From NCBI RefSeq assembly GCF_900291975.1, contig NZ_OMPN01000001.1, positions 62,001-126,000 of the forward strand: 64,000 bases of DNA. The letters are read 5' to 3'. The stretch's first letter is position 1, and the number at the start of each line of letters is the position of its first letter. Of the stretch, positions 1 to 64,000 are shown in pieces. The position numbers and the translations under genes were made by a program. This DNA comes from Agathobaculum massiliense. GTDB taxonomy: Bacteria > Bacillota > Clostridia > Oscillospirales > Butyricicoccaceae. The notes under the pieces were generated by a model. That model was given only the letters and a program-made list of their open reading frames with translations. It did no database searches and was not told the origin of the DNA.

Positions 1-417
1 AGTCCGTATGTGCGTGAAACGGCGGAGAAGTTTCTGGGTGGGAACGACCGCGTCCATCTGATCCATCCGCTCGCGGTGGATGAGATGCACAACCTGATGG
101 CACGCTGCTATCTAATTATGACGGATTCCGGAGGCCTGCAGGAAGAGGCCCCCAGTCTTGGCAAGCCGGTGCTGGTGCTGCGCCGCGAAACCGAGCGGCC
201 CGAGGCTATCGAGGCCGGCACAGTCAAGCTGGCTGGGGTGGAGCAGGAGAACATCGTCCGTCTGGCGCGCGAGCTGCTGGACGACGCGCAGGCTTATGGA
301 GCAATGGCGCATGCGGTCAACCCATATGGCGACGGCCAGACCTCTGAACGCATCGTACAGGCGATTGAGCATTATTTCGGCCTGCGGGAAGGCGGCCCCG
401 CGCCGTTTACACCGTGA
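1..417 (+). CDS. wecB: UDP-N-acetylglucosamine 2-epimerase (C-terminal part)
   Basis: The reading frame is open from the first base, so the start lies outside the window and only about the last 138 residues are present. The C-terminal signature TDSGGLQEEAPSLGKPV followed by RRETERPEA is the conserved UDP-binding region of the WecB/MnaA family. These cytoplasmic enzymes interconvert UDP-GlcNAc and UDP-ManNAc for cell-wall polymers. The stop codon overlaps the GTG of the next gene, so the two are probably cotranscribed. Family assignment is firm. The precise polymer served cannot be told from here. Confidence 0.9.
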   Translation, partial: SPYVRETAEKFLGGNDRVHLIHPLAVDEMHNLMARCYLIMTDSGGLQEEAPSLGKPVLVLRRETERPEAIEAGTVKLAGVEQENIVRLARELLDDAQAYGAMAHAVNPYGDGQTSERIVQAIEHYFGLREGGPAPFTP

Positions 418-1187
418 AAATGAAGAAAAAGCTGTCCGCCCCTCTGATTGCGGCCATTGGCGCCGGCGTATTTGTCGCTCTGCTGGCGCTGGCATATCTG
501 TTTGCTTCCGGCCTGCTGCATGAACGGGATACCGGCATCGTGTTGTCCGATGGTACGCAAAACGCGCCGGTCGTCAGCTCGGGAAGCCAGATGCTGACTG
601 CGCAGAGCGTCGCGGATATCGAGATCGGCCCTGTGAATGCGCAAAAGGTCGTTGCGTCCTTGGTACGTCCGACCGCCTATAGCTGCAGCATACAAAATAC
701 GCTGTACTATGCGGGCGGTTCGTCCACGCTGTCCTGCCGCCAATATGTCAAGGATGGCGTGGTGCGGACTGATACCCTGCAGGCGTCGGGGAGCGTGGAA
801 AGTACCCTGCTGCGCAGGGGCGATACGGTTTATGCCTGGGAGAACGGTGCTTCCAGCGCTTATGAGGGAAACTGGGGCGATTTTACGGACGACGCGGCTG
901 CCATGCTGCCCACCTACGAGGACGTATTGGGGGAAGAGGTGCGGCTTTTGGACGTGGGGCGGCAGGACATGGACTATGAGCCGTGTATCCGTGTGGAATT
1001 TGAGCAGGGAGGCTACCGCTGTGTATATTACATATCAGCAGCCTCCGGCCTGCTGAAAGCAGCGTCGTTTTACAGCGGCGATACGCTGGTCCGTCAGGTG
1101 ACGGTCAGCGAACTGAAAACCGAAGCGCCGGAGGACCAGGTTTTTGATTTGCCGGATGGGCGCTCGGCGTTGGGAGAGAATCACTGA
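414..1187 (+). CDS. Membrane-anchored hypothetical protein
   Basis: This 257-residue protein starts with GTG overlapping the previous stop; an ATG two codons later is an alternative. Residues 1-8 are lysine-rich and are followed by one hydrophobic segment (about 9-32), so it is probably an uncleaved signal anchor with an extracytoplasmic domain. The remainder is rich in beta-type sequence with repeated phrases such as VSGSVESTLL and YYISAASGLL, loosely like the LolA/outer-surface carrier fold seen in clostridial proteins. I do not recognise a named family. Tight coupling to the epimerase and the PLP enzyme suggests one transcript, but no shared pathway is evident. Confidence 0.7.
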   Translation: MKMKKKLSAPLIAAIGAGVFVALLALAYLFASGLLHERDTGIVLSDGTQNAPVVSSGSQMLTAQSVADIEIGPVNAQKVVASLVRPTAYSCSIQNTLYYAGGSSTLSCRQYVKDGVVRTDTLQASGSVESTLLRRGDTVYAWENGASSAYEGNWGDFTDDAAAMLPTYEDVLGEEVRLLDVGRQDMDYEPCIRVEFEQGGYRCVYYISAASGLLKAASFYSGDTLVRQVTVSELKTEAPEDQVFDLPDGRSALGENH

Positions 1188-1189
1188 AA

Positions 1190-2443
1190 ATGTCTGAATA
1201 TTTACCAATATCGGAAGAAATACGCGCGCTCGGCCGTCAGGCTGAGCGCGAAATCATGCCGTGCTTTTCTCGTATCGAAGAGATCTGCGACCGGAATACG
1301 GAAAAGGTGCTGGCGGCGTTTACGAAAAACCGCGTGTCGGATAACCTTTTTGCCGGCACGACCGGCTATGGATATGACGATCACGGGCGTGACACCCTGG
1401 ACCGCATTTATGCCGATATCTTCGGGACGGAGGCCGCGCTGGTGCGCATCGGCTTTGTCAACGGCACGCACGCGCTTTCCTGCGCGATGTTTTCCGCAGT
1501 CAAAACAGGGGACACGGTGCTTTCAGTCACCGGTCCGGCGTATGACACGCTGCAAAACACAATCACCGGGGATTACTGTGGCAGCATGAAGCACTATGGT
1601 ATCGGTTACAAGCAGGTGGACCTCAAGGACGGCGCGCCCGATCTGCCAGCGATTGCCGCAGCCGTGCGAGACCAAGCGGTCAAACTAGTGTTCATCCAGC
1701 GCAGCCGCGGCTATGCCGTACGTAAAACGCTGTCCTGCGAGGAGATCGGAGAAATCTGCCGGACGGTGCGTGCCGCAGGCTCCGAAGCCGCGATTATGGT
1801 GGATAACTGCTACGGCGAATTTGTGGAGGAGACTGAGCCGACCCAGGTTGGCGCGGATCTGATTGCGGGTTCGCTGATTAAAAACCCGGGCGGGGGTCTT
1901 GCGCCCACCGGCGGTTACATCGCAGGCCGCTCGGATCTGGTGGAGAATGCCTCCTATAAGCTGACCGCGCCCGGTATCGGCGGGGAGGGCGGCTGCACCA
2001 TAGGACAGAACCGTTTGCTGTATCAGGGGCTGTTCATGGCGCCGCATATCACGGCGCAAGCGCTGAAAACGGCCATTTTCTGCGCCAAGGTCATGGAGCT
2101 GATGGGATACGAGGTCAGCCCGAAAGCGGAAGAGACGCGGTATGACATCATCCAGACGATTGCGTTCGGCGCGCCGGAGCCGCTGCGCCGGTTCTGCGAA
2201 GGGATTCAGGCGGGCGCGCCGGTCGATTCCTTTGTGACACCGGAGCCGTGGGCCATGCCGGGCTATGACGATCCGGTCATCATGGCGGCGGGCGCTTTCG
2301 TGCAGGGCGCTTCCATTGAATTGTCGGCGGATGCTCCGATGCGGGAGCCGTATGTGTGCTATTTACAGGGCGGCCTGACCTACGCTTCAGGCAAAGCCGG
2401 TATTTTGCTCGCGGCTGAGCGTATCAGCAATGCCAAATCGTGA
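1190..2443 (+). CDS. Methionine gamma-lyase family PLP enzyme (YnbB type)
   Basis: This 417-residue protein belongs to the family once annotated as aluminium resistance protein, a branch of fold-type I PLP enzymes. Visible marks are the phosphate-loop region GFVNGTHALS, the aspartate in IMVDNCYGEF, and the lysine in GSLIKNPGGG, which should form the Schiff base. The full family length is present. The ATG lies two bases after the preceding stop. The true substrate of this family is not established; carbon-sulfur lyase activity is inferred from relatives. A rho-independent terminator follows directly. Confidence 0.85.
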   Translation: MSEYLPISEEIRALGRQAEREIMPCFSRIEEICDRNTEKVLAAFTKNRVSDNLFAGTTGYGYDDHGRDTLDRIYADIFGTEAALVRIGFVNGTHALSCAMFSAVKTGDTVLSVTGPAYDTLQNTITGDYCGSMKHYGIGYKQVDLKDGAPDLPAIAAAVRDQAVKLVFIQRSRGYAVRKTLSCEEIGEICRTVRAAGSEAAIMVDNCYGEFVEETEPTQVGADLIAGSLIKNPGGGLAPTGGYIAGRSDLVENASYKLTAPGIGGEGGCTIGQNRLLYQGLFMAPHITAQALKTAIFCAKVMELMGYEVSPKAEETRYDIIQTIAFGAPEPLRRFCEGIQAGAPVDSFVTPEPWAMPGYDDPVIMAAGAFVQGASIELSADAPMREPYVCYLQGGLTYASGKAGILLAAERISNAKS

Positions 2444-2452
2444 AAGTGGAGG

Positions 2453-2477
2453 AAGAGCGGCGGGACCGCTCTTTTTT
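2453..2477 (+). terminator. Terminator after the PLP enzyme gene
   Basis: AAGAGCGG and CCGCTCTT form an 8-bp stem around a 5-base loop, followed by six T residues. It separates the first transcription unit from ruvCAB. Confidence 0.85.
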
Positions 2478-2488
2478 CACGGGTATGG

Positions 2489-2517
2489 TTGCGCGAAAAG
2501 CGGTTTCGTGGTACAAT
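2489..2517 (+). promoter_or_regulatory. Promoter of the ruvCAB unit
   Basis: TTGCGC (2489-2494) and TACAAT (2512-2517) are separated by 17 bases, about 30 bases ahead of the ruvC start. It fits a housekeeping sigma factor. Confidence 0.65.
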
Positions 2518-2548
2518 ATTTGGGTTGAGAGGGCAGAGGTTTGCAGCT

Positions 2549-3040
2549 ATGACGATTCTTGGTATCGACCCTGGCTACGGTACGATCGGCTATGGGGTCG
2601 TGCGGTTTGAAAACTTCAAGTTCACGCCCGTGCAGTACGGCGCGGCAACAACAAAGGCCGGCATGCCGATGCATCTGCGTCTGTGTGAGATTTATGAGGA
2701 TATCAGCACGTTGGTCGATACGTTTCATCCGGACGAGGTTGCGATTGAAGAGCTGTTTTTCTCCAAAAACATTACGACCGGCATCCAGGTCGCGCAGGCA
2801 AGAGGCGTGATCCTGCTTGCGCTCGCCCAAAAAGGCCTGCATCCGGTTTCGTATACGCCGAACCAGGTCAAAATGGCGGTGGTCGGCTATGGCAACGCAG
2901 AAAAAAAGCAGATGATGGAAATGACGAAAAGCATCCTGCATCTGACAAAGCTTCCGCGGCCGGATGACGCGGCGGATGCGCTCGCGCTTGCGATCTGCCA
3001 CGGCCATTCCAGAAATGCAATACGGTATGAGGGTATTTGA
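2549..3040 (+). CDS. ruvC: Crossover junction endodeoxyribonuclease RuvC
   Basis: RuvC resolves Holliday junctions by symmetrical cleavage together with RuvAB. The 163-residue product starting at ATG 2549 begins MTILGIDPGYG, carrying the first catalytic aspartate. VAIEELFF supplies the glutamate, and RPDDAADALALA the C-terminal acidic pair. A longer frame upstream overlaps the promoter and was not used. The stop overlaps the ruvA start as TGATG. The order ruvC-ruvA-ruvB is the usual operon. Confidence 0.96.
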   Translation: MTILGIDPGYGTIGYGVVRFENFKFTPVQYGAATTKAGMPMHLRLCEIYEDISTLVDTFHPDEVAIEELFFSKNITTGIQVAQARGVILLALAQKGLHPVSYTPNQVKMAVVGYGNAEKKQMMEMTKSILHLTKLPRPDDAADALALAICHGHSRNAIRYEGI

Positions 3041-3648
3041 TGTTTTATTATGTAGAGGGTACGGTCGCGCTGCTCAAGCAAGGGCTTGCCGTGATCGACT
3101 GCGGCGGTGTGGGATATGCATGTCACGCTTCGCAGAACACGATCGGCAAGCTGAAAATCGGCGCCCGCGCGCGTTTGTTGACATATCTGAATGTCCGCGA
3201 GGATATTTTTGAATTATACGGGTTTATTGACGAGGAGGAGCAGTCCTGCTTCGAAATGATGATCGGCGTATCCGGCGTGGGGCCGAAAGCCGCTCTTTCC
3301 ATTCTGTCGGTCGCGCCGCCGGACCGGCTTGCGCTGTCCATCATCACAGGGGATGAAAAAATGCTGATGCAGGCGCCAGGCATCGGCAAAAAAATCGCGC
3401 AGCGCATTGTTTTGGAGCTGCGGGACAAGATGAGCAAGGAACAGTTGGAGACTGCGTCCAGCGTATCGCCTGTTGCCATGGCCGCGGCGTCCGGCGGGGT
3501 CAACCATACGCAGGAGGCTGTTGCGGCGCTCATGGTGCTTGGGTACAGCCAAGCGGAAGCGCTTCAGGCGATGGAGGGGATGGACGCCGCGCAGATGGAA
3601 GCGGAGGAGATCATCCGCCAATGCCTGAAAAAGCTGGTCAAACAGTAA
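3040..3648 (+). CDS. ruvA: Holliday junction branch migration protein RuvA
   Basis: RuvA forms the tetramer that holds the four-way junction flat for RuvB. The 202-residue product begins MFYYVEGTVAL (OB fold). Two helix-hairpin-helix motifs are visible around GVGPKAALSIL and PGIGKKIAQRIVLEL. The C-terminal RuvB-contact domain is present after a short linker (EAVAALMVLGYSQAEA). An upstream TTG one codon earlier is possible, but ATG 3040 couples to ruvC. Confidence 0.96.
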   Translation: MFYYVEGTVALLKQGLAVIDCGGVGYACHASQNTIGKLKIGARARLLTYLNVREDIFELYGFIDEEEQSCFEMMIGVSGVGPKAALSILSVAPPDRLALSIITGDEKMLMQAPGIGKKIAQRIVLELRDKMSKEQLETASSVSPVAMAAASGGVNHTQEAVAALMVLGYSQAEALQAMEGMDAAQMEAEEIIRQCLKKLVKQ

Positions 3649-3660
3649 AGGGGTGTCGCT

Positions 3661-4701
3661 TTGAGCATTGAATTTTCCGGCGGCATGGCCGACGATGAAC
3701 GCATTATTTCCACCAGGCAGTTGGCGGAGGATGAAACCGAAAATTCCCTGCGGCCGAAATCCATGGCGGATTATGTCGGCCAGGCAAAGGTAAAGGAAAA
3801 CCTCGGTGTTTACATCGAAGCTGCAAAGCAGCGGGGAGAGGCGCTGGACCATACCCTGCTGTACGGCCCGCCGGGCTTGGGAAAAACCACGCTGGCCGGC
3901 ATTATTGCAAATGAGATGGGGGTCAATATCCGCGTCACCAGCGGTCCTGCGATCGAAAAAGCAGGAGATTTGGCGGCTTTATTGACAAACCTTTCGGAAA
4001 ATGATATTTTGTTTATCGATGAGATCCACCGTTTAGACCGTGCGGTCGAAGAGATCCTCTACCCGGCGATGGAGGACTACGCGCTCGATATCATTATTGG
4101 CAAGGGGCCTTCCGCGCGTTCAATCCGGCTCGACCTGCCGCGTTTCACCCTGATCGGGGCGACGACGCGCGCCGGACAGATGACCAGCCCGCTGCGTGAC
4201 CGATTCGGCGTGATGCTCCGTTTGGAACTTTATTCCGCGGAGGAGCTTTGTCATATCGTGGAACGCTCGGCAAGCATACTGAATGTGCCGTGCGAGCACG
4301 AGGGCGCTTTGGAAATCGCGCGCCGCAGCCGCGGCACGCCGCGTATTGCCAACCGCCTGCTGCGCCGTGTGCGCGATTTCGCGCAGGTGCGCGGCACGGG
4401 CACGATCGACAAGGCCAGCGCGGACATGGCGCTGCGCGCGCAGGAGATCGATAAGTTGGGGCTGGACGCGGTTGACCGGCGCATGCTCAAAAGCATCATG
4501 CTCAATTACGGCGGCGGTCCGGTCGGACTGGAAACGCTGGCCGCGACCATTGGTGAAGAAGCCATTACATTGGAGGATGTATACGAGCCGTATCTGATGC
4601 AGATCGGCTTTCTCAGCCGCACGCCGCGCGGGCGGTGTGTAACGATGCAGGCTTACCGGCACATGAATATGGAACCGGCGGACGGGCAGCAAATGCTGTG
4701 A
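3661..4701 (+). CDS. ruvB: Holliday junction branch migration helicase RuvB
   Basis: RuvB is the hexameric AAA+ motor of branch migration. The 346-residue protein shows Walker [11 protein letters not shown], Walker B FIDEIHRL, sensor 1 LIGATTRAG, the arginine-containing SPLRDRFG stretch, and the winged-helix domain with [15 protein letters not shown] at 3661 is chosen as start because AAAGGGGTG sits just upstream, and the next methionine would lose conserved N-terminal sequence. Confidence 0.96.
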
Positions 4702-4738
4702 CGGCGCTGTTATCAATAAGAAAGTTAGGTGTTTGATA

Positions 4739-6091
4739 TTGGGTAGATATTTTGGGACGGACGGTGTCCGCGGTGTGGCAAATTCCGAACTGGACGCGCT
4801 GCTTGCATTCAAAATCGGCGCGGCGGCGGCGTTTGTGCTGACGCAGGAAGCGACCCACAGCGGAAAAGCCAAGCTGCTGATCGGCAAGGATACGCGCATC
4901 TCCTCGGATATGCTGGAAAACGCGCTGGTGGCGGGCATCTGCTCAGTCGGCGCGGATGTGGAGCTGCTGGGCGTTATCCCAACACCGGCAGTAGCTTTTT
5001 TGACGATCAAGCATAAAGCGGATGCCGGCATCGTGATCTCGGCAAGCCATAACTCGTTTGAATATAATGGCATCAAGATATTTGCGGGCAACGGCTACAA
5101 GCTGCCGGACGAAACTGAGGCCAAAATCGAAGACCTGATCGACGACTTTGAATCCATCCCCAAAATGACCCATGAAAAGCTGGGCCGCGTGCTGAAAAGT
5201 GCGATCGATCCGGTGGTGGAGTACACCGACCACCTTGCGGAAACGATCAAGGGCGACTTGTCCGGCCTGCACGTCGCGGTGGACTGCGCAAACGGCGCAT
5301 CCTCTACCACGGTCGAGCGGTTGATGCGTTTGGTCGAGTGCAGGGCGGAGATACGGTTTTACGAGCCGGATGGAATCAATATCAACGCGGGCTGCGGCTC
5401 GACGCATCTGGAACAGCTCAAGGAGCGCGTCCGGAAAGGCAGCTTTGATTTGGGCGTTGCGTTCGATGGCGACGCGGACCGCTGCCTGATCGTGGACGAA
5501 ACTGGCGAGGAGCTGGACGGGGACCGCATCATGGCCGTATGCGCCGCCCATATGAAAAAGGAAGGCAAGCTGCGCGGTGGGGCGTTTGTCGCCACCGTGC
5601 TGTCCAACATGGGTCTGCACGCCTATGCTCAAAAAAACGACATGCGGATCGAATGCTCCAGTGTGGGAGACCGGTATGTGCTGGAAATGATGTTGAACAA
5701 GGGATATATCCTTGGCGGCGAGCAGTCCGGCCATGTTATCTTCCTGGAATATGCCTCAACCGGAGATGGGGAGCTGACCGCGCTGCAGTTCATGTCCATT
5801 CTGAAAAGCAGCGGCAAAAAATGCTCGGAGATCGCCGCGGAGGTCGTGCCATGGCCGCAGGTCATGATTAACGTCAAGGTGCCGAATGATAAAAAGGCTG
5901 CCCTGCAGGAGCTGCCGGAGGTCAAGGCTTCGATCGACGAGGCGGGCGCGGCTCTGGGGGAAAACGGCCGGATTTTGGTACGTCCCTCCGGTACAGAGGC
6001 TTTGGTGCGCGTTATGGTCGAAGGAAAGGACAGCAATCAGGTCGATACTTTGGCAAAAAGGGTTGCCAAAGTGATAGAGTCTGTCGTATAA
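4739..6091 (+). CDS. glmM: Phosphoglucosamine mutase GlmM
   Basis: GlmM converts glucosamine-6-phosphate to glucosamine-1-phosphate on the way to UDP-GlcNAc and peptidoglycan. The 450-residue product begins MGRYFGTDGVRG from TTG 4739, with AGGTG seven bases upstream. Another TTG two codons earlier is less conserved. Diagnostic parts are the phosphoserine loop ISASHNS, the metal loop DGDADR, the sugar loop GGEQSGH and the phosphate site RPSGTEALVRVM. It lies directly before the gene for the preceding pathway step, glmS, but a terminator and ribozyme separate them. Confidence 0.96.
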   Translation: MGRYFGTDGVRGVANSELDALLAFKIGAAAAFVLTQEATHSGKAKLLIGKDTRISSDMLENALVAGICSVGADVELLGVIPTPAVAFLTIKHKADAGIVISASHNSFEYNGIKIFAGNGYKLPDETEAKIEDLIDDFESIPKMTHEKLGRVLKSAIDPVVEYTDHLAETIKGDLSGLHVAVDCANGASSTTVERLMRLVECRAEIRFYEPDGININAGCGSTHLEQLKERVRKGSFDLGVAFDGDADRCLIVDETGEELDGDRIMAVCAAHMKKEGKLRGGAFVATVLSNMGLHAYAQKNDMRIECSSVGDRYVLEMMLNKGYILGGEQSGHVIFLEYASTGDGELTALQFMSILKSSGKKCSEIAAEVVPWPQVMINVKVPNDKKAALQELPEVKASIDEAGAALGENGRILVRPSGTEALVRVMVEGKDSNQVDTLAKRVAKVIESVV

Positions 6092-6108
6092 TAAGAAAGA
6101 GCCAACAT

Positions 6109-6142
6109 AAGGTGGATGTGGTTTTCGCATCCACCTTGTTTT
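6109..6142 (+). terminator. Terminator after glmM
   Basis: AAGGTGGATG pairs with CATCCACCTT across a 9-base loop and is followed by TTGTTTT. Confidence 0.85.
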
Positions 6143-6175
6143 GTGAAAGAGAGGGGTGAAAAGCAGCGGTACAAC

Positions 6176-6350
6176 AGAATAGCAAGTCAAGCGCCAGAAC
6201 TGCGATGCAGCCGGTATCGCAGTTGACGAGGGAAGGGTTAATCGAAGTTTTCGGCGGATGCCCTTCGGCCATGAGTGGGTTGGTCGTGAGCAGACTGTTA
6301 AATCGCGCGGGCGACTGCGCGGACAGAGCAGATTCTGCGTAACGCACTAT
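6176..6350 (+). ncRNA. glmS ribozyme-riboswitch
   Basis: The 5' leader of glmS matches the glmS catalytic RNA. AGCGCCAGAACTG holds the cleavage site, predicted between A6190 and G6191. The P2 arm is GCGATGCAGCCGGTATCGC. Then come GACGAGG, TTAATCGAAG and TTCGGCGGATGCC of the double pseudoknot core, and later P3/P4 stems near 6280-6350. In known members glucosamine-6-phosphate is the cofactor for self-cleavage, and the cleaved mRNA is degraded, giving feedback control of amino-sugar synthesis. Exact 3' end of the fold is approximate. Confidence 0.95.
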
Positions 6351-6405
6351 TTTTATACCCAAAATTAAAAAACTGCCATCCTTTCTATTGGAGGAATTTA
6401 TTCTT

Positions 6406-8250
6406 ATGTGTGGAATCGTTGGATTTACGGGCCGCGAAAACGCGCTGCCCATTCTGATTAAGGGATTATACAGCCTCGAGTACCGTGGGTATGATTCCGC
6501 CGGCATCGCCGCCTTTACGCGGGACGGCCTGCGCGTTGTGAAAACACAGGGCCGCATCGCGAGCCTGGAAGAGAAAATCCAGTCCGAGGGCGGCTTGTCC
6601 TGCACCTGCGGCATCGGCCATACCCGCTGGGCGACGCATGGGGAGCCGTCCGACCGCAATTCCCATCCCCATCTGGGCGGTCGGGACGGTCAGGGCAAGG
6701 TCGCGGTCGTCCATAACGGGATCATAGAAAACTATAAGGAACTGCGGGAGCGACTGGAGGCGCATGGGTACACGTTCTGTTCCGAGACGGATACGGAGAC
6801 CGTCGCGCACCTGGTCGACTACCTGCATACCGGCAAGCAGGAGGACTTGGCGAAGACCGTGCTCGCCGCAGTACAGCGCATCCGCGGCTCCTACGCACTG
6901 GGCGTGGTTTCTATGGACAATCCGGAGGAGATCGTCGCCGCGCGGCGGGATAACCCGCTGATTATCGGGCTCGGCCAAGGGGAAAATATGATTGCCTCGG
7001 ATCTCACGGCGATTATCGGCCGGACCCGCGATTACATCATTCTGGACGACAATGAGGTGGCGATTATCCGGCCGGACAGCGTGGCTGTGATGAACGAGTT
7101 CGGCGACGTAGTGGAGAAAGCGGTCCAAACTGTCACTTGGGATATGTCGGCCGCGGAAAAGGGCGGCTACCAGCATTTCATGCTGAAAGAGATCATGGAG
7201 CAGCCGAAAGCGGTCGCGGATACAGTCAACCCGCGAATTCAGAACAATGCTGTTGTATTTGAGGAAAACGGCCTGACCGATGAACGGCTGCGCGAAATCG
7301 AAAATATTCATATCGTAGGCTGCGGTTCCGCCTTGCACGCGGGCATGGTCGGCAAACGTGTGATCGAGGCAATGTGCCGCATCCACTGTACGGCGGAGGT
7401 AGCCAGTGAGTTCCGGTATGAAAACCCGATCATCGGGAAAAAGGACCTCTGCATCGTAATCAGCCAGTCGGGCGAAACCGCCGATACGCTGGCGGCGATG
7501 CGGCTGGCCAAGCAGGCGGGCGCGTTCACGGTCGCGATCGTCAATGTGGTATCCTCGACCATCGCGCGCGAGGCGGACGGAGTGCTGTATACCTGGGCGG
7601 GGCCGGAGATATCGGTTGCGACCACAAAAGCATATTCCTCACAGCTTTCCGCCCTGTACCTGATCTCCGTGAAAATCGCACGCACGAGGGGCCTGATCTC
7701 GATCGGGGATGAGCGCGCGCTTTGCGCCGAGCTGCAGCGCTTGCCGGCCTGCATTGAGAAAGCGTTGGAAAGCCAGCAGGATATGCAGCGCATCTCCACG
7801 CGGTACGCCAACCGGCCGAGCGTGTTTTTCCTGGGGCGCGGCCTGGACTATGCTGCGGCGCTCGAGGCCTCGCTCAAGCTCAAGGAAATATCGTATATCC
7901 ATTCCGAGGCATATGCGGCGGGAGAGCTCAAACACGGTACGATCTCGCTGATCGAGGAGGGGACACTGGTGGTGGCGTTGGCAACGCAGCCTGCGCTGTT
8001 TGAAAAAACCGTCTCCAACATCCGAGAGGTAGTTTCCCGCGGCGCGGTCGTCGTATTAGTCACCACGGACGACTTCACAGGGGATGAATCGGTCTGTCAG
8101 CATATTATCCGGCTGCCGAAATGTCTTTATGAATTTTCCGCGTCTCTTTCGATTATTCCCATGCAGCTTTTGGCATACTATATTGCGGTGGAGCGCAACT
8201 GCGACGTGGATAAACCGCGCAATCTCGCCAAGTCGGTGACTGTCGAATAA
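6406..8250 (+). CDS. glmS: Glutamine-fructose-6-phosphate aminotransferase (isomerising)
   Basis: GlmS makes glucosamine-6-phosphate from fructose-6-phosphate and glutamine. The 614-residue product starts MCGIVGFTG, so Cys2 becomes the N-terminal nucleophile after Met removal. The start ATG 6406 is fixed by this and by GGAGG twelve bases upstream; an upstream in-frame TTG is rejected. RWATHG and HNGIIENY belong to the glutaminase domain. The first SIS domain contains GCGSALHAG and ISQSGETADT, the second SEAYAAGELKHG. The C-terminus DKPRNLAKSVTVE is the family ending. It is controlled by the ribozyme in its leader. Confidence 0.97.
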   Translation: MCGIVGFTGRENALPILIKGLYSLEYRGYDSAGIAAFTRDGLRVVKTQGRIASLEEKIQSEGGLSCTCGIGHTRWATHGEPSDRNSHPHLGGRDGQGKVAVVHNGIIENYKELRERLEAHGYTFCSETDTETVAHLVDYLHTGKQEDLAKTVLAAVQRIRGSYALGVVSMDNPEEIVAARRDNPLIIGLGQGENMIASDLTAIIGRTRDYIILDDNEVAIIRPDSVAVMNEFGDVVEKAVQTVTWDMSAAEKGGYQHFMLKEIMEQPKAVADTVNPRIQNNAVVFEENGLTDERLREIENIHIVGCGSALHAGMVGKRVIEAMCRIHCTAEVASEFRYENPIIGKKDLCIVISQSGETADTLAAMRLAKQAGAFTVAIVNVVSSTIAREADGVLYTWAGPEISVATTKAYSSQLSALYLISVKIARTRGLISIGDERALCAELQRLPACIEKALESQQDMQRISTRYANRPSVFFLGRGLDYAAALEASLKLKEISYIHSEAYAAGELKHGTISLIEEGTLVVALATQPALFEKTVSNIREVVSRGAVVVLVTTDDFTGDESVCQHIIRLPKCLYEFSASLSIIPMQLLAYYIAVERNCDVDKPRNLAKSVTVE

Positions 8251-8333
8251 TGAAAAATATTGTTTATTGTTCAATCGGCACAAAAAAATAAATCTGTTTT
8301 TGCCATCAAAACAGTAGTTTTCACAAAAATTCC

Positions 8334-8362
8334 TTGACATTATCTTTTTTTTCGCATATAAT
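8334..8362 (+). promoter_or_regulatory. Consensus promoter of sigH
   Basis: TTGACA (8334-8339) and TATAAT (8357-8362) match both consensus hexamers at exactly 17-base spacing. The predicted transcription start (about 8369) is only a few bases before the sigH start codon. Confidence 0.85.
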
Positions 8363-8372
8363 AAATCTTGAC

Positions 8373-8990
8373 ATGAGACACGGTATAGAAAATATTCCAT
8401 TGCAGCCGTTATCCGATGAAGCGTTGTGCCGGCTGGCGCAGCAGGGCGGCGGCGATGCGGCGGAAGCTTTGGTAAAAAGGTATTCCAGACTGGTAAAGAC
8501 CTGTGCGCGCCCGTATTTTTTAGTGGGTGCGGATGAAGAGGATCTGCTTCAGGAGGGGATGCTCGGTTTGATGAAAGCGATCCGCGAATATGATGAAGGA
8601 AAAGGCGTGCCGTTCAGCGCGTTTGCGAAGATCTGCGTTATGCGGAAAATTTTTTCCGCGGTGCGGTCTGCCGCCGCAATGAAGCACGACCCGCTCAATC
8701 GTTCCATGTCAATCGATCGACCTCTGTTTGAAGACCTTGCGGAATCGCACACCCGGGTTACGGCACCGATTGGTGACCCTGAATCGCTGGTGATCGGCAA
8801 TGAGGAGAGGGAAGAACTGGTCCGTCGGCTCTACTCGCTTCTGTCTGAATTCGAGGCAAAGGTTTTAACATTGTTTTTGGATGGCCTGTCGTTTGAGGAA
8901 ATGTCCAAAACGCTGCGTAAACCGATCAAGTCTGTGGATAATGCCATCCAGCGCATCAAGCGGAAATCGGCAAATATCAAACCCCAATAG
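8373..8990 (+). CDS. sigH: RNA polymerase sigma factor SigH (Spo0H-like)
   Basis: This 205-residue sigma-70 family protein matches the sporulation/transition-state factor SigH. Region 2 holds YFLVGADEEDLLQEG and VPFSAFAKICVMR. Region 4 ends LDGLSFEEMSKTLRKPIKSVDNAIQRIKRK, written here as its two key parts LDGLSFEEM and KSVDNAIQRIKRK. In relatives it directs early sporulation and competence genes. The first ATG after the -10 box, at 8373, is taken as start. There is no ribosome binding site, so the transcript would be leaderless or nearly so. A start further downstream is not ruled out, but none has a good ribosome binding site either. Confidence 0.9.
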   Translation: MRHGIENIPLQPLSDEALCRLAQQGGGDAAEALVKRYSRLVKTCARPYFLVGADEEDLLQEGMLGLMKAIREYDEGKGVPFSAFAKICVMRKIFSAVRSAAAMKHDPLNRSMSIDRPLFEDLAESHTRVTAPIGDPESLVIGNEEREELVRRLYSLLSEFEAKVLTLFLDGLSFEEMSKTLRKPIKSVDNAIQRIKRKSANIKPQ

Positions 8991-9065
8991 GCGATTGCAG
9001 GCATGCGGCCTGTACGCATAAATTTCAGGTTCCCGAGGGAACGGTATCAAAGAGAGGTAAAAACC

Positions 9066-9344
9066 ATGTACGAAGACAAGACTTTAGTATGCAAGGAATG
9101 CGGTCAGGAATTTGTGTTTACTGCCGGCGAGCAGGAATTCTATGCAGAGCGCGGTTTCCAGAACGAGCCGCAGCGCTGCAAGGCCTGCCGTGACGCCCGA
9201 AAGAACGCGGCTCGTGGCCCGCGCGAATATTTCACCGCTACCTGTGCTGCTTGCGGCGGAGAGGCTCGTGTTCCGTTCGAACCCAAGTCCGACCGTCCGG
9301 TATATTGCAGCGAATGCTTCGCCAAAATGCGCGAGCAGGGCTGA
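9066..9344 (+). CDS. Zinc-ribbon domain protein
   Basis: The 92-residue protein begins MYEDKTLVCKECGQEF; GAGAGGT lies just upstream of ATG 9066. Two CxxC pairs occur at each end (CKECG with CKACR, then CAACG with CSECF), which should make two zinc ribbons. It belongs to a small clostridial zinc-ribbon family of unknown function, often listed as probable zinc-binding protein. It stands alone between sigH and a terminator. Confidence 0.85.
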   Translation: MYEDKTLVCKECGQEFVFTAGEQEFYAERGFQNEPQRCKACRDARKNAARGPREYFTATCAACGGEARVPFEPKSDRPVYCSECFAKMREQG

Positions 9345-9356
9345 TAAGTGAACGGA

Positions 9357-9386
9357 AAATGTCCGGCTAACGCCGGACATTTTTTG
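9357..9386 (+). terminator. Terminator after the zinc-ribbon gene
   Basis: TGTCCGGC and GCCGGACA form the stem with a TAAC loop, followed by six T residues. Confidence 0.85.
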
Positions 9387-9532
9387 GTTTTACGAAGAGC
9401 AGCTCAGGGGACGGGCCGCTGCGGTGACGGATGGTTGGAAAGGAGAAAACGGCCGCGCGGTCGGTAGGGGGCGTTTATGGTAAAAAGGGCGCGTATTTTT
9501 TTGTTGATTTCTGATAAAACGCGATAAGGTGA

Positions 9533-9561
9533 TTGAAATTTGTATATTTTTGCGGTATACT
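9533..9561 (+). promoter_or_regulatory. Promoter of the DUF1858 gene
   Basis: TTGAAA (9533-9538) and TATACT (9556-9561) are 17 bases apart. The rest of the 9387-9590 gap shows nothing else recognisable. Confidence 0.75.
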
Positions 9562-9593
9562 AAAGACAACAAAAAACAAACAGGAGGTCCATC

Positions 9594-9794
9594 ATGGCGG
9601 CTATCACGAAAAAGACCACGATTGGCGAGGTGCTGAACCGCAATCTGGAAACGGCAAAGTTCTTTATGGAAATCGGTATGCATTGCTTGGGCTGCCCGGC
9701 ATCGCAGGGCGAAAGCATTGAGGAGGCCTGCATGGTGCATGGCACCAATGCGGACGAACTGGTTGCCAAGCTCAACGCATTCCTGGGCGAATAA
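9594..9794 (+). CDS. DUF1858 domain protein (redox disulfide family)
   Basis: The 66-residue protein is a stand-alone DUF1858 domain. It shows the helix TIGEVLNRNLETAKFFMEIG, then the CLGCP motif, which is the CxxC of the hybrid-cluster-protein-associated redox disulfide subfamily. Function in the family is not established; a thiol redox or cluster-binding role is inferred from the CxxC. AGGAGG lies just before the ATG, with its own promoter and terminator, so it is monocistronic. Confidence 0.9.
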   Translation: MAAITKKTTIGEVLNRNLETAKFFMEIGMHCLGCPASQGESIEEACMVHGTNADELVAKLNAFLGE

Positions 9795-9807
9795 GGATGA
9801 AAGACAA

Positions 9808-9838
9808 GGGCCGGCAAAGCATGCCGGCCCATTTTTTA
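9808..9838 (+). terminator. Terminator after the DUF1858 gene
   Basis: GGGCCGGCA and TGCCGGCCC make a perfect 9-bp stem, followed by ATTTTTT. Confidence 0.9.
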
Positions 9839-9846
9839 GGTGAGAA

Positions 9847-10536
9847 ATGGAACGGATGATTTTAACGCCCCGCTTGGCCTGCATCGCAGCGCTGATCCCT
9901 CGTGGGGCGCGGCTGGCAGATATCGGAACGGATCATGGAAAACTGCCGGTTTCTCTGCTGCTTTCCGGACGTGTCGCCGCCGCGATCGGGTCGGATATCC
10001 GGCAGGGGCCGCTGGATCATGCGGCCCGTAATGCCGCGGAGCATGGTGTGGCGCTGCCGCTGCGCCTTGCGGCGGGGCTGGAGGCCGTGCGGCCGGAGGA
10101 GTGCGACACGGTCAGCATCGCCGGCATGGGAGGCCAGACGATTGCAGATATCCTGGCGGCCGCGCCGTGGACGGGAGATGGCGAGCATCTGCTGCTTTTA
10201 CAGCCAATGACGATGGTCTATGAGCTTCGGCAGTGGCTTTGGGCGCATGGCTATATGATCGAGTGTGAAACGGTCTGTCGGGAGGAACGCCGGTATTATG
10301 TTGTGCTTTCCGTGCGCGGCGGTGGACCAGTGCGCGTGGTCCCGCTTTCCAGCTGCGCGTTTTCTCCGGCGCTGCTGCAGGCGGCGGGTGCGCGCGACTA
10401 TCTGGAAAAGCTGCTTCAGCGGGAAATACGCGCGCTGGAGGGTATGCAAAGCGGAAGCGCGGTTGACCGCGCCGTCCTTGACGGACAGCGTGAAATCGTT
10501 CGCGTGATCAAACAGGCATGGGAGGAATTGGCATGA
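9847..10536 (+). CDS. trmK: tRNA (adenine(22)-N1)-methyltransferase TrmK
   Basis: TrmK methylates N1 of A22 in bacterial tRNAs. The 229-residue protein has the SAM-binding motif ADIGTDHGKLPV near residue 22, SDIRQGPLDHA, and the catalytic-loop equivalent SIAGMGGQTI, all typical of the family (COG2384). The length fits. Its stop overlaps the start of the Nif3-like gene as ATGA, and trmK-Nif3 pairing is common in Bacillota. Confidence 0.92.
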   Translation: MERMILTPRLACIAALIPRGARLADIGTDHGKLPVSLLLSGRVAAAIGSDIRQGPLDHAARNAAEHGVALPLRLAAGLEAVRPEECDTVSIAGMGGQTIADILAAAPWTGDGEHLLLLQPMTMVYELRQWLWAHGYMIECETVCREERRYYVVLSVRGGGPVRVVPLSSCAFSPALLQAAGARDYLEKLLQREIRALEGMQSGSAVDRAVLDGQREIVRVIKQAWEELA

Positions 10537-11309
10537 TTACGGTTCAGGATATTGTAACGCTGCTGGAAGGGCTGGCGCCGCCCGCGCTGGCGGAAAGCTG
10601 GGATAATGTGGGGCTGCTTTGCGGGGATCGGGCGCGCGAAGTGACCAATGTGCTTTGCTCTCTCGATATTACCGAACAGGTCGTTGCGGAGGCGGCGGAA
10701 CGCGGCGCACAGATGATCGTCGCGCATCATCCGGTGATCTTTACCTCGATCAGTCGGATAACCGAGGACGATGCGACTGGACGTATCCTGCGTGCCGCGA
10801 TCCGGCATGATATTGCCCTCGTTTGTATGCACACCAACGCGGACTGTGCGCAGGGAGGCGTTAACGACGCCCTGGCCGCTGCGCTGTTCCTCACCAACGT
10901 GGGGAATCTGGAAGCGGGGGAAAACGGGATGCTGGGACGTGTTGGCGACCTGCCAAAGGAAATGGGGCCGCGGGAGTTCGCGCTTTATGTCAAAGAGTGT
11001 CTGCGTGCGTGCGGCGTTCGCTTTTGTGATGGCGGCCGGCCGATCCGTCGGGTGGCGGTCGGCGGCGGAGCCTGTGGCAAAATGATGGATTTTGCAATCG
11101 CAAAGGGGGCGGACGCATTCGTGATCGGAGACTGCAGCTACGACCTGATGCAGCGCGCGCAGACGCTTGGGCTGACGCTTGCGGACGCGGGTCATTTCCC
11201 AACCGAAAATCCGGTGACAGCGGCGTTCGCGGAGCAGATAGGCGGGGCGTTCCCCGCGTTGCGCGTCAGCGTTTCCGAGCGGCACGCGGACTGCATCCAA
11301 TTTGTATAA
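10533..11309 (+). CDS. Nif3-like dinuclear metal centre protein
   Basis: This 258-residue member of the Nif3/YqfO/GCH1-type-1-like family starts at ATG 10533, overlapping trmK, with GGAGGA six bases upstream. Metal ligands are visible in VAHHPVIF, CMHTNAD and the C-terminal DAGHFPTENP. The fold forms a hexamer with a di-metal site. The biochemical role is still unclear in the family, though linkage with trmK suggests tRNA or nucleotide metabolism. The usual central insertion of YqfO is absent, so this is the short form. Confidence 0.9.
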   Translation: MITVQDIVTLLEGLAPPALAESWDNVGLLCGDRAREVTNVLCSLDITEQVVAEAAERGAQMIVAHHPVIFTSISRITEDDATGRILRAAIRHDIALVCMHTNADCAQGGVNDALAAALFLTNVGNLEAGENGMLGRVGDLPKEMGPREFALYVKECLRACGVRFCDGGRPIRRVAVGGGACGKMMDFAIAKGADAFVIGDCSYDLMQRAQTLGLTLADAGHFPTENPVTAAFAEQIGGAFPALRVSVSERHADCIQFV

Positions 11310-11321
11310 GGAAGATCGATC

Positions 11322-13097
11322 ATGCCATTAGATGCTATCTGCCTTGGGGCAGTAACGGAAGAATTGAATCATGTGCTCGCGGGCTGCCGTGTGGAAAAGG
11401 TGTACCAGCCCGATCGGGATGAGATCGTGCTGCAGACGAGAGGCCAGGGCGGCGCAAGGCGCTTGCTGGTGTCGACCGCCGCCGGCGCGCCGCGGGTGCA
11501 TTTTATTGACGTCGCGCGAGAGAATCCGGCGGCGCCGCCCATGTTCTGCATGCTCCTGCGCAAGCATGTGCAGGGGGCAAAAATTGCGGCAGTCGTACAG
11601 CCGGCTGTGGAACGGATGCTGACTATCGAACTGGATACGACAGACGAAATGGGGGTGGCCTGCAAAAAACATCTGATCTGCGAGTTGATGGGGAAGCACT
11701 CCAACGTCATCCTGTGCGGGGAGGATAACCGTATCATTGACGCGATGCGCCGCGTGGACGGAGACCTTTCCGGTAAGCGGCAGGTATTGCCCGGCCTGTT
11801 TTACAGGTTGCCGCCGGCGCAGGAGAAGCATGACCCCTTTGCTCTGTCGGGAGTGGGGCTGTCGGCCTCCCTGCAATCCGCGGATGGAGAGATGGGGCTT
11901 GACCGATATCTGCTCAGCCAACTGCTTGGATTTTCGCCGCTGCTGTGCCGCGAGCTATCCTATCGGGCGACGGGAGACGCCGCGAAGCCGGTCGGCAAAC
12001 TGACCGCAGAGGAGCAGCTTCGTCTGGCGCAGGTGTTTGAGGACCTGAAAAGCTATCTCACAGAAAAACGGTGGAAGCCGTTCTTGCTTACGAAGACAGA
12101 GGATCATGCGGTTTTTGACTTTTCCTTTCTGCCAATCACGCAATATGAAGGCCTGATGACAGTATCGCAGGAGCAAAGCTTCTCGGACCTGCTGGCCGCG
12201 TTTTTTGAGAAAAAAGGGAAAGCGGAGCGCATGGCGCGGCGCTCGGCCGATTTGCATAAGGCCGTCGTCAACGCGCGCGACCGCTTGGCAAGAAAGCTGG
12301 CTGCGCAGCAAAAGGAGCTGGACGCGACGCAAAACCGCGAACAGTATAAACGGCTGGGCGACCTAATCACGGCAAACCTGTACCAGCTTGAAAAGGGGAT
12401 GAACAAGGCGGTGGTCGTGGACTATTACGACGAGGCCTGTCCCGAGGTGGAGGTCGCTTTGGATGTCCGATTGACGCCGCAGCAAAACGCGCAGAAGTAT
12501 TTCAAGCTGTACAACAAAGCCAAGACTGCGGAGGAAGTGCTGACGCAGCAGCTCGCACAGGGCCGTGCAGATCTGGATTATCTGGAAAGCGTGCTGGTCG
12601 CGCTGGGTGAGGCGGAGAGTGAACGGGACCTTGCTCAGCTGAGGGAGGAGCTGACACAGGAGGGCGTCCTGTCCAGCAAGCAGGCGCGCAACAAAAAGCA
12701 ACGCGTGAAGCCGGTGGCCGCAAAGCCGTTCCATTATCGCTCGAGCGACGGTTTTGATATCTTCGCGGGAAAAAACAACCTGCAAAACGATCTGTTGACG
12801 CTGAAGACTGCGTTTAAAAGCGATATCTGGTTCCACACACAGAAGATTCACGGCTCGCATGTGATTCTGGTGGCCGATGGGCGCGAACCAACCGATCGGG
12901 CTATGACGGAAGCGGCCATGATCGCGGCGTACCACTCCAAAGCGCGGCAGTCCTCGCTTGTGCCAGTGGATTACACACCGGTACGGCAGGTCAAAAAGCC
13001 GGCGGGAGCCAAGCCGGGTATGGTGATCTATCATGTGTACCAAACAGCCTACGTCACGCCGGATGAGGCGGCGGTGGAAAGACTCCGCATCGAGTAA
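11322..13097 (+). CDS. rqcH: Rqc2/RqcH NFACT family ribosome quality control protein
   Basis: The 591-residue protein has the NFACT-N domain at the start (MPLDAICLGAVTEELN, then LGCRVEKVYQP-like residues), a long coiled coil around residues 290-440, and the NFACT-R domain at the end with IWFHTQKIHGSHVIL and PVDYTPVRQVKKP. Bacterial RqcH binds obstructed 50S subunits and adds alanine tails to stalled chains. Older annotations call it fibronectin-binding protein. No partner rqcP lies beside it in this window. Confidence 0.93.
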   Translation: MPLDAICLGAVTEELNHVLAGCRVEKVYQPDRDEIVLQTRGQGGARRLLVSTAAGAPRVHFIDVARENPAAPPMFCMLLRKHVQGAKIAAVVQPAVERMLTIELDTTDEMGVACKKHLICELMGKHSNVILCGEDNRIIDAMRRVDGDLSGKRQVLPGLFYRLPPAQEKHDPFALSGVGLSASLQSADGEMGLDRYLLSQLLGFSPLLCRELSYRATGDAAKPVGKLTAEEQLRLAQVFEDLKSYLTEKRWKPFLLTKTEDHAVFDFSFLPITQYEGLMTVSQEQSFSDLLAAFFEKKGKAERMARRSADLHKAVVNARDRLARKLAAQQKELDATQNREQYKRLGDLITANLYQLEKGMNKAVVVDYYDEACPEVEVALDVRLTPQQNAQKYFKLYNKAKTAEEVLTQQLAQGRADLDYLESVLVALGEAESERDLAQLREELTQEGVLSSKQARNKKQRVKPVAAKPFHYRSSDGFDIFAGKNNLQNDLLTLKTAFKSDIWFHTQKIHGSHVILVADGREPTDRAMTEAAMIAAYHSKARQSSLVPVDYTPVRQVKKPAGAKPGMVIYHVYQTAYVTPDEAAVERLRIE

Positions 13098-13202
13098 AAA
13101 TGGAGAAGCAGGATGTGGTTTGATAAGATCCTATATGGATTGCCGTACCTTCATTTGAGATATCGGCTAAGGTATATTGTGAATGCGGAAAGAGGGAAGT
13201 AT

Positions 13203-13733
13203 ATGATTCTGTCCGGTAAGGAGATTGTAAAGCATATCGGCAAGGAAATTATTATCGAGCCATTCGATCCAAAGCGGGTCAATCCGAACAGCTATAACCT
13301 GTCGCTGGCGAACGAGCTGCTTGTTTATGATAACGATGTACTTGACATGAAAACCCCGAATACGGCGCACCGTATCGAGATACCGGAGGAAGGCCTGCTC
13401 TTACAGCCCAACCGCCTGTACCTGGGGCGCACAAACGAATATACGGTGACAGACCGGTATATCCCCATGCTGGAGGGACGGTCGTCGACCGGACGCTTGG
13501 GTCTGTTCATCCATGTTACCGCTGGTTTTGGAGACGTGGGGTTTGCGGGTTACTGGACATTGGAGATATTCTGCGTGCAGCCGATTCGGATTTATCCTAA
13601 TGTGGAGATCTGTCAGATTTATTATCACGATATCGATGGAGAGTATGATCCGTATACCAGTGGAAAATATCAGAACAATACGGGGATTCAGCCGAGCCTG
13701 CTGTACCGCGACTTTGAAAAAAGTGATACCTGA
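13203..13733 (+). CDS. dcd: dCTP deaminase
   Basis: The 176-residue enzyme deaminates dCTP, feeding dUMP and dTMP synthesis. It begins MILSGKEIVKHIG from ATG 13203, with GAGGGAAG immediately upstream; 30 codons of open frame before it are not conserved. Signature residues are EGRSSTGRLGLF and TAGFGDVGFAGYWTLE. Whether it is only a deaminase or also a dUTPase cannot be decided by eye. A shared bidirectional terminator follows. Confidence 0.92.
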   Translation: MILSGKEIVKHIGKEIIIEPFDPKRVNPNSYNLSLANELLVYDNDVLDMKTPNTAHRIEIPEEGLLLQPNRLYLGRTNEYTVTDRYIPMLEGRSSTGRLGLFIHVTAGFGDVGFAGYWTLEIFCVQPIRIYPNVEICQIYYHDIDGEYDPYTSGKYQNNTGIQPSLLYRDFEKSDT

Positions 13734-13766
13734 AAGGAGGGGCGCATAGCGCCCCTCCTTTAATTT
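13733..13766. terminator. Bidirectional terminator between dcd and the SLH gene
   Basis: AAAGGAGGGGCGC and GCGCCCCTCCTTT form a long stem with a short loop between convergent genes, with T-rich sequence on the plus side. Confidence 0.85.
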
Positions 13767-14698
13767 TCCATCAGCAACATTGCGCGGTATAACATTTCAC
13801 AGGCGACCTGCCGGGTAATCGGTTCGCCGCTGTCCAGCATCGAAGCAAGAGGGGAGAGCACGTCCAACCGAGACATGCTGCTGACCGCGCTTTGCGCCCA
13901 GTCCATTTCTGCGGTATGCTCGGGGGCGATAACATATTCCGCGCCGTCGAGCGCCTCTCCCAGAAGATTTCGAATCACAACGCTTGCTTCCGCCAATGTG
14001 ATGGGGTTCTGTCCCCGTATCTCGGCCAGGCCGCCGGCGGTCTGGTATCCGCTGACCAGCCCATTTGCGGCGGCTGTACTCACAAAGGGCTTTGCCCATA
14101 GAGAGAGGCCACGGTCGTCGGCAAAGTCGGTCTGCTGGGTCGGTTCAACCGGAAGCTTGGCGACCGCGGTTGCCATAGTGATGAATTCGCTGCGCGTCAC
14201 GGTCTGGGCAGGACGGAAGAAGGAACAGCCGCCAATATTTTCGCCGGTCATAATACCATTTTCCGATAGGCAGATTGCGGCATAATGCGCGGGATTTCCC
14301 GTCATGTCGGAATAGGTGAGTCCAGCGCGGTTCTTTTTCACTGTGATCGTAACGTCGGCAGGCTCCGCCGTATTCCCGTTGGCATCGACAACCGTATAGG
14401 AAAATTTATCCTTGCCCGCTTTTTTCGCAGGGGAATAAGATAGAATATTTCCTTCGATCGATGCAGTGCCGAGACGAGGCTGTTCGGTAAGCTGGTACAG
14501 AACAATATCATTATCAGAATCCGCAGCGGTCAGCTCTACCTCAATCGGTATCTCTACGCAAGTCTCTGCCTCGACGGCATAGGCTGCAGGGACGCCCGCA
14601 GCCGGCGTTTCCGATGTCAGGCCGGCTGCAAGCGCCACGCCGGAAAAGAGTACTGTGGCGGGCAGCAGCAGTACAGCGATCAATAATTTTCGATCCAT
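13760..14698 (-). CDS. SLH-domain surface protein with Ig-like repeat
   Basis: The 312-residue protein starts at ATG 14698, preceded by AAAGGGTG. It has a signal peptide (MDRKLLIAVLLLPATVLF), an Ig/cadherin-like segment (about 40-130) with YTVVDANGNTAEPADVTITV-type sequence, then S-layer homology repeats (for example RSEFITMATAVAKL and QVACEMLYRAM). SLH domains bind pyruvylated cell-wall polymers, so this is probably a wall-anchored protein without an enzymatic domain. Confidence 0.85.
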   Translation of the reverse strand: MDRKLLIAVLLLPATVLFSGVALAAGLTSETPAAGVPAAYAVEAETCVEIPIEVELTAADSDNDIVLYQLTEQPRLGTASIEGNILSYSPAKKAGKDKFSYTVVDANGNTAEPADVTITVKKNRAGLTYSDMTGNPAHYAAICLSENGIMTGENIGGCSFFRPAQTVTRSEFITMATAVAKLPVEPTQQTDFADDRGLSLWAKPFVSTAAANGLVSGYQTAGGLAEIRGQNPITLAEASVVIRNLLGEALDGAEYVIAPEHTAEMDWAQSAVSSMSRLDVLSPLASMLDSGEPITRQVACEMLYRAMLLMEN

Positions 14699-14835
14699 AA
14701 AATCATACACCCTTTCCAGAATGTTCTGCATCCCGCAGTATGCACCGCTTTGAAGGGCTTTATGCATAAATTTTCCGGAATATTTGCAAGCGAAACCATA
14801 ATCTTGCCGAAAGGCAGGAAATAGGGGGAAAATGC

Positions 14836-14864
14836 TTGCCGAAATTCGTGCTTTGTGGCATAAT
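14836..14864 (+). promoter_or_regulatory. Probable guaA promoter
   Basis: TTGCCG (14836-14841) and CATAAT (14859-14864) are 17 bases apart, 42 bases before the start codon. I see no guanine riboswitch core in the short leader. Confidence 0.55.
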
Positions 14865-14905
14865 TTTTATATAAGGAATACAGGAACAGGGAAAGGAGAA
14901 TGAGA

Positions 14906-16450
<1,545 letters not shown>

Positions 16451-16508
16451 TTTCAGAGGTCTGAAAAAGCCCGGAATGACTGGGTTTTCTAAGGCGTGAT
16501 GCCCTCTG

Positions 16509-16526
16509 TGGCAACGATTTGGCAAC
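16509..16526 (+). repeat. Short direct repeat TGGCAAC, integrase-type
   Basis: TGGCAAC occurs at 16509 and 16520, an 11-base period, just behind guaA and before the regulator gene of the decayed element. Such repeats often flank attachment sites of tyrosine-recombinase elements. Function is inferred. Confidence 0.35.
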
Positions 16527-16542
16527 ATTTTTTCATTATTCA

Positions 16543-16588
16543 TAAAAAGAGAGCTAACTGATTTTGATTAGTCAGTTAGCTTTCTTTT
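16543..16588. terminator. Terminator between guaA and the accessory region
   Basis: GAGCTAACTGA and TCAGTTAGCTT form the stem, followed by TCTTTTTA on the plus strand. It can serve guaA and the convergent regulator gene. Confidence 0.75.
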
Positions 16589-16641
16589 TATTATTGTCCT
16601 GTGCAACAAACGGCCCCTCTCATGGCCTACAAGTGAGATGG

Positions 16642-17130
16642 TCAAGCGAGATCCTGGGGCAGCACCTTCACATAGGTCTGCGCCTTGTCAAACTCCGGGT
16701 AGTGGTAGCGCCACTTGTCGTAATCCTCTTTGGAGATCTCACCTGCCTCCAACATGGCAGCGGCCTGCTGCCAAGAACAGAGCATTTCGTGCAGCCGGGC
16801 GGCGTCCTTGTTCTTTCGCACATCGACTTTCAGGCAGATTTCTCCATCCATCTCGCTGATCTTGAGTCCATAGTTGTCCTCCAGGGTAAACAGCGTGTAC
16901 ATCAGCCCTACATAGGAGTCTATGTCAGGGACAGAAAGCGCATGGGGTGAGATATCCAGTACCTCAGCCAGGGCAGCGGTCAGGTCTGCCTTTGGGGTTC
17001 TTGATCCTGTTTCGTACTGTGCAAGGCGCACATCGGCAGACTTCTCCGGGAAGCTTAGCGCCATACCGAGATATTTCTGTGTCATCCCCCGCAGGAGACG
17101 GAAAAAGTGAATTCGTTCACCAATCGCCAT
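16642..17130 (-). CDS. XRE-family HTH transcriptional regulator of the mobile element
   Basis: The 162-residue protein has an N-terminal helix-turn-helix (RLLRGMTQKYLGMAL, then RLAQYETGSRTPKADLTAAL) and a C-terminal region with ISEMDGEICLKVDV. It is intact and divergent from the Xis-like gene, the usual position of a repressor that controls excision genes in clostridial integrative elements. Target sites are presumably in the AT-rich gap 17131-17356. Confidence 0.85.
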   Translation of the reverse strand: MAIGERIHFFRLLRGMTQKYLGMALSFPEKSADVRLAQYETGSRTPKADLTAALAEVLDISPHALSVPDIDSYVGLMYTLFTLEDNYGLKISEMDGEICLKVDVRKNKDAARLHEMLCSWQQAAAMLEAGEISKEDYDKWRYHYPEFDKAQTYVKVLPQDLA

Positions 17131-17356
17131 GCGACCAACTCCAATCTATGATCGTTTCTATTTGAAACATAGCATATTTGTTTAGTTTTGTTAAGATTAT
17201 CTAAGCAAATAAGCTTAGATAACGAAGCACAAAAAATATTACGCTAGTTTTTTAGTTATAAAATTGAGAAAAAGTGGCAGCAGAGGGTGATGAGGTCTTT
17301 ATGAAAAACAAAATCAGCAAGCAGAAATAATCAACAAGGTAAGGAAGGTACTTACT

Positions 17357-17560
17357 ATGGCAAATCAGATTTTTATGCGTGTCAACGAAGTGGCAGAGAA
17401 GTTGGGGATCTCCATCCCCTTTGCCTATAGGATCATGCGACAGATGAATGAGGAAGTGGCAAAAAACGGCTGCATCACCGTTGCCAGTCGAATTGACAGA
17501 AAGTTTTTCCATGAGAAATTCTATGGTACAAGATCTGAGACAGAAAGGAAGGAGAAATAA
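17357..17560 (+). CDS. Excisionase-like small DNA-binding protein
   Basis: The 67-residue protein (MANQIFMRVNEVAEKLGIS, then FAYRIMRQMNEE) is a winged-helix/MerR-like excisionase or DNA-binding domain of the kind encoded before integrases of Bacillota elements. It is intact, unlike the genes that follow. It lies three bases before the integrase remnant and probably shared its transcript. Excisionase activity is inferred from position. Confidence 0.75.
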   Translation: MANQIFMRVNEVAEKLGISIPFAYRIMRQMNEEVAKNGCITVASRIDRKFFHEKFYGTRSETERKEK

Positions 17561-17562
17561 TT

Positions 17563-18582
17563 ATGGCAGCGTTCAAAAATAAGGACAATGGAACCTGGTA
17601 TATTCAATTCCGTTACACCGATTGAAAGGGCGAACGCCAGCAGAAGCTCAAGCGCGGCTTTGCCACCAAGCGAGAAGCGCTGGAATGGGAACGGGAGTTC
17701 CTGATAGAAAAACAGACTGATGTGAATATGACCTTTGAGAGCTTTGTTGCTCTCTATGAGAAGGACATTAAACCCAAGCTGAAACTTAATACCTGGCTCA
17801 CCAAGGAGGGGACACTATCCGTTGGCAAAATGAAATTCGGGAATTGAGGGACTGCTATGGCAAACCTCTGTCGAAAACTTACCTTAAGACAGTTCACAAT
17901 CAGCTTAGCGCAATTTTCAACCATGCTGCCCAATTTTACGGTCTGAATATCAACCCTGACCGACAGGCTGGCAACAGGGGGGCAAAGGAACGAAAGGTGA
18001 TGCTGTTCTGGATCCGAGAGGAGTACATCCGGCTTTTTGAGGCCATGATGGACAAGCCGTTGTCTTTCTACGCCTTTGAGGTATTGTACTGGTGCGGTGT
18101 CCGTGAGGGTGAGCTGTTGGCTCTGACCCCGTCGGACTTTGACTTTGAAAAGCGCACTGTTACCATCAATAAGTCTTACCAGCGGCTCAATAAGCAGGAT
18201 GTGATCACTACGCCTAAGACACCCAAGAGTAACTGCGTGATCCAGATGCCACAGTTCCTTTGCGATGAGTTGCAGGACTACATCAAACAGCTCTATGGAG
18301 TGGAGCTGGACAGCCGGATGTTCCCCATCAACAAAAGCTATCTTCATCGGGAAATGGACTGTGGCTGTAAGCAAACCGGGGTGAAACGAATTCGTATACA
18401 CGATTTGAGACATAGCCACATCAGTTTGTTGATCGATATGGGCTTTACCGCCCTGGCTTTTGCAGAGCGTGTGGGACATGAAAGTATCGACATCACATAC
18501 CGATACGCCCATCTGTTCCCCCACCCGTCAGGTGGAAATGGCTGACAAGCTGGATTTGCTAAAAAATGAGAAGGGAGTGTAA
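17563..18582 (+). pseudogene. Tyrosine recombinase (phage/ICE integrase), broken
   Basis: The frame begins MAAFKNKDNGTWYIQFRYTD (arm-binding domain) and hits TGA at 17623, at the place where relatives have Trp. It continues as KGERQQKLKRGFATKREAL to a deletion and frameshift near 17810-17840. The catalytic half resumes as IRELRDCYGKPLSKTYLK and holds GVREGELLAL, RIRIHDLRHSHISLL and VGHESIDITYRYAH, so the R, HxxR and Y residues survive. A second frameshift sits in the C-run near 18520, before a coda ending at 18582. With three lesions the protein cannot be made in one piece. Confidence 0.88.
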
Positions 18583-18586
18583 GAAA

Positions 18587-18920
18587 ATGTCTAAGAAGAA
18601 CTACGACAACCACAACCGCTGAAGAAACAAGACGGTGGCTTTCCGAGTGTCGGCGGAAGAAGATCTCCAACTGGAAACCCTGGTGAAGCTCACCGGCCTG
18701 ACCAAGCAGGACTACATTATCCGGTGGCTATTGGAACGAGATGTGGTGGTGCAGGGCAACCCCAAGGTTTACAAAGCCCTGCGGGATCAAGTTGGCAACA
18801 GTGCTGGACGAACTCCACCGGATCGAAGCCGGGCAAGGCGTAAATGAGGGACTGTTGGACACCATTCAGATGATCACAACCATTATGAAAGGAATGCAGG
18901 AGGGTATTGCCTATGATTGA
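18587..18920 (+). pseudogene. MobC-like mobilisation protein, broken
   Basis: The frame starts MSKKNYDNHNR, then TGA at 18620 where relatives of this clostridial family have Trp, then NKTVAFRVSAEEDLQLETL and the ribbon-helix-helix-like segment GLTKQDYIIRWLLERDV. A frameshift near 18790 moves the remaining VLDELHRIEAGQG portion into another frame, ending at 18920. It resembles plasmid mobilisation/relaxosome accessory proteins that follow integrases in such elements. No relaxase gene is visible in the window. Confidence 0.75.
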
Positions 18921-19969
18921 TGAAGAAAATGACCACCCAGGACTCATCTGTTGGCGCAGATGATGGGCAGTCAATCTCCAAAACTTACGAAAATAGTATA
19001 CCCACTTCCGGGCAAAAAAGCAACGATGAAATTGTAAACTCCTAGGACAGTCTGGAAGAAATGTACCGCAAGATGCAGCGCATGACAGACCCTTGATACC
19101 TGCATACACTCACAATGACAGAGCTGTTCCAAACCACCTATAAGAGTAGGCAACCGGTGGTGGAAGGTCTGCTTTACGCAGGGGCATATATCCTAGCCGA
19201 AGCACCCAAAATCGGCAAGTCCTTCCTGGTGGCCCAAATCGCCTACCATGTCAGCACCGGGTAGGATTTGTGGGGGGTACAAGGTTCATCAGGGGACGGT
19301 ACTTTACCTTGCGATGGAAGATGATTTTCAGCATATCCAGAGCCGGATGTTTATGATGTACGGTGTGAACAATCCCCCCAACCGCCACTTCGCTACCGCC
19401 GCCGGAAAGATCGGGAATGGGTTGAATGAACAGCTGAAGAATTTTGTGCGGGAGTACCCGGGCACCAATCTCATCACCATTGACACTATGCAGAATATCC
19501 GTGAGGTAGGCGGTGAAGCGTACAGTTATGCCAGCGACTATGAGATCACCGGCAGAATCAAACAGTTTGCTGATCAACATGTTATCTGTGTGCTGACAGT
19601 CCACCACACCCGAAAGCAGCAGGCAGATGATTCCTTTGAGACAATCTCTGGAACTACGGGATTGCTGGGCTGTGCAGATGGGTTCTCTGCTGATGCAGAA
19701 GAAAAAACGCACGGAGCTGGACACTACCAAAAAAGTTGTGGGGCGGGATCAGCCGGATCAGATTCTCTATTCGAAGAAGGATCCGCAGACCCAGATTTAG
19801 AATCTGGAACGCATGGAAAACGAGCTGTATAAAGAGCGCCCAGCCCCGGTGCTGGATGCGGTTGCAAAATTGGTTTCCCTTGAGTGCCGAGCGTGGGGCG
19901 GGGGCGCGACGGTGAAAATGATACCGTCAAAAACACCGTCGCTATCGTCGCAACCGTCGCGGAAAGGAA
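18913..19969 (+). pseudogene. RepA-like AAA ATPase, broken
   Basis: Parts of an AAA_25/RepA-type ATPase can be followed across several frames. TELFQTTYKSRQPVVEGLLY leads to a Walker-A-like APKIGKSFLVAQ, then TAG at 19262. After a frameshift come GTVLYLAMEDDFQHIQSRM, ITIDTMQNIREVGG and LTVHHTRKQQADDSFE. Another frameshift near 19680 leads to VVGRDQPDQILY, and a further TAG at 19798. Earlier stops also occur (near 18961 and 19044). In intact elements this protein would act in plasmid-like replication; here it is debris. Confidence 0.8.
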
Positions 19970-20208
19970 ATGAACATGAAAAGTGTACAAATCCCCTATG
20001 ACCTTTTTGTAACTTTGGTGGAGTATCATCTGACCTATGACGATGATTATGCCGAGGAAATCATCAAGAGGTGGAGCAAAAGTCGGACGCGATGGTGCGG
20101 CATGAACTGTATGCAAAATATAAGACTACGCCCACCGCCGAAGAACGGGAGCAGGCCCGACAGGAATAACTAAATAAGCGCGGAGTATTCCCAGATTTTC
20201 GATGGTAA
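19970..20208 (+). pseudogene. Small mobile-element protein, frameshifted
   Basis: MNMKSVQIPYDLFVTLVEYH and DDDYAEEIIK match a small conserved protein of clostridial integrative elements. A frameshift near 20072 puts the conserved tail (KSDAMVRHELYAKYKT, then TAEEREQARQE) in another frame, and a TAA at 20167 interrupts it again before the family ending at 20208. Function is unknown in the family. Confidence 0.65.
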
Positions 20209-20790
20209 GATAAGCTTCCGTTTGAACTAATTTCACCGACGAAATTAGCGCAAAAGTTTTTCTTTATATTGGTAAGAACAGGAGTGTGGCACGCTCCTGT
20301 TTTTTCTGGCAAAAGGATAGGGCTGACAGTAGTTTAAAAAAAGAAATTCCGCTAAAAGGTATCCCTGATGAGGTGGTGTTTTGCCATCCCATTATACAGG
20401 GGGTGCCTCATTTTAGGGCACCCTATGCCTTGAAACAGGACACAGGGTGTGGAGTAAAAGCGAAGGATGGGTAGGCATTTCGCCCACGCATCTAGCGATG
20501 GCTACTGTGTTTCGCGGTAGCCATCAGGAAGTAAAGGAGGAACTATTTGTTCCATGGAATCTTAAAGGGAACGGTGTTTCGCAGAACGAGCAGCCACAGA
20601 ATGAAATTCTGCGTTCAGAAGGGGCTTGGGGGCGCTGCCCTCAACAAGCAGACGGAAGGAAATGTGAGCGTGTATTCACATTTGCATTGCTTGCCGGTAC
20701 AATCAAAGCCAGTAACAGGTTGCTGTTTACTAAGGGTGTGCGGAGGGGGTACGCCCAGAGGAAAGCCATATTAGCATAGAGACAAAGCGG
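20209..20790 (+). other. Non-coding stretch with a row of hairpins
   Basis: No gene is supported. Several perfect or near-perfect stems follow each other: GGGTGCC/GGCACCC (20401-20423), GATGGCTAC/GTAGCCATC (20497-20525), CAGAAT/ATTCTG (20597-20611), AAATGTGA/TCACATTT (20660-20683). It may be a transfer origin or structured RNA of the decayed element, or simply non-coding element sequence. Confidence 0.4.
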
Positions 20791-20978
20791 GATAGAAAAT
20801 GGCAATACTAGCTTGCTGGGTTTCCTTTGGAATTACCTATTAATTAGCTGTCCGTTCATCCTGCGGGGGTATCAACCTTTCGGCTGGATGGGTGCGGCCC
20901 TGCCGCCTACCCGTGTTTCACACGCGCCTGTTGGCTCTCGCAAATCAGATGAAAAGTCCCGCGAAGGAGGAGTCAGTT
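20791..20978 (+). ncRNA. Candidate IS110 left-end/bridge RNA region
   Basis: About 190 bases of structured non-coding DNA precede the IS110 transposase, including GGGTGCGGC/GCCGCCTACCC (about 20889-20913). Group-IS110 elements are known to express a bridge RNA from their 5' non-coding end that pairs with donor and target DNA. Position and length fit; I could not assign guide loops. Confidence 0.4.
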
Positions 20979-22250
20979 ATGAAACAGACGGTTCCGGTAG
21001 TTGGAGTGGATGTGAGCAAGCGGATTAGCGATATGTGCGTTCTCGCTCCCAACAATGAAATCATGGCTCGACTAAAGATATACCACGACTTAACCAGCAT
21101 GGAGCGCTCTGTGGCAGAGCTGCGTCGGGTCGAGAACGAGTGTGGTGTGGCCCCAGTCATTGTTATGGAGTCTACCTCTCACTACCATCTCATCCTATTC
21201 CAGTTTTTCTGCGAGGCCGGGTATGAGGTGATTGTAGTCAATCCCATTCAAAGCGGTGCGTTGAAAAACATCAATGTCCGAAAAGTAAAAAATGATAAGG
21301 TGGATGCCTACAAGATTGCAATGCTTTATCGGCTCAAGGTCTTGCGAAAATCCCAAGTTCCCGTAGACAGTTTGCGAGGGCTACGGCTGCTCTGCCGCCA
21401 GCGTGCGGAACTTATGAACGACGTAACAAGCTACAAAAACCGACTAGCTGCATACTTGGATCAAATTTTCCCTAGCTACGATAAAGTATTTTCGGATGTA
21501 GGTGGCGCTGCCTCAAGAGCTGTTTTGCGGGAATGTCCTACTCCACAGATCTTGCTGTTAAAAAGCGAGAACGAACTGCTCCGTATAATTTGTATTGCCG
21601 GATATAAAGGCCACACTTTTGGAGTGAAAAAGGTGGAAAAACTTCGCCATGTTGCCGAGGACGCCCTGCGGCTTGGCCTTTACGCACCAGGAAATGCGGC
21701 TGTGGTTATATCCGCCGTTGCTATGCTGGACGCTTTGTTGAACGGTATATGGGAAATCGAACAGGCTATCAAAGCATTGATCATTCAGGAACTGTTTATC
21801 CAAAAGAATATTGCACTTTTACAGACCATCCCTGGGATTGGCCCCCACAGTTCCATTGCGCTCCTTGCTGAAATCGGAGATTTTACCCTGTTTCAAAAGC
21901 CCAAGCAACTTGTGGCATATTTCGGCCTTGATCCATCCCAGCGGCAATCCGGTATGTTTACAGACTCCAAAATGAAACTATCTAAACGTGGTTCTTCCTA
22001 TGTCCGAGCCTTGCTTCATTTGGCTGCCGTTTCCTCTGTTGCGCCACACCAAAATCAATCCCCCGCTAATCCAGTGCTCTTTGCCTACTACCAAGAAAAA
22101 TGCAAGACAAAACCACCTCGAATTGTTATGTGTGCTCTCATGCACAAGCTCTGTAATATTATCTTTGCCGTTCTCCGCGACCAGAAACCGTTTGAGTGGC
22201 GTCAACCGGAGCAACACGCTACTCGGCTGGGGCTGGTTTCTGTCGCATAA
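20979..22250 (+). mobile_element. IS110-family transposase, intact
   Basis: The 423-residue recombinase starts at ATG 20979 behind GGAGGAG. The RuvC-like DEDD domain is visible: D11 in VVGVDVSK, E in VIVMESTSHYH, D residues in VKNDKVDAYKIA. The C-terminal Transposase_20 domain carries LQTIPGIGPHSSIALLAEIG, AYFGLDPSQRQSG (holding the catalytic-serine region) and LSKRGSSYVRALLHLA. The frame is complete, so this copy may be active. It inserted into the decayed element, or just to its right. Confidence 0.93.
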
Positions 22251-22265
22251 CATAAATACCCTTAC

Positions 22266-22290
22266 AGGCCCAGCTACCACTGGGCCTTAT
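22266..22290 (+). terminator. Terminator after the IS110 transposase
   Basis: AGGCCCAG and CTGGGCCT pair around CTACCA, followed by TATTGT. The T-run is weak. It may instead be part of the right end of the IS. Confidence 0.5.
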
Positions 22291-22430
22291 TGTCATGTTC
22301 GTTTTTCTCCCAGACCTAAAATCTGAAATTTCTCTTGACTTTGCTTAACTGGTCTGGTAGTGCGCACCACTGAAAATGCCTTGGAAATCAAGGGTTTGCG
22401 CTTCCTGGGAGTTTGGCTGCATAGCGGCCA

Positions 22431-22465
22431 GTCTGCAAGGTAAAATAATCTCATACTTTGCAGAC
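22431..22465. repeat. Inverted repeat before the first recombinase
   Basis: GTCTGCAA and TTGCAGAC form a perfect 8-bp pair, extended inward by GTA/TAC with one mismatch, directly upstream of the ribosome binding site. It may be a recombinase binding site or leader hairpin. Confidence 0.5.
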
Positions 22466-22478
22466 AGGAGGCTACGAA

Positions 22479-23324
22479 ATGGAAGATTTCAAATTGACGG
22501 CGGAGCGGATCGCGGCCTATGGCCACTATTTGAAGCAGGAGGAACGGGCCCCAGCCACGCTGGAAAAGTATCTGCGGGATGTGCGGGCTTTTGCCCTCTG
22601 GCTGGATGGGGAGGCCGTTACCAAGGAGGCCGTGACCGGCTGGAAAGAACGACTGCTGGCAGAGCGCCGCGCTCCCTCCACGGTGAACACGGCTCTTTCC
22701 GCCCTCAACGGCCTGTTCCGTTTTCTCGGCTGGGAGGGATGCAGGGCGAGGTTCGTCAAGGTACAGCGGCGGCTGTTCAGGGACCCAGCCCGCGAACTCA
22801 ACCGCCCGGACTATGACCGGCTGATTGCCACGGCGCGGGAGCTGGGCCAGGAACGGCTGGCGCTGGTGATGGAAACCATCTGCGCTACCGGCGTCCGGGT
22901 GAGCGAACTCCGCTATCTCACCGTGGAGGCAGTTCAGCGGGGGCGGGCGGAGATCTCTTTGAAAGGGAAAGTCAGGGTGATCCTCATTCCCACCAAGCTG
23001 GCACGGAAGCTCTTGAAATACGCCAAGAAAAACAAAACCGCTTCCGGCGAGATTTTTCTCACGGGAAACGGCAAAAGTCTTTCAAGGCGGCAGATATGGG
23101 CGGAAATGAAACGGCTGTGCGTCAGGGCGGGGGTGGAGCCGTCCAGGGTGTTCCCCCATAATCTCCGGCACCTGTTCGCCACGGCCTACTACCGGGCCTA
23201 CCGGGATATTGCAAAGCTGGCGGACGTGCTGGGGCACAGCTCCATTGAAACGACCCGTATCTATCTCCTGACCTCCGGCGAGGAGCACCAGCGCCAGCTT
23301 GACCGCTTGGGGCTGGTATCATAG
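22479..23324 (+). CDS. Tyrosine recombinase, XerC/D-like
   Basis: The 281-residue enzyme starts at ATG 22479 with CAGGAGG upstream. It has an N-terminal SAM-like DNA-binding domain (APATLEKYLRDVRAFALWL) and a full catalytic set: Arg in CATGVRVSEL, Lys in SLKGKVRVI, HxxR in FPHNLRHLFATAYY, His in VLGHSSIETT and Tyr in TRIYLLTS. It probably works on nearby inverted repeats or as the integrase of a small element. It is paired with a second, degenerate recombinase across an unusual 290-base gap. Confidence 0.92.
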   Translation: MEDFKLTAERIAAYGHYLKQEERAPATLEKYLRDVRAFALWLDGEAVTKEAVTGWKERLLAERRAPSTVNTALSALNGLFRFLGWEGCRARFVKVQRRLFRDPARELNRPDYDRLIATARELGQERLALVMETICATGVRVSELRYLTVEAVQRGRAEISLKGKVRVILIPTKLARKLLKYAKKNKTASGEIFLTGNGKSLSRRQIWAEMKRLCVRAGVEPSRVFPHNLRHLFATAYYRAYRDIAKLADVLGHSSIETTRIYLLTSGEEHQRQLDRLGLVS

Positions 23325-23389
23325 GCAGAGTTAACATTCCGCCCCAAACAAAACGGTTTTTCTACCTGCGGGACTACATATACAAAGTA

Positions 23390-23418
23390 ATTATATCATT
23401 CCTGTCCTTGAAAAGCAA
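23390..23418 (-). promoter_or_regulatory. Leftward promoter inside the inverted repeats
   Basis: Read on the minus strand, TTGCTT (23418-23413) and TATAAT (23395-23390) are 17 bases apart. It points into the 3' end of the first recombinase gene as drawn, but would drive the second gene if the segment flipped. Confidence 0.65.
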
Positions 23419-23451
23419 GGAAGTTCCTAACTTTTGGGCGTGAAAAAGCCA

Positions 23452-23534
23452 GCCGCAAAAAGAAGATTTTTTTGCGGCCTGGTTTCGTGCGTCCCCTGCT
23501 CTCCTTTCACGGGAGCAGGGGACGCTTATTTTTT
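23452..23534 (+). terminator. Two hairpins, the second a strong terminator
   Basis: GCCGCAAA and TTTGCGGC form the first stem (23452-23478). GCGTCCCCTGCTC (23489-23501) and GAGCAGGGGACGC (23513-23525) form a perfect 13-bp stem followed by TTATTTTTT. It should stop plus-strand transcription arriving from the first recombinase. Confidence 0.85.
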
Positions 23535-23614
23535 GCGTTTGGCCTTTCCAATGGACACATGAGCACTAAAGCTGTGTGCGGAATGTTAATTCTGACTGCT
23601 GAGAGGTAATGGGT

Positions 23615-24475
23615 ATGCCAGAGGAAAAGATACAGGGAAGGTCCGGTTTCCCTGAGAATACAGAACGCTCCCACAGGCTCGGCCTGTGCCTGACAGACGA
23701 GCTGGAGCTGCGGTTCCTGGAAAACCTGCGGGAGCATGGACGGACAAAAGATACCATCAGCGTCTACCGCCGCAACCTCTCCAGGCTGCGGAAAAGTCTG
23801 CCGGAGGACAGCAAACTGGATCCCGCATTTCTTTCTAACTGGCAGTCCGAGTTATTGGAGCAGGGCTATTCCCCGGGCACCGTCAATAGCTGCACCGCCA
23901 CCGTCAACAGCCTTTTGGAGTTCGCAGGACGGCAAGACCTCCGGGTAGAACAGGTTTCTCCAGACGAGAATATACCTTTGCCGGAACTGACCAGAAATGA
24001 ATATCTTCGGCTGCTCCAGACGGCAAAGCTGCTGGGCAAACGCCAGACCTATCTGCTGGTGCTGATGTTCGGCACGATGGACCTGCCGCTTCATGCCCTG
24101 GCGCGTGTGACCGTGGAAGCCGTGCGGGAGGGCTGGGTACTTGTTCCGAGCAGGCTGCGCGTCCCGCCCTGTCTGCGGGCGGAGCTGCTGGCCTATGCCG
24201 GGGAGCAGGGGATCGGGAGCGGCCCTATATTCTGCACTCGGTATGGTAGGCCAATGGACCGGGGGAATATCAATGTCCGTCTCCAGTCCTTGTCCCGTGA
24301 CGCGCGGGTATCGCCGGAAAAATGCAATCCCCGGTGCCTGCGGAAACTGTGCGTTGCCACGCAGGCGGGCATCCGATCCAGTTTGGAACTTCTGATTGAG
24401 CAAGCCTATGACCGGCTACTGGAAACGGAGGCTTTGACTGTGGGATGGAACGAAAGCGAGGTGATGGAACGATGA
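23615..24475 (+). CDS. Degenerate tyrosine-recombinase-like protein
   Basis: The 286-residue product starts at ATG 23615, eight bases after AGAGG; ATG 23609 is possible but too close. The core-binding domain (KDTISVYRRNLSRLRKSL) and catalytic fold (LTRNEYLRLLQTAKLLGKRQ) are recognisable. The expected first arginine is replaced in FGTMDLPLHALARVTVE, the HxxR box reads NPRCLRKLC, and no catalytic tyrosine is apparent near the end (EQAYDRLLETE). It is probably a non-catalytic partner or architectural subunit of the upstream recombinase. The frame itself is open. Confidence 0.75.
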   Translation: MPEEKIQGRSGFPENTERSHRLGLCLTDELELRFLENLREHGRTKDTISVYRRNLSRLRKSLPEDSKLDPAFLSNWQSELLEQGYSPGTVNSCTATVNSLLEFAGRQDLRVEQVSPDENIPLPELTRNEYLRLLQTAKLLGKRQTYLLVLMFGTMDLPLHALARVTVEAVREGWVLVPSRLRVPPCLRAELLAYAGEQGIGSGPIFCTRYGRPMDRGNINVRLQSLSRDARVSPEKCNPRCLRKLCVATQAGIRSSLELLIEQAYDRLLETEALTVGWNESEVMER

Positions 24476-24727
24476 CCTTTGAAATACCGCTTGTGGACGC
24501 GCTTTCTATTCAAGCGGACTGCATGTATTTATCTGATCTGCGCTATCTGGACAAATGGCAGCGGGTGCGGCTGGCCCGAATATTGGAGCAGTTGCCAGCC
24601 GATCCCGCTTCTCTGGAAGAATGAAATGGTGCGCTGCAATATCTGGCACAGCAGTCACCGGAAGAAACGGCAGAGGCCGCACGGGAGCGGCTGATCCAAT
24701 CATCATCCTCTCTTAATAGGGGAGGGA
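24472..24727 (+). pseudogene. Small conserved element protein interrupted by TGA
   Basis: The ATG overlaps the end of the recombinase-like gene (ATGA). The frame MTFEIPLVDALSIQADCMYL and DLRYLDKWQRVRLARILEQL runs 50 codons to TGA 24622. It then continues open as NGALQYLAQQSPEETAEAARE. A Trp codon at the TGA would restore one protein. I do not recognise a function. The end is approximate. Confidence 0.5.
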
Positions 24728-24730
24728 CGA

Positions 24731-24755
24731 GCTTGGGGACACTTTGTCCCCAAGC
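24731..24755. repeat. Perfect 11-bp inverted repeat
   Basis: GCTTGGGGACA and TGTCCCCAAGC surround a CTT loop. There is no T-run. The GGGACACTTTGTC part recurs in opposite orientation at about 25411-25423. Confidence 0.6.
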
Positions 24756-24998
24756 CATGACAAAAGAAAAACAGGAGGACTTCACTACACGAAAAAGCGA
24801 ATACTGTCATGCTTGCTGTGTGCAGTCATGGTTATTGGGATTTCTCAACGATTGCCTTGGCAGCCGGGCGCATGGTACTATCTGGTGGTACAGGAGGCTA
24901 CCAACAGCCATGATTTCAACCGCGAGGGAGATGTGCATGGGCATTGGACCAAGCTGACCGCTGACCCAGATTGGACGAAGTATCAAACTGACAGATAG
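24744..24998 (+). pseudogene. Possible fragment of a secreted protein
   Basis: This open stretch has a signal-peptide-like part (TKKRILSCLLCAVMVIGIS) joined to a short polar tail (GAWYYLVVQEATNSHDFN, then HGHWTKLTADPDW). It looks like the two ends of a larger exported protein after an internal deletion. No family is recognised. Confidence 0.3.
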
Positions 24999-25548
24999 GA
25001 CGGGAGACAAGGGTAAACCATACGAAGTTGGGGGGCTTCGGCCCCGGCTTCTCCGAGCCTTTCGCTTCGGCGGAGGGTTCGGAGAAGCTCATAAAAAGAG
25101 AAAAGGAGCTGTTGCTTATTCACTATGCGGCAGAAACTTAATTTCCACCATAAAATACCGGAACGAGGGATGCCTATGGCTATGGCCTTGGGTTAGTATC
25201 TGAAAACTGTATAGCTCCCACAAAAGAGCCCGCAAAGGCCGTTCAGGTCTTTGCGGGCTTTCGTTATGTCGGGTTATGGAAAAGTTTTTGGAATACCCCC
25301 GTATTTTGCTGGTTTCTCCCGCAGCCCATAGCATCCCCCGTTCCCGCTGTTCTTTCGGCCTGCATCCTCTTTTTCTCTGTCACCGTTCCGACAAGCTCCC
25401 CTGCTTTGAGACAAAGTGTCCCGAAGCCCGCTGCCGCTCACAGATAAATCGACTGTAGAAGTGAATGGCGTAGATAGAGGAAAGCCTTATCTGAAATCTT
25501 TGACTACATCATAAGATCATTTCAGATAAGACTTTTCCATTGTATATA
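24999..25548. other. Gene-free stretch with hairpins
   Basis: No gene is supported. Structures seen are CTTCTCCGA...TCGGAGAAG (about 25049-25089), AGCCCGCAAAG...CTTTGCGGGCT followed by TTCGTT (25226-25262), and a terminator next to the TetR gene. The low-information ends of mobile-element remnants are the likely explanation. Confidence 0.5.
25486..25536. terminator. Terminator of the TetR gene
   Basis: CTTATCTGAAAT (25486-25497) and ATTTCAGATAAG (25519-25530) form a perfect 12-bp stem just beyond the TetR stop, with T-rich flanks on both strands. Confidence 0.65.
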
Positions 25549-26130
25549 CTAGCGCATGATCAATCCATACAACATTGTGTGCAGCAATTCATGTGCTTTC
25601 TGCTCAGCATCGGGTACCGAATCCTCACGGATATAGACCCCCAGAAAATTTACAAACGCCCGAAACTGCGCAATAGCTTGATCAAGCGTCAGGCGATCGG
25701 CCAGATTTTCTTTTTGCAGGATGGTGCGCAATGCATGATCGTTAAACTGGTCAAACTCCTGTCGGCATTTTGCAATCTGTTCGGCCAAATGGCTTTGCGG
25801 ATATATCAGCACATCGTAAAACAACTGACGATGCATCGGATGCTTCTGAAAAAAATCTATGCGCATGGCAAAGTATTGGTCGATCGTCAGTGTGGAGAGA
25901 TCAAGCTGCCCACGCAGGAAATTCGTCATTTCCTGAAACAAAAGAGATATGCAGTCAAGATACAGTGCATCCTTGTTTTCATAATAATGATATAGCAGTC
26001 CCTTGGAAATGTTTCCTCTGGTGCAAATCTGGTTGATACCGCTGCCGGCATATCCGTGCTCGGCAAATTCGGTAAACGCGTGCATGCGGATCATGCTGCG
26101 GCTGCGCCGGCTTCGTTCTGCCTGCTTCAT
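25549..26130 (-). CDS. TetR/AcrR family regulator
   Basis: The 193-residue repressor has the N-terminal HTH with FTEFAEHGYAGSGINQICTR and GNISKGLLYHYYENKDALYL, then an all-helical ligand-binding domain. It is transcribed away from the large surface-enzyme gene at 26267. A palindromic site in the shared region overlaps that gene's promoter, so it most likely represses it. The ligand is unknown. Confidence 0.92.
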   Translation of the reverse strand: MKQAERSRRSRSMIRMHAFTEFAEHGYAGSGINQICTRGNISKGLLYHYYENKDALYLDCISLLFQEMTNFLRGQLDLSTLTIDQYFAMRIDFFQKHPMHRQLFYDVLIYPQSHLAEQIAKCRQEFDQFNDHALRTILQKENLADRLTLDQAIAQFRAFVNFLGVYIREDSVPDAEQKAHELLHTMLYGLIMR

Positions 26131-26188
26131 AATCCATCACCTCTTGGTTACAGTATAGCAAAATTTCTATGATACAGCAATACAGGAA

Positions 26189-26239
26189 TTGACTGTTTGG
26201 TCTGTTTGTTGTAATATAAAACAAACCAAACGGTTTATT
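26189..26239 (+). promoter_or_regulatory. Promoter with probable TetR operator
   Basis: TTGACT (26189-26194) and TAATAT (26212-26217) are 17 bases apart. The spacer itself, GTTTGGTCTGTTTGTT, is the left arm of an inverted repeat whose right arm AACAAACCAAAC lies at 26220-26231, followed by GGTTTATTT. A bound TetR dimer would cover the -10 box. Confidence 0.75.
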
Positions 26240-26266
26240 TTATGATCTCAGACAGGGGTGATACAT

Positions 26267-29200
26267 ATGAAAAGGGCGATCGTGTCGGCTGTATTGTGTT
26301 CCACTATATTGGCAGGTACATCTGGTGCCACTGCATGGCCAGGATGGGCGCAGGACGCAAGGGATTGGGCACAATCGCTTGCGTTAAGCGAAGATATTCT
26401 GGATGCACCGGAGGCCGCTGTTACACGCGGACAGGCGGTGCAACTGCTATATGAGGTGGCAGGGCGGCCGAATGCACCGGCAGACACGCCATTTACCGAC
26501 GTGCCGGAAACCTATGCCGATGCAACTGCATGGGCCGCTGAGCAGGGCTTTGTCGAAGGCCTTGGTGACGGAAAGTACCAGCCTGAAAGACCATTGACAC
26601 GGCAGGAATTTGCCGCTATGCTGTACCGCAGCGCAGGTGGGCCAGCGGTCAGCGGCAGTGAGCTTTCCGCCTACACGGATGCGGCATCGGTTGCAGACTG
26701 GGCATGGGACGCGGTGCTCTGGTGTAGCAAGATCGGGTTGCTTAACGGCAGATCCAACCACCTCCTTGCACCGGAGGATACCATCATCTTGGCGGAGGCC
26801 GTGCTGATCCTCCAGCGGGATGCACAGCTGCCGGATACCGCGCAGCTCCAGAAGGATCTTGAGACCCTAAGCATGCAGCATCACCCGATCGGCTCGGTGG
26901 GTGAGCAGGCGGCGGTGCAGTATCTGCAAAGCCGTTTCACAGAGATGGGCTATCTGGTCAGCACGCAAGACTATACGAATGATGCAGGGCAGACCGGCGC
27001 TAACGTGATTGCGGTCAAGCCGGCGGCAGCGGCAAATGCAGATATCCTTTTGGTGTCTGCCCACCATGATAGTGTGCCGACGGCCTACGGTGCGAATGAC
27101 AATGCTTCGGGCGTGACCGCGCTGCTCGCGGTTGCGGAGGCGATGAAGGACACGGCGACCGATACCGAGATCCGCTTCATCAGCTTTACGGATGAGGAAA
27201 ACGGAAAAAACGGCTCGCGGTACTACACCTCGAAGCTCTCCGAAGCAGAGCGCAGCCGCATGATCGGCGACATCCAACTGGATATGCTGGGCGGACTCGG
27301 TTCGAGCGGCAGCAAGGTCTGTACGATGGACGGCGAGACCAACTGGCTGAGCGACCTGATCGGGCAGAAAAACGCCTCCTTTATGATGGGCGCGGAGACC
27401 GCGAGCGGCCACGCCTCTTTCCAACTGGCGGGCGTGCCGAGCGTTCTGGTGATGCAGAACGGGCGCGGCTACCTCTATCACTCGGCGGCGGATGTCGCCA
27501 GCCAGATTGACCTGTATACCCTTGCAGGCGCGGCGCAGACCGTGACCGCTGCAGTGCAGGAAATCGCGGATGCGGATACGCCGTCCTATAGGGATATAGC
27601 GCATGCGCAGGCGGAGGGCTATACCTACCGCCAGACCCGCCAGAACGTGATTTATTTCAACAGCTCGCTCGCGGACACAGAGGCTTATATAGGCGTTGTC
27701 GGCGAGCTGGTGGATACGGAAGAGGTAAACGGCGACGGCTGGACCGATGTTTACGACACCTATCTGTACTCTATGCGGTGGTTCGACGGAGAACAGCCGA
27801 TGAACACCTACTACCGCTACCGCAACGGTTTTTTGCAGAATATTGAGATCCATCCCACCGAAACCGGCTACACCTCAGATCAGGTGCGCAGCCTGATCAC
27901 TGCAATGTACGGTGCGCCATCCGCTTCGGTGCAGGGAAGTGAAAGCTGGGCCGACGAGGTGTACAGCAAATACATCACTCTGTCGGATACGGCTGAGGGC
28001 TGTATGGTCACAGTGTCAAACTATTCGCTCGGCATCACCAACGTGATCGCAGAATATCCGGTCGTGAACGGCCGCGCGCAGATCGGCAATGCCCAGCACG
28101 CAAAGGTGTGGGACTTCCTATGCGCTATCCTGCCGGATGAGGCGCGTGTCAAAATTGCGGAGTTTAACCTGTATACCGACGGCTACAGCAATGTTCTGGC
28201 CTATACCTCGCCGGTTGAGGACGAAAACGGCGGGACGGATAACACCCGCTTTTCCATCAGCATCGACTACTACGATGTGTATGATGAAAACGGTAACTCG
28301 CGCGACTGGAGCAAGCTGACTTATACCATCCTTCATGAGTACGGCCATGTGCTGCTCGAAGATGAGACACAGGTTGACCTATTGGTCGGCAGCGATACGC
28401 ACGACCCAGCGGGCTTTGTACCCGGCTCGTTCCGCAAGACGTTTTATGACCGCTTCTGGAAGCAGATCGACACCGGTGCCGGTGTAAATGATTACGAACA
28501 AAACCCGACGCACTATGTCAGCCGCTACGGTGCAAACTACTTCCATGAGGATATTGCGGACACCTTTGCGGTGTTCGTGCTGGGTGCCAAGCCTGAGGGC
28601 GATACTGTGGCCGAGCAGAAGCTGCTTGCGTTCTGGGCGGATGCAGATATGGTGACGCTGCGGCAGGCAATCCGGGATAATATGAGCCTGGATCAGCCAC
28701 AGAAGCCGGTGGAACCGGAAGAGCCGACTGAGTCGGAAAACCCAGACAGCGGAGAGGAGGTGCTCTGCGTAACAGATACTGCACAGATCAAGGCAGAACT
28801 CAACGATGCGATTGCGACGGTGCGGCAGCCTGCCGCCTTTGTAATCGCTGCGCTGGAAGATACCTCTGATCTTAAAATGGATGTGCAGAACCTCTATAAC
28901 AGCCTGCTTTCCGAGCATCCGGCGTATAAATACGCCTATGATATGCAGGTCTCGGTCAGCAACAGCGTGCTGCGCTGCACGTTCTCCTACATGCCCTATC
29001 GAAGCGGGGACTATCCAACGGGTTTTCAGGGTGTGGAGGCCGCCTGCCTGAACGATCTTATCCGGATCGCACGGGACAATATAACGAAAGAAAGTGTATC
29101 CATCCGCATCACCGATCCGGAACTGACGGTGGACGATATGAACAAGGCGCTTCAGCAGGCTGGCGGCAGCTATATCCTGTGCCAGCTGAACGAGGACGGC

Positions 29201-29719
29201 ACAGCGATCACCTTTGCACCGCAAAATCATCTGGGCCGGACGGAGGCGCTGGAACGTTTATCCGAGATTGACCGCCTAACCAGTAAAGTGGTAGATGAAA
29301 TCATCACAGCGGACATGACTGGGGCCGAGAAGGCCGAAGCGCTGTATACCTATGTGACCGAAAACGTGCGATATGACCAGCGGTATTACGCGGACCGAGA
29401 CAATATGCCGTACGATTCGCAGACCGCTTATGGCGCGCTGCACGACGGGCTTGCCATCTGCGGCGGGTATGCACAGGCCGTACAGCGCTTATTTGAAGCG
29501 GCAGATATCCCGTGCTATACCGTCACCGGCACGATGGGCGGTGAAAACCACATGTGGAATATCGCCTATCTGGACGGTGTATGGCGGTATTATGATGCGA
29601 CCAGCGACCGCGGTCGTGCGGCCTATTGGTTTAATTATTTTGGAGTGCCCTCAGAACAGCTTGCGCGGTATGAGTGGGACACGGATTGGGTGCAGCGGCT
29701 GACACGGTCTGCTGTTTGA
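26267..29719 (+). CDS. SLH-anchored multidomain hydrolase: M28 peptidase, HExxH domain, transglutaminase-like domain
   Basis: The 1150-residue protein starts at ATG 26267 behind GGGGTG. A signal peptide (1-24) is followed by SLH repeats (about 25-185). An M28 aminopeptidase domain has AHHDSVP near residue 266, GANDNASGVTA, TDEENGKNGSR, IQLDMLGG and YLYHSAADV, so all zinc ligands are present. A central region holds LHEYGHVLLEDE (HExxH at about 690) with a downstream ADTFAVFVLGAK. The C-terminus is transglutaminase-like, with Cys in AICGGYAQA (about 1065), His in ENHMWNI and Asp in YYDATSD (about 1110). It is probably wall-attached and acts on external peptides or protein cross-links. The three-enzyme arrangement is unusual. 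Confidence 0.9.
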   Translation: MKRAIVSAVLCSTILAGTSGATAWPGWAQDARDWAQSLALSEDILDAPEAAVTRGQAVQLLYEVAGRPNAPADTPFTDVPETYADATAWAAEQGFVEGLGDGKYQPERPLTRQEFAAMLYRSAGGPAVSGSELSAYTDAASVADWAWDAVLWCSKIGLLNGRSNHLLAPEDTIILAEAVLILQRDAQLPDTAQLQKDLETLSMQHHPIGSVGEQAAVQYLQSRFTEMGYLVSTQDYTNDAGQTGANVIAVKPAAAANADILLVSAHHDSVPTAYGANDNASGVTALLAVAEAMKDTATDTEIRFISFTDEENGKNGSRYYTSKLSEAERSRMIGDIQLDMLGGLGSSGSKVCTMDGETNWLSDLIGQKNASFMMGAETASGHASFQLAGVPSVLVMQNGRGYLYHSAADVASQIDLYTLAGAAQTVTAAVQEIADADTPSYRDIAHAQAEGYTYRQTRQNVIYFNSSLADTEAYIGVVGELVDTEEVNGDGWTDVYDTYLYSMRWFDGEQPMNTYYRYRNGFLQNIEIHPTETGYTSDQVRSLITAMYGAPSASVQGSESWADEVYSKYITLSDTAEGCMVTVSNYSLGITNVIAEYPVVNGRAQIGNAQHAKVWDFLCAILPDEARVKIAEFNLYTDGYSNVLAYTSPVEDENGGTDNTRFSISIDYYDVYDENGNSRDWSKLTYTILHEYGHVLLEDETQVDLLVGSDTHDPAGFVPGSFRKTFYDRFWKQIDTGAGVNDYEQNPTHYVSRYGANYFHEDIADTFAVFVLGAKPEGDTVAEQKLLAFWADADMVTLRQAIRDNMSLDQPQKPVEPEEPTESENPDSGEEVLCVTDTAQIKAELNDAIATVRQPAAFVIAALEDTSDLKMDVQNLYNSLLSEHPAYKYAYDMQVSVSNSVLRCTFSYMPYRSGDYPTGFQGVEAACLNDLIRIARDNITKESVSIRITDPELTVDDMNKALQQAGGSYILCQLNEDGTAITFAPQNHLGRTEALERLSEIDRLTSKVVDEIITADMTGAEKAEALYTYVTENVRYDQRYYADRDNMPYDSQTAYGALHDGLAICGGYAQAVQRLFEAADIPCYTVTGTMGGENHMWNIAYLDGVWRYYDATSDRGRAAYWFNYFGVPSEQLARYEWDTDWVQRLTRSAV

Positions 29720-29862
29720 ATAGAGCCGCCATTGTAAAAAGTCCAATGGTATGAAGTCAGAAAATTTTGAAGAAAAGTGAAGTGAAACGGCTGTTTAGTC
29801 AGGAAAAAGGCAACATCGAACCAAGCCCTACCCCCTATGATTTTAGAAACAGGGCTTTGGCG

Positions 29863-30888
29863 TCAGAGCGGCAAGTAATAAGCCCAGCTCTCTAATGGGA
29901 TATACAGGCGGTTGTCCTTCAGCAGTCGAAAGATCAACCGAATCAGTTTTCTGGCAGTTAAAGCGAGTGCGCGTTTGTGCTGGTATTTGTTGATTTGAGG
30001 TCATAGTAGCGCCAGAACGCGGAGTCGCATCTTCTCACAAAGTTGGCAGCTTCCAGCAGGTAGTAGCGGAGATAGCGGTTGCCGGATTTGATCATTCTGG
30101 AGTGTTCGGCCTCGAAGTTGCCAGACCGGTTCTTGTACCAGACAAGACCGGCATATTTGGCGACAGAGGCTTGAGAATCAAAACGGTGAATATCGCCGAT
30201 TTCAGCGACGATACCGGCTGAGTAGACTTTGCCAATGCCTGGGATGGATGTCAGCGTGTTTCGAATGATCTCAAACTGGTGTTCAATGCCTTGTCCAAGA
30301 TCTTGCCCCGCTTTTCCAAGGCCTGCATCGAAGCGGTGGATACGGCAATGGCTTGGTTCACGGAGTTGTTTACGGTAACAGGCAAGCGGTAAGATAGACC
30401 TCCCTGTTGATTCTGCCGAAATGGAGATGGTCGGCAATCACAAAGGCATCCCCCAGTCGTTTTTCGGCAGGTCTGGATAGGCTTCCTTGAAATCATGCGC
30501 CTGCTTTGGGTTGAGAACATGGATCTTCCGTTGAAACCGGCTCAAGCTGCCACATCCTCATGCAGTGCGCAAACAAGGCTGTCACCATAGATGGAGGCAA
30601 TCACTACATCGTTGAGCTACATGGAACCAAGCGCCGACACGATTCTCTCTGACAACTGTTTAGCACCACTCAGGTTATTCTGCATGGAAAAACTGGAGTG
30701 CAGGCTTTGAGATACCCATGATAACCGGAGCATCCGCAACCTCGTGTATCAGAATCATTCCAGAGAAGACCAATGCGATATCCCTCACGGCTGAAAGAGC
30801 GGCCTTTCCTCCGACGAACAGCCAATGAGTTTGCAGCTAACTTCCGGCTCAGGGGAACAGACTTCCTTTGAGCAGCCTGGTGGCTCAA
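29863..30888 (-). pseudogene. IS110-family transposase, heavily decayed
   Basis: The C-terminal domain is clear on the minus strand (LTSIPGIGKVYSAGIVAEIG, YAGLVWYKNRSGNFEAEHS, SGNRYLRYYLLEAANFVRR). A frameshift near 29995 carries the end (ALALTARKLIRLIFRLLKD) to a stop at 29863. Upstream, scraps such as ALEKRGKILDKALNTSL and FGRINREVYL sit in other frames, separated by stops, and the DEDD N-terminus is unrecognisable. It belongs to a different IS110 branch than the intact copy at 20979. Confidence 0.85.
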
Positions 30889-31196
30889 CTGGAGGAACCA
30901 AAACTTGACCCTGCTGTCCTACAGCTATTGTATCACGGGCATCTCAATGCCTGCCGGCCTTTTCGCTACGCTACTGGTTCCAAAGGAAAGATGTAGCGCC
31001 AAGATAGAAAGGAACTTCGATGCTTTTGGCTTTTGGGGCAATGGATACTGGGCTAATGTTTCCAGCAGTGCTGGGTGGGGGTCCCATACGACATTAACGG
31101 CGGTACGAATATTACGCTCTACGCACTTCTAGGTAGTCGCGTAGTGTTTCGCTACTTCTGGATACAGCCATTTTGCCACCAGAGCAGCCGGTCTGG
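30889..31196. other. Gene-free stretch beside the IS110 remnant
   Basis: No gene is supported. One short open stretch reads RNFDAFGFWGNGYWANV and looks like coding debris, but I cannot assign it. Confidence 0.35.
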
Positions 31197-31553
31197 CTAC
31201 TGGGTCGCCAGATACACTGCATAAGAGGTGTGAAAGAAGCCAGTGTAATTTGCCGTAAGACCGAGTTGGTATAACAGTGTGAAAATTTCGGAAATATCGG
31301 GGGTGTTCTTAGGGGGACTCCTTTTACGGAATCCCTTCAGGAAGGCTTTTAGTTCATCAGCGTTCAACATGAGCAGAAGGAAAAGCCGAGCGATTGCAGA
31401 AAAGCGGTATTGCTCACGCTCTAAATCTCCGTATGCCCGGCTGGTAATGCGCAGCCGCTCCGCCATTTCCTCATGCGTCAGGTTTCGGAGCTCTTGAAGC
31501 GTATCTGTGTATTCCGCAAGAAATTCTTTTGCTAACATTTTGTACAGTTTCAT
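31197..31553 (-). CDS. XRE-like HTH protein
   Basis: The 118-residue protein has an N-terminal HTH (LRNLTHEEMAERLRITSRAY, then DLEREQYRFSAIARLFLLLM). GGAGGT lies about ten bases before the ATG. The tail after residue 75 may be a recent extension, since relatives I can recall stop earlier or diverge there. It is probably a small regulator carried by the accessory region. Confidence 0.7.
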   Translation of the reverse strand: MKLYKMLAKEFLAEYTDTLQELRNLTHEEMAERLRITSRAYGDLEREQYRFSAIARLFLLLMLNADELKAFLKGFRKRSPPKNTPDISEIFTLLYQLGLTANYTGFFHTSYAVYLATQ

Positions 31554-31708
31554 GAGATAAGACCTCCATTTTCGACAGATTCTATGGAAATCTTATTCTG
31601 GACAGAAGCGTGCTTCCAGGTAGCACACTTCCTCCCTTGAAATGTTCTATTTCTGTTTTATTCGATTGTTATTGTTATTTTTTATTATTATACGAGGAGG
31701 AAGGACCT

Positions 31709-32251
31709 ATGAAGAAAAAGACGTTTGCCGTTGGGATCAGTCTGGTTTGCGCATTGCTGCTGATGGGCTGTAGCATTGCGGGGGCTGGGACCAGCAAAAA
31801 GTCGGATACCGAACAGGCAGAGGCTATACAATACACTATCGCGGATGCCGATGAGCTGATCGGTAAGGCAGATAGCGATATTGCGGATGTTTTCGGCGGT
31901 GGAGAGGAGAACTGGACGAGTGATAAATCGACATATATCGGCCGGATGTATCAGACCGAGCTGTATGGAGAGTCGGTAACGATCCATGCCGTGTGCGGTG
32001 GTGAGAAGACCGTGGACGCGGTTTCCATCTGGATCACCGACGGCGGACAGGAAGTTGCGGATGAACTTGTGCAGACTTGGCAGGATCGTGTCACAGCGTT
32101 CACAGGCACGGAAATGCAGGATCAGGGCATCGCAGAAGAGTCCGGTGCAAAATCATGGAAATGGCCTGCGAGCGACCGATTCTACACCCTGCGTTTAATG
32201 GGAAATATTTTGACGCTTGATATCAATCCTGCTGTTGGTGAAATAAAATAG
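31709..32251 (+). CDS. Lipoprotein of unknown function
   Basis: The 180-residue protein begins at ATG 31709 after GAGGAGG. MKKKTFAVGISLVCALLLMG is followed by Cys21, a lipobox, so it is a lipid-anchored exported protein. The mature part (ADELIGKADSDIADVFGGGE, YIGRMYQTELYGESVTIHAV) does not match a family I know. Upstream in-frame codons lack a ribosome binding site. It stands alone. Confidence 0.8.
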   Translation: MKKKTFAVGISLVCALLLMGCSIAGAGTSKKSDTEQAEAIQYTIADADELIGKADSDIADVFGGGEENWTSDKSTYIGRMYQTELYGESVTIHAVCGGEKTVDAVSIWITDGGQEVADELVQTWQDRVTAFTGTEMQDQGIAEESGAKSWKWPASDRFYTLRLMGNILTLDINPAVGEIK

Positions 32252-32601
32252 AAAAACGGTGGCCGATTAGATAAGGGGTTGTCTATCATTTTATCGATCA
32301 TATGTATCCGATCAGATTCTAATAGCATATTGATCGTTGATCGGGGAAAACAAGTTGCAGTGGCTGGCAAAGAGGCGCCAGATGCGCCGTGGTACATCTG
32401 GAACGGAACTGCATCCAGATCAAGCGCAAACAATTAGAAAAGGTGATACAGTCTGGACGTTATCTAACGAAAAAGAGCCTGGATACATATTAATTTATAT
32501 CATAAAAAGTAAAATGAAAGGCTGTGATTTTATTGTAATTATGATATAATCAATATATCGCATCAAGGCTCTTTCCCTAACAGACGGAAAAGAACAATAC
32601 C
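32252..32601. other. Gene-free stretch
   Basis: No gene is supported between the lipoprotein and the integrase stub. Short open stretches have no ribosome binding site or family resemblance. Confidence 0.45.
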
Positions 32602-32850
32602 ATGTTGGAACAGCGGACTGAGGAGAATCAGAGTAAAGCAAGATATTTTTATAAATATGTAGCTATAGACGGAAAGCAGAAGTCTGTATACCTGTAGAAG
32701 CTGCCAGCGATGAACAAAGTACCTGTCAGGAAGCGAGACTGTATCCCCCTGTGCAACAAGGAGCAGGAGATACAGAAAAATCTTGCGGACGTAGAAGATG
32801 CGATAGGCGGGAAGCTGATCGCCAGACCGGCCGCTTTGATTATTCGTTGA
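32602..32850 (+). pseudogene. N-terminal stub of a Tn916-type integrase
   Basis: MLEQRTEENQSKARYFYKYV, IDGKQKSVYL, TAG at 32695, then KLPAMNKVPVRKRDC and LCNKEQEIQKNLADVEDAIG correspond in order to the arm-type DNA-binding domain of Tn916-family Int (relatives read KYVDAxGKxQYVYSWKL). The TAG falls where Trp is expected. The catalytic part is gone. This marks an old conjugative transposon. Confidence 0.65.
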
Positions 32851-33074
32851 ATGCTTACAATCAGGAACAAGGACAAAACACGGATAATTCTGGCCGAGGA
32901 ACATGAATAGGCATCGTTTTGCATCATTAAAAAGAACAAACGATATAGGAAGTTGTGAAAATCAAAGCGAGGAAATATGAAGTGTATTCTGAAAAAGTTC
33001 TATTGAACGCTCAAAATCAATGTTTTATAAATATTTGACTTAAATAGTTAAACGCTCTATGAGTACACTCCCTC

Positions 33075-33102
33075 TTACAAAATCGACTATGCTTGCTATA
33101 AT
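33075..33102 (+). promoter_or_regulatory. Promoter of the PucR gene
   Basis: TTACAA (33075-33080) and TATAAT (33097-33102) are 16 bases apart, with the -10 embedded in GCTATAATTTTT-like sequence also found before the DUF917 gene. Confidence 0.55.
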
Positions 33103-33137
33103 TTTTCACAATACTACTCTAATATGAGGCGGCTTTC

Positions 33138-34727
33138 ATGAGTATTACCCTTGCTGATGTACTTCGGTTGCCATCGATGGCTGGTGCAGAAGTCTTATCT
33201 GGACACAATTCACTATTGCAGCCGGTAGAATCTATAAATGTTTTAGAATATGCCGAGATAAGCGATGAATTGGAACAGTTTTTCAGTTCCAACCATTACG
33301 AGGGCAGTGAACTGATTATCACCGCCTTTGCTAACATCCGGAATGATATAGAAACGCAGTGTGAAAATATTAGGCGGTATCATAGCATTGGTGCTGTGGG
33401 TTTCATCTTGTTTTATGTGGGATTTCTCCTGCCGGAAGTTGATCAACGACTGATCGACCTGTGTAATGAGTTGGAATTTCCTTTGATTTGCATGCCAAAA
33501 GGACGGCTAAATATACGATACAGCGAGATTATCGGTGAGATTATGTTCGAAGTATTCCGATCTCGTCAGAGGGAAAGCTACTTCGTTAGTGACCTACTGC
33601 AGCGTATATCCGATTTGCCTCCCCATCAGCGAAACATAAAGGCGCTTATGCGTATGTTAAGCGATCATCTTCATGCTTCTGTAATCTTGACCGATCCCTT
33701 TTCGCAAGACCATTTGTGCGTTTGCTGGCCGCGCGCCCTACTTGATACCATACAAGACAATTTAAGCAAGTGGCTTAGGAAAATGGAAGGGCTCAACTCG
33801 TTGCAAATTTCCCTTGGGGATAGCATCGGCCATCTCCAGCGTTGCCCTGTTCTCTTTAGCGATCCCGGCGAACGTTGCGTGTATTTGCTAAAATATAAGG
33901 ACTCTTTATCGGAGGATGTTCTTTGGCAAACCAGTGAACTAATTCGACTATTTATCAATATCTGGAGCAAGAATCCGCAGAAAATGGTCACCACAGAAAT
34001 CGTTCGGGCTATTATTAACGATGATGTTGGTCAAATGACCCGTTTATCACAACTTTTTAATATCGATGTCAGCAAGCTAAATCAAATGTGGCTTTTCCAT
34101 CCCAAAGACAACAGCCAGCAGTATAGTGAAAGCATAGTACGGGAGATTACCGAGTATTTCTCATCTCATTATAGCTTGTTGTTAATCAGTTATTACGAAG
34201 AAAACCTGGTAGTATTCACTTGCGCCCCTGACCGGTACGACCAGAGGCAGGAGTTGCTTGATAATATCTGCCCTCTACTTGCTCAATCCTGCGCCAATTA
34301 CGATATTGTTTGCTATGATTGCTTACAGACTACGAAAAGCGTGCGCAATGCCTACTTGGATAGCGTTGCATGTCTTGATGCAGCGCGAAAGATTTATCCA
34401 GAGAAATTGGTCATGCGTTCCTCAGATATTTTGTTTGCAAGGCAGTGTTGCGCGTTGTTGGGCGACCGTGAAAGACTGCAACAGTATCTGGATATATTGA
34501 ATCAACTCCAAACAGCCAATCCCGTTCTGATTTCTACGCTTGAGACATATCTGCTGGATACTCCATCTAACATGGCACAGACAGCGAAGCTCCTTTTCGT
34601 CCATTTAAACACAATCAAATATCGGCTTCACATTGCTCAAGACCTGCTCGGATATGTTCCCAGCCAGATGCCTGACGCATATCCGCTTTATATGGCCGTA
34701 TCCCTGAATCGCCTACTTAGAGAATAA
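33138..34727 (+). CDS. PucR-family transcriptional regulator
   Basis: The 529-residue protein has the N-terminal PucR sensory domain (MSITLADVLRLPSMAGAEVL), a long middle region, and the C-terminal PucR-type helix-turn-helix (AQTAKLLFVHLNTIKYRLHI, followed by QDLLGY). Such proteins activate purine or amino-acid catabolic genes when the substrate is present. It precedes the DUF917-permease pair and is the likely regulator of that cluster. The ligand is not known. Confidence 0.92.
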   Translation: MSITLADVLRLPSMAGAEVLSGHNSLLQPVESINVLEYAEISDELEQFFSSNHYEGSELIITAFANIRNDIETQCENIRRYHSIGAVGFILFYVGFLLPEVDQRLIDLCNELEFPLICMPKGRLNIRYSEIIGEIMFEVFRSRQRESYFVSDLLQRISDLPPHQRNIKALMRMLSDHLHASVILTDPFSQDHLCVCWPRALLDTIQDNLSKWLRKMEGLNSLQISLGDSIGHLQRCPVLFSDPGERCVYLLKYKDSLSEDVLWQTSELIRLFINIWSKNPQKMVTTEIVRAIINDDVGQMTRLSQLFNIDVSKLNQMWLFHPKDNSQQYSESIVREITEYFSSHYSLLLISYYEENLVVFTCAPDRYDQRQELLDNICPLLAQSCANYDIVCYDCLQTTKSVRNAYLDSVACLDAARKIYPEKLVMRSSDILFARQCCALLGDRERLQQYLDILNQLQTANPVLISTLETYLLDTPSNMAQTAKLLFVHLNTIKYRLHIAQDLLGYVPSQMPDAYPLYMAVSLNRLLRE

Positions 34728-34737
34728 TGTTTGTTGA

Positions 34738-34782
34738 CGGGCCTGCTTGTTCAAAACGAATAAGCAGGCCCGCTGTTTTTTT
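34738..34782 (+). terminator. Terminator after the PucR gene
   Basis: CGGGCCTGCTT and AAGCAGGCCCG form a perfect 11-bp stem, followed a few bases later by a run of eight T residues. Confidence 0.9.
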
Positions 34783-34796
34783 GTCCCAAAAGACAA

Positions 34797-34824
34797 TTAC
34801 AGATCAACAGTGTAGAGCTATAAT
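34797..34824 (+). promoter_or_regulatory. Promoter of the DUF917-permease unit
   Basis: TTACAG (34797-34802) and TATAAT (34819-34824) are 16 bases apart. GCTATAATTTTT is shared exactly with the PucR promoter, hinting at common control. Confidence 0.6.
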
Positions 34825-34886
34825 TTTTATAGAACAATTTTTACACTTATACCACACAAAACATGTAATTTAGGAGGCGGCATGAT

Positions 34887-35987
34887 ATGAAGAAGTTCGA
34901 TGTCTATGATTACGACAAACTGGTGGATGTCATTTATGGTGCTACTTTTTTTGGTGCAGGTGGCGGTGGATCGATCTCCAATGGCATGGACCTTTTGAAC
35001 ACCTTCCCTAAGGATGTAGAGTTAAAAGTCTATCCTCTCAGCGAAATGGAGGTCGATGAGTATTCGGTTATGGCCGCCGGCTTGGGTTCTCCGTTAGCTA
35101 TGAAAGAGAAAGGCTTTGGACCTGAAGCTATCAGTGTGGTTAAAGGTATGATGAAAGTAGCAGAGGATGCCGGAAAGAAAGTTGCCTACGTTTATTCTGG
35201 GGAACAGGGCGGGTTTAATACAATGGTTCCCATTTATGCTGCCCTTCACGCAGGACTTCCGTTGCTAGATCTGGACGGCAATGGCAGAGCAGTCCCCGAG
35301 TTAAATACCGGCTTAGCTCCAATCAATAATATCCCGATAGATCCTTTAGTTTTGGCAAATTCCAATGGTGATCTTGTGGTAGGCCATCCTAAAAATCCGC
35401 TGGACAGTGTAGCCTGCGAGACAATTGCCCGCTCTATCTGTATGGCGTATGGTATGAGTGTAGGCTTCTCTACTTGGATGATGAGCAAGGCCGATCATGA
35501 AAAGGCATCCGCCATTGGGCAAATTAGTCGGGATCAGCAGGTGGGTGCTATCCTTCGGAGTAATGCAACCACTAAGGATAACCTTTCCCAAAAGCTTGAA
35601 GAAATTGGTGTAAAACATAAGGTGTTTACTGCCGGAAAAATCAGTAAAATTGATGTCTCCGTGGAAAATGGATTTGACTTCGGTAAGACAATAATTACCG
35701 GTGACGATGGTAAATTGTATAAAATAGACTTTAAGAACGAAAATCTTATTATCCGAGACGCGCAAGATAGTGCTCTGCTGGTAGTCCCGGAACTCATTAT
35801 CCTTCTCGATACTGACACAATGAAGCCTCTGACCAACGCTGACACAAAAGAAGGACAAAATGTAATGCTTCTGGGTGTCAGGGCTCCTCAGCGCTGGTGG
35901 GATCACGAGTCTGGATATAGTTGCTGGGCTCATATCTTGAAGTTAATCGGTTATTCTGTGGCAGACAAAGCTATCCCCTTGAACTGA
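34887..35987 (+). CDS. DUF917 protein (S-methyl thiohydantoin desulfurase family)
   Basis: The 366-residue protein begins MKKFDVYDYDKLVDVIYGAT with the glycine-rich FFGAGGGGS that marks DUF917. The family covers enzymes acting on hydantoin-like rings, including S-methyl thiohydantoin desulfurase, and is often beside NCS1 permeases and hydantoinases. GGAGG lies just before the start. It is followed by the permease after a GC-rich hairpin. The exact substrate is inferred only to be a cyclic ureide or thiohydantoin. Confidence 0.9.
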   Translation: MKKFDVYDYDKLVDVIYGATFFGAGGGGSISNGMDLLNTFPKDVELKVYPLSEMEVDEYSVMAAGLGSPLAMKEKGFGPEAISVVKGMMKVAEDAGKKVAYVYSGEQGGFNTMVPIYAALHAGLPLLDLDGNGRAVPELNTGLAPINNIPIDPLVLANSNGDLVVGHPKNPLDSVACETIARSICMAYGMSVGFSTWMMSKADHEKASAIGQISRDQQVGAILRSNATTKDNLSQKLEEIGVKHKVFTAGKISKIDVSVENGFDFGKTIITGDDGKLYKIDFKNENLIIRDAQDSALLVVPELIILLDTDTMKPLTNADTKEGQNVMLLGVRAPQRWWDHESGYSCWAHILKLIGYSVADKAIPLN

Positions 35988-36011
35988 TTGATTATATATT
36001 TGCACCTCTTG

Positions 36012-36034
36012 GCGTGGGGGAGTCCCCCACGCCG
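36012..36034 (+). terminator. Hairpin between DUF917 and permease genes
   Basis: GGCGTGGGGGA and TCCCCCACGCC form a perfect 11-bp stem with a one-base spacer, then GTTTGTC. The weak T-run suggests partial termination or an mRNA-stabilising element. Confidence 0.55.
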
Positions 36035-36096
36035 TTTGTCAAATATTTGGACACTCCTGACGATTATGGAAATAAAAAAGTAATGGAGGAGAACAT

Positions 36097-37389
36097 ATGG
36101 CGAAAAATTCACAAGTGGAATCTGCCGGCCTAAACGCTATCCCGATAGAAGAACGGAAAAGCTGGCCTGGAGTTGCATTTATTTGGGCTGGTTCCTGTTG
36201 CTGTGTTCCTGCGCTGATGGTTGGCGCTGGCATCACTATGGGCCTTCCTTTTGGCTTGGCTGCCTTAGCGATGATAATTGGATATAGCGTCTCTGTTATC
36301 ATGATGATCCTTATGAGTATCCTCTCTGCTGATCGTGGGTTGCCGGCTGTCGTTGCAATCTCCAGTTCTTTTGGAAAAGCGGGTGCAAGCAAATTGGTTT
36401 CTCTGATCATAGCATTTTGTTACACTTGTTGGTTTGGATTTCAAGCAGTTGTTTGCGGTGAAGCCTTTGCATCCATTCTTCAGGGGATTGGTGTGCCTAT
36501 CCCCAGCATGCTTTCCACTATCATTTGGGGAATGATTATGTGCATTACTGCAGTTTATGGATATTCCTGGATTGAAAAGCTGAATGTCATCGCAGTTCCC
36601 GCACTTATTCTCATTTTAGTATATGCCATGATTGTAGTATTTGGCGACCCTGAATCCATTGTTAAAATCACCAACCATACCCCTACTACGCAAATGTCGA
36701 TGATTGCTGCTGTAGGAACTTCTATTGGCGGTTTTGCTTCTGGCGCTGTTTTATCCGGTGATGTAACTCGCTACTGTAAAAGCCGAAAAGATGTTGTTAT
36801 TTCCAGTATAGTTGGTGTCATTCCGGTAGGCGTTGGTACGATGCTGGTCGGATCTATACTGGCAATCCATTCAGGGGCTGTTGGAATGGACACTGGAAGC
36901 ATTGTTACTATGCTTTCCAGTGTCGGCAGTCCCATCTTGGGGATGCTGGTGCTGGTTCTCGCGACATGGACAACCAATGTATGTAATGCCTATTCCGCTG
37001 GGTTTGCATTGTTAAGTTTGACAGGCGCCCATGATAACAAACGCGCATGGTTTACATTAGGAGCCGGCATCATAGGCACACTGCTGGCAGTGATTGGGAT
37101 TACTAATTATTTCAACAGTTTCTTGAATATCCTGGCTGTATTCATACCTCCCATCGTAGGTGTCGTCGCTGTGGACTACTTTGTCATAAAGAAAGGTAAT
37201 CCTGCCGCGTGGGCAGAGAAGCCAGGTTTCAATTGGGCTGGTGTTATTGCTTGGATTGTTGGCTCTGCCATAGCATTATTGCTACCAGAACTCCTGATTC
37301 CTACTCTCAACGCCATTGTCATTGCTTGTATATTGTATCTCATTCTGTATCCAATATTCTATCGTGGAAACCGTACCGGCGTAGAGTGA
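36097..37389 (+). CDS. NCS1-family permease (cytosine/purine/hydantoin type)
   Basis: The 430-residue integral membrane protein has about 12 hydrophobic segments. The N-terminal helix region GVAFIWAGSCCCVPALMVGA and GLPFGLAALAMIIGYSVSV matches the CodB-like branch of nucleobase:cation symporters. ATGGAGGAG precedes the ATG. Its place behind DUF917 suggests it imports the substrate of that enzyme. The substrate could be cytosine, a hydantoin or a related ring compound. Confidence 0.9.
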   Translation: MAKNSQVESAGLNAIPIEERKSWPGVAFIWAGSCCCVPALMVGAGITMGLPFGLAALAMIIGYSVSVIMMILMSILSADRGLPAVVAISSSFGKAGASKLVSLIIAFCYTCWFGFQAVVCGEAFASILQGIGVPIPSMLSTIIWGMIMCITAVYGYSWIEKLNVIAVPALILILVYAMIVVFGDPESIVKITNHTPTTQMSMIAAVGTSIGGFASGAVLSGDVTRYCKSRKDVVISSIVGVIPVGVGTMLVGSILAIHSGAVGMDTGSIVTMLSSVGSPILGMLVLVLATWTTNVCNAYSAGFALLSLTGAHDNKRAWFTLGAGIIGTLLAVIGITNYFNSFLNILAVFIPPIVGVVAVDYFVIKKGNPAAWAEKPGFNWAGVIAWIVGSAIALLLPELLIPTLNAIVIACILYLILYPIFYRGNRTGVE

Positions 37390-37596
37390 CATTGAGTCTA
37401 TTTCTATATTTTATGGGCAAGACCGGCTATAAAAGGTCAAGAGGTTAGTACGAAAAAGGTGGAAGAAAGATGAGAAGTGATCAGGGCATGATAAGGTGCC
37501 GGGGAGCAGTCTGCGGCTGAGAGGGACGCAGTATGTAAGAAGCGATGATCTCAATAAATTCAGAGGCGGTAGGGATACAGGTCAGGGGATAGCCAG

Positions 37597-37870
37597 ATTT
37601 CTGGCATCTTGGACATCCTTGGGGTCATTATTTTGAGAGAAATTGGAGACATCCACCGCTTTAACGCCTCCAACAAGCTGGCTGCCTTTGCAGGGTTGGA
37701 TGTACGGGTTACACAGTACGGAGAGTTTATCGGAACTCGGCAGAAAATTTCCAAACGCGCCCTCTTTGCTGTTGGCGAATGAGATGCTGTCCAGTAGGGC
37801 TTTCCCACTTTCATCTATAAACGGTTGCTTCGTGCTTGTATTTCGCGATGTCGATCCCGCAGTAGAACAT
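37597..37870. pseudogene. Head-to-head chimera of two IS110 fragments
   Basis: From 37597 to about 37759, the plus strand encodes an IS110 C-terminal piece (ISGILDILGVIILREIGDIH, RFNASNKLAAFAGLDVRV, FIGTRQKISKRA). From 37870 back to about 37760, the minus strand encodes an IS110 N-terminus (MFYCGIDIAKYKHEATV, then frameshifted ESGKALLDSISFANSKEGA). The two meet within the GCGCCCTCTTT sequence. This needs an inversion or an intramolecular rearrangement. Confidence 0.75.
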
Positions 37871-38155
37871 GGCGAAATCCCCTGTTACAAAATTTCAGAC
37901 AGAGTTCCCTTACGCTTCTTTGCAGGGCACAGCCTCGTCAGATATACCCCGCATACTCGCTATCCAGCTCATTCGTGTCTACCCGCAAAGACAGAGGCGC
38001 AATTCTTTCGTCCGAAGCACTTCTTCAATGAGCTGATCTGTACCCTCTGTCTGTTGGCCCTATTATCTCATCTGCCTGATGAAACAACAAGTGGGTTTTA
38101 TGCGGTTCCCACCACAATCCAAAACCGTAAATACATTATACAAGGAGAGGATATT
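37871..38155. other. Probable IS110 5' non-coding remnant
   Basis: No gene is supported. On the minus strand this lies directly upstream of the IS110 N-terminal fragment, so it may be the old bridge-RNA end. It now serves as the region upstream of pepD. Confidence 0.4.
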
Positions 38156-39604
38156 ATGAACGGTTTAACGGGTTTACAGCCGCAACGAGTGTTCCAATTT
38201 TTTGAATCGATCTGTAGAATCCCCCATGGCTCTGGCAATGTATCTGCTTTAGTAGACTATTGTGTCCAATTTGCAGAGGAACAGGGCCTATCTTGGACTC
38301 GAGATTCATCGAACAATCTGGTAATCCGCAAGTCTGGTAGCATAGGATATGAAAATTCAGATGTACTAATCCTTCAAGGACACACGGACATGGTTTGTGA
38401 GAAAGATACTGGCGTGGAGTTCGATTTTGAGAAAGATAGTATTGTCCCGTTCGTAGATGGGGACTGGATTCGCGCAAATGGAACTACATTGGGTGGAGAC
38501 AATGGCATCGCGATTGCTATGTGTTTAGCATTACTGGAAGACAATTCGTTGGAGCATCCGCCTTTGGAGGTTCTGTTTACCTCAGATGAGGAGGTTGGGA
38601 TGCTTGGCGCATTTGCATTTGACTGCCGCAATTTATCGGGACATAAACTCATCAATTTAGATTCCGAACGCGAGGGGGTGTTGATGTGTAGTTGCGCCGG
38701 CGGGGCTAATGTCCATTCTATAGTTCCTATCCAACGAGAAAGCAAAAGCTTACCTCAAATCACATTGGAAATAAGTGGGCTGAAAAGTGGACATTCTGGT
38801 GTGGAGATTGACAAGGGTCGTGCTAACGCTAATGTCTTAATGGCAAGAGTATTGAACGCGATAGCAGAAAAAACATCCTGTCAGTTAGCTGAGCTTAATG
38901 GTGGAACCAGAGAGACTGCTATTGCGCCTAAAAGTAAAGCAATCCTATTTGTACCGGCCAACGAAATAGATATGGTGTTACATATAGCGGCCTCCATAGG
39001 CGAATCACTCAAGAAAGAATATGCGTCGACAGAGCCGGATTTAACTGTTGCTACAGAGGTTCGGCCTGAAAAGGAGGCTCTCATTCTCACTGTGCCATGC
39101 ACAAAAAGAGTTGTGCAGTTGTTGCTGGCTTTACCAGATGGGGTGCAGGCTATGAGTATGGATATGCTTGGTCTGGTGCAGACCTCTGTCAATTTTGGAG
39201 TGTTGGAGTTGCATGAGCAGGAGCTATTTCTTTCCCATTCCGTACGTAGCTCTATGACGACACAAAAAAAATGGGTGTTAGATCGCGTGAAAGCAGCTGT
39301 TACTTTAGCTGGTGGAGATACTGATATCTCTGGAAATTATCCAGGGTGGGCCTATAATCCAAGTTCGGTAGTCAAAGACACCATTGTAAACGCTTATCGA
39401 TCCTTGTTTGGTGTGGATGCGAAAATCGATGCAGTTCATGCTGGAATAGAATGTGGCCTGTTTGCAGACAGTATTGAGGACTTGGACTGTGTATCTATCG
39501 GCCCAGATATGGAAGATGTCCACACATCTAGGGAACGTCTTAGCATATCTTCTGTACAACGTACCTACATGCTTTTAAAAAAAGTGCTTAAGGATAGCAA
39601 GTAG
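38156..39604 (+). CDS. pepD: M20 family aminoacyl-histidine dipeptidase (PepD-like)
   Basis: The 482-residue enzyme begins MNGLTGLQPQRVFQFFESIC at ATG 38156 with AAGGAGAGG upstream; a longer open frame to the left runs through IS110 debris. Zinc-site motifs are LQGHTDMVCEK, GTTLGGDNGIA, TSDEEVGMLGA, NLDSEREG and VHAGIECGLF. The family cleaves Xaa-His and other dipeptides such as carnosine, in the cytoplasm. Its location behind the DUF917/NCS1 pair may be functional or accidental, because IS debris separates them. Confidence 0.92.
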   Translation: MNGLTGLQPQRVFQFFESICRIPHGSGNVSALVDYCVQFAEEQGLSWTRDSSNNLVIRKSGSIGYENSDVLILQGHTDMVCEKDTGVEFDFEKDSIVPFVDGDWIRANGTTLGGDNGIAIAMCLALLEDNSLEHPPLEVLFTSDEEVGMLGAFAFDCRNLSGHKLINLDSEREGVLMCSCAGGANVHSIVPIQRESKSLPQITLEISGLKSGHSGVEIDKGRANANVLMARVLNAIAEKTSCQLAELNGGTRETAIAPKSKAILFVPANEIDMVLHIAASIGESLKKEYASTEPDLTVATEVRPEKEALILTVPCTKRVVQLLLALPDGVQAMSMDMLGLVQTSVNFGVLELHEQELFLSHSVRSSMTTQKKWVLDRVKAAVTLAGGDTDISGNYPGWAYNPSSVVKDTIVNAYRSLFGVDAKIDAVHAGIECGLFADSIEDLDCVSIGPDMEDVHTSRERLSISSVQRTYMLLKKVLKDSK

Positions 39605-39640
39605 TCCACTACTTTTTCCTGATCTGATACATGATACGAC

Positions 39641-39680
39641 AAGCCCGACGAAATCTTGTGATTTCGTCGGGCTTGTTTTG
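39641..39680 (+). terminator. Terminator after pepD
   Basis: AAGCCCGACGAAAT and ATTTCGTCGGGCTT form a perfect 14-bp stem with a CTTGTG loop, followed by GTTTTG. The remaining gap to 39930 shows nothing else. Confidence 0.9.
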
Positions 39681-39930
39681 CTTTCAATGGATTCATTATA
39701 ACCAGGAAATTTAAAGGCGGAAGTGAAACGGAGAAAATCGACGGTTACTCCTAACACAGTTCTTATTGTGAGCCGGTATGTAGTGGTTTAAAGTTTTTTT
39801 AAGCTGGTATAGGGACAGCAACCTCCAGCCGAGCCGTCGATAGTCGGGAAGGACGGCGTGCCTGGTGCGCTGTCGTTAAAATGGAAAGCCACTTTGCAGG
39901 CAGGAAAGATCCAAACAAAAAGCTGATAAT

Positions 39931-39967
39931 AAAACTGCAGCCTATTGAGATAGGCTGCAGTTTTTTG
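39931..39967. terminator. Bidirectional terminator by the CNNM-type gene
   Basis: AAAACTGCAGCCTAT and ATAGGCTGCAGTTTT form a perfect 15-bp stem with a four-base loop and T-runs on both sides, just past the stop of the minus-strand gene. Confidence 0.9.
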
Positions 39968-39988
39968 CTTCACGATCCGTTATGTAGA

Positions 39989-41341
39989 TCAGGCTGTCTG
40001 ACCAGAGGCATCGTCGCAAGTAACAGGGGCGGTGCTTTTCAAATGAATAATAGCGTTTTCCACCTGGTGTTCCCGAATGCTGATTACTTTGACTACCATA
40101 CAGCCGATTTCAAGATCAAATTGAGAGCCATCCTGTGGAACTGTGCCAAGGGTTCCAAAAACCAAGCCGTTGAAGGTATCGTGATCCTCATACGCAAGGG
40201 GAATCCCCAACGCTTCTGACAAGTCCTCGAGGGAAGCACTGCCCTGTACCTGCCAGGTGGATGTATCAAGCTGGACGATGGGAGGAGATACCTGGGCTTC
40301 AGTTTCCTCGTCGCCTAGATCGCCAACCAACTGTTCGATCAGATCATTAAGCGTAAGGATACCATCCAGGCCGCTGTATTCGTCCAACACAACAGCGAAG
40401 TTGTGATGGTTCTGACGCATGTTTCGGAATAAAACGTCCGCTTTTACACTATCAGGGACAAAATATGCCGGCTTTACCGCGTTTTTTAGGACAGAATCCC
40501 GACTTTCATCCTCTAACCGGAAATAATCCCTTGCATCCAAAATTCCGATCACGTCGTCGGCCGTCTCGCCGCAGACCGGATAGCGGGTATGGCGGCTGCC
40601 ATAAATCGTTGCCTTCCATTCTTCCATGCTTTCTTCCAGCCATAGAAAAACCACATCGGTTCTGTGAGTTGCGATGTCGCCTGCTGTCAAGTCATCAAAC
40701 TCGAATACATTTTGGATAAATTCCTTTTCCTCGTGGTCGATTGCGCCTTTTTCACTGCCGACATCCACCATAATGCGGATGGACTCTTCGCTGACCTCCT
40801 CATCGTCTGCCTCCGGATCGATCCCCAGCAGCCGAAGGATTGCGTTGGTGGAAATGGTCAGCAGCCAAACGATGGGGGCAAAGAGCTTTGCGATCGCACT
40901 CATCATGGAGGCCATGCCGAGGGCAAGCGTTTCCGCTTTCCGCATGGCGACACGTTTGGGGACAAGCTCGCCGAAAATCAGGGTGACGTAGGAAAGAATG
41001 ACCGTAATCACAATGACGGCGATGGTATCGAGCGTGGCGGCCGGTATCTGGACGCCTAAGGAAACCACCCAGCCGACCAAAACATCCGAAAAGTTTTCCG
41101 CAGCGAACGCGCTGCCCAAAAAGCCGGAAAGCGTGATGGCAACCTGTATTGTTGCCAAAAAGCGCGCCGGCTGATTGGTGAGGCGGGCGAGACGAATTGC
41201 CCGTTTATCGCCGGCCTCGGCCAGTTTGGCGAGTTTATTATCGTTCATCGAAATGACCGCAATTTCCGCGCAGGCAAAAACCGCATTAAACGCAATCAAA
41301 ACCAATTGAAGTAACAGCATCAATCCAATAGACTTTTCCAA
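39989..41341 (-). CDS. CNNM/CorC-type (hemolysin family) membrane protein
   Basis: The 450-residue protein has an N-terminal DUF21 transmembrane domain with 3-4 helices (LMLLLQLVLIAFNAVFACAE and later IVITVILSYVTLIFGELVPK), a CBS-pair (about 200-330; ILDARDYF, VLDEYSGLDGILTLNDLIE) and a C-terminal CorC_HlyC domain. Relatives export or regulate Mg2+ and Co2+. The start is TTG 41341, with GAGGAGG upstream. A hairpin in the leader may attenuate it. Confidence 0.92.
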   Translation of the reverse strand: MEKSIGLMLLLQLVLIAFNAVFACAEIAVISMNDNKLAKLAEAGDKRAIRLARLTNQPARFLATIQVAITLSGFLGSAFAAENFSDVLVGWVVSLGVQIPAATLDTIAVIVITVILSYVTLIFGELVPKRVAMRKAETLALGMASMMSAIAKLFAPIVWLLTISTNAILRLLGIDPEADDEEVSEESIRIMVDVGSEKGAIDHEEKEFIQNVFEFDDLTAGDIATHRTDVVFLWLEESMEEWKATIYGSRHTRYPVCGETADDVIGILDARDYFRLEDESRDSVLKNAVKPAYFVPDSVKADVLFRNMRQNHHNFAVVLDEYSGLDGILTLNDLIEQLVGDLGDEETEAQVSPPIVQLDTSTWQVQGSASLEDLSEALGIPLAYEDHDTFNGLVFGTLGTVPQDGSQFDLEIGCMVVKVISIREHQVENAIIHLKSTAPVTCDDASGQTA

Positions 41342-41404
41342 GGTAATCCTCCTCGATGATTCTTCTGAAATACTGTCCGGTCGCAGAAACGGACAGCTAC
41401 AAAA

Positions 41405-41453
41405 GCAGGCACAGCAAATCCACCCTGCAAAAAGGGCGTAATGCTATGCCTGC
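41405..41453 (-). promoter_or_regulatory. Attenuator-like hairpin in the CNNM-type leader
   Basis: GCAGGCA and TGCCTGC, extended by GCA/TGC, bracket a second small stem. On the minus strand the arm ends in TGCCTGCTTTTG, like a weak terminator about 60 bases before the start. I do not recognise a known metal riboswitch here. Confidence 0.4.
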
Positions 41454-41667
41454 TGATATGATTTCCTGAAAAATTACGTTTTCATCTGCGTCGCTACTGT
41501 CCGCGTTATCCATAATGGCAGGGATACTCCTTTGTAAAATAGGTTGGGTTCATTATACATAAAGCTCCTGACGCTGTCAATCCGGTTGCTATGGAATAAA
41601 TAATTCTTCACGGATTCTTTATATGAGGGAAGCAGGGGAGGAAAGGGACACATTTTCCGTATATCTC

Positions 41668-41696
41668 TTGACAAATAAAATGTGGAATGATACGAT
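41668..41696 (+). promoter_or_regulatory. Promoter of the thiamine operon
   Basis: TTGACA (41668-41673) and TACGAT (41691-41696) are 17 bases apart, directly before the riboswitch. Confidence 0.75.
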
Positions 41697-41700
41697 AGCA

Positions 41701-41785
41701 CTGCAAGGGAGCTTCCGTTGGAGGCTGAGAGGAGGGGGTCCCCCTCGACCTTACCTGATTTGGATAATGCCAACGTAGGGATGCA
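41701..41785 (+). promoter_or_regulatory. TPP (thi-box) riboswitch
   Basis: The core GGAGGCTGAGAGG is followed by CCTTACCTGATTTGGATAA and TGCCAACGTAGGGATG, which match the thiamine pyrophosphate aptamer with its pyrimidine-sensor CTGAGA loop and helix P4/P5. It precedes thiD by 110 bases. In the family, TPP binding reduces expression of thiamine synthesis and uptake genes. Confidence 0.95.
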
Positions 41786-41830
41786 GAGGAAAACGCCTGT
41801 TGTCACATGCTGTGAAACGTGTCGAATACA

Positions 41831-41863
41831 TGAGAACATCCTGAAGAGGGGTGTTCTTTTTGT
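41831..41863 (+). terminator. Terminator in the TPP riboswitch expression platform
   Basis: GAACATCC and GGGGTGTTC pair (with G-T pairs) and are followed by TTTTTGTTTTT. It lies between the aptamer and thiD, so control is probably by premature termination. Confidence 0.75.
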
Positions 41864-41898
41864 TTTTAGCGAGATATTAGTTCGTGTAGGAGGATATT

Positions 41899-42693
41899 AT
41901 GTTAAAAAAAATACTTACGATTGCCGGTTCGGACTGTTCGGGCGGAGCTGGCATCCAGGCTGATCTGAAAACAATGGCGGCGCACGGCGTATACGGTATG
42001 AGCGTGATCGTTTCTGTGGTCGCGGAAAACACCGCGCGTGTGATCGATATTCAGGATATTAGCCCAAAGATGATTGAGGAACAGATCGACGCTGTGTTCG
42101 AGGACATCGTGCCGGACGCGGTCAAGATCGGCATGCTTTCCTCACCCGCCTGCATGAAAGCGGTAGCCGGAAAGCTTGAACAATACCAGCCGCAGCATGT
42201 GGTGATCGATCCAGTGATGTTCGCCAAAAACGGCGACCCGCTTATGGAGCCTGCTTCCGTCGGCACATTGATAAAATATGTGCTTCCGTATGCGGATCTG
42301 CTGACGCCGAATATTCCGGAAGCGCAGCATATTGCCGGCATGAAAATCAGCACACCGGAGGATATGGAGGAGGCGGCGCGCCTGATTTACGCCAAGGGCT
42401 GCAAAAACGTGCTGATCAAGGGTGGGAGGAACATGGCCGGCGCGGTAGACGTGCTTTTTGACGGAGAGAGTGCGCGGCGCTATGAGATTGGGCAGATTGA
42501 TACCAGTAACACGCATGGAACAGGCTGCACCCTCTCCTCCGCGATCGCGTCGAATCTGGCGCTGGGGCATCCAGTTCCGGAAGCGGTGGAGCTTGCGAAA
42601 TCCTATGTGACGGATGCGATCCGCCGGGCGCCCGGCCTGGGGCATGGGTGTGGTCCGCTGAACCACTTTTGCCGTATATTTCCGGAGGAGTGA
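41899..42693 (+). CDS. thiD: Hydroxymethylpyrimidine/phosphomethylpyrimidine kinase
   Basis: ThiD phosphorylates HMP twice to give HMP-PP for thiamine assembly. The 264-residue ribokinase-fold protein has TIAGSDCSGGAGIQADLKTM, the anion-hole sequence TSNTHGTGCTLSSAIASNLA and KIGMLSS. GGAGG precedes the ATG. It is the first gene of the riboswitch-controlled operon. Confidence 0.96.
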   Translation: MLKKILTIAGSDCSGGAGIQADLKTMAAHGVYGMSVIVSVVAENTARVIDIQDISPKMIEEQIDAVFEDIVPDAVKIGMLSSPACMKAVAGKLEQYQPQHVVIDPVMFAKNGDPLMEPASVGTLIKYVLPYADLLTPNIPEAQHIAGMKISTPEDMEEAARLIYAKGCKNVLIKGGRNMAGAVDVLFDGESARRYEIGQIDTSNTHGTGCTLSSAIASNLALGHPVPEAVELAKSYVTDAIRRAPGLGHGCGPLNHFCRIFPEE

Positions 42694-42699
42694 ACGATC

Positions 42700-43209
42700 A
42701 TGAATAACAAATCCATCCGAAAGCTTTGCTTCGCCGGCCTGCTCGTCGCGGTTGCTGTAATCGGAAGCCTGCTTGTCATTCCGGTATTCGGTGCGAAATG
42801 CTCTCCGGTGCAGCATATGGTTAATGTGACCGCAGCGGTCCTGCTGGGGCCGGGATATGCGCTGGGCATGGGTTTTGCAGCGGCGCTTATCCGCAACCTA
42901 CTGGGTCTGGGTACCCTGCTGGCGTTTCCCGGTTCGATGATTGGTGCGCTGTTGAGCGGCCTTGCCTACCGGATTTTTCCCAAGCTTTCCGCCGCCTATG
43001 CCGGCGAGGTGTTTGGTACGGGCGTATTGGGCGCGATAGCGTCCTATCCGGTCGCCGCTTTGCTGATGGGCAATTCCACCGCAGCCCTGTTCACCTTCGT
43101 CCCCTCGTTTCTTGCTTCCACTGTCGTCGGCGCGGCGGTTTCAGTCCTTGTTCTGTCTGCTCTGAAACGGACGCACGTTTTCAGCCAACTGGAGGGTACC
43201 CTACGGTGA
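42700..43209 (+). CDS. thiW: ThiW, thiazole-related ECF transporter S component
   Basis: The 169-residue protein has about five membrane helices (LCFAGLLVAVAVIGSLLVIP, TAAVLLGPGYALGMGFAAAL, MIGALLSGLAYRI, ASTVVGAAVSVLVLSAL). This is the ThiW family found in thiazole salvage operons, thought to bring in hydroxyethylthiazole with a shared ECF module. No ECF ATPase is in the window. It sits between thiD and thiM. Confidence 0.92.
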   Translation: MNNKSIRKLCFAGLLVAVAVIGSLLVIPVFGAKCSPVQHMVNVTAAVLLGPGYALGMGFAAALIRNLLGLGTLLAFPGSMIGALLSGLAYRIFPKLSAAYAGEVFGTGVLGAIASYPVAALLMGNSTAALFTFVPSFLASTVVGAAVSVLVLSALKRTHVFSQLEGTLR

Positions 43210-44033
43210 CAGAGTGTGTAGCGCAAATTGTAGAGCGTACCCTGCAAAAACGGCCGATGGTCCATTCAATTACCAATAACGTCACGGTCAATGACTGTGC
43301 GAATATCATACTCGCCGCGGGCGGATCGGCGATCATGGCGCAGGATGAACGCGAGGTGGCTGAGATCACATCGCGCAGCGACGCGCTTTCCTTGAATATG
43401 GGCGCGCTGCGGGCGCAGGAAGCGATGCTGCTTTCCGCGCATGCCGCAAAGCGCAGAAAACGGCCGGTCATCCTGGATCCCGTGGCTGCGGGGGCGAGCC
43501 GACTGCGGGGGGAAATGTGTGCCCGCCTGCTGGAGGCTGGGCTGGTTTCTGTGGTGCGAGGCAACGCGTCCGAGGTGTGGGCGCTGATGACAGGCGCGCA
43601 GCATACGCTTGGCGTGGAGGTGAACGCGCTTGACCAGGTGACCGAGCAAAACCTCAGTGAATCCGCGCGGCGTGTGAGCCTGTTCAGCAGGGAAACCGGC
43701 GCGGTTGTTTTGCTGAGCGGGGCGCTGGATATTGTTTCCGACGGAAAGTGTACCGCCGTACTGCGCGGCGGCAGTGAGATGATGCGCCGTATCACGGGCG
43801 CGGGATGCATGCTGACTTCGCTGACCGCAGCATACTGCGGCGCAAATCCGGAAAATCTTTTTGAAGCCGCGGTCGCGGCGTCGGGGGTGATGAAAACCTG
43901 CGGGGAATTGGCGTACCGGCGTGTATGTGAAGAGATGGAGGGCACCGCTTCCTTTCGTACACGCCTGATTGACGCGGTCAGCATGCTGACCGGAAGCGAT
44001 CTTGCGGCAAAGCTCCGCGTACAAATTCTGTAA
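43206..44033 (+). CDS. thiM: Hydroxyethylthiazole kinase
   Basis: ThiM phosphorylates the thiazole alcohol for thiamine salvage. The 275-residue protein has VHSITNNVTVNDCANIILAA, ILDPVAAGASRLR, VVRGNASEV and the ribokinase anion hole ITGAGCMLTSL. It starts with GTG overlapping the thiW stop. Confidence 0.95.
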   Translation: MTECVAQIVERTLQKRPMVHSITNNVTVNDCANIILAAGGSAIMAQDEREVAEITSRSDALSLNMGALRAQEAMLLSAHAAKRRKRPVILDPVAAGASRLRGEMCARLLEAGLVSVVRGNASEVWALMTGAQHTLGVEVNALDQVTEQNLSESARRVSLFSRETGAVVLLSGALDIVSDGKCTAVLRGGSEMMRRITGAGCMLTSLTAAYCGANPENLFEAAVAASGVMKTCGELAYRRVCEEMEGTASFRTRLIDAVSMLTGSDLAAKLRVQIL

Positions 44034-44097
44034 GAAAAATCAACAAGTGCTGCCGGCCAAACGCCGTCAGTCGGGAAAATTCATTGGGGGTACCACC

Positions 44098-44769
44098 TTG
44101 AAAAACAATTCAATAACCGAAAGGATGCTCGACGCATCCCGCCCGATCTGGGAGGGGTACTTATCCCACCCCTTTGTGCGGGGGATCGCGGACGGCAGCC
44201 TTGCTGTAGAAAAATTCCGTTTTTATCTGTTGCAGGACTATCTGTACCTGTTCGACTATGCCAAGGTGTTTGCACAGGGCGTGGTCAAATCACAGGAGCC
44301 TGAGGTGATGCGGACGTTCGCCTCCTATGTGGCGAGCATCCTGAATGGCGAGCTGGAAATTCATCGGGGCTACATGCGCCGCATGGGCATTACCGAGGAG
44401 CGGGCCGAAACCGAAAAGCCGACCTTGAGCAATCTCTCCTATACCGCTTATATGCGCGCTGTCGCGGCGGAGGAGGGGCCAGCTGAGATCATGGCGGCCG
44501 TGCTGTCCTGCGCGCTCAGCTATGAATATATCGCGAAGTGGATCGTCCGGAATTATCCGGACGCCGAGCAGCACGGCTTTTACGGCGAATGGGTGCGGGG
44601 CTATGCGAGCAAAAGCTACGCGGAGGAAAACCAGCGGTTGACCGCGCTGATGGAACAGCTTGCCGCAGGGTATCCGGAAAAGCGCCAGGCGCACCTGACG
44701 GACATCTTTGTCGCCTGCTCGCGCTATGAGGCGATGTTCTGGGACATGGCTTGGAACGGAGAGATGTGA
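44098..44769 (+). CDS. tenA: Thiaminase II / aminopyrimidine aminohydrolase TenA
   Basis: TenA releases HMP from degraded thiamine (aminopyrimidine hydrolysis) for salvage. The 223-residue all-helical protein starts with TTG 44098, after GGGGG; a longer frame upstream overlaps thiM and is unlikely. FRFYLLQDYLYLFDYAK and AVLSCALSYEYIAKW are conserved. The latter holds the catalytic cysteine, so it is the TenA_C type. It fits the operon between ThiM and the HMP-precursor transporter. Confidence 0.93.
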   Translation: MKNNSITERMLDASRPIWEGYLSHPFVRGIADGSLAVEKFRFYLLQDYLYLFDYAKVFAQGVVKSQEPEVMRTFASYVASILNGELEIHRGYMRRMGITEERAETEKPTLSNLSYTAYMRAVAAEEGPAEIMAAVLSCALSYEYIAKWIVRNYPDAEQHGFYGEWVRGYASKSYAEENQRLTALMEQLAAGYPEKRQAHLTDIFVACSRYEAMFWDMAWNGEM

Positions 44770-44772
44770 GCG

Positions 44773-45528
44773 ATGCTGGAATTTCAAAAGGTTGTTTTCC
44801 AGTACGACAGCGAGGATTTCAATATTATCAACGGCTTGTCGTTTCAGATTGAAAAAGGAGAATTCGTTTCGGTGATCGGGCCGTCCGGCTGCGGCAAGTC
44901 CACGATCTTCCGGCTGGTGGGTCAGCTTCTGACACGCAAGGCGGGGGAGATTCTGGTCGGCGGAGAGCGCATCGACGGGCGGCGCGGCTACTGCGGCTAT
45001 ATGCCGCAGCGCGATCTGCTGTTCCCATGGCGCACCGTGCGGGATAATCTGTGCCTGCCGATGGAGGTGCGCGGAGATGTCAGCCGCGCGGAAATGGACC
45101 GCCGCGCGGAAGAGACGCTTGCGCATGTCGGTCTGTCCGGCTGGGGCGATAAGCGGCCGGACGAGCTTTCCGGCGGGATGCGCCAGCGCGCGGCATTCGC
45201 GCGCACGCTGCTGACCGGTTCCGAGCTGCTGTTGCTGGACGAGCCCTTTTCCGCACTGGATTTCCTGACCCGTATCACCATGCAGGAATGGCTGCTCGGT
45301 CAGTGGGAAAACGACCACAAGACCGTGCTGTTTATCACGCATGACGTGGAAGAGGCGATTTTTCTGTCCGGCCGCGTATTGGTGGTGGAGGAAACGCCGA
45401 TCTGCCGCCTTGCTTCGTTCGAAGTGCCTGCGCCTTATCCGCGCACGCGCGCCTGTCTGACCGAGCCGAGAATGCTCGCCCTGCGGGAACGCCTGATCGG
45501 CATGCTCCGGCGGGAGGCGGCGGTATGA
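44773..45528 (+). CDS. thiZ: Thiamine-precursor ABC transporter ATPase
   Basis: The 251-residue NitT/TauT-type ATPase shows Walker A GPSGCGKSTI, Q-loop YMPQRDLLFPW, signature LSGGMRQR, Walker B LLLLDEPFSALD and H-loop FITHDVEEA. It overlaps the permease start as ATGA. With the next two genes it makes a complete importer, most likely for HMP or formylaminopyrimidine. Gene name by analogy with Bacillus ThiXYZ. Confidence 0.9.
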   Translation: MLEFQKVVFQYDSEDFNIINGLSFQIEKGEFVSVIGPSGCGKSTIFRLVGQLLTRKAGEILVGGERIDGRRGYCGYMPQRDLLFPWRTVRDNLCLPMEVRGDVSRAEMDRRAEETLAHVGLSGWGDKRPDELSGGMRQRAAFARTLLTGSELLLLDEPFSALDFLTRITMQEWLLGQWENDHKTVLFITHDVEEAIFLSGRVLVVEETPICRLASFEVPAPYPRTRACLTEPRMLALRERLIGMLRREAAV

Positions 45529-46277
45529 AGCGCTGGAATGCGAACCTGCCTGCGCTGGTACTCCTGTTCGCTTTGCTGCTTGTGTGGCAGCTCGGCGCGA
45601 CGGGAATGGATGCCGCATATATCCTGCCGTCCCCCACACAGATACTGGTCCGCATGTGGGAGCTGCGAGAGCCGCTGCTGACCGCGCACCTGCCGGCGAC
45701 GCTGCTGTGTACCGGCATTGGGCTGGCCATATCGGTTGTTCTCGGCCTGTTGCTCGCAGTACTGATGGATGCAAGTCCGGTGGCGGAAAAAATGCTGTAT
45801 CCCCTGATTGTGGCTTCGCAGACCATCCCGACGACCGCGCTGGCGCCGCTGTTTGTCCTGTGGTTCGGATATACGATCTGGAGCAAGGTGCTGGTCACCG
45901 TGCTGATCACATTTTTCCCAATCGCGATCACAGTGTTTGACGGCTTTCGGTCGGTCAAGACCGATATGATGGATATGCTGCAAACGTTCGGCGCGGGGCA
46001 AAGGGAGATATTTTTGAAGCTCAAGTTACCGGCCGCGCTGCCGTATTTCTTTTCTGCCATCAAAATGGCGATCCCGTTGTCCATCATCGGCGCGGCGATC
46101 GGGGAGTGGCTGGGCGCGCAGGCGGGGCTGGGGTATTTCAGCCGGCGCATGATGACGCAGCTTGACGGGGCGGGCGTGTTTGCCCCCATCGTGCTGCTCA
46201 GCGCGGTGGCGATGCTTGCAGTGGCAGCCGTATCCTGGATAGAGAAAAGGGTCATTACCTGGCGCGGAAGCCTGTGA
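45525..46277 (+). CDS. thiX: Thiamine-precursor ABC transporter permease
   Basis: The 250-residue membrane protein has about six helices and the permease EAA-type loop (DMLQTFGAGQREIFLKLKLP, followed by AALPYFFSAIKMA). N-terminal LVLLFALLLVWQLGA and SQTIPTTALAPLFVLWFGYT are typical of the NitT/TauT/ThiX class. It is translationally coupled to the ATPase gene. Confidence 0.9.
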   Translation: MKRWNANLPALVLLFALLLVWQLGATGMDAAYILPSPTQILVRMWELREPLLTAHLPATLLCTGIGLAISVVLGLLLAVLMDASPVAEKMLYPLIVASQTIPTTALAPLFVLWFGYTIWSKVLVTVLITFFPIAITVFDGFRSVKTDMMDMLQTFGAGQREIFLKLKLPAALPYFFSAIKMAIPLSIIGAAIGEWLGAQAGLGYFSRRMMTQLDGAGVFAPIVLLSAVAMLAVAAVSWIEKRVITWRGSL

Positions 46278-46321
46278 GCGGAGGAATTTGCTGTAACAGT
46301 GGAAAGGAACGGAATTGATTG

Positions 46322-47329
46322 ATGAAAAAAAGAGTGTTTGCCGCGATTGCGGCTTTGACGATGCTGCTGGGCGGCTGCGCCGGCAGACAGACAGAAAACG
46401 CTTCGGATAACGGCGACGGGCTGCGCGAACTGACGGTCGTACTCGATTGGTACCCGAACGCGCTGCACGCGTTCCTCTATCAGGCGGAAAAGGCGGGATA
46501 TTTCGCGGAGGAAGGATTAACGGTCAATATCCAGCCGCCGGCCGGTGTCAATGACGCGATGAGCATGGTCGCGGCGGGCAAGGCGGATATCGGGCTGTAC
46601 TACCAGCAGGATGTGATACAGGCGCGTGTCCAGCAGGATGTGCCGATCAAATCGATCGCTGCCGTCGTGCAGACACCGCTTAACATTGTTCTTTCGCTTA
46701 AGGATGAAAATATCACAAAGCCGGAGGATCTGGTCGGCAAAACGGTCGGCTATGCCGGTACCGAGCTGTCGGAAGCGCTGATCCGCAGCGTTATGAAAAA
46801 CAGCGGCGCTGATCCCTCGGATGTAACAATGGTGGATGTAGGCTTTGAACTGATGGCGTCCATGACGACCGGCAACGTGGATGCAACGATTGGGTGCCTA
46901 GTCAACCATGAGGTGCCGCAGATGGAGAAGGAAGGTTTTGCGGTTAACTACTTCTTTCCGGATGATTTCGGCGTGCCGAAATATTACGAAGGGATTTTTT
47001 TGGCGAGCGATGAAATGATAGCAAACGAGCCGGAATTGCTGGCAGGATTCCTGCGCGCCTGCGCAAAGGGCTTTGATGATTTCCAGAGCAATACGGACGA
47101 GGTGCTGCAGGTGCTACTGGACAATCAGGACGAGGCGAATTTCGCGCTCGATCCAGAGGTGGAGAAGCAGTCCTGCGAAACGCTTCTTCCGCTGATGGAG
47201 ACAGCGGATGCGCCTTTCCTCAGCCAGACCGAGGCGTGCTGGCAGGAGAACATTAACTGGATGTACGACGAAGGCCTGATTTCGGAAAAGCCGGATGTGT
47301 CAGAAGTCATGGCGTCGATCGAATTTTGA
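46322..47329 (+). CDS. thiY: Thiamine-precursor ABC substrate-binding lipoprotein (NMT1/THI5-like)
   Basis: The 335-residue lipoprotein has a lipobox (AALTMLLGGC, Cys about 20) and the NMT1/THI5 domain: VVLDWYPNALHAFLYQAEKA, IQPPAGVNDAMSMVAAGKAD, QTPLNIVLSLKDENITKPED. WYPNxxHA and the following helix are hallmarks of ThiY proteins that bind pyrimidine precursors. ATG 46322 is chosen; a TTG one codon earlier is alternative. It ends the operon. Confidence 0.92.
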   Translation: MKKRVFAAIAALTMLLGGCAGRQTENASDNGDGLRELTVVLDWYPNALHAFLYQAEKAGYFAEEGLTVNIQPPAGVNDAMSMVAAGKADIGLYYQQDVIQARVQQDVPIKSIAAVVQTPLNIVLSLKDENITKPEDLVGKTVGYAGTELSEALIRSVMKNSGADPSDVTMVDVGFELMASMTTGNVDATIGCLVNHEVPQMEKEGFAVNYFFPDDFGVPKYYEGIFLASDEMIANEPELLAGFLRACAKGFDDFQSNTDEVLQVLLDNQDEANFALDPEVEKQSCETLLPLMETADAPFLSQTEACWQENINWMYDEGLISEKPDVSEVMASIEF

Positions 47330-47340
47330 AATAAAAATGA

Positions 47341-47383
47341 CCGCACAGCGTGCAGCGTAAAAGCTGATGCTGTGCGGCTTGTT
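47341..47383. terminator. Bidirectional terminator between thiY and the LysR gene
   Basis: CCGCACAGC and GCTGTGCGG form a 9-bp stem around a long loop, followed by CTTGTTTT on the plus strand. Confidence 0.75.
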
Positions 47384-48256
47384 TTATGCATTCCGGTAGG
47401 GCAGGTAGTCTAAAAAGCGTTTGACCGCTAGGGAAACCGTTTTATTATCCCGCAGCGCGAGGCCAATATTGCGGTGAGCCGGAACGTCAAGTTCTTTCGC
47501 GACAATGCGGTAGGGGATGCGCTTTAGAATGAGTTGGGGTAGGATGCTGACGCCAAGGCCGCTTTCCACCATGGACATGATCGCATAATCGTCCCAGGTC
47601 GTAAAGTGTATGGGGGGATGGAGGTCACAGCGCTTGAGAATTTCGGAAACCTCCGTATTTGCTCCTTTTTCAAGCAGCAGAAACGGTTCGCTGCCAAAAG
47701 CGGAAACAGGGAAACGGCTGCAGTCCGCCAAAGGGTGCTGCACAGGGAGAACGGCAAGCAAAGGGTCCTGCTCTAAAAAGATGGTTTCCAGATCGGGATG
47801 CGCCGGCAGGCGCAGAAAGCCGCAATCGACCCTACCTTCCATGATCCAGGTTTCGATTTCCGTGTAATCGCCGAGCAGCAATTCATAATCTATATGGGGA
47901 TAATCCTTTTGAAACGCACGGATGATGTTGGGCAGCCAGTGCGTTGCCACGCTGGAGAACGTGCCGATGCGGATCAGGCCGGACTGCAGGCCGTTCAATT
48001 CCTCCACCTGCATTTGCAGCTTGCGGTATTCCTCGCAGACGCGCTTCGCATACGGCAGGAGCGTGAGACCGTCCGACGTGAGGCGAACGCCAGCCCGCCC
48101 GCGTTCAAGCAGGGAGACGCGCCACTCGTTTTCCAGATCGCGGATCATGCGGCTGATACCGGACTGCGAATAGGAAAGCATCTCGGCAGCCTTGGTAAAG
48201 CTTCCGCATTCCACGGTTCGGATCAATGCGAGATATTTTTGAATATTCCCATCCAT
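47384..48256 (-). CDS. LysR-family transcriptional regulator
   Basis: The 290-residue protein has the LysR HTH (SFTKAAEMLSYSQSGISRMI) and a type 2 periplasmic-binding-like effector domain (GLIRIGTFSSVATHWLPNII, ending LDYLPYR). ATG 48256 has AAAGGATGG upstream; an upstream start would add 12 residues before it. It is divergent from the deacylase gene at 48379 and convergent with the thiamine operon. Its target may be the ProXp-like gene and proB, as LysR proteins often regulate divergent genes. Confidence 0.88.
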   Translation of the reverse strand: MDGNIQKYLALIRTVECGSFTKAAEMLSYSQSGISRMIRDLENEWRVSLLERGRAGVRLTSDGLTLLPYAKRVCEEYRKLQMQVEELNGLQSGLIRIGTFSSVATHWLPNIIRAFQKDYPHIDYELLLGDYTEIETWIMEGRVDCGFLRLPAHPDLETIFLEQDPLLAVLPVQHPLADCSRFPVSAFGSEPFLLLEKGANTEVSEILKRCDLHPPIHFTTWDDYAIMSMVESGLGVSILPQLILKRIPYRIVAKELDVPAHRNIGLALRDNKTVSLAVKRFLDYLPYRNA

Positions 48257-48378
48257 ATGCCATGTCCCATCCTTTGCATCTGATTTTATCATGGTTTATA
48301 TGAAAAACATTTGCTTTTGTAATTTATAAAAATATGGTACAGTATATTTGTCGATGATGCAAGGGAAAGAGGCAAAAA

Positions 48379-48918
48379 ATGTTTTATGTTAGCGAGATTC
48401 AAACCACAGCGCCTGTGGTGTACAAAACACCGCTTCAAAAATCTGTTTATGAGACGCTGGAGTGGCTTCAGATTCCGTTTGAGCGCGTGGATACGGATGA
48501 GGCGGTCACCATGGAGGATTGCGCCAGTATCAACCGAAAGCTGCAAATGGATATGGTGAAAACCCTGTTCCTCTGCAACCGGCAGCAGACGTCGTTTTAT
48601 TTGTTTGTCACGAAAGGGGATAAGGCGTTCCGGTCCGGAGCCTTCAGCAAAGCGTTGGAGATTGCGCGTGTTTCGTTTGCGCCTGCGGAGAGCCTTTTGG
48701 AGATGCTGGGGACAAAGGTCGGGGCTGCGACGGTATTCAGCGCTTTGCTGGACCGGCAGAACCATGTGCAGCTCGTCTTCGATCGGGAGGTGGCGGATGC
48801 GGCATGGTATGGGTGCAGTGATGGGACTACGACGGGCTATATGAAAATACAGACAGCGGATATTATGAAAAAATTTCTTCCGTTTGTCAACCATGCGGCA
48901 ATCGTGATCGAGGTGTGA
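48379..48918 (+). CDS. YbaK/ProXp-ala-type prolyl-tRNA editing protein
   Basis: The 179-residue protein has the YbaK/aaRS-associated fold; KSVYETLEWLQIPFERVDTD, DMVKTLFLCNRQQTSFYLFV and the C-terminal TGYMKIQTADIMKKFLP match PrdX/ProXp-ala proteins, which hydrolyse Ala-tRNA-Pro made by error. The catalytic lysine is likely in DMVKTLF. The neighbour is proB, which links editing and proline supply. PrdX name is used for a related protein in Clostridium. Confidence 0.88.
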   Translation: MFYVSEIQTTAPVVYKTPLQKSVYETLEWLQIPFERVDTDEAVTMEDCASINRKLQMDMVKTLFLCNRQQTSFYLFVTKGDKAFRSGAFSKALEIARVSFAPAESLLEMLGTKVGAATVFSALLDRQNHVQLVFDREVADAAWYGCSDGTTTGYMKIQTADIMKKFLPFVNHAAIVIEV

Positions 48919-48920
48919 AA

Positions 48921-49715
48921 ATGGGATTATATCAGAACCGGATTGTTATAAAGGTAGGGACATCGACGCTGACGAACGAATGGGGAAAAAGCGACTTCCG
49001 ATCCTTTGACCGGCTGGCCTGCGTGCTTTCCGGCGTGCAGAATATGGGGTATGAGGTCATACTGGTTTCTTCCGGCGCGATTGCGGTAGGGAAAAATAAG
49101 CTCAACCTGCAGGCCGCAGAGAGCATGCGGCACAAGCAGGCCGCCGCAGCGGTAGGACAGTGCAGCATCATGTTCCTGTACGATAAATTTTTTGGGGATT
49201 ACGATAAAACGATTGCCCAGATTTTGCTGAATGCGGACGATATGGAGCAGGAGGAGAAAAAGGAAAACCTGATCCATACCTTTGATACCCTGCTTGAGCT
49301 GGGAATCATTCCGGTCGTCAATGAAAATGATTCGGTCAGCTATACGGAAATAGAGTCGGACGAAAAGCTGTTCGGAGACAACGATATGCTTTCCGCCATT
49401 GTCGCAGTCCTATGTCGGGCTGGAAAGCTGGTTATCCTCTCGGATATCGACGGATTGTACGACAGCGATCCCCGTCTCCATCCAAACGCAAAGCTGCTCA
49501 GCCGGGTAGAATGCATAGACGAAAGCAAATATGCACTAGCAGGCGGCGCAGGCTCGCGGCGGGGGACAGGAGGGATGCGCACCAAATTAAAGGCTGCGGA
49601 GCTGGCAGTCTCCCAGGGGATCGATACAATCATTGCCAATGGCAGGCATCCGGACGCGATCTATGAAATCATCAGAGGAGGCGTTTCGGGAACACTGTTC
49701 CCGGGAAAGCTGTGA
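48921..49715 (+). CDS. proB: Glutamate 5-kinase
   Basis: ProB phosphorylates glutamate in proline synthesis. The 264-residue amino-acid kinase has RIVIKVGTSTLTN, VSSGAIAVG, NENDSVS and SRRGTGGMRTKLKAA, the substrate and ATP sites. It is the short form without a PUA domain. ATG 48921 is preferred; a GTG at 48915 overlaps the previous stop. proA is not next to it. Confidence 0.95.
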   Translation: MGLYQNRIVIKVGTSTLTNEWGKSDFRSFDRLACVLSGVQNMGYEVILVSSGAIAVGKNKLNLQAAESMRHKQAAAAVGQCSIMFLYDKFFGDYDKTIAQILLNADDMEQEEKKENLIHTFDTLLELGIIPVVNENDSVSYTEIESDEKLFGDNDMLSAIVAVLCRAGKLVILSDIDGLYDSDPRLHPNAKLLSRVECIDESKYALAGGAGSRRGTGGMRTKLKAAELAVSQGIDTIIANGRHPDAIYEIIRGGVSGTLFPGKL

Positions 49716-49769
49716 ATCGGCGCCAAGACGGGAATCTCTTAAAATAAAGTAAATTTTGCGGCAATAGTC

Positions 49770-49798
49770 TTGACTTCATCAAAGGATAGTGCTTATAT
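49770..49798 (+). promoter_or_regulatory. Promoter of the AI-2E transporter gene
   Basis: TTGACT (49770-49775) and TTATAT (49793-49798) are 17 bases apart. Confidence 0.6.
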
Positions 49799-49834
49799 AG
49801 AGATACTTATATTGTGCAAGAGGGGTTCAAGGCG

Positions 49835-51004
49835 TTGAATTTGAATAGAGACAATATCCTGAAAATCATGGGGCTGATCCTATTTACGGTGCTCCTCTAT
49901 GCCGGACTGCAGAACACAAAGCTGTTTGCCGATGCGTTGCGCTATCTGTTCGGACTTATGGCGCCGTTTGTGATCGGCGGCTGTATTGCGTTTGTGCTGA
50001 ATGTGCCGATGCGCTTTTTTGAAACCAAGCTGTTTTCCCGCCTTAAACCGGCGAAAGGGAAAAGGGCCGGCAAGGCGAAGCGCATTTTCAGCCTGATCCT
50101 TACGCTTGTTGTGGTTGGCGGCGTGATTGCCATTATGCTGTTCCTGATCGTGCCGGAGCTGTATCAGTCCTTTTCTGCGATCTGCAGAGAAATGTCCTAT
50201 GCCCGCGTGCGCATCCCGCAGCTTTTGGACGAAGCAACCGCGCTTTTGCCGATGTTTGAAAGCGAAATTGCTTCAATTAAGGACAGCTTCCTTAATGTGG
50301 ACTGGAAGGCAATCGGTTCCATGCTGATGGAATTTTTCCGGAACGGGAATATCCTGAGCAATACAGTCAGCATTGCGACCTCGGTGGTCAGCGGCTTTGC
50401 CAACGCCATCATCGGCATTGTTTTCGCCATATATATTTTGCTGCAGAAGGAAAATCTTGGGCGGCAGTTCCGACGCCTGTTTTATGCGTTCCTGCCAGAA
50501 AAACAGGTTGACCGTTTCCTCATGGTCTGCGGTCTGACCTCATCTTCCTTTAACAGCTTCCTGTCCGGCCAGTGCCTGGAAGCCTTCATCTTGGGAATGA
50601 TGTTTTTCGTCAGCATGTCGGTTTTCCAGATGCCTTATGCTTTGGTTATCGCGGTCCTGATCGGCATTACGGCGTTAATTCCGATTTTCGGCGCGTTTAT
50701 TGGCTGTATTGTCGGCGCTTTTCTGATTTTGATTGTCAGCCCGATAAAGGCGCTGTGGTTTATCGTTCTGTTTTTGGTGCTGCAGCAGATCGAGGGGAAC
50801 GTAATTTATCCCCGTGTGGTGGGCAGCTCGGTGGGCCTTCCCTCCATCTGGGTGCTGGCGGCGGTAACGCTGGGCGCGAGTCTGGGCGGTGTGCTGGGCA
50901 TTTTGTTTGCCATTCCGGTATTCTCCGTCATATATACTCTGCTGCGGACGGATGTCCGCGCCCGTATCAGGGAACGCGGGATTGCGGAGGGTAAAATCAA
51001 ATAG
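49835..51004 (+). CDS. AI-2E family (PerM-like) membrane transporter
   Basis: The 389-residue protein has about eight membrane helices and the family motif ALIPIFGAFIGCIVGA, plus QQIEGNVIYPRVVGSSVGLP. AI-2E proteins are diverse: sodium/proton antiport, AI-2 export or unknown. TTG 49835 follows AGAGGGG at nine bases; a GTG at 49814 is the longer alternative. Monocistronic. Confidence 0.92.
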   Translation: MNLNRDNILKIMGLILFTVLLYAGLQNTKLFADALRYLFGLMAPFVIGGCIAFVLNVPMRFFETKLFSRLKPAKGKRAGKAKRIFSLILTLVVVGGVIAIMLFLIVPELYQSFSAICREMSYARVRIPQLLDEATALLPMFESEIASIKDSFLNVDWKAIGSMLMEFFRNGNILSNTVSIATSVVSGFANAIIGIVFAIYILLQKENLGRQFRRLFYAFLPEKQVDRFLMVCGLTSSSFNSFLSGQCLEAFILGMMFFVSMSVFQMPYALVIAVLIGITALIPIFGAFIGCIVGAFLILIVSPIKALWFIVLFLVLQQIEGNVIYPRVVGSSVGLPSIWVLAAVTLGASLGGVLGILFAIPVFSVIYTLLRTDVRARIRERGIAEGKIK

Positions 51005-51021
51005 TGTTGAAAAGGAGTCAA

Positions 51022-51057
51022 AAAGGGTCCGTATCGCTTTGATACGGACCCTTTCGA
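51022..51057 (+). terminator. Terminator after the AI-2E gene
   Basis: AAAGGGTCCGTATC and GATACGGACCCTTT form a perfect 14-bp stem. The T-rich tail CGAATTTCTTT is interrupted. Confidence 0.85.
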
Positions 51058-51088
51058 ATTTCTTTGTACATATTAGTAGGGATTTTTT

Positions 51089-53443
51089 TTACCAGATCGC
51101 CACTCGGTCCTCGGGCGCAATCCACATACCGTCGCCCTCGGTGATACCGAAAGTGGTGTAGAATGCGTCAAGCGTTTGCAGCACGCGGTTGGCGCGCAGC
51201 TTATCCGGTGCGTGTACGTCGACTGTCGTATAATACGCAGCGGTCTCGCGCGGCATGGTAGAGCACCAGGTGTTCGCCATGGCGCGGAACATAGCTTTCA
51301 GATCGGGATTGGTTTCGCGCTGGACGGCTTCCAGTATGCACTGCGCCGCGCCGAGATCGGCGATGTTCTCCGAAAGGGTGAGCGCGCCGCTACAGGTGAT
51401 GCCGGGCGCGGCTTCCACGCCGTCATAGAAAGCGGTCACTTCATCGCAGAGCTGTTGGAAAGCGGCGTAGTCCTCCGCCGTCCACCAGTCGGCGGCGTTG
51501 CCGTTCTTGTCGTACTTGGCTCCATTGTTGTCAAAGGCGTGCGTAATCTCGTGCGCGATGATGTAGCCGATGCCGCCGAGGTTCTCCTCACGCGAGGCGT
51601 TCACGTCATACAGCGGAGCTTGCAGGATGCCCGCAGGAAATACGATTTCATTGCTGGAGGGTACATAGCAGGCGTTGACCGTATAAGCCGCCATCGGCCA
51701 CAGGCCCTTGTTGACCGGCTGGCCCTGCCACTTGATCAGCATCTGCTGCTGCGCTTTCAGCAGGGTGATGATATTGTCAAAGTAGCTGCCGCCCTCGTCC
51801 GCGGTTTTGAGCGTCACGCCCTTGAAATAGTCATTCCACTTGCCTTCATCCGGATAGCCGACCTTGACGCCCAGCGCGTCCAGCTTTTCGATTGCTTTCG
51901 CCTTGCTCGCGTCGCTCATCCAGTCGAGCGAGCGGATGCGGCTCTCGTAGATGTCAATGAAGTCGTATACCATATCCTCCACATCGGCCTTGGCTTCCTC
52001 GGAGAAGTATTCCGCAGCGTACAGGCGGCCCAGCTCGTCGGACAAATACTGCTGGACAAGCTGGGTGGCCAGGGCTTCGTCGCTCAGCGTGCCGGAGATG
52101 CCGAGGAAAGCTTCCTGATAGGCGTCGGAGGCATCCTGGAAATCCTGGCTGAGCATGCCGCCGTAGCCTGCAAGGATGGTCAGGCGCAGATAGGCTTTCA
52201 GGTCGGTCAGGTGCTCCTCGGTGAAATATTTGGGCGAGGCTTCAAGCAGGCCGATGTCGGAAACGACGATCTGGTCGTCCGAGCGGGCCAGGCCGGATTG
52301 CGCGTAGATATCGTCCAGGTCGAGCGTGGGATAGAGCGACTTCAGTTCATCCATGGTGTAGACGTTGTAGGTCTTGTCCACATTGCCGTAGTCCTGCCGG
52401 TCGAGCGCGTGTGTGGACAGTTCCTTTTCCATTTCCCAAACGCGCTGCGCGTCCGCCGCAGCGCTCGCTTCGTCTGCGCCGCCGATTTCAAACAGCGTTT
52501 GGATATAGGTCAGGTACGCGTCCTTCTGGCTCCCGCCATTGGCATATGTATCCTTGCTCAGCGAGGGGGAGAAGGCGGAAAAGCCGACCGTATAGCGGGT
52601 GGAGTCCTTCGCGTCCGCCGAAAGCGTGAAGCCGACCAGCGCGTTGCCCGCCAGCTCCTCTGCGAGTTGCTTTTTGACCTCCATCACCTCGTCTACGCTC
52701 TGCGCGGCTTCGGCTGCTTCCAGATAGGGACGGATCGGCTCGATGCCCGCCATATTGCGCGCGTCCCAATCGAGGATATTGGTATACAGCGCGGCGATGC
52801 GCTGCGCGTCCTCGCCCACGGGGTTCGCAACCGTGCGCTCAATCAGATTGTTGAGCGGCTCGGTGTCGTACATCTTTTCATACAGCGTGCCCGTGGAGGA
52901 CTGGCCTGCCGGAATGACCGAGCTGTCGAGCCAATCCTTGTTGACCGAAGCATAGAAATCGTCCTTCAGGTTGGAGCCGAACAGGGTATAGGTACGGTGG
53001 ATGAACTTGTCGAGTTGTTCCATGGTGACGTTCTCATCCGGCGAAAAGGTTGTGGACGAGGTGCCGGCAACAATACCGGCGGCGAACACGTCCGCCAGCT
53101 CCTCCTTCGCCCAGGCGGGGACGTCGGTGAAGTTGGACGCCGGATAACCCTTGCGGGCGTTGTCGCCCTGCGGGGCGGGCAGGCCGCCGAACGCGCGCTG
53201 CAGCATGACGAGCGCCTCGGCGCGGGTGACGGGGGCGTTTTCCCGCAGGTTTCCGTCTGGGTCGCCGTGCATCACATCCGCAGCGGTCACGCCGGGGTTG
53301 TAGTCGTCCGCCGCGGCGATGAGCGCGGCGCAGACTTCACCACGGGCAGCGGGAATCTCGCTGTCTGCCGCGAGCGCGGCGGGAAGCGAGGCCAGCAGAG
53401 CGGCGGCTGCCAGGGCGGATGCAAGGATTTGTTTTGCTTTCAT
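51089..53443 (-). CDS. SLH-domain M13 family metallopeptidase
   Basis: The 784-residue protein starts at ATG 53443 with AGGAGAGG upstream. It has a signal peptide (MKAKQILASALAAAALLASL), one or two SLH repeats (about 40-150; RAEALVMLQRAFGGLP and FTDVPAWAKEELADVFAAGI), then a neprilysin-type M13 domain. Zinc binding is HEITHAFD with the downstream ENIADLGAA glutamate, and NACYVPSSNEIVFPAGILQ is the substrate-side motif. The usual C-terminal W (EDRVAIW) is present. It probably degrades oligopeptides at the cell wall. Confidence 0.94.
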   Translation of the reverse strand: MKAKQILASALAAAALLASLPAALAADSEIPAARGEVCAALIAAADDYNPGVTAADVMHGDPDGNLRENAPVTRAEALVMLQRAFGGLPAPQGDNARKGYPASNFTDVPAWAKEELADVFAAGIVAGTSSTTFSPDENVTMEQLDKFIHRTYTLFGSNLKDDFYASVNKDWLDSSVIPAGQSSTGTLYEKMYDTEPLNNLIERTVANPVGEDAQRIAALYTNILDWDARNMAGIEPIRPYLEAAEAAQSVDEVMEVKKQLAEELAGNALVGFTLSADAKDSTRYTVGFSAFSPSLSKDTYANGGSQKDAYLTYIQTLFEIGGADEASAAADAQRVWEMEKELSTHALDRQDYGNVDKTYNVYTMDELKSLYPTLDLDDIYAQSGLARSDDQIVVSDIGLLEASPKYFTEEHLTDLKAYLRLTILAGYGGMLSQDFQDASDAYQEAFLGISGTLSDEALATQLVQQYLSDELGRLYAAEYFSEEAKADVEDMVYDFIDIYESRIRSLDWMSDASKAKAIEKLDALGVKVGYPDEGKWNDYFKGVTLKTADEGGSYFDNIITLLKAQQQMLIKWQGQPVNKGLWPMAAYTVNACYVPSSNEIVFPAGILQAPLYDVNASREENLGGIGYIIAHEITHAFDNNGAKYDKNGNAADWWTAEDYAAFQQLCDEVTAFYDGVEAAPGITCSGALTLSENIADLGAAQCILEAVQRETNPDLKAMFRAMANTWCSTMPRETAAYYTTVDVHAPDKLRANRVLQTLDAFYTTFGITEGDGMWIAPEDRVAIW

Positions 53444-53481
53444 AAGCGGTCCTCTCCTAACTATATTATTGAAATGATACA

Positions 53482-53526
53482 ATTGTACAATGAGGCATTT
53501 GCCTTGTCAAGTGCCATATTGTACAT
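53482..53526 (-). promoter_or_regulatory. Promoter of the M13 gene with ATTGTACAAT palindromes
   Basis: On the minus strand TTGACA (53510-53505) and TACAAT (53487-53482) are exactly 17 apart. The palindrome ATTGTACAAT (53482-53491) covers the -10; a second copy ATTGTACAT lies at about 53518-53526, upstream of -35. They could bind a dimeric regulator. Confidence 0.7.
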
Positions 53527-53639
53527 ATATTATATATACAAAATAGCATGGAAGATGAACCCTGTCAAGCAACTTTTCCATAAAAGCAGGAGGTACATAT
53601 TAAGATTGCGTAAATGCGAAAAAAAGAAATAGAAAATTG

Positions 53640-53668
53640 TTTACATTATCTAAATGTAATGGTAAAAT
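53640..53668 (+). promoter_or_regulatory. Promoter of the 53.7 kb SLH gene with a palindrome
   Basis: TTTACA (53640-53645) and TAAAAT (53663-53668) are 17 apart. TTACATT and AATGTAA (53641-53659) form a perfect inverted repeat overlapping the -35 element, a likely operator. Confidence 0.65.
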
Positions 53669-53710
53669 AAATCAAACAGCAGTCAAGCTGCTGTAGTAAA
53701 AGGAGGCAGG

Positions 53711-55081
53711 ATGAAAACAAAATTAAGGATTGTGCTGGCATCCGTGCTGGTAGCGGCGGGCCTTGCGGTAACCGCAGGTGCTGCAAGCTATGATAATTGC
53801 GCTGATCAGCTCAAGGATTTGGGACTGTTTCAGGGTACGGAGGACGGGTATGAGCTTGACCGCGCACCGACCCGCGGCGAGGCTGCAACCATGCTGGTAC
53901 GTCTGCTCGGTAAGGAAGCGGAAGCGAAAGAGCTTACTTATGAGGCTCCGTTTACCGATCTGGATGACTGGCAGAAGCCGTACGTCCAGTATCTGTATGA
54001 TAATAAGCTGACCAATGGCGCGACCGAAACGACCTTTGAGCCGGAAGAGGCCTGCTCCGCGCAGATGTACACGACGTTCCTGCTCCGCGCGCTCGGTTAC
54101 AGCGATGCGGCAGAGGGCGATTTCACCTATGACGCGGCGATTGATTTCGGCGAGACCATCGGCCTGGTCGACTATGCCAACTGCAATGAGAGCGCGTTCC
54201 TGCGCGACCATGTGGCGGCGATGAGCCTGACTGCGCTGAACACCGACGTGAAGGGCGCGACCGAGACCAAACTGCTGGAGAAGCTGGTGGCGGATGGTGC
54301 CGTAGACGAAGCCAAGGCGGAAAGCCTGCTGGCGTTCTTTGACAATTATGATGCCTATGTGGAAGCGACCGCCGCTATGGGCGACGCGACCAAGATGGAC
54401 GTTTCCGCTGATGTTTCCGCCAGCGTTGCGCTGGGCGATCAGCAGGTCATGAGCCTGTCCATGCCGATGGAAATTAAGGCGGACATGGATATGGAGAGCC
54501 TGGATCAGTCCAAGATGGCCGTTACGGGTACGATAGAAGTGACAATCGATGAATCCCTAGTGGAAGAGGGTGCGGATACATCGTTTGAAATGCCGATGGA
54601 GTACTACTACACGGATGGCGTTTACTACATGAATATGGGCGATCAGAAGGTTAAGATGGAGATGTCCATGGAGGATGCGATGTCCCAGATGGGCGATCTG
54701 ACGGACCTTCAGAACAGCGAGCCGATCTGCCTGATCGAGTCGATCACGAAGTCCGGCAGCACAATGACGGTGACCTATTCTTCGGCTGGCATGAGCGGCC
54801 TGGTGAATTCTGTTCTGGATTCCATGAATATTGACACTGCGGCAGAAGGCGTAGCGATCGATATCGGCGAGGTCATCTCCAAGGCGACAGTTTCCAATGG
54901 TAAGATCAGCGGCATGGATATGAACATGAAGATGACCATGACGGTTGAGGGTCAGACCATGACCATGGATATGAACATGAAGTGCGACATCAACTCGATT
55001 GGAAATGTAACGATCACGCTTCCGAGCGATCTGGACAGCTACACTGACCTGATCGGTGGCGCGGATGAGGCTGCTGCATAA
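53711..55081 (+). CDS. SLH-domain protein with beta-rich C-terminus (DUF-type)
   Basis: The 456-residue protein starts at ATG 53711 behind AAAAGGAGG. Signal peptide MKTKLRIVLASVLVAAGLAV, then SLH repeats (about 28-185) with LDRAPTRGEAATMLVRLLGK and NGATETTFEPEE. The C-terminal half is rich in Met, Asp and beta-type phrases (VSADVSASVALGDQQVMSLS), like DUF-type lipoprotein carriers of the LppX/LprG kind, but not named by me. It is a paralogue of the protein at 56207. Confidence 0.85.
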   Translation: MKTKLRIVLASVLVAAGLAVTAGAASYDNCADQLKDLGLFQGTEDGYELDRAPTRGEAATMLVRLLGKEAEAKELTYEAPFTDLDDWQKPYVQYLYDNKLTNGATETTFEPEEACSAQMYTTFLLRALGYSDAAEGDFTYDAAIDFGETIGLVDYANCNESAFLRDHVAAMSLTALNTDVKGATETKLLEKLVADGAVDEAKAESLLAFFDNYDAYVEATAAMGDATKMDVSADVSASVALGDQQVMSLSMPMEIKADMDMESLDQSKMAVTGTIEVTIDESLVEEGADTSFEMPMEYYYTDGVYYMNMGDQKVKMEMSMEDAMSQMGDLTDLQNSEPICLIESITKSGSTMTVTYSSAGMSGLVNSVLDSMNIDTAAEGVAIDIGEVISKATVSNGKISGMDMNMKMTMTVEGQTMTMDMNMKCDINSIGNVTITLPSDLDSYTDLIGGADEAAA

Positions 55082-55099
55082 CAGAAACAGTGTGAAATA

Positions 55100-55135
55100 A
55101 AAGGCGGAACGGCAAAAGCCGTTCCGCTTTTTTAA
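55100..55135. terminator. Terminator between SLH gene and ldh
   Basis: GCGGAACGGC and GCCGTTCCGC form a 10-bp stem with an AAAA loop and TTTTTT tail. It overlaps the 3' end of ldh. Confidence 0.9.
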
Positions 55136-56076
55136 TCGCCCAGCTCGTCGATCAGCTCTTTCATTTTTTGCGCGGAGGACTGGAGCTGGAACAGTTCATC
55201 CTGCGACAACGGGATGTCGAGCACGGATTCTGCGCCGTTCCTGCCCACAACGGCGGGCAGGCCGAGGCAAATGCCATCCACACCGTAATGGCCGGAAATC
55301 ATGGAGGATACAGGGAGAACCGAGTGTTCGTCTCGTACAATTGCCTCCGCGATGCGCCGGACCGCCATACCGATGCCGTAGTAAGTCGCGCCCTTGCCCT
55401 CGATAATAGAATAGGCGGCGTCACGTACATTTTCGTAGATGCGCTGCATCGCCCCGAATGAATCGTCCTTTCCGGTGATGCGGCAGTAATCCGCGAGATC
55501 GACGCCCGAGATATTTGCGCTTGACCAAACGGCAAGCTCGCTGTCGCCGTGCTCGCCGATGATAAAGGCATGGACGTTGCGGCTGTCCACATTGAGGTGC
55601 TGGCCGACCAGGTATTTGAGCCGCGCGGTATCAAGAACGGTTCCTGAACCGATGACCTGACCGGCGGGCAGGCCGGACATCTTCTGTGCCATATAGGTCA
55701 GCACATCGACCGGATTGGACACGATCAGCAGTACGGCGGACTGGTTGACCGCCATCAGATGTTCGATGATCGAGGACATGATGACACGGTTCCGGCCGAG
55801 CAGCTCGATACGCGTCTCGCCCGGCTTCTGGTTTGCGCCCGCGGCGATGACGACAAGCCCGCACTCCGCAAGGTCGCCGTAGTCGCCGGCACGGACAAAG
55901 CACGGCTTTGCAAAGGAAATGCCGTGGTTGATATCCGCAGCCTCGCCTTCCGCCTTTTTGCGGTTCATATCGACAAGTACGACTTCAGAGAAAAGGCCGG
56001 AGGTGGACAATGTAAACGCGCTGGTCGCACCGACAAAACCGACGCCGATCACGCCACATTTTTGTATACTAGTCAT
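55132..56076 (-). CDS. ldh: L-lactate dehydrogenase
   Basis: The 314-residue enzyme begins MTSIQKCGVIGVGFVGATSA, the NAD-binding Rossmann start, from ATG 56076 with AAGGAAG upstream. The catalytic His is in IIGEHGDSEL, arginine and substrate residues in NQKPGETRIELLGRN. It reduces pyruvate to lactate in fermentation. It sits alone between two SLH paralogues. Confidence 0.94.
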   Translation of the reverse strand: MTSIQKCGVIGVGFVGATSAFTLSTSGLFSEVVLVDMNRKKAEGEAADINHGISFAKPCFVRAGDYGDLAECGLVVIAAGANQKPGETRIELLGRNRVIMSSIIEHLMAVNQSAVLLIVSNPVDVLTYMAQKMSGLPAGQVIGSGTVLDTARLKYLVGQHLNVDSRNVHAFIIGEHGDSELAVWSSANISGVDLADYCRITGKDDSFGAMQRIYENVRDAAYSIIEGKGATYYGIGMAVRRIAEAIVRDEHSVLPVSSMISGHYGVDGICLGLPAVVGRNGAESVLDIPLSQDELFQLQSSAQKMKELIDELGD

Positions 56077-56123
56077 TGAAGAGCACTTCCTTTCCGTTTC
56101 CCGCATAGTATGCCCGCTTTCCC

Positions 56124-56152
56124 TTGGAAAACATGCGAAGCTGTGCTATAAT
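56124..56152 (+). promoter_or_regulatory. Promoter of the second SLH gene
   Basis: TTGGAA (56124-56129) and TATAAT (56147-56152) are 17 apart. Confidence 0.7.
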
Positions 56153-56206
56153 TAAAAAACAAATCATCACAAATTTGGAATATTGAAACGATGGGAGACA
56201 ATGTGA

Positions 56207-57469
56207 ATGAATAAATGGACGCGTATGCTTTGCGCGGGCGCGGCGTTGGCCGCAGCCCTGACGGTTTCGGCGTTTGCCGCGGATTTTACCGAATGTGCGG
56301 AGCATTTGGACGATATGGGCCTGTTCAGAGGAACCGAGCAGGGATATGAACTGGACCGCGCGCCGACCCGCGCTGAAGCGGCCGCGATGCTGGTCCGGCT
56401 GCTGGGGAAAGAGGAAGAGGCCGGCCGGCTGGCGTATGACGCGCCGTTTACCGACCTGCAGGAGTGGGAAAAGCCCTATGTGCAGTATCTGTATGAAAAC
56501 GGTCTGACGACCGGCGCGACCGAAACGACATTCGAACCAGAGGAACAATGTACCGCGCAAATGTACGCGGCGTTTTTGCTGCGCGCGCTGGGCTATACAG
56601 AAGCAGATGGGGATTTTGTTTACGCGGATTCATCCCGCTTTGCCAGTCGGATCGGGCTGTACGATCCGGCAACTGTAAATGAAGCGGATTTCCTGCGCGA
56701 CCATGTTGTGGCGGCAAGCTATACGGCGCTTTCGATATCTCCGAAGGGTACGGATGACACGCTGCTGGCGCGGCTGGCAGCAGCCGGCGCGGTAGAGGAG
56801 CCGGCTGCTGCGCCGTATCAGGAATTATTCCAGGCCTATAACCGTTATCTGGATGCGACCAGTAAAATGGATGGATTGACGGCGTTGTCCGTCGGTCAGG
56901 AGCTGCGCGTGGATGCGGGTACCTTTGTAATGACCTGCGAGGAGCAGACAGCAATCGATTTGGGCGCGCCGGCGATGCTTACAGACCGCACAGTCACCCT
57001 GTCTGCGGAGCAGGCCGGAGAAAAAACATTTACTGCCGAAAGTTATACGGCAAATGGCTTTCGCTATTTGCGGCAGGACGGGACAAAATCGCGGCGCGCT
57101 TTGACCAATGGGCAGATGCAGCTCGCGTTTGAAGGTTATGCGCGCGTCCCTGTGGCATTGATCGATTCGGTTTCGGTATCCGGCCAAAGTTATACCATTG
57201 GATATAATCAGGCGGGGCTGGCGCGGTTGGACAGTGTGCTGGAAGCTGCGCAGTCGGCAGTGGGGGCGCTGGGCGATCTGGAAATCGAAGGGTTTACTGT
57301 CGTGCAGGAAGCCTCGGATGGTTTGATTCAGGCGCAGGAGGTCCGGTTTGGCTTTGCGGCAGACGGCATATCCGGCCAGGTGGAGAGTCGCATGACGCTG
57401 CAGGGAGTTGACAATCAGGTCACGGTTTCCGCGCCGGCAAACTTGGAGCAATACCCCTTGGTAAAATAA
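56207..57469 (+). CDS. SLH-domain protein, paralogue of 53711
   Basis: The 420-residue protein has a signal peptide (MLCAGAALAAALTVSAFAA) and SLH repeats almost the same as those of the protein at 53711: LDRAPTRAEAAAMLVRLLGK and TGATETTFEPEEQCTAQMYA. The C-terminal half is diverged (TALSVGQELRVDAGTFVMT). The pair probably arose by duplication, with ldh caught between them. Function is wall-bound, otherwise unknown. Confidence 0.85.
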   Translation: MNKWTRMLCAGAALAAALTVSAFAADFTECAEHLDDMGLFRGTEQGYELDRAPTRAEAAAMLVRLLGKEEEAGRLAYDAPFTDLQEWEKPYVQYLYENGLTTGATETTFEPEEQCTAQMYAAFLLRALGYTEADGDFVYADSSRFASRIGLYDPATVNEADFLRDHVVAASYTALSISPKGTDDTLLARLAAAGAVEEPAAAPYQELFQAYNRYLDATSKMDGLTALSVGQELRVDAGTFVMTCEEQTAIDLGAPAMLTDRTVTLSAEQAGEKTFTAESYTANGFRYLRQDGTKSRRALTNGQMQLAFEGYARVPVALIDSVSVSGQSYTIGYNQAGLARLDSVLEAAQSAVGALGDLEIEGFTVVQEASDGLIQAQEVRFGFAADGISGQVESRMTLQGVDNQVTVSAPANLEQYPLVK

Positions 57470-57536
57470 CAGGGCGGCCGTGTAAAGGGAACAAAAGAGA
57501 ACGGGGCGTCGTCCAAATAGAAAAGGAGGGATATGC

Positions 57537-58568
57537 ATGAAAAGGAAGTTTTTGTCCAGTATGCTGGCGGCCGCGCTGCTGTATGTCGGCTCGTTTTCAG
57601 CAGGGGCTATGGGTGTGGAGGAGGTGAGCGTGCCAAACAAGCAGCTGCCTGCGCTGCAGCAATCGCCGGCAGGAGAGTATGCGACCGTTCTTGAAATGCA
57701 GGTCAAATCCGGCATGGAGTCGGTCATGACGGTCAAAACCGATATGTATGACCGGTTGGTGATGCGCTTTTCCAACACCTTGCTCATGGACACCCAAACA
57801 GGTACTCCGGTTTCGGAAACCGATATCGCAGCGGGCGACAAGGTATTCGTCTATTATGCGGACTATGTGATGGAAACTGAACCGCCGCAGACCGACGCGG
57901 CGGCGGTTCTGGTCAACCTGGAGGATGGACATGCGCCGGCGCGCCTGCTCACTGCGGAAGCCATCCAGCATCCCGCGGAGGAGGATGGGAGCGTTACCAT
58001 CCTGACGGATAATGGAGAGTTGCTGCTTACCGTGCAGAAAGATACGGATATTCGGCCGTTAGGCACAAAAAATATCGCTTCAGCAGATGATATCCATATG
58101 GGGACACGGTTTTTCGCTTGGTACGATCAGGTGGCGTTGTCCGAGCCGGGGCAGGCGGTTGCAACGCGTATTGTCATCCCCGCGCAGCAGGGCAGCCGTT
58201 TTGCGATCGTCGTGGAAGGGGACATGGTACTTCCACTCGATGGGCGCGTGGAGCAAGGTATCTTGATGGTACCCGTGCGTACGGCGGCAGAGGCGTTAGG
58301 CTATACGGTGGTCTGGAATGGCGAAAACGAAAGCATATCTCTGAAAAAAGGGGAGCGGGAAACGCTGTTGGTATTGGGAAAGGACCAATATGCCGCGGAT
58401 TTCCGCATGGGCGTGGCCATGGCGCTTGGCGCAGCGCCCTACGAGGTGGATGGCGTTAGCTGGGCGCCTGCGGAATTCTTTTCCCTGTTGGGCGAGTCGG
58501 TCACTCTGCGTGCGGGAGAACTGCATCTGGGGATCGTGAGAAATAACCAGTTGCCCGCGCCAAACTGA
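57537..58568 (+). CDS. Stalk-domain (copper amine oxidase N-terminal-like) protein
   Basis: The 343-residue protein has a signal peptide (MKRKFLSSMLAAALLYVG), a middle region of beta-type sequence (PVSETDIAAGDKVFVYYADY), and a C-terminal stalk domain (LDGRVEQGILMVPVRTAAEA, TVVWNGENESISL), the Cu_amine_oxidN1 type common in clostridial exported proteins. AAAAGGAGGG precedes ATG 57537. It may be cotranscribed with 56207. It is not an amine oxidase. Confidence 0.85.
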   Translation: MKRKFLSSMLAAALLYVGSFSAGAMGVEEVSVPNKQLPALQQSPAGEYATVLEMQVKSGMESVMTVKTDMYDRLVMRFSNTLLMDTQTGTPVSETDIAAGDKVFVYYADYVMETEPPQTDAAAVLVNLEDGHAPARLLTAEAIQHPAEEDGSVTILTDNGELLLTVQKDTDIRPLGTKNIASADDIHMGTRFFAWYDQVALSEPGQAVATRIVIPAQQGSRFAIVVEGDMVLPLDGRVEQGILMVPVRTAAEALGYTVVWNGENESISLKKGERETLLVLGKDQYAADFRMGVAMALGAAPYEVDGVSWAPAEFFSLLGESVTLRAGELHLGIVRNNQLPAPN

Positions 58569-58596
58569 AGCAGTGGAGAAAACCGGTGAGGAAAAA

Positions 58597-58630
58597 CAAA
58601 AGGACCTGCATGTATGCAGGTCCTTTTTCA
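58597..58630. terminator. Bidirectional terminator between the stalk gene and nfnB
   Basis: AAAAGGACCTGCAT and ATGCAGGTCCTTTTT pair around a short loop, between convergent genes. Confidence 0.9.
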
Positions 58631-58638
58631 ATAGGCAG

Positions 58639-60030
58639 TTATTTTTTGTTTTTAATGTATTCATCCATCGCAGCAGCGGCGCGCTTGCCCGCGCCCATAG
58701 CGAGGATAACGGTGGCTGCGCCGGTGACGGCATCGCCGCCGGCAAAAACTCCGTCCTTGGAGGTGATGCCGTGTTCCTCATCCGCTACGATGCAACCCTT
58801 GCGGTTTGTGTCCAGTCCAGGGGTGGTCGTACGGATGAGCGGGTTGGGGCTTGTGCCGATTGCCGCAATCACGCAGTCCAGATCGAGGGTGAATTCGCTG
58901 CCCGGCACCGGCACCGGACGGCGCCGGCCGGATTCATCCGGCTCGCCCAACTCCATCTGCTGGCACTTCATGCCGGTTACATTGTAATTCTCGTCCGCGG
59001 TGATTTCCAGCGGCGCGGTCAGGAACTTGAAGATAATGCCCTCTTCCTTGGCGTGATGGATCTCCTCCAGACGGGCGGGGAGTTCCTTTTCCGAACGGCG
59101 GTAAACAATGTAGACCTCCTCCGCGCCCATGCGCTTGGCGCAGCGCGCCGCGTCCATCGCCACGTTTCCGCCGCCGACAACCGCTACCTTGTGCGCGTGC
59201 AGAATCGGCGTATCCGCACCGTCGCGGTAGGCCTTCATCAGATTGATACGGGTCAGGTATTCGTTTGCCGAGTACACGCCGTTTGCGTTTTCACCCGGCA
59301 CGCCGATAAAGGTCGGCAGGCCCGCACCCGAGCCAACGAAAATCGCCTCATAACCGTCCGCAAACAGTTCGTCAATGGTTTCCGAACGGCCGACGACAAA
59401 ATTAAGTACAAATTCGACGCCAAGGTCTTTCAGCGTGTCGATCTCCTTCTGGACGATCGCCTTGGGGAGACGGAATTCCGGTATACCGTACATCAGCACG
59501 CCGCCGGCGGTATGCAGCGCTTCAAAAACAGTTACTTGGTAGCCCATGCGCGCCAAATCACCCGCGCAGGTCAGACCGGCAGGGCCGGCGCCCACAATCG
59601 CACACTTGTGGCCATTCGCCGCAGGCTGGACGGGTTTTTCTTCACCGTGCTCGCGCGCATAATCCGCGACAAAGCGCTCCAGGCGGCCGATCGCGACCGG
59701 CTCACCCTTAATGCCGCGTACGCATTTCTGCTCGCACTGTGTTTCCTGCGGGCACACGCGGCCGCAGACAGCGGGCAGCGCAGAGGTTTCCTTGATTTTG
59801 GCCGCAGCTTCGAGGAATTTGCTCTCGGCGACAAGCGCGATAAATTCAGGGATCTTTACCTGCACTGGACAGCCCGAGATACAGGGCTTATGCTTGCAGT
59901 TCAGGCAACGCTGCGCTTCCTCGACCGCCATTTCCGGTGTGTAGCCGAGCGTGACCTCATCAAAGTTCTTGTTGCGGACGTTGGGGTCCTGCTCCGGCAT
60001 GGGCATTTTTTTCGGATTCATGTTCGGCAT
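58639..60030 (-). CDS. nfnB: NfnB / glutamate-synthase-like NADPH flavoprotein
   Basis: The 463-residue protein is the homologue of GltD and NfnB. N-terminal iron-sulfur cysteines occur in AQRCLNCKHKPCISGC and CGRVCPQETQCEQKC. The FAD site is AIVGAGPAGLTCAG, the NADP site VAVVGGGNVAMDAARCAKRM, and the end AMGAGKRAAAAMDEY. With NfnA it makes the bifurcating NADH-dependent ferredoxin:NADP+ oxidoreductase. The old gltA annotation arises because of similarity. It starts one base after the nfnA stop. Confidence 0.93.
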   Translation of the reverse strand: MPNMNPKKMPMPEQDPNVRNKNFDEVTLGYTPEMAVEEAQRCLNCKHKPCISGCPVQVKIPEFIALVAESKFLEAAAKIKETSALPAVCGRVCPQETQCEQKCVRGIKGEPVAIGRLERFVADYAREHGEEKPVQPAANGHKCAIVGAGPAGLTCAGDLARMGYQVTVFEALHTAGGVLMYGIPEFRLPKAIVQKEIDTLKDLGVEFVLNFVVGRSETIDELFADGYEAIFVGSGAGLPTFIGVPGENANGVYSANEYLTRINLMKAYRDGADTPILHAHKVAVVGGGNVAMDAARCAKRMGAEEVYIVYRRSEKELPARLEEIHHAKEEGIIFKFLTAPLEITADENYNVTGMKCQQMELGEPDESGRRRPVPVPGSEFTLDLDCVIAAIGTSPNPLIRTTTPGLDTNRKGCIVADEEHGITSKDGVFAGGDAVTGAATVILAMGAGKRAAAAMDEYIKNKK

Positions 60031-60031
60031 C

Positions 60032-60877
60032 TCACTTGACCTCCTGCTTCATCAGATTACACTCGTGACGCTCGACAGACGCCTTTTCCTGCGCCTTGTA
60101 CATCGCGCTGCGGCGCATCGAACCGTCGAAGTCAACCAGATGCCCGTCAAAATCCGGTCCATCCACGCAGGCGAACTTGGTCTCTCCGCCAACCGTCAGG
60201 CGGCAGCCGCCGCACATGCCCGTGCCGTCCACCATGATCGTGTTCATAGAAACAATGGTCTTGATGCCATAGGGGCGGGTGGTTTCCGCTACGAACTTCA
60301 TCATGATCATCGGCCCGATGGCGATGACCGCGTCGTACTGGTTGCCCGCCTCGATCAACTCTTTCAAAACTTCGGTGACAAGCGCCTTGCGGCCGTTCGA
60401 GCCGTCGTCCGTGACAACATAAAGGTTGGTGGATGCGGCTTTCATCTCGTCCTCGAGGATAATGATATCCTTGTTGCGGAAGCCGGCGATCAGGTCGACC
60501 TCGCAGCCCATCTCATGCAGCTTTTTCGCCTGCGGGTAGGCAATGGCGCAGCCCAGACCGCCGCCGACAACGGCGACTTTTTTCAAGCCCTCAAGCTCGC
60601 TCGCTTTGCCCAGGGGACCGACGAAATCGTGCAGGCAGTCGCCCACGTTCAACTGGCCGAGTGCCATTGTCGTCGCGCCGACCTCCTGGAAAATAATCGT
60701 GATCGTACCCTTTTCGCGGTCATATTCCGCGATTGTCAGCGGGATCCTCTCTCCGTCCTCAGTCACACGCAGGATGATGAACTGACCAGGTTCCGCCTTG
60801 CGCGCGACATGAGGCGCTTCTATTACCATCAGCTTTGTGTTGGCATTCAGCGTCTTTTTTTCTAAGATCTGATACAC
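60032..60877 (-). CDS. nfnA: NfnA / sulfide dehydrogenase-like FAD/NAD subunit
   Basis: The 281-residue subunit has the ferredoxin-reductase fold (APHVARKAEPGQFIILR) with the dihydroorotate-dehydrogenase K-type [2Fe-2S] motif MCGGCRLTVGGETKFACVDG. The NAD part shows VAVVGGGLGCAIAYPQAKKL. It starts with GTG 60877 after AAGGAGGT. A promoter and a palindrome lie just upstream. Confidence 0.93.
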   Translation of the reverse strand: MYQILEKKTLNANTKLMVIEAPHVARKAEPGQFIILRVTEDGERIPLTIAEYDREKGTITIIFQEVGATTMALGQLNVGDCLHDFVGPLGKASELEGLKKVAVVGGGLGCAIAYPQAKKLHEMGCEVDLIAGFRNKDIIILEDEMKAASTNLYVVTDDGSNGRKALVTEVLKELIEAGNQYDAVIAIGPMIMMKFVAETTRPYGIKTIVSMNTIMVDGTGMCGGCRLTVGGETKFACVDGPDFDGHLVDFDGSMRRSAMYKAQEKASVERHECNLMKQEVK

Positions 60878-60910
60878 TCTTTAAGTACCTCCTTGCGTTA
60901 AATCGCATCG

Positions 60911-60948
60911 AACAGTATTATTATACTGTTTATGCGGTGGGAACGCAA
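60911..60948 (-). promoter_or_regulatory. nfnAB promoter with overlapping palindrome
   Basis: On the minus strand TTGCGT (60948-60943) and TATAAT (60925-60920) are 17 apart. AACAGTAT and ATACTGTT (60911-60930) form a perfect inverted repeat that covers the -10 box, likely a repressor site. Confidence 0.75.
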
Positions 60949-61000
60949 GTATAAATAAGGACACATAATCGGTTGTTTTGACCAAATTATACAATCCGAT

Positions 61001-61747
61001 TCAGTAATTGAGTACAATATAGTCGCCGGATACATACCCTTCGTATTGATCGTAGCGCACAACGTACCACCCGTCATATTGCCCAAGCACAAAAACCTGC
61101 GCGCCGTTGGGCGCCTTGCCGATAACAGGTGCGGAAAGGGAGGGAGCGGAACGGATGTTCAGGTTGCCGGAAGATACCTCCACAGTGGCGGTTTGGATCG
61201 GTTGCGGTTCGACAAAGGGGATTTTAAAGTACTCTGTCAGGGAAAGGACGACGTTTCGGGCGATTTCATCGATATGATTGCGGATCCATTCCGCGTCCAT
61301 GGGATTGTCGTGGTAGGCGAATTCGATCAGGACGGAGGGGGCGCGGGTGCGCGTGACCTCGCCGAGCGAGGTGGTCGGCCGGACGGTAACATCGTCGGGG
61401 TTGGGATAGAGGGCTTTCAGGCCAGAAACAATGGTCTGAGCAATCTCTTCGCTGCGCAGGGAATCGGGATAATAATAAACATCCGTGCCGCGAAGCTGAC
61501 CAGACAGATTGACAGGCGCAGCGTTGGAATGTAGGGCGATATGCGCGTCGTAATTGCCCTCGTTGGACGCGCGGATGGAGGAGGCGGCTGTCATTTCCGG
61601 AGTGTTGCGCGTGAATTCAATGCCGGAAGCGGTCAGGTAGGGTGCCATTGCATCCGCGATCTGGTTCATATAATACTCTTCGCTGCCATGTCCATCATAA
61701 TAAAGGTTGTATTCTTGGGTTGAGGGAGATAAGTAGATACTCGGCAT
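61001..61747 (-). CDS. N-acetylmuramoyl-L-alanine amidase with SH3 domain
   Basis: The 248-residue protein starts at ATG 61747 after GGAGGT. MPSIYLSPSTQEYNLYYDGH, then EEYYMNQIADAM, IALHSNAAP and SVLIEFAYHDN carry the Amidase_3 zinc site and catalytic glutamate; the canonical first-ligand GHGG motif is not seen in its usual place. A bacterial SH3 domain (about 185-248; SGNLNIRSAPSLSAPVIGKA) follows. There is no signal peptide, so it is probably phage-type, spore-released or exported by another route. Confidence 0.88.
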   Translation of the reverse strand: MPSIYLSPSTQEYNLYYDGHGSEEYYMNQIADAMAPYLTASGIEFTRNTPEMTAASSIRASNEGNYDAHIALHSNAAPVNLSGQLRGTDVYYYPDSLRSEEIAQTIVSGLKALYPNPDDVTVRPTTSLGEVTRTRAPSVLIEFAYHDNPMDAEWIRNHIDEIARNVVLSLTEYFKIPFVEPQPIQTATVEVSSGNLNIRSAPSLSAPVIGKAPNGAQVFVLGQYDGWYVVRYDQYEGYVSGDYIVLNY

Positions 61748-61870
61748 AACTAGGACCTCCAAACAGGATTTTGTCGCTGTCAGACTATGCCGCGGTACGG
61801 AGATTGGTCACCATGAACGATATAATAAAAAAGAGCGGGTGTTTTTCAGCGGTTTTCCCTGTTTTTTGTG

Positions 61871-61899
61871 TTGCATTTTTAAACGCGGCACTGTATAAT
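61871..61899 (+). promoter_or_regulatory. Promoter of the amino-acid ABC operon
   Basis: TTGCAT (61871-61876) and TATAAT (61894-61899) are 17 apart, in the gap divergent from the amidase gene. Confidence 0.75.
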
Positions 61900-61958
61900 A
61901 TATCTTGTCTGAAATGTTCGGCCGCCCAAACGGCCGAGATAAGGAGGAGAAAGAAGCA

Positions 61959-62798
61959 ATGAAGAAATTTTCGATTGCAATGCTGAGCATGGTGCTGGCC
62001 GGCTCTCTGCTGTTGAGCGGCTGCGGCGGCAATACCGACACCCAGCAGAATGAGGATAGCAACACGGACGCGGCCGCGACCGACAGCACGGATACGGCGG
62101 ATGGCGGCGTGCTGCGCATGGGTACCAACGCAACCTTCCCGCCGTATGAGTTTACCGATGAAAACGGCGAGGTTGCAGGCATTGACGCGGAAATCGCTGC
62201 GGCGGTTGCCGAGAAGCTCGGCATGGAGCTTGATATCACCGATATGGCGTTTGAATCGCTGATTCCGGCGTTGCAGGCTGGTACGATTGATATTGTTCTG
62301 GCTGGTATGACGGTGGATCCGGAGCGTGCGGATCAGGTGAACTTCACTGATTCTTATGCAACCGGCGTACAGGTAGTTATTGTTCCGGAAAATTCGGATA
62401 TCGCACCGGTAGAGCAGGAGGATGGCTCGCTTGCGGTAGATCTGACCGGTAAGACCATCGGCGTGCAGACCGGCACGACCGGCGACCTGTACTGCACCGA
62501 TGATTATGGTCAGGAGAACGTCAAGCAGTTTGATAACGGTCCGCTTGCGGTGGCCGCTTTGGTCAACGGCCAGATCGACTGTGTGGTTATTGACCAGGAG
62601 CCGGCAAAGAATTATGTAGCGGCTAACGAGGGCCTCAAGATTTTGGATACCGCATACGCAAACGAGGATTACGCGGCGGCGATCAGCAAGGACAACACAG
62701 AGTTGCTGGAGCAGGTAAACGCGGCGATGCAGGAGCTGAAAGACGACGGTACGCTTCAGTCCATCATCGACAAATACATCACGGCAGATGGCGAGTAA
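61959..62798 (+). CDS. Amino-acid ABC transporter substrate-binding lipoprotein
   Basis: The 279-residue lipoprotein has a lipobox (AGSLLLSGC) and the SBP_bac_3 domain: LRMGTNATFPPYEF, GIDAEIAAAVAEKLG, LIPALQAGTIDIVLAGMT and KTIGVQTGTTGDLY. It belongs to polar/basic amino-acid importers (cystine, arginine or glutamine). ATG 61959 is chosen with AAGGAGGAG upstream. A hairpin with T-run separates it from the permease. Confidence 0.92.
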   Translation: MKKFSIAMLSMVLAGSLLLSGCGGNTDTQQNEDSNTDAAATDSTDTADGGVLRMGTNATFPPYEFTDENGEVAGIDAEIAAAVAEKLGMELDITDMAFESLIPALQAGTIDIVLAGMTVDPERADQVNFTDSYATGVQVVIVPENSDIAPVEQEDGSLAVDLTGKTIGVQTGTTGDLYCTDDYGQENVKQFDNGPLAVAALVNGQIDCVVIDQEPAKNYVAANEGLKILDTAYANEDYAAAISKDNTELLEQVNAAMQELKDDGTLQSIIDKYITADGE

Positions 62799-62816
62799 TT
62801 GATTTGGTTATGAACG

Positions 62817-62845
62817 AAAGGGGACGGCGCGCGCCGCCCCTTTTC
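62817..62845 (+). terminator. Hairpin between binding-protein and permease genes
   Basis: AAAGGGGACGGCG and CGCCGCCCCTTTT form the stem with one bulge; the tail is TTTTCG. It probably lets the binding protein be made in excess over the membrane parts. Confidence 0.75.
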
Positions 62846-62878
62846 GCTCGATTATGAGAAATAGAAAGGGGATAGGCT

Positions 62879-63661
62879 GTGGTAACGCTCACATTGTCAA
62901 ACTGGCTGGAAACCGCGCCTGACTGGATTCTCTCGCTTCCGGAAAATCTGCAAAGGCTGCTGTTCCAGCTCTACCAGACCTTTATTTACCAAGACCGTTG
63001 GACTTGGTTTGCCCAAGGCCTGCGTATCACATTTATCGTAACGATCGGCGCGCTTATTTTGGGTATCATCATCGGCCTGCTGGTCGCCATGGTCCGCACG
63101 GCGCACGACTCCCAGCGGATGGGCAAGCACAATCCGGTGCTAGGCGTGCTGAATGTATTGTGCAAGGTATATCTGGCCGTGATCCGTGGTACTCCAATGA
63201 TGGTTCAGCTTTTAATCAGTTGTTTTGTCATCATGGTGCCGAAGGATGACTTCGGCAGCCTGATATGCGGTATTGTGACGCTGGGCATCAACTCGGGCGC
63301 CTATGTTGCGGAGATCGCGCGAAGCGGCCTGATGTCGATCAGCGCCGGCCAAATGGAGGCGGGGCGCTCGCTTGGCCTGAACTACGGCAAAACGATGCGC
63401 TACATCATCATCCCGCAGGCCATTAAAAATATCCTGCCTGCGCTGGGCAACGAGATGATTACCCTGCTCAAGGATACCTCGCTGGTTTCGGTCATTATGC
63501 TGCGCGACGTGACCAAGCAGGCACAGAATATCGTTGCCAATACTTATCAGCCCTTTGTGCCGTATGTCAGCTTGGCGGTCATTTATCTTGTGATCGTCCT
63601 GATTCTGACCAAGCTGCTCGGTATTTTGGAAAGGAGGCTGCGTGCAAGTGATCGACGTTAA
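62879..63661 (+). CDS. Amino-acid ABC transporter permease
   Basis: The 260-residue HisM/GlnP-type permease has the polar amino-acid signature RGTPMMVQLL, the family stretch NSGAYVAEIARSGLMSI, and the EAA loop AGRSLGLNYGKTMRYIIIPQ. GTG 62879 follows AAGGGG at eight bases. The C-terminus overlaps the ATPase start. Confidence 0.93.
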   Translation: MVTLTLSNWLETAPDWILSLPENLQRLLFQLYQTFIYQDRWTWFAQGLRITFIVTIGALILGIIIGLLVAMVRTAHDSQRMGKHNPVLGVLNVLCKVYLAVIRGTPMMVQLLISCFVIMVPKDDFGSLICGIVTLGINSGAYVAEIARSGLMSISAGQMEAGRSLGLNYGKTMRYIIIPQAIKNILPALGNEMITLLKDTSLVSVIMLRDVTKQAQNIVANTYQPFVPYVSLAVIYLVIVLILTKLLGILERRLRASDRR

Positions 63662-64000
63662 AAACCTGTGCAAATCCTTTGGGGATCATCAGGTGCTCAA
63701 GGGCGTCAACGAGCATATCGAAAAGGGAGAAAAGGTCGTTATTATCGGACCGTCGGGGTCCGGCAAATCCACTTTTCTGCGCTGCCTCAACCTGCTGGAG
63801 GAGCCTACCAGCGGCGATATCATTTTTGAAGGGCAGAATATCACCAGCAAGGTGACCGATATCAATTTGATCCGCCGCAAGATGGGCATGGTGTTCCAGC
63901 AGTTCAACCTGTTTCCTCATCTGACCGTGCGTGAGAATATTAAGCTGGCACCTGTCAAGCTCAAGATCATGACAGAGGATGAGGCGGACAAGCGTGCGAT
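63648..64000 (+). CDS. Amino-acid ABC transporter ATPase (partial, runs off the window)
   Basis: Translation from GTG 63648 gives MIDVKNLCKSFGDHQVLKGV, Walker A GPSGSGKSTFLRCLN and Q-loop MVFQQFNLFPHLTV, as in GlnQ/HisP ATPases. GTG 63642 two codons earlier is also possible; AAGGAGG ends at 63637. It overlaps the permease end in another frame. The 3' end lies beyond base 64000. Confidence 0.92.
   Translation, partial: MIDVKNLCKSFGDHQVLKGVNEHIEKGEKVVIIGPSGSGKSTFLRCLNLLEEPTSGDIIFEGQNITSKVTDINLIRRKMGMVFQQFNLFPHLTVRENIKLAPVKLKIMTEDEADKRA

Follow-up and report, generated by a model that had tools for sequence, protein, structure and literature searches.

A spacer with an inverted repeat separates two recombinase-type genes

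The window analysed here, a 64,000-nucleotide stretch of Agathobaculum massiliense DNA, carries two genes of the tyrosine-recombinase type in tandem on the plus strand, with a short spacer between them. The first gene, rec1 (22479-23324), encodes an active-type recombinase of 281 aa, the presumed invertase, with the Pfam domains Phage_integrase (2.9e-26) and Phage_int_SAM_1 (5.7e-11). Its catalytic residues R, K, H, R, H and Y are complete, as in all 83 Rec1 sequences that we collected, and the first-pass annotation had rightly called this recombinase complete. An IS110-family transposase gene (20892-22250) lies directly upstream of rec1. The second gene, rec2 (23615-24475), is the first behind the spacer and encodes a conserved relative of the tyrosine recombinases that appears catalytically dead; by Shine-Dalgarno spacing, a start at 23615 is more likely than one at 23609.

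The spacer is bounded by a perfect 12-bp inverted repeat (23331-23342 and 23578-23589) with 235 nt between its arms. This repeat had been noticed at first pass, and we found that it extends to 20 nt with 18 of 20 positions matching (23323-23342 and 23578-23597). The local inverted-repeat score was 14, a value that none of 40 dinucleotide-shuffled versions of this stretch reached, and a 17-nt arm pattern searched through the whole 3.2-Mb genome with up to two mismatches matched at the two arms only. Each arm resembles a complete core site for a recombinase, in which the half-sites ACARAAT and ATTYYGT surround a 4-nt centre. The left core site, GCAGAGT-TAAC-ATTCCGC (23325-23342, plus strand), begins right after the Rec1 stop codon and agrees at 11 of 14 half-site positions; the right core site, TCAGAAT-TAAC-ATTCCGC (23578-23595, minus strand), lies inverted relative to the left one and agrees at 12 of 14. 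The centre TAAC is the same in both, and the two mismatches between the arms include at least one within a half-site. We delimit the putative invertible segment as 23325-23595. Its architecture is shared with two paralogs in the same genome (L006 and L007) and with relatives. Rfam at gathering thresholds gave no match within the spacer, and a tRNA scan of the window found none; elsewhere in the window, Rfam placed a glmS ribozyme at 6179-6347 and a TPP riboswitch at 41695-41799.

Inside the segment, the minus strand carries the -35 and -10 pair with 17-base spacing that had been reported earlier, and the sequence bears it out: -35 TTGCTT (23418-23413), 17 nt, and -10 TATAAT (23395-23390). A TG precedes the TATAAT, which makes it an extended -10 (TGATATAAT). 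This promoter (23390-23418), read from sequence and predicted to be active, faces left into rec1, antisense to it. A generic promoter consensus scan left it unlisted, because its -35 shares only three of six positions with TTGACA. To its right, an intrinsic terminator on the plus strand (about 23489-23535) has a T-rich tail and faces rightward; its presence agrees with the first-pass annotation, whereas the stem, given there as 13 bp, comes to 15 pairs with the terminator tool. In the OFF state, it would keep transcription that reads through from Rec1 out of gene two. A further hairpin (23451-23479) scored as a leftward terminator on the minus strand in the terminator scan, and inversion would turn it to the right and place it in front of the promoter, where it may function as a terminator. 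As had been proposed, the promoter as drawn points back into gene one with the terminator guarding gene two, and in the flipped segment the promoter would point toward gene two. We refer to the orientation in the window as OFF.

Matched site pairs recur behind related recombinase genes

We assembled 83 loci, comprising the window, two paralogs from the same genome, and 80 relatives (the best 80 of 231 from titled genome records), whose hosts we take to be Clostridia-type. The two paralogs, L006 and L007, are intact Rec1 genes with 66% and 63% identity to that of the window; each has an inverted repeat of another sequence right behind its stop codon, and the spacers are alike. The same genome also contains broken pieces of a further Rec1 relative (L004, G000:C2:341220-341515). 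Rec1-type genes at E 1e-75 or better were found in 74 of 295 genomes and 56 of 148 genera of the order, a count of genes and not of switches. Among viral contigs there was one relative, and the contig that carries it stops at the gene.

Inverted repeats were counted at 71 loci, since 12 of the 83 had less than 330 nt behind Rec1 and were dropped. A score of at least 11 was reached in 59 of the 71 loci compared with 0.7% of 2840 dinucleotide shuffles, and a score of at least 13 in 51 compared with 0.07% of shuffles; in six loci the score was below 9. The two paralogs scored 17 (L007) and 10 (L006), the latter below the counting cut-off of 11, and an unrestricted search at L006 favours another pair. 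Across loci, the arms share the quasi-palindrome ACARAAT-N4-ATTYYGT. Divergence of the repeat copies in relatives had been named beforehand as grounds for abandoning the idea of a switch; the arms do vary among relatives, but both arms of one locus change together, which is the opposite pattern.

With the left and right zones searched separately, both sites were found in 69 of the 71 loci, the window included; the half-site threshold was lenient, with 39% of shuffled stretches passing, so that the weight lies on the matched centres. Imperfect half-sites are present in other loci as well as in the window. The 4-nt centre was identical within the locus in 64 of these 69 loci, compared with 141 of 4692 comparisons across loci, and 39 different centres occurred among the surveyed loci. 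Tyrosine recombinases require the overlap, which lies between the two points of cleavage, to be identical in both sites, but its sequence is not fixed. A centre that is matched within each locus is thus what a functional pair of sites would be expected to show. The three intact modules of this genome carry different centres (TAAC, CAAT and TCAT), and recombination between the modules should thereby be prevented.

We then examined the spacers of 59 loci for promoters. An extended -10 was found in 42 of them, compared with 6.9% of shuffled spacers, and was not found in the other 17. It pointed toward Rec1 in 33 loci and toward the downstream genes in nine, with none in both directions, and the nine right-facing elements sit at the mirror position. 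Forty of the 42 lie 29-61 nt from the arm that they face. At a fixed -35 distance upstream, the three letters of TTG were present in 37, 39 and 34 of the 42, although this TTG had played no part in the search. The terminator scan detected any terminator in 17 of the 42 spacers, compared with 2.6% of shuffles, and none in 25.

The spacer is reversed between related loci

We compared spacers with one another and found that the reverse complement matched better in 19 of the 70 best-scoring spacer pairs listed. The window spacer matches those of L048, L059 and L071 in the same orientation and that of L074 reversed. Nine locus pairs were hand-picked from this list for whole-locus alignment, and in six of them (L119/L124, L104/L124, L108/L119, L052/L055, L116/L122 and L092/L107) the spacer was reversed between same-strand flanks: Rec1 and the left arm aligned on the plus strand, the spacer aligned in reverse, and the downstream region aligned on the plus strand again. 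The reversed match covers part of the spacer in L104/L124 and L052/L055, and the downstream match of L092/L107 is in pieces only. The remaining three were L104/L121, with a partial reversed match of 162 nt; L090/L116, which gave no reversed match at the whole-locus word size, though the spacer-pair comparison had one; and the contrast pair L085/L107, which aligned in the same orientation. The pairs are not all independent, as one group comprises L104, L108, L119, L121 and L124, while both L052 and L055 come from one metagenome bin; the reversed pairs fall into four separate groups of loci. These results demonstrate that both orientations of the switch family exist in nature, between related loci.

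A search of relatives for a flipped spacer had been suggested at first pass, with the idea to be given up if no relative was inverted. The inverted form is present, and the six reversed pairs, together with the right-facing promoters at the mirror position in nine of 59 loci, support the interpretation of this segment as a switch.

The contigs themselves showed two further features. Twelve of the 80 relatives' contigs stop within 300 nt behind Rec1, and these ends may reflect mixed orientations that upset assembly. Five of the 80 (L072, L086, L088, L090 and L096) start about 130-170 nt upstream of Rec1, a possible second break point.

Genes behind the switch

The first gene behind the switch was classified at 68 loci, 15 of the 83 having been dropped with less than 900 nt behind Rec1. 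The first recognised gene was rec2 in 23 loci, a DUF4379 treble-clef array in nine, an undescribed small protein in seven, an AP2-like protein in six and an HU protein in one; 22 of the 68 loci had none of these five families. The families in this slot were assigned from representatives (DUF4379 at 9e-106, HU at 2e-26, AP2 below the Pfam cut-off). The representatives of DUF4379 and of the AP2-like proteins are similar to families of phage endonucleases, yet they carry no Pfam nuclease domain. Behind the slot genes, or instead of them, many loci have genes for large proteins whose starts, judged by eye, resemble secretion signals. GLUG repeats, List-Bact repeats and a VWA domain were seen in single cases, and other loci carry ABC-2 exporter genes or, also by eye, glycosyltransferase-like genes. 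In many relatives, the output of the switch would thus consist of a small leader protein followed by large secreted or polysaccharide-export genes, and such cargo suggests a role in host contact or phage escape.

In the window, rec2 is followed by a small-protein gene (24472-24624, plus strand) that overlaps the Rec2 stop codon (ATGA) and is truncated by an in-frame stop. It is related to the small proteins behind switches L006 and L007, and tblastn with the L007 small protein gave 49% over 83 aa, with the match continuing beyond the stop. No large cargo directly follows. A possible remnant ORF with a hydrophobic N-terminal stretch (24744-24998, plus strand) gave no sequence match; many relatives have large secreted proteins at this place, and its position suggests a possible cargo remnant. 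The usual cargo looks eroded here, and with the small gene cut short and no large cargo following it, Rec2 is left as the main remaining output of the window switch.

Within this region, we also observed a palindromic 15-mer, GGGACACTTTGTCCC, and a one-base variant of it at 24735-24749 and 25407-25421, inverted and about 660 nt apart. Genome-wide, the pattern has these two exact matches only and one more at one mismatch, and the reversed control pattern has one match. The pair may be a second site pair or just hairpins.

Proposed mechanism

We are confident that the locus belongs to a self-contained kind of phase-variation switch that works by the following mechanism. Rec1, which is probably the enzyme that inverts the adjacent segment, would bind both inverted core sites flanking the 235-nt segment and exchange strands across their identical 4-nt centres, and the segment would be turned around. 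In the OFF state, which is that of the window, the promoter would fire left into the 3' end of rec1 and the rightward terminator would block read-through, so that gene two should be silent. In the ON state, transcription from the promoter would cross the right site and enter rec2 and then the genes beyond, and the other hairpin would stop read-through from rec1.

We consider it likely that the window copy itself still flips. The mismatches between its arms and the in-frame stop in the small gene indicate that it could be ageing, and a somewhat unlikely reading carries this further: the family flips, while the window copy is a fossil, locked OFF as its sites and cargo decay. The arms matching at 18 of 20 positions, the interrupted small gene with no large cargo behind it, the IS110-family gene just upstream and the long end branch of the window Rec2 (1.04) would all fit such decay. 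Rec1, however, is intact, with an end branch (0.12) that does not exceed the one of its sister L048 (0.17); the two 4-nt centres still agree, and imperfect half-sites are not peculiar to this locus.

Flipping of the segment by its adjacent Rec1 also has to be weighed against flipping in trans by another recombinase, either a Rec1 paralog (L006 or L007) or a Xer-like enzyme. The genome does hold two more intact Rec1 paralogs with similar half-sites, and invertases that serve several sites in trans are described for RecV and Mpi in the available text of one report (PMC5903667). We nevertheless regard this as quite improbable, since 69 of 71 loci have a site pair behind their own Rec1-type gene and the genome has no further copy of the window arm. 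It is hardly credible that the repeat was left behind by a transposon or arose by chance and that no inversion takes place: arms this short, with 235 nt between them, might belong to a miniature element, but the same arrangement with locus-specific arms recurs in most of the 71 loci, spacers are inverted between same-strand flanks, and a chance repeat is rejected by the shuffles and the relatives.

Rec2 is a conserved relative of the recombinase family that lacks catalytic residues

Gene two had been described at first pass as a degenerate recombinase, which is apt for catalysis, where residues are lost, but not for the gene as a whole, which belongs to a conserved family. In Pfam, Rec2 has a SAM_1 match just over the cut-off and no Phage_integrase match. 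Relatives were found in 23 of the 80 loci, and one solo copy lies elsewhere in this genome. All 25 Rec2 sequences lack the His of HxxR, the His/Trp and the aligned Tyr; the first Arg is retained in five of the 25 and the second in 18. Because the catalytic His, His/Trp and Tyr are missing, Rec2 should be unable to cut DNA.

In the phylogenetic tree, Rec2 forms one clade of 25 sequences with support 100/99, beside 19 Rec1 sequences, and five other recombinases of the genome fall outside Rec1 and Rec2; the branch of Rec1 has support 91/96, is not starred, and carries the tree program's warning of long branches meeting. Thirty-one columns are invariant among 24 Rec2 sequences. The dN/dS ratio was 0.19-0.58 in the 12 least diverged pairs and up to 0.82 in others, as obtained by a simple method at high dS with 25 of 229 usable pairs listed. 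The predicted structure is confident (mean pLDDT 89.8, pTM 0.69) and has a recombinase-like fold, with one long helix (241-278) at the place of the catalytic tail, as positioned from the alignment. Foldseek with this model returned 27 matches at E 0.001 or better, including XerA, XerD, lambda Int and Tn1549 Int, with modest TM scores (0.35-0.52 among the 50 matches listed), and a profile search matched the XerC-like 4a8e at 2e-14. Moreover, Rec2 and its Rec1 neighbour show correlated distances (0.71, n = 24, uncorrected for host descent), and none of 2000 permutations was as high.

A decaying duplicate without function would also show lost catalytic residues and a marginal Pfam match. We consider this very unlikely in view of the strongly supported single clade, the invariant columns, the dN/dS of the least diverged pairs and the confident recombinase-like model; a pseudogene was likewise judged unlikely. 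The conservation, the fold and the correlation with Rec1 instead argue that Rec2 is a dead enzyme that has been kept and that tends to accompany its switch.

We lean towards Rec2 being a regulator that binds DNA and acts either on the switch sites or on transcription. More tentatively, the slot may be dedicated to a handful of types of small protein, most of which would bind DNA and several of which look like mobile-element components that have been disarmed (counting the AP2-like proteins as resembling homing-endonuclease domains), and Rec2, from a sister lineage of the invertase, might bind the same or related core sites, setting how long the switch stays ON or controlling other switches. 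If true, this would be a phase-variable regulator of phase variation.

Rec2-like genes also occur in other settings. A lone Rec2-like dead recombinase (L009 2647-3450, G000:C2:2824646-2825449) lies behind genes that by eye are flgL-, fliW- and csrA-like, a setting that hints at a possible regulatory role near flagella for a Rec2-like protein. Arrays of Rec2-like genes were seen in genomes G066, G075 and G076, and a 733-aa ORF at L068 (4143-6344) holds more than one Rec2-like unit.

Comparison with known systems

The closest published system, as far as the available part of its report describes it, is inverton group 139 with invertase group 35 in gut Clostridia (PMC11892184). Group 139 comprises 33 invertons, 32 of them from Clostridia, nearly all near a tyrosine-type recombinase that is not itself driven by the flipping promoter, and it has the most significant link to a tyrosine-type recombinase group (PMC11892184). 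In the two examples cited there, the arms measure 14 and 26 nt and the inner segments 227 and 205 nt; reads showed orientation shifts in Intestinimonas butyriciproducens and Clostridium sp. D5, one of them dependent on growth on mucin carriers (PMC11892184). On this description, group 139 and the Rec1 family have in common the adjacent tyrosine-type recombinase, the Clostridia-type hosts and similar arm and inner lengths, and the sites of the Rec1 family may be identical with those of group 139. The Rec1 family differs in having a dead recombinase and a leader slot, neither of which is named in the available description of group 139 (PMC11892184). Our results connect an observation made from reads of gut Clostridia with a defined gene family. 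They also provide a testable model for locus-private phase variation, in which enzymes and half-sites are similar and the 4-nt centre matches within, but not between, loci.

In Bacteroides capsule operons, the flipping promoter is followed by UpxY and then by the capsule genes. The order resembles that of the Rec1-type loci, with a flipping promoter, then a regulatory protein, the antiterminator UpxY (noted in the accessible portion of PMC11892184), then surface-structure genes. The Bacteroides promoters differ in that a serine invertase, Mpi, acts on many sites, according to the available part of PMC5903667, and in that the leader protein is unrelated. The RecV switches of Clostridioides difficile (flagellar and cwpV) are alike in having a tyrosine recombinase, short inverted repeats, surface functions and a host among the Clostridia, as described in the same source (PMC5903667). 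There, one enzyme serves several sites (PMC5903667), whereas the Rec1 switches each seem to have their own adjacent recombinase and centre.

For Rec2, no paper joining a dead recombinase to a flipping promoter was among the open-licence literature matches listed. A parallel is offered by MrpR (YopR) of prophage SPbeta, which in the available text of its report has a tyrosine-recombinase fold, has lost recombinase function and works as a DNA-binding repressor (PMC10516654); its structure (8A0A) was absent from the nine profile matches of Rec2 and from the 50 Foldseek matches listed. MrpR keeps its Lys and Tyr and controls a prophage (PMC10516654), whereas Rec2 lacks the aligned Tyr and stands first behind a flipping promoter. 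A conserved dead recombinase as the product of a switch is an easily tested candidate for a feedback regulator.
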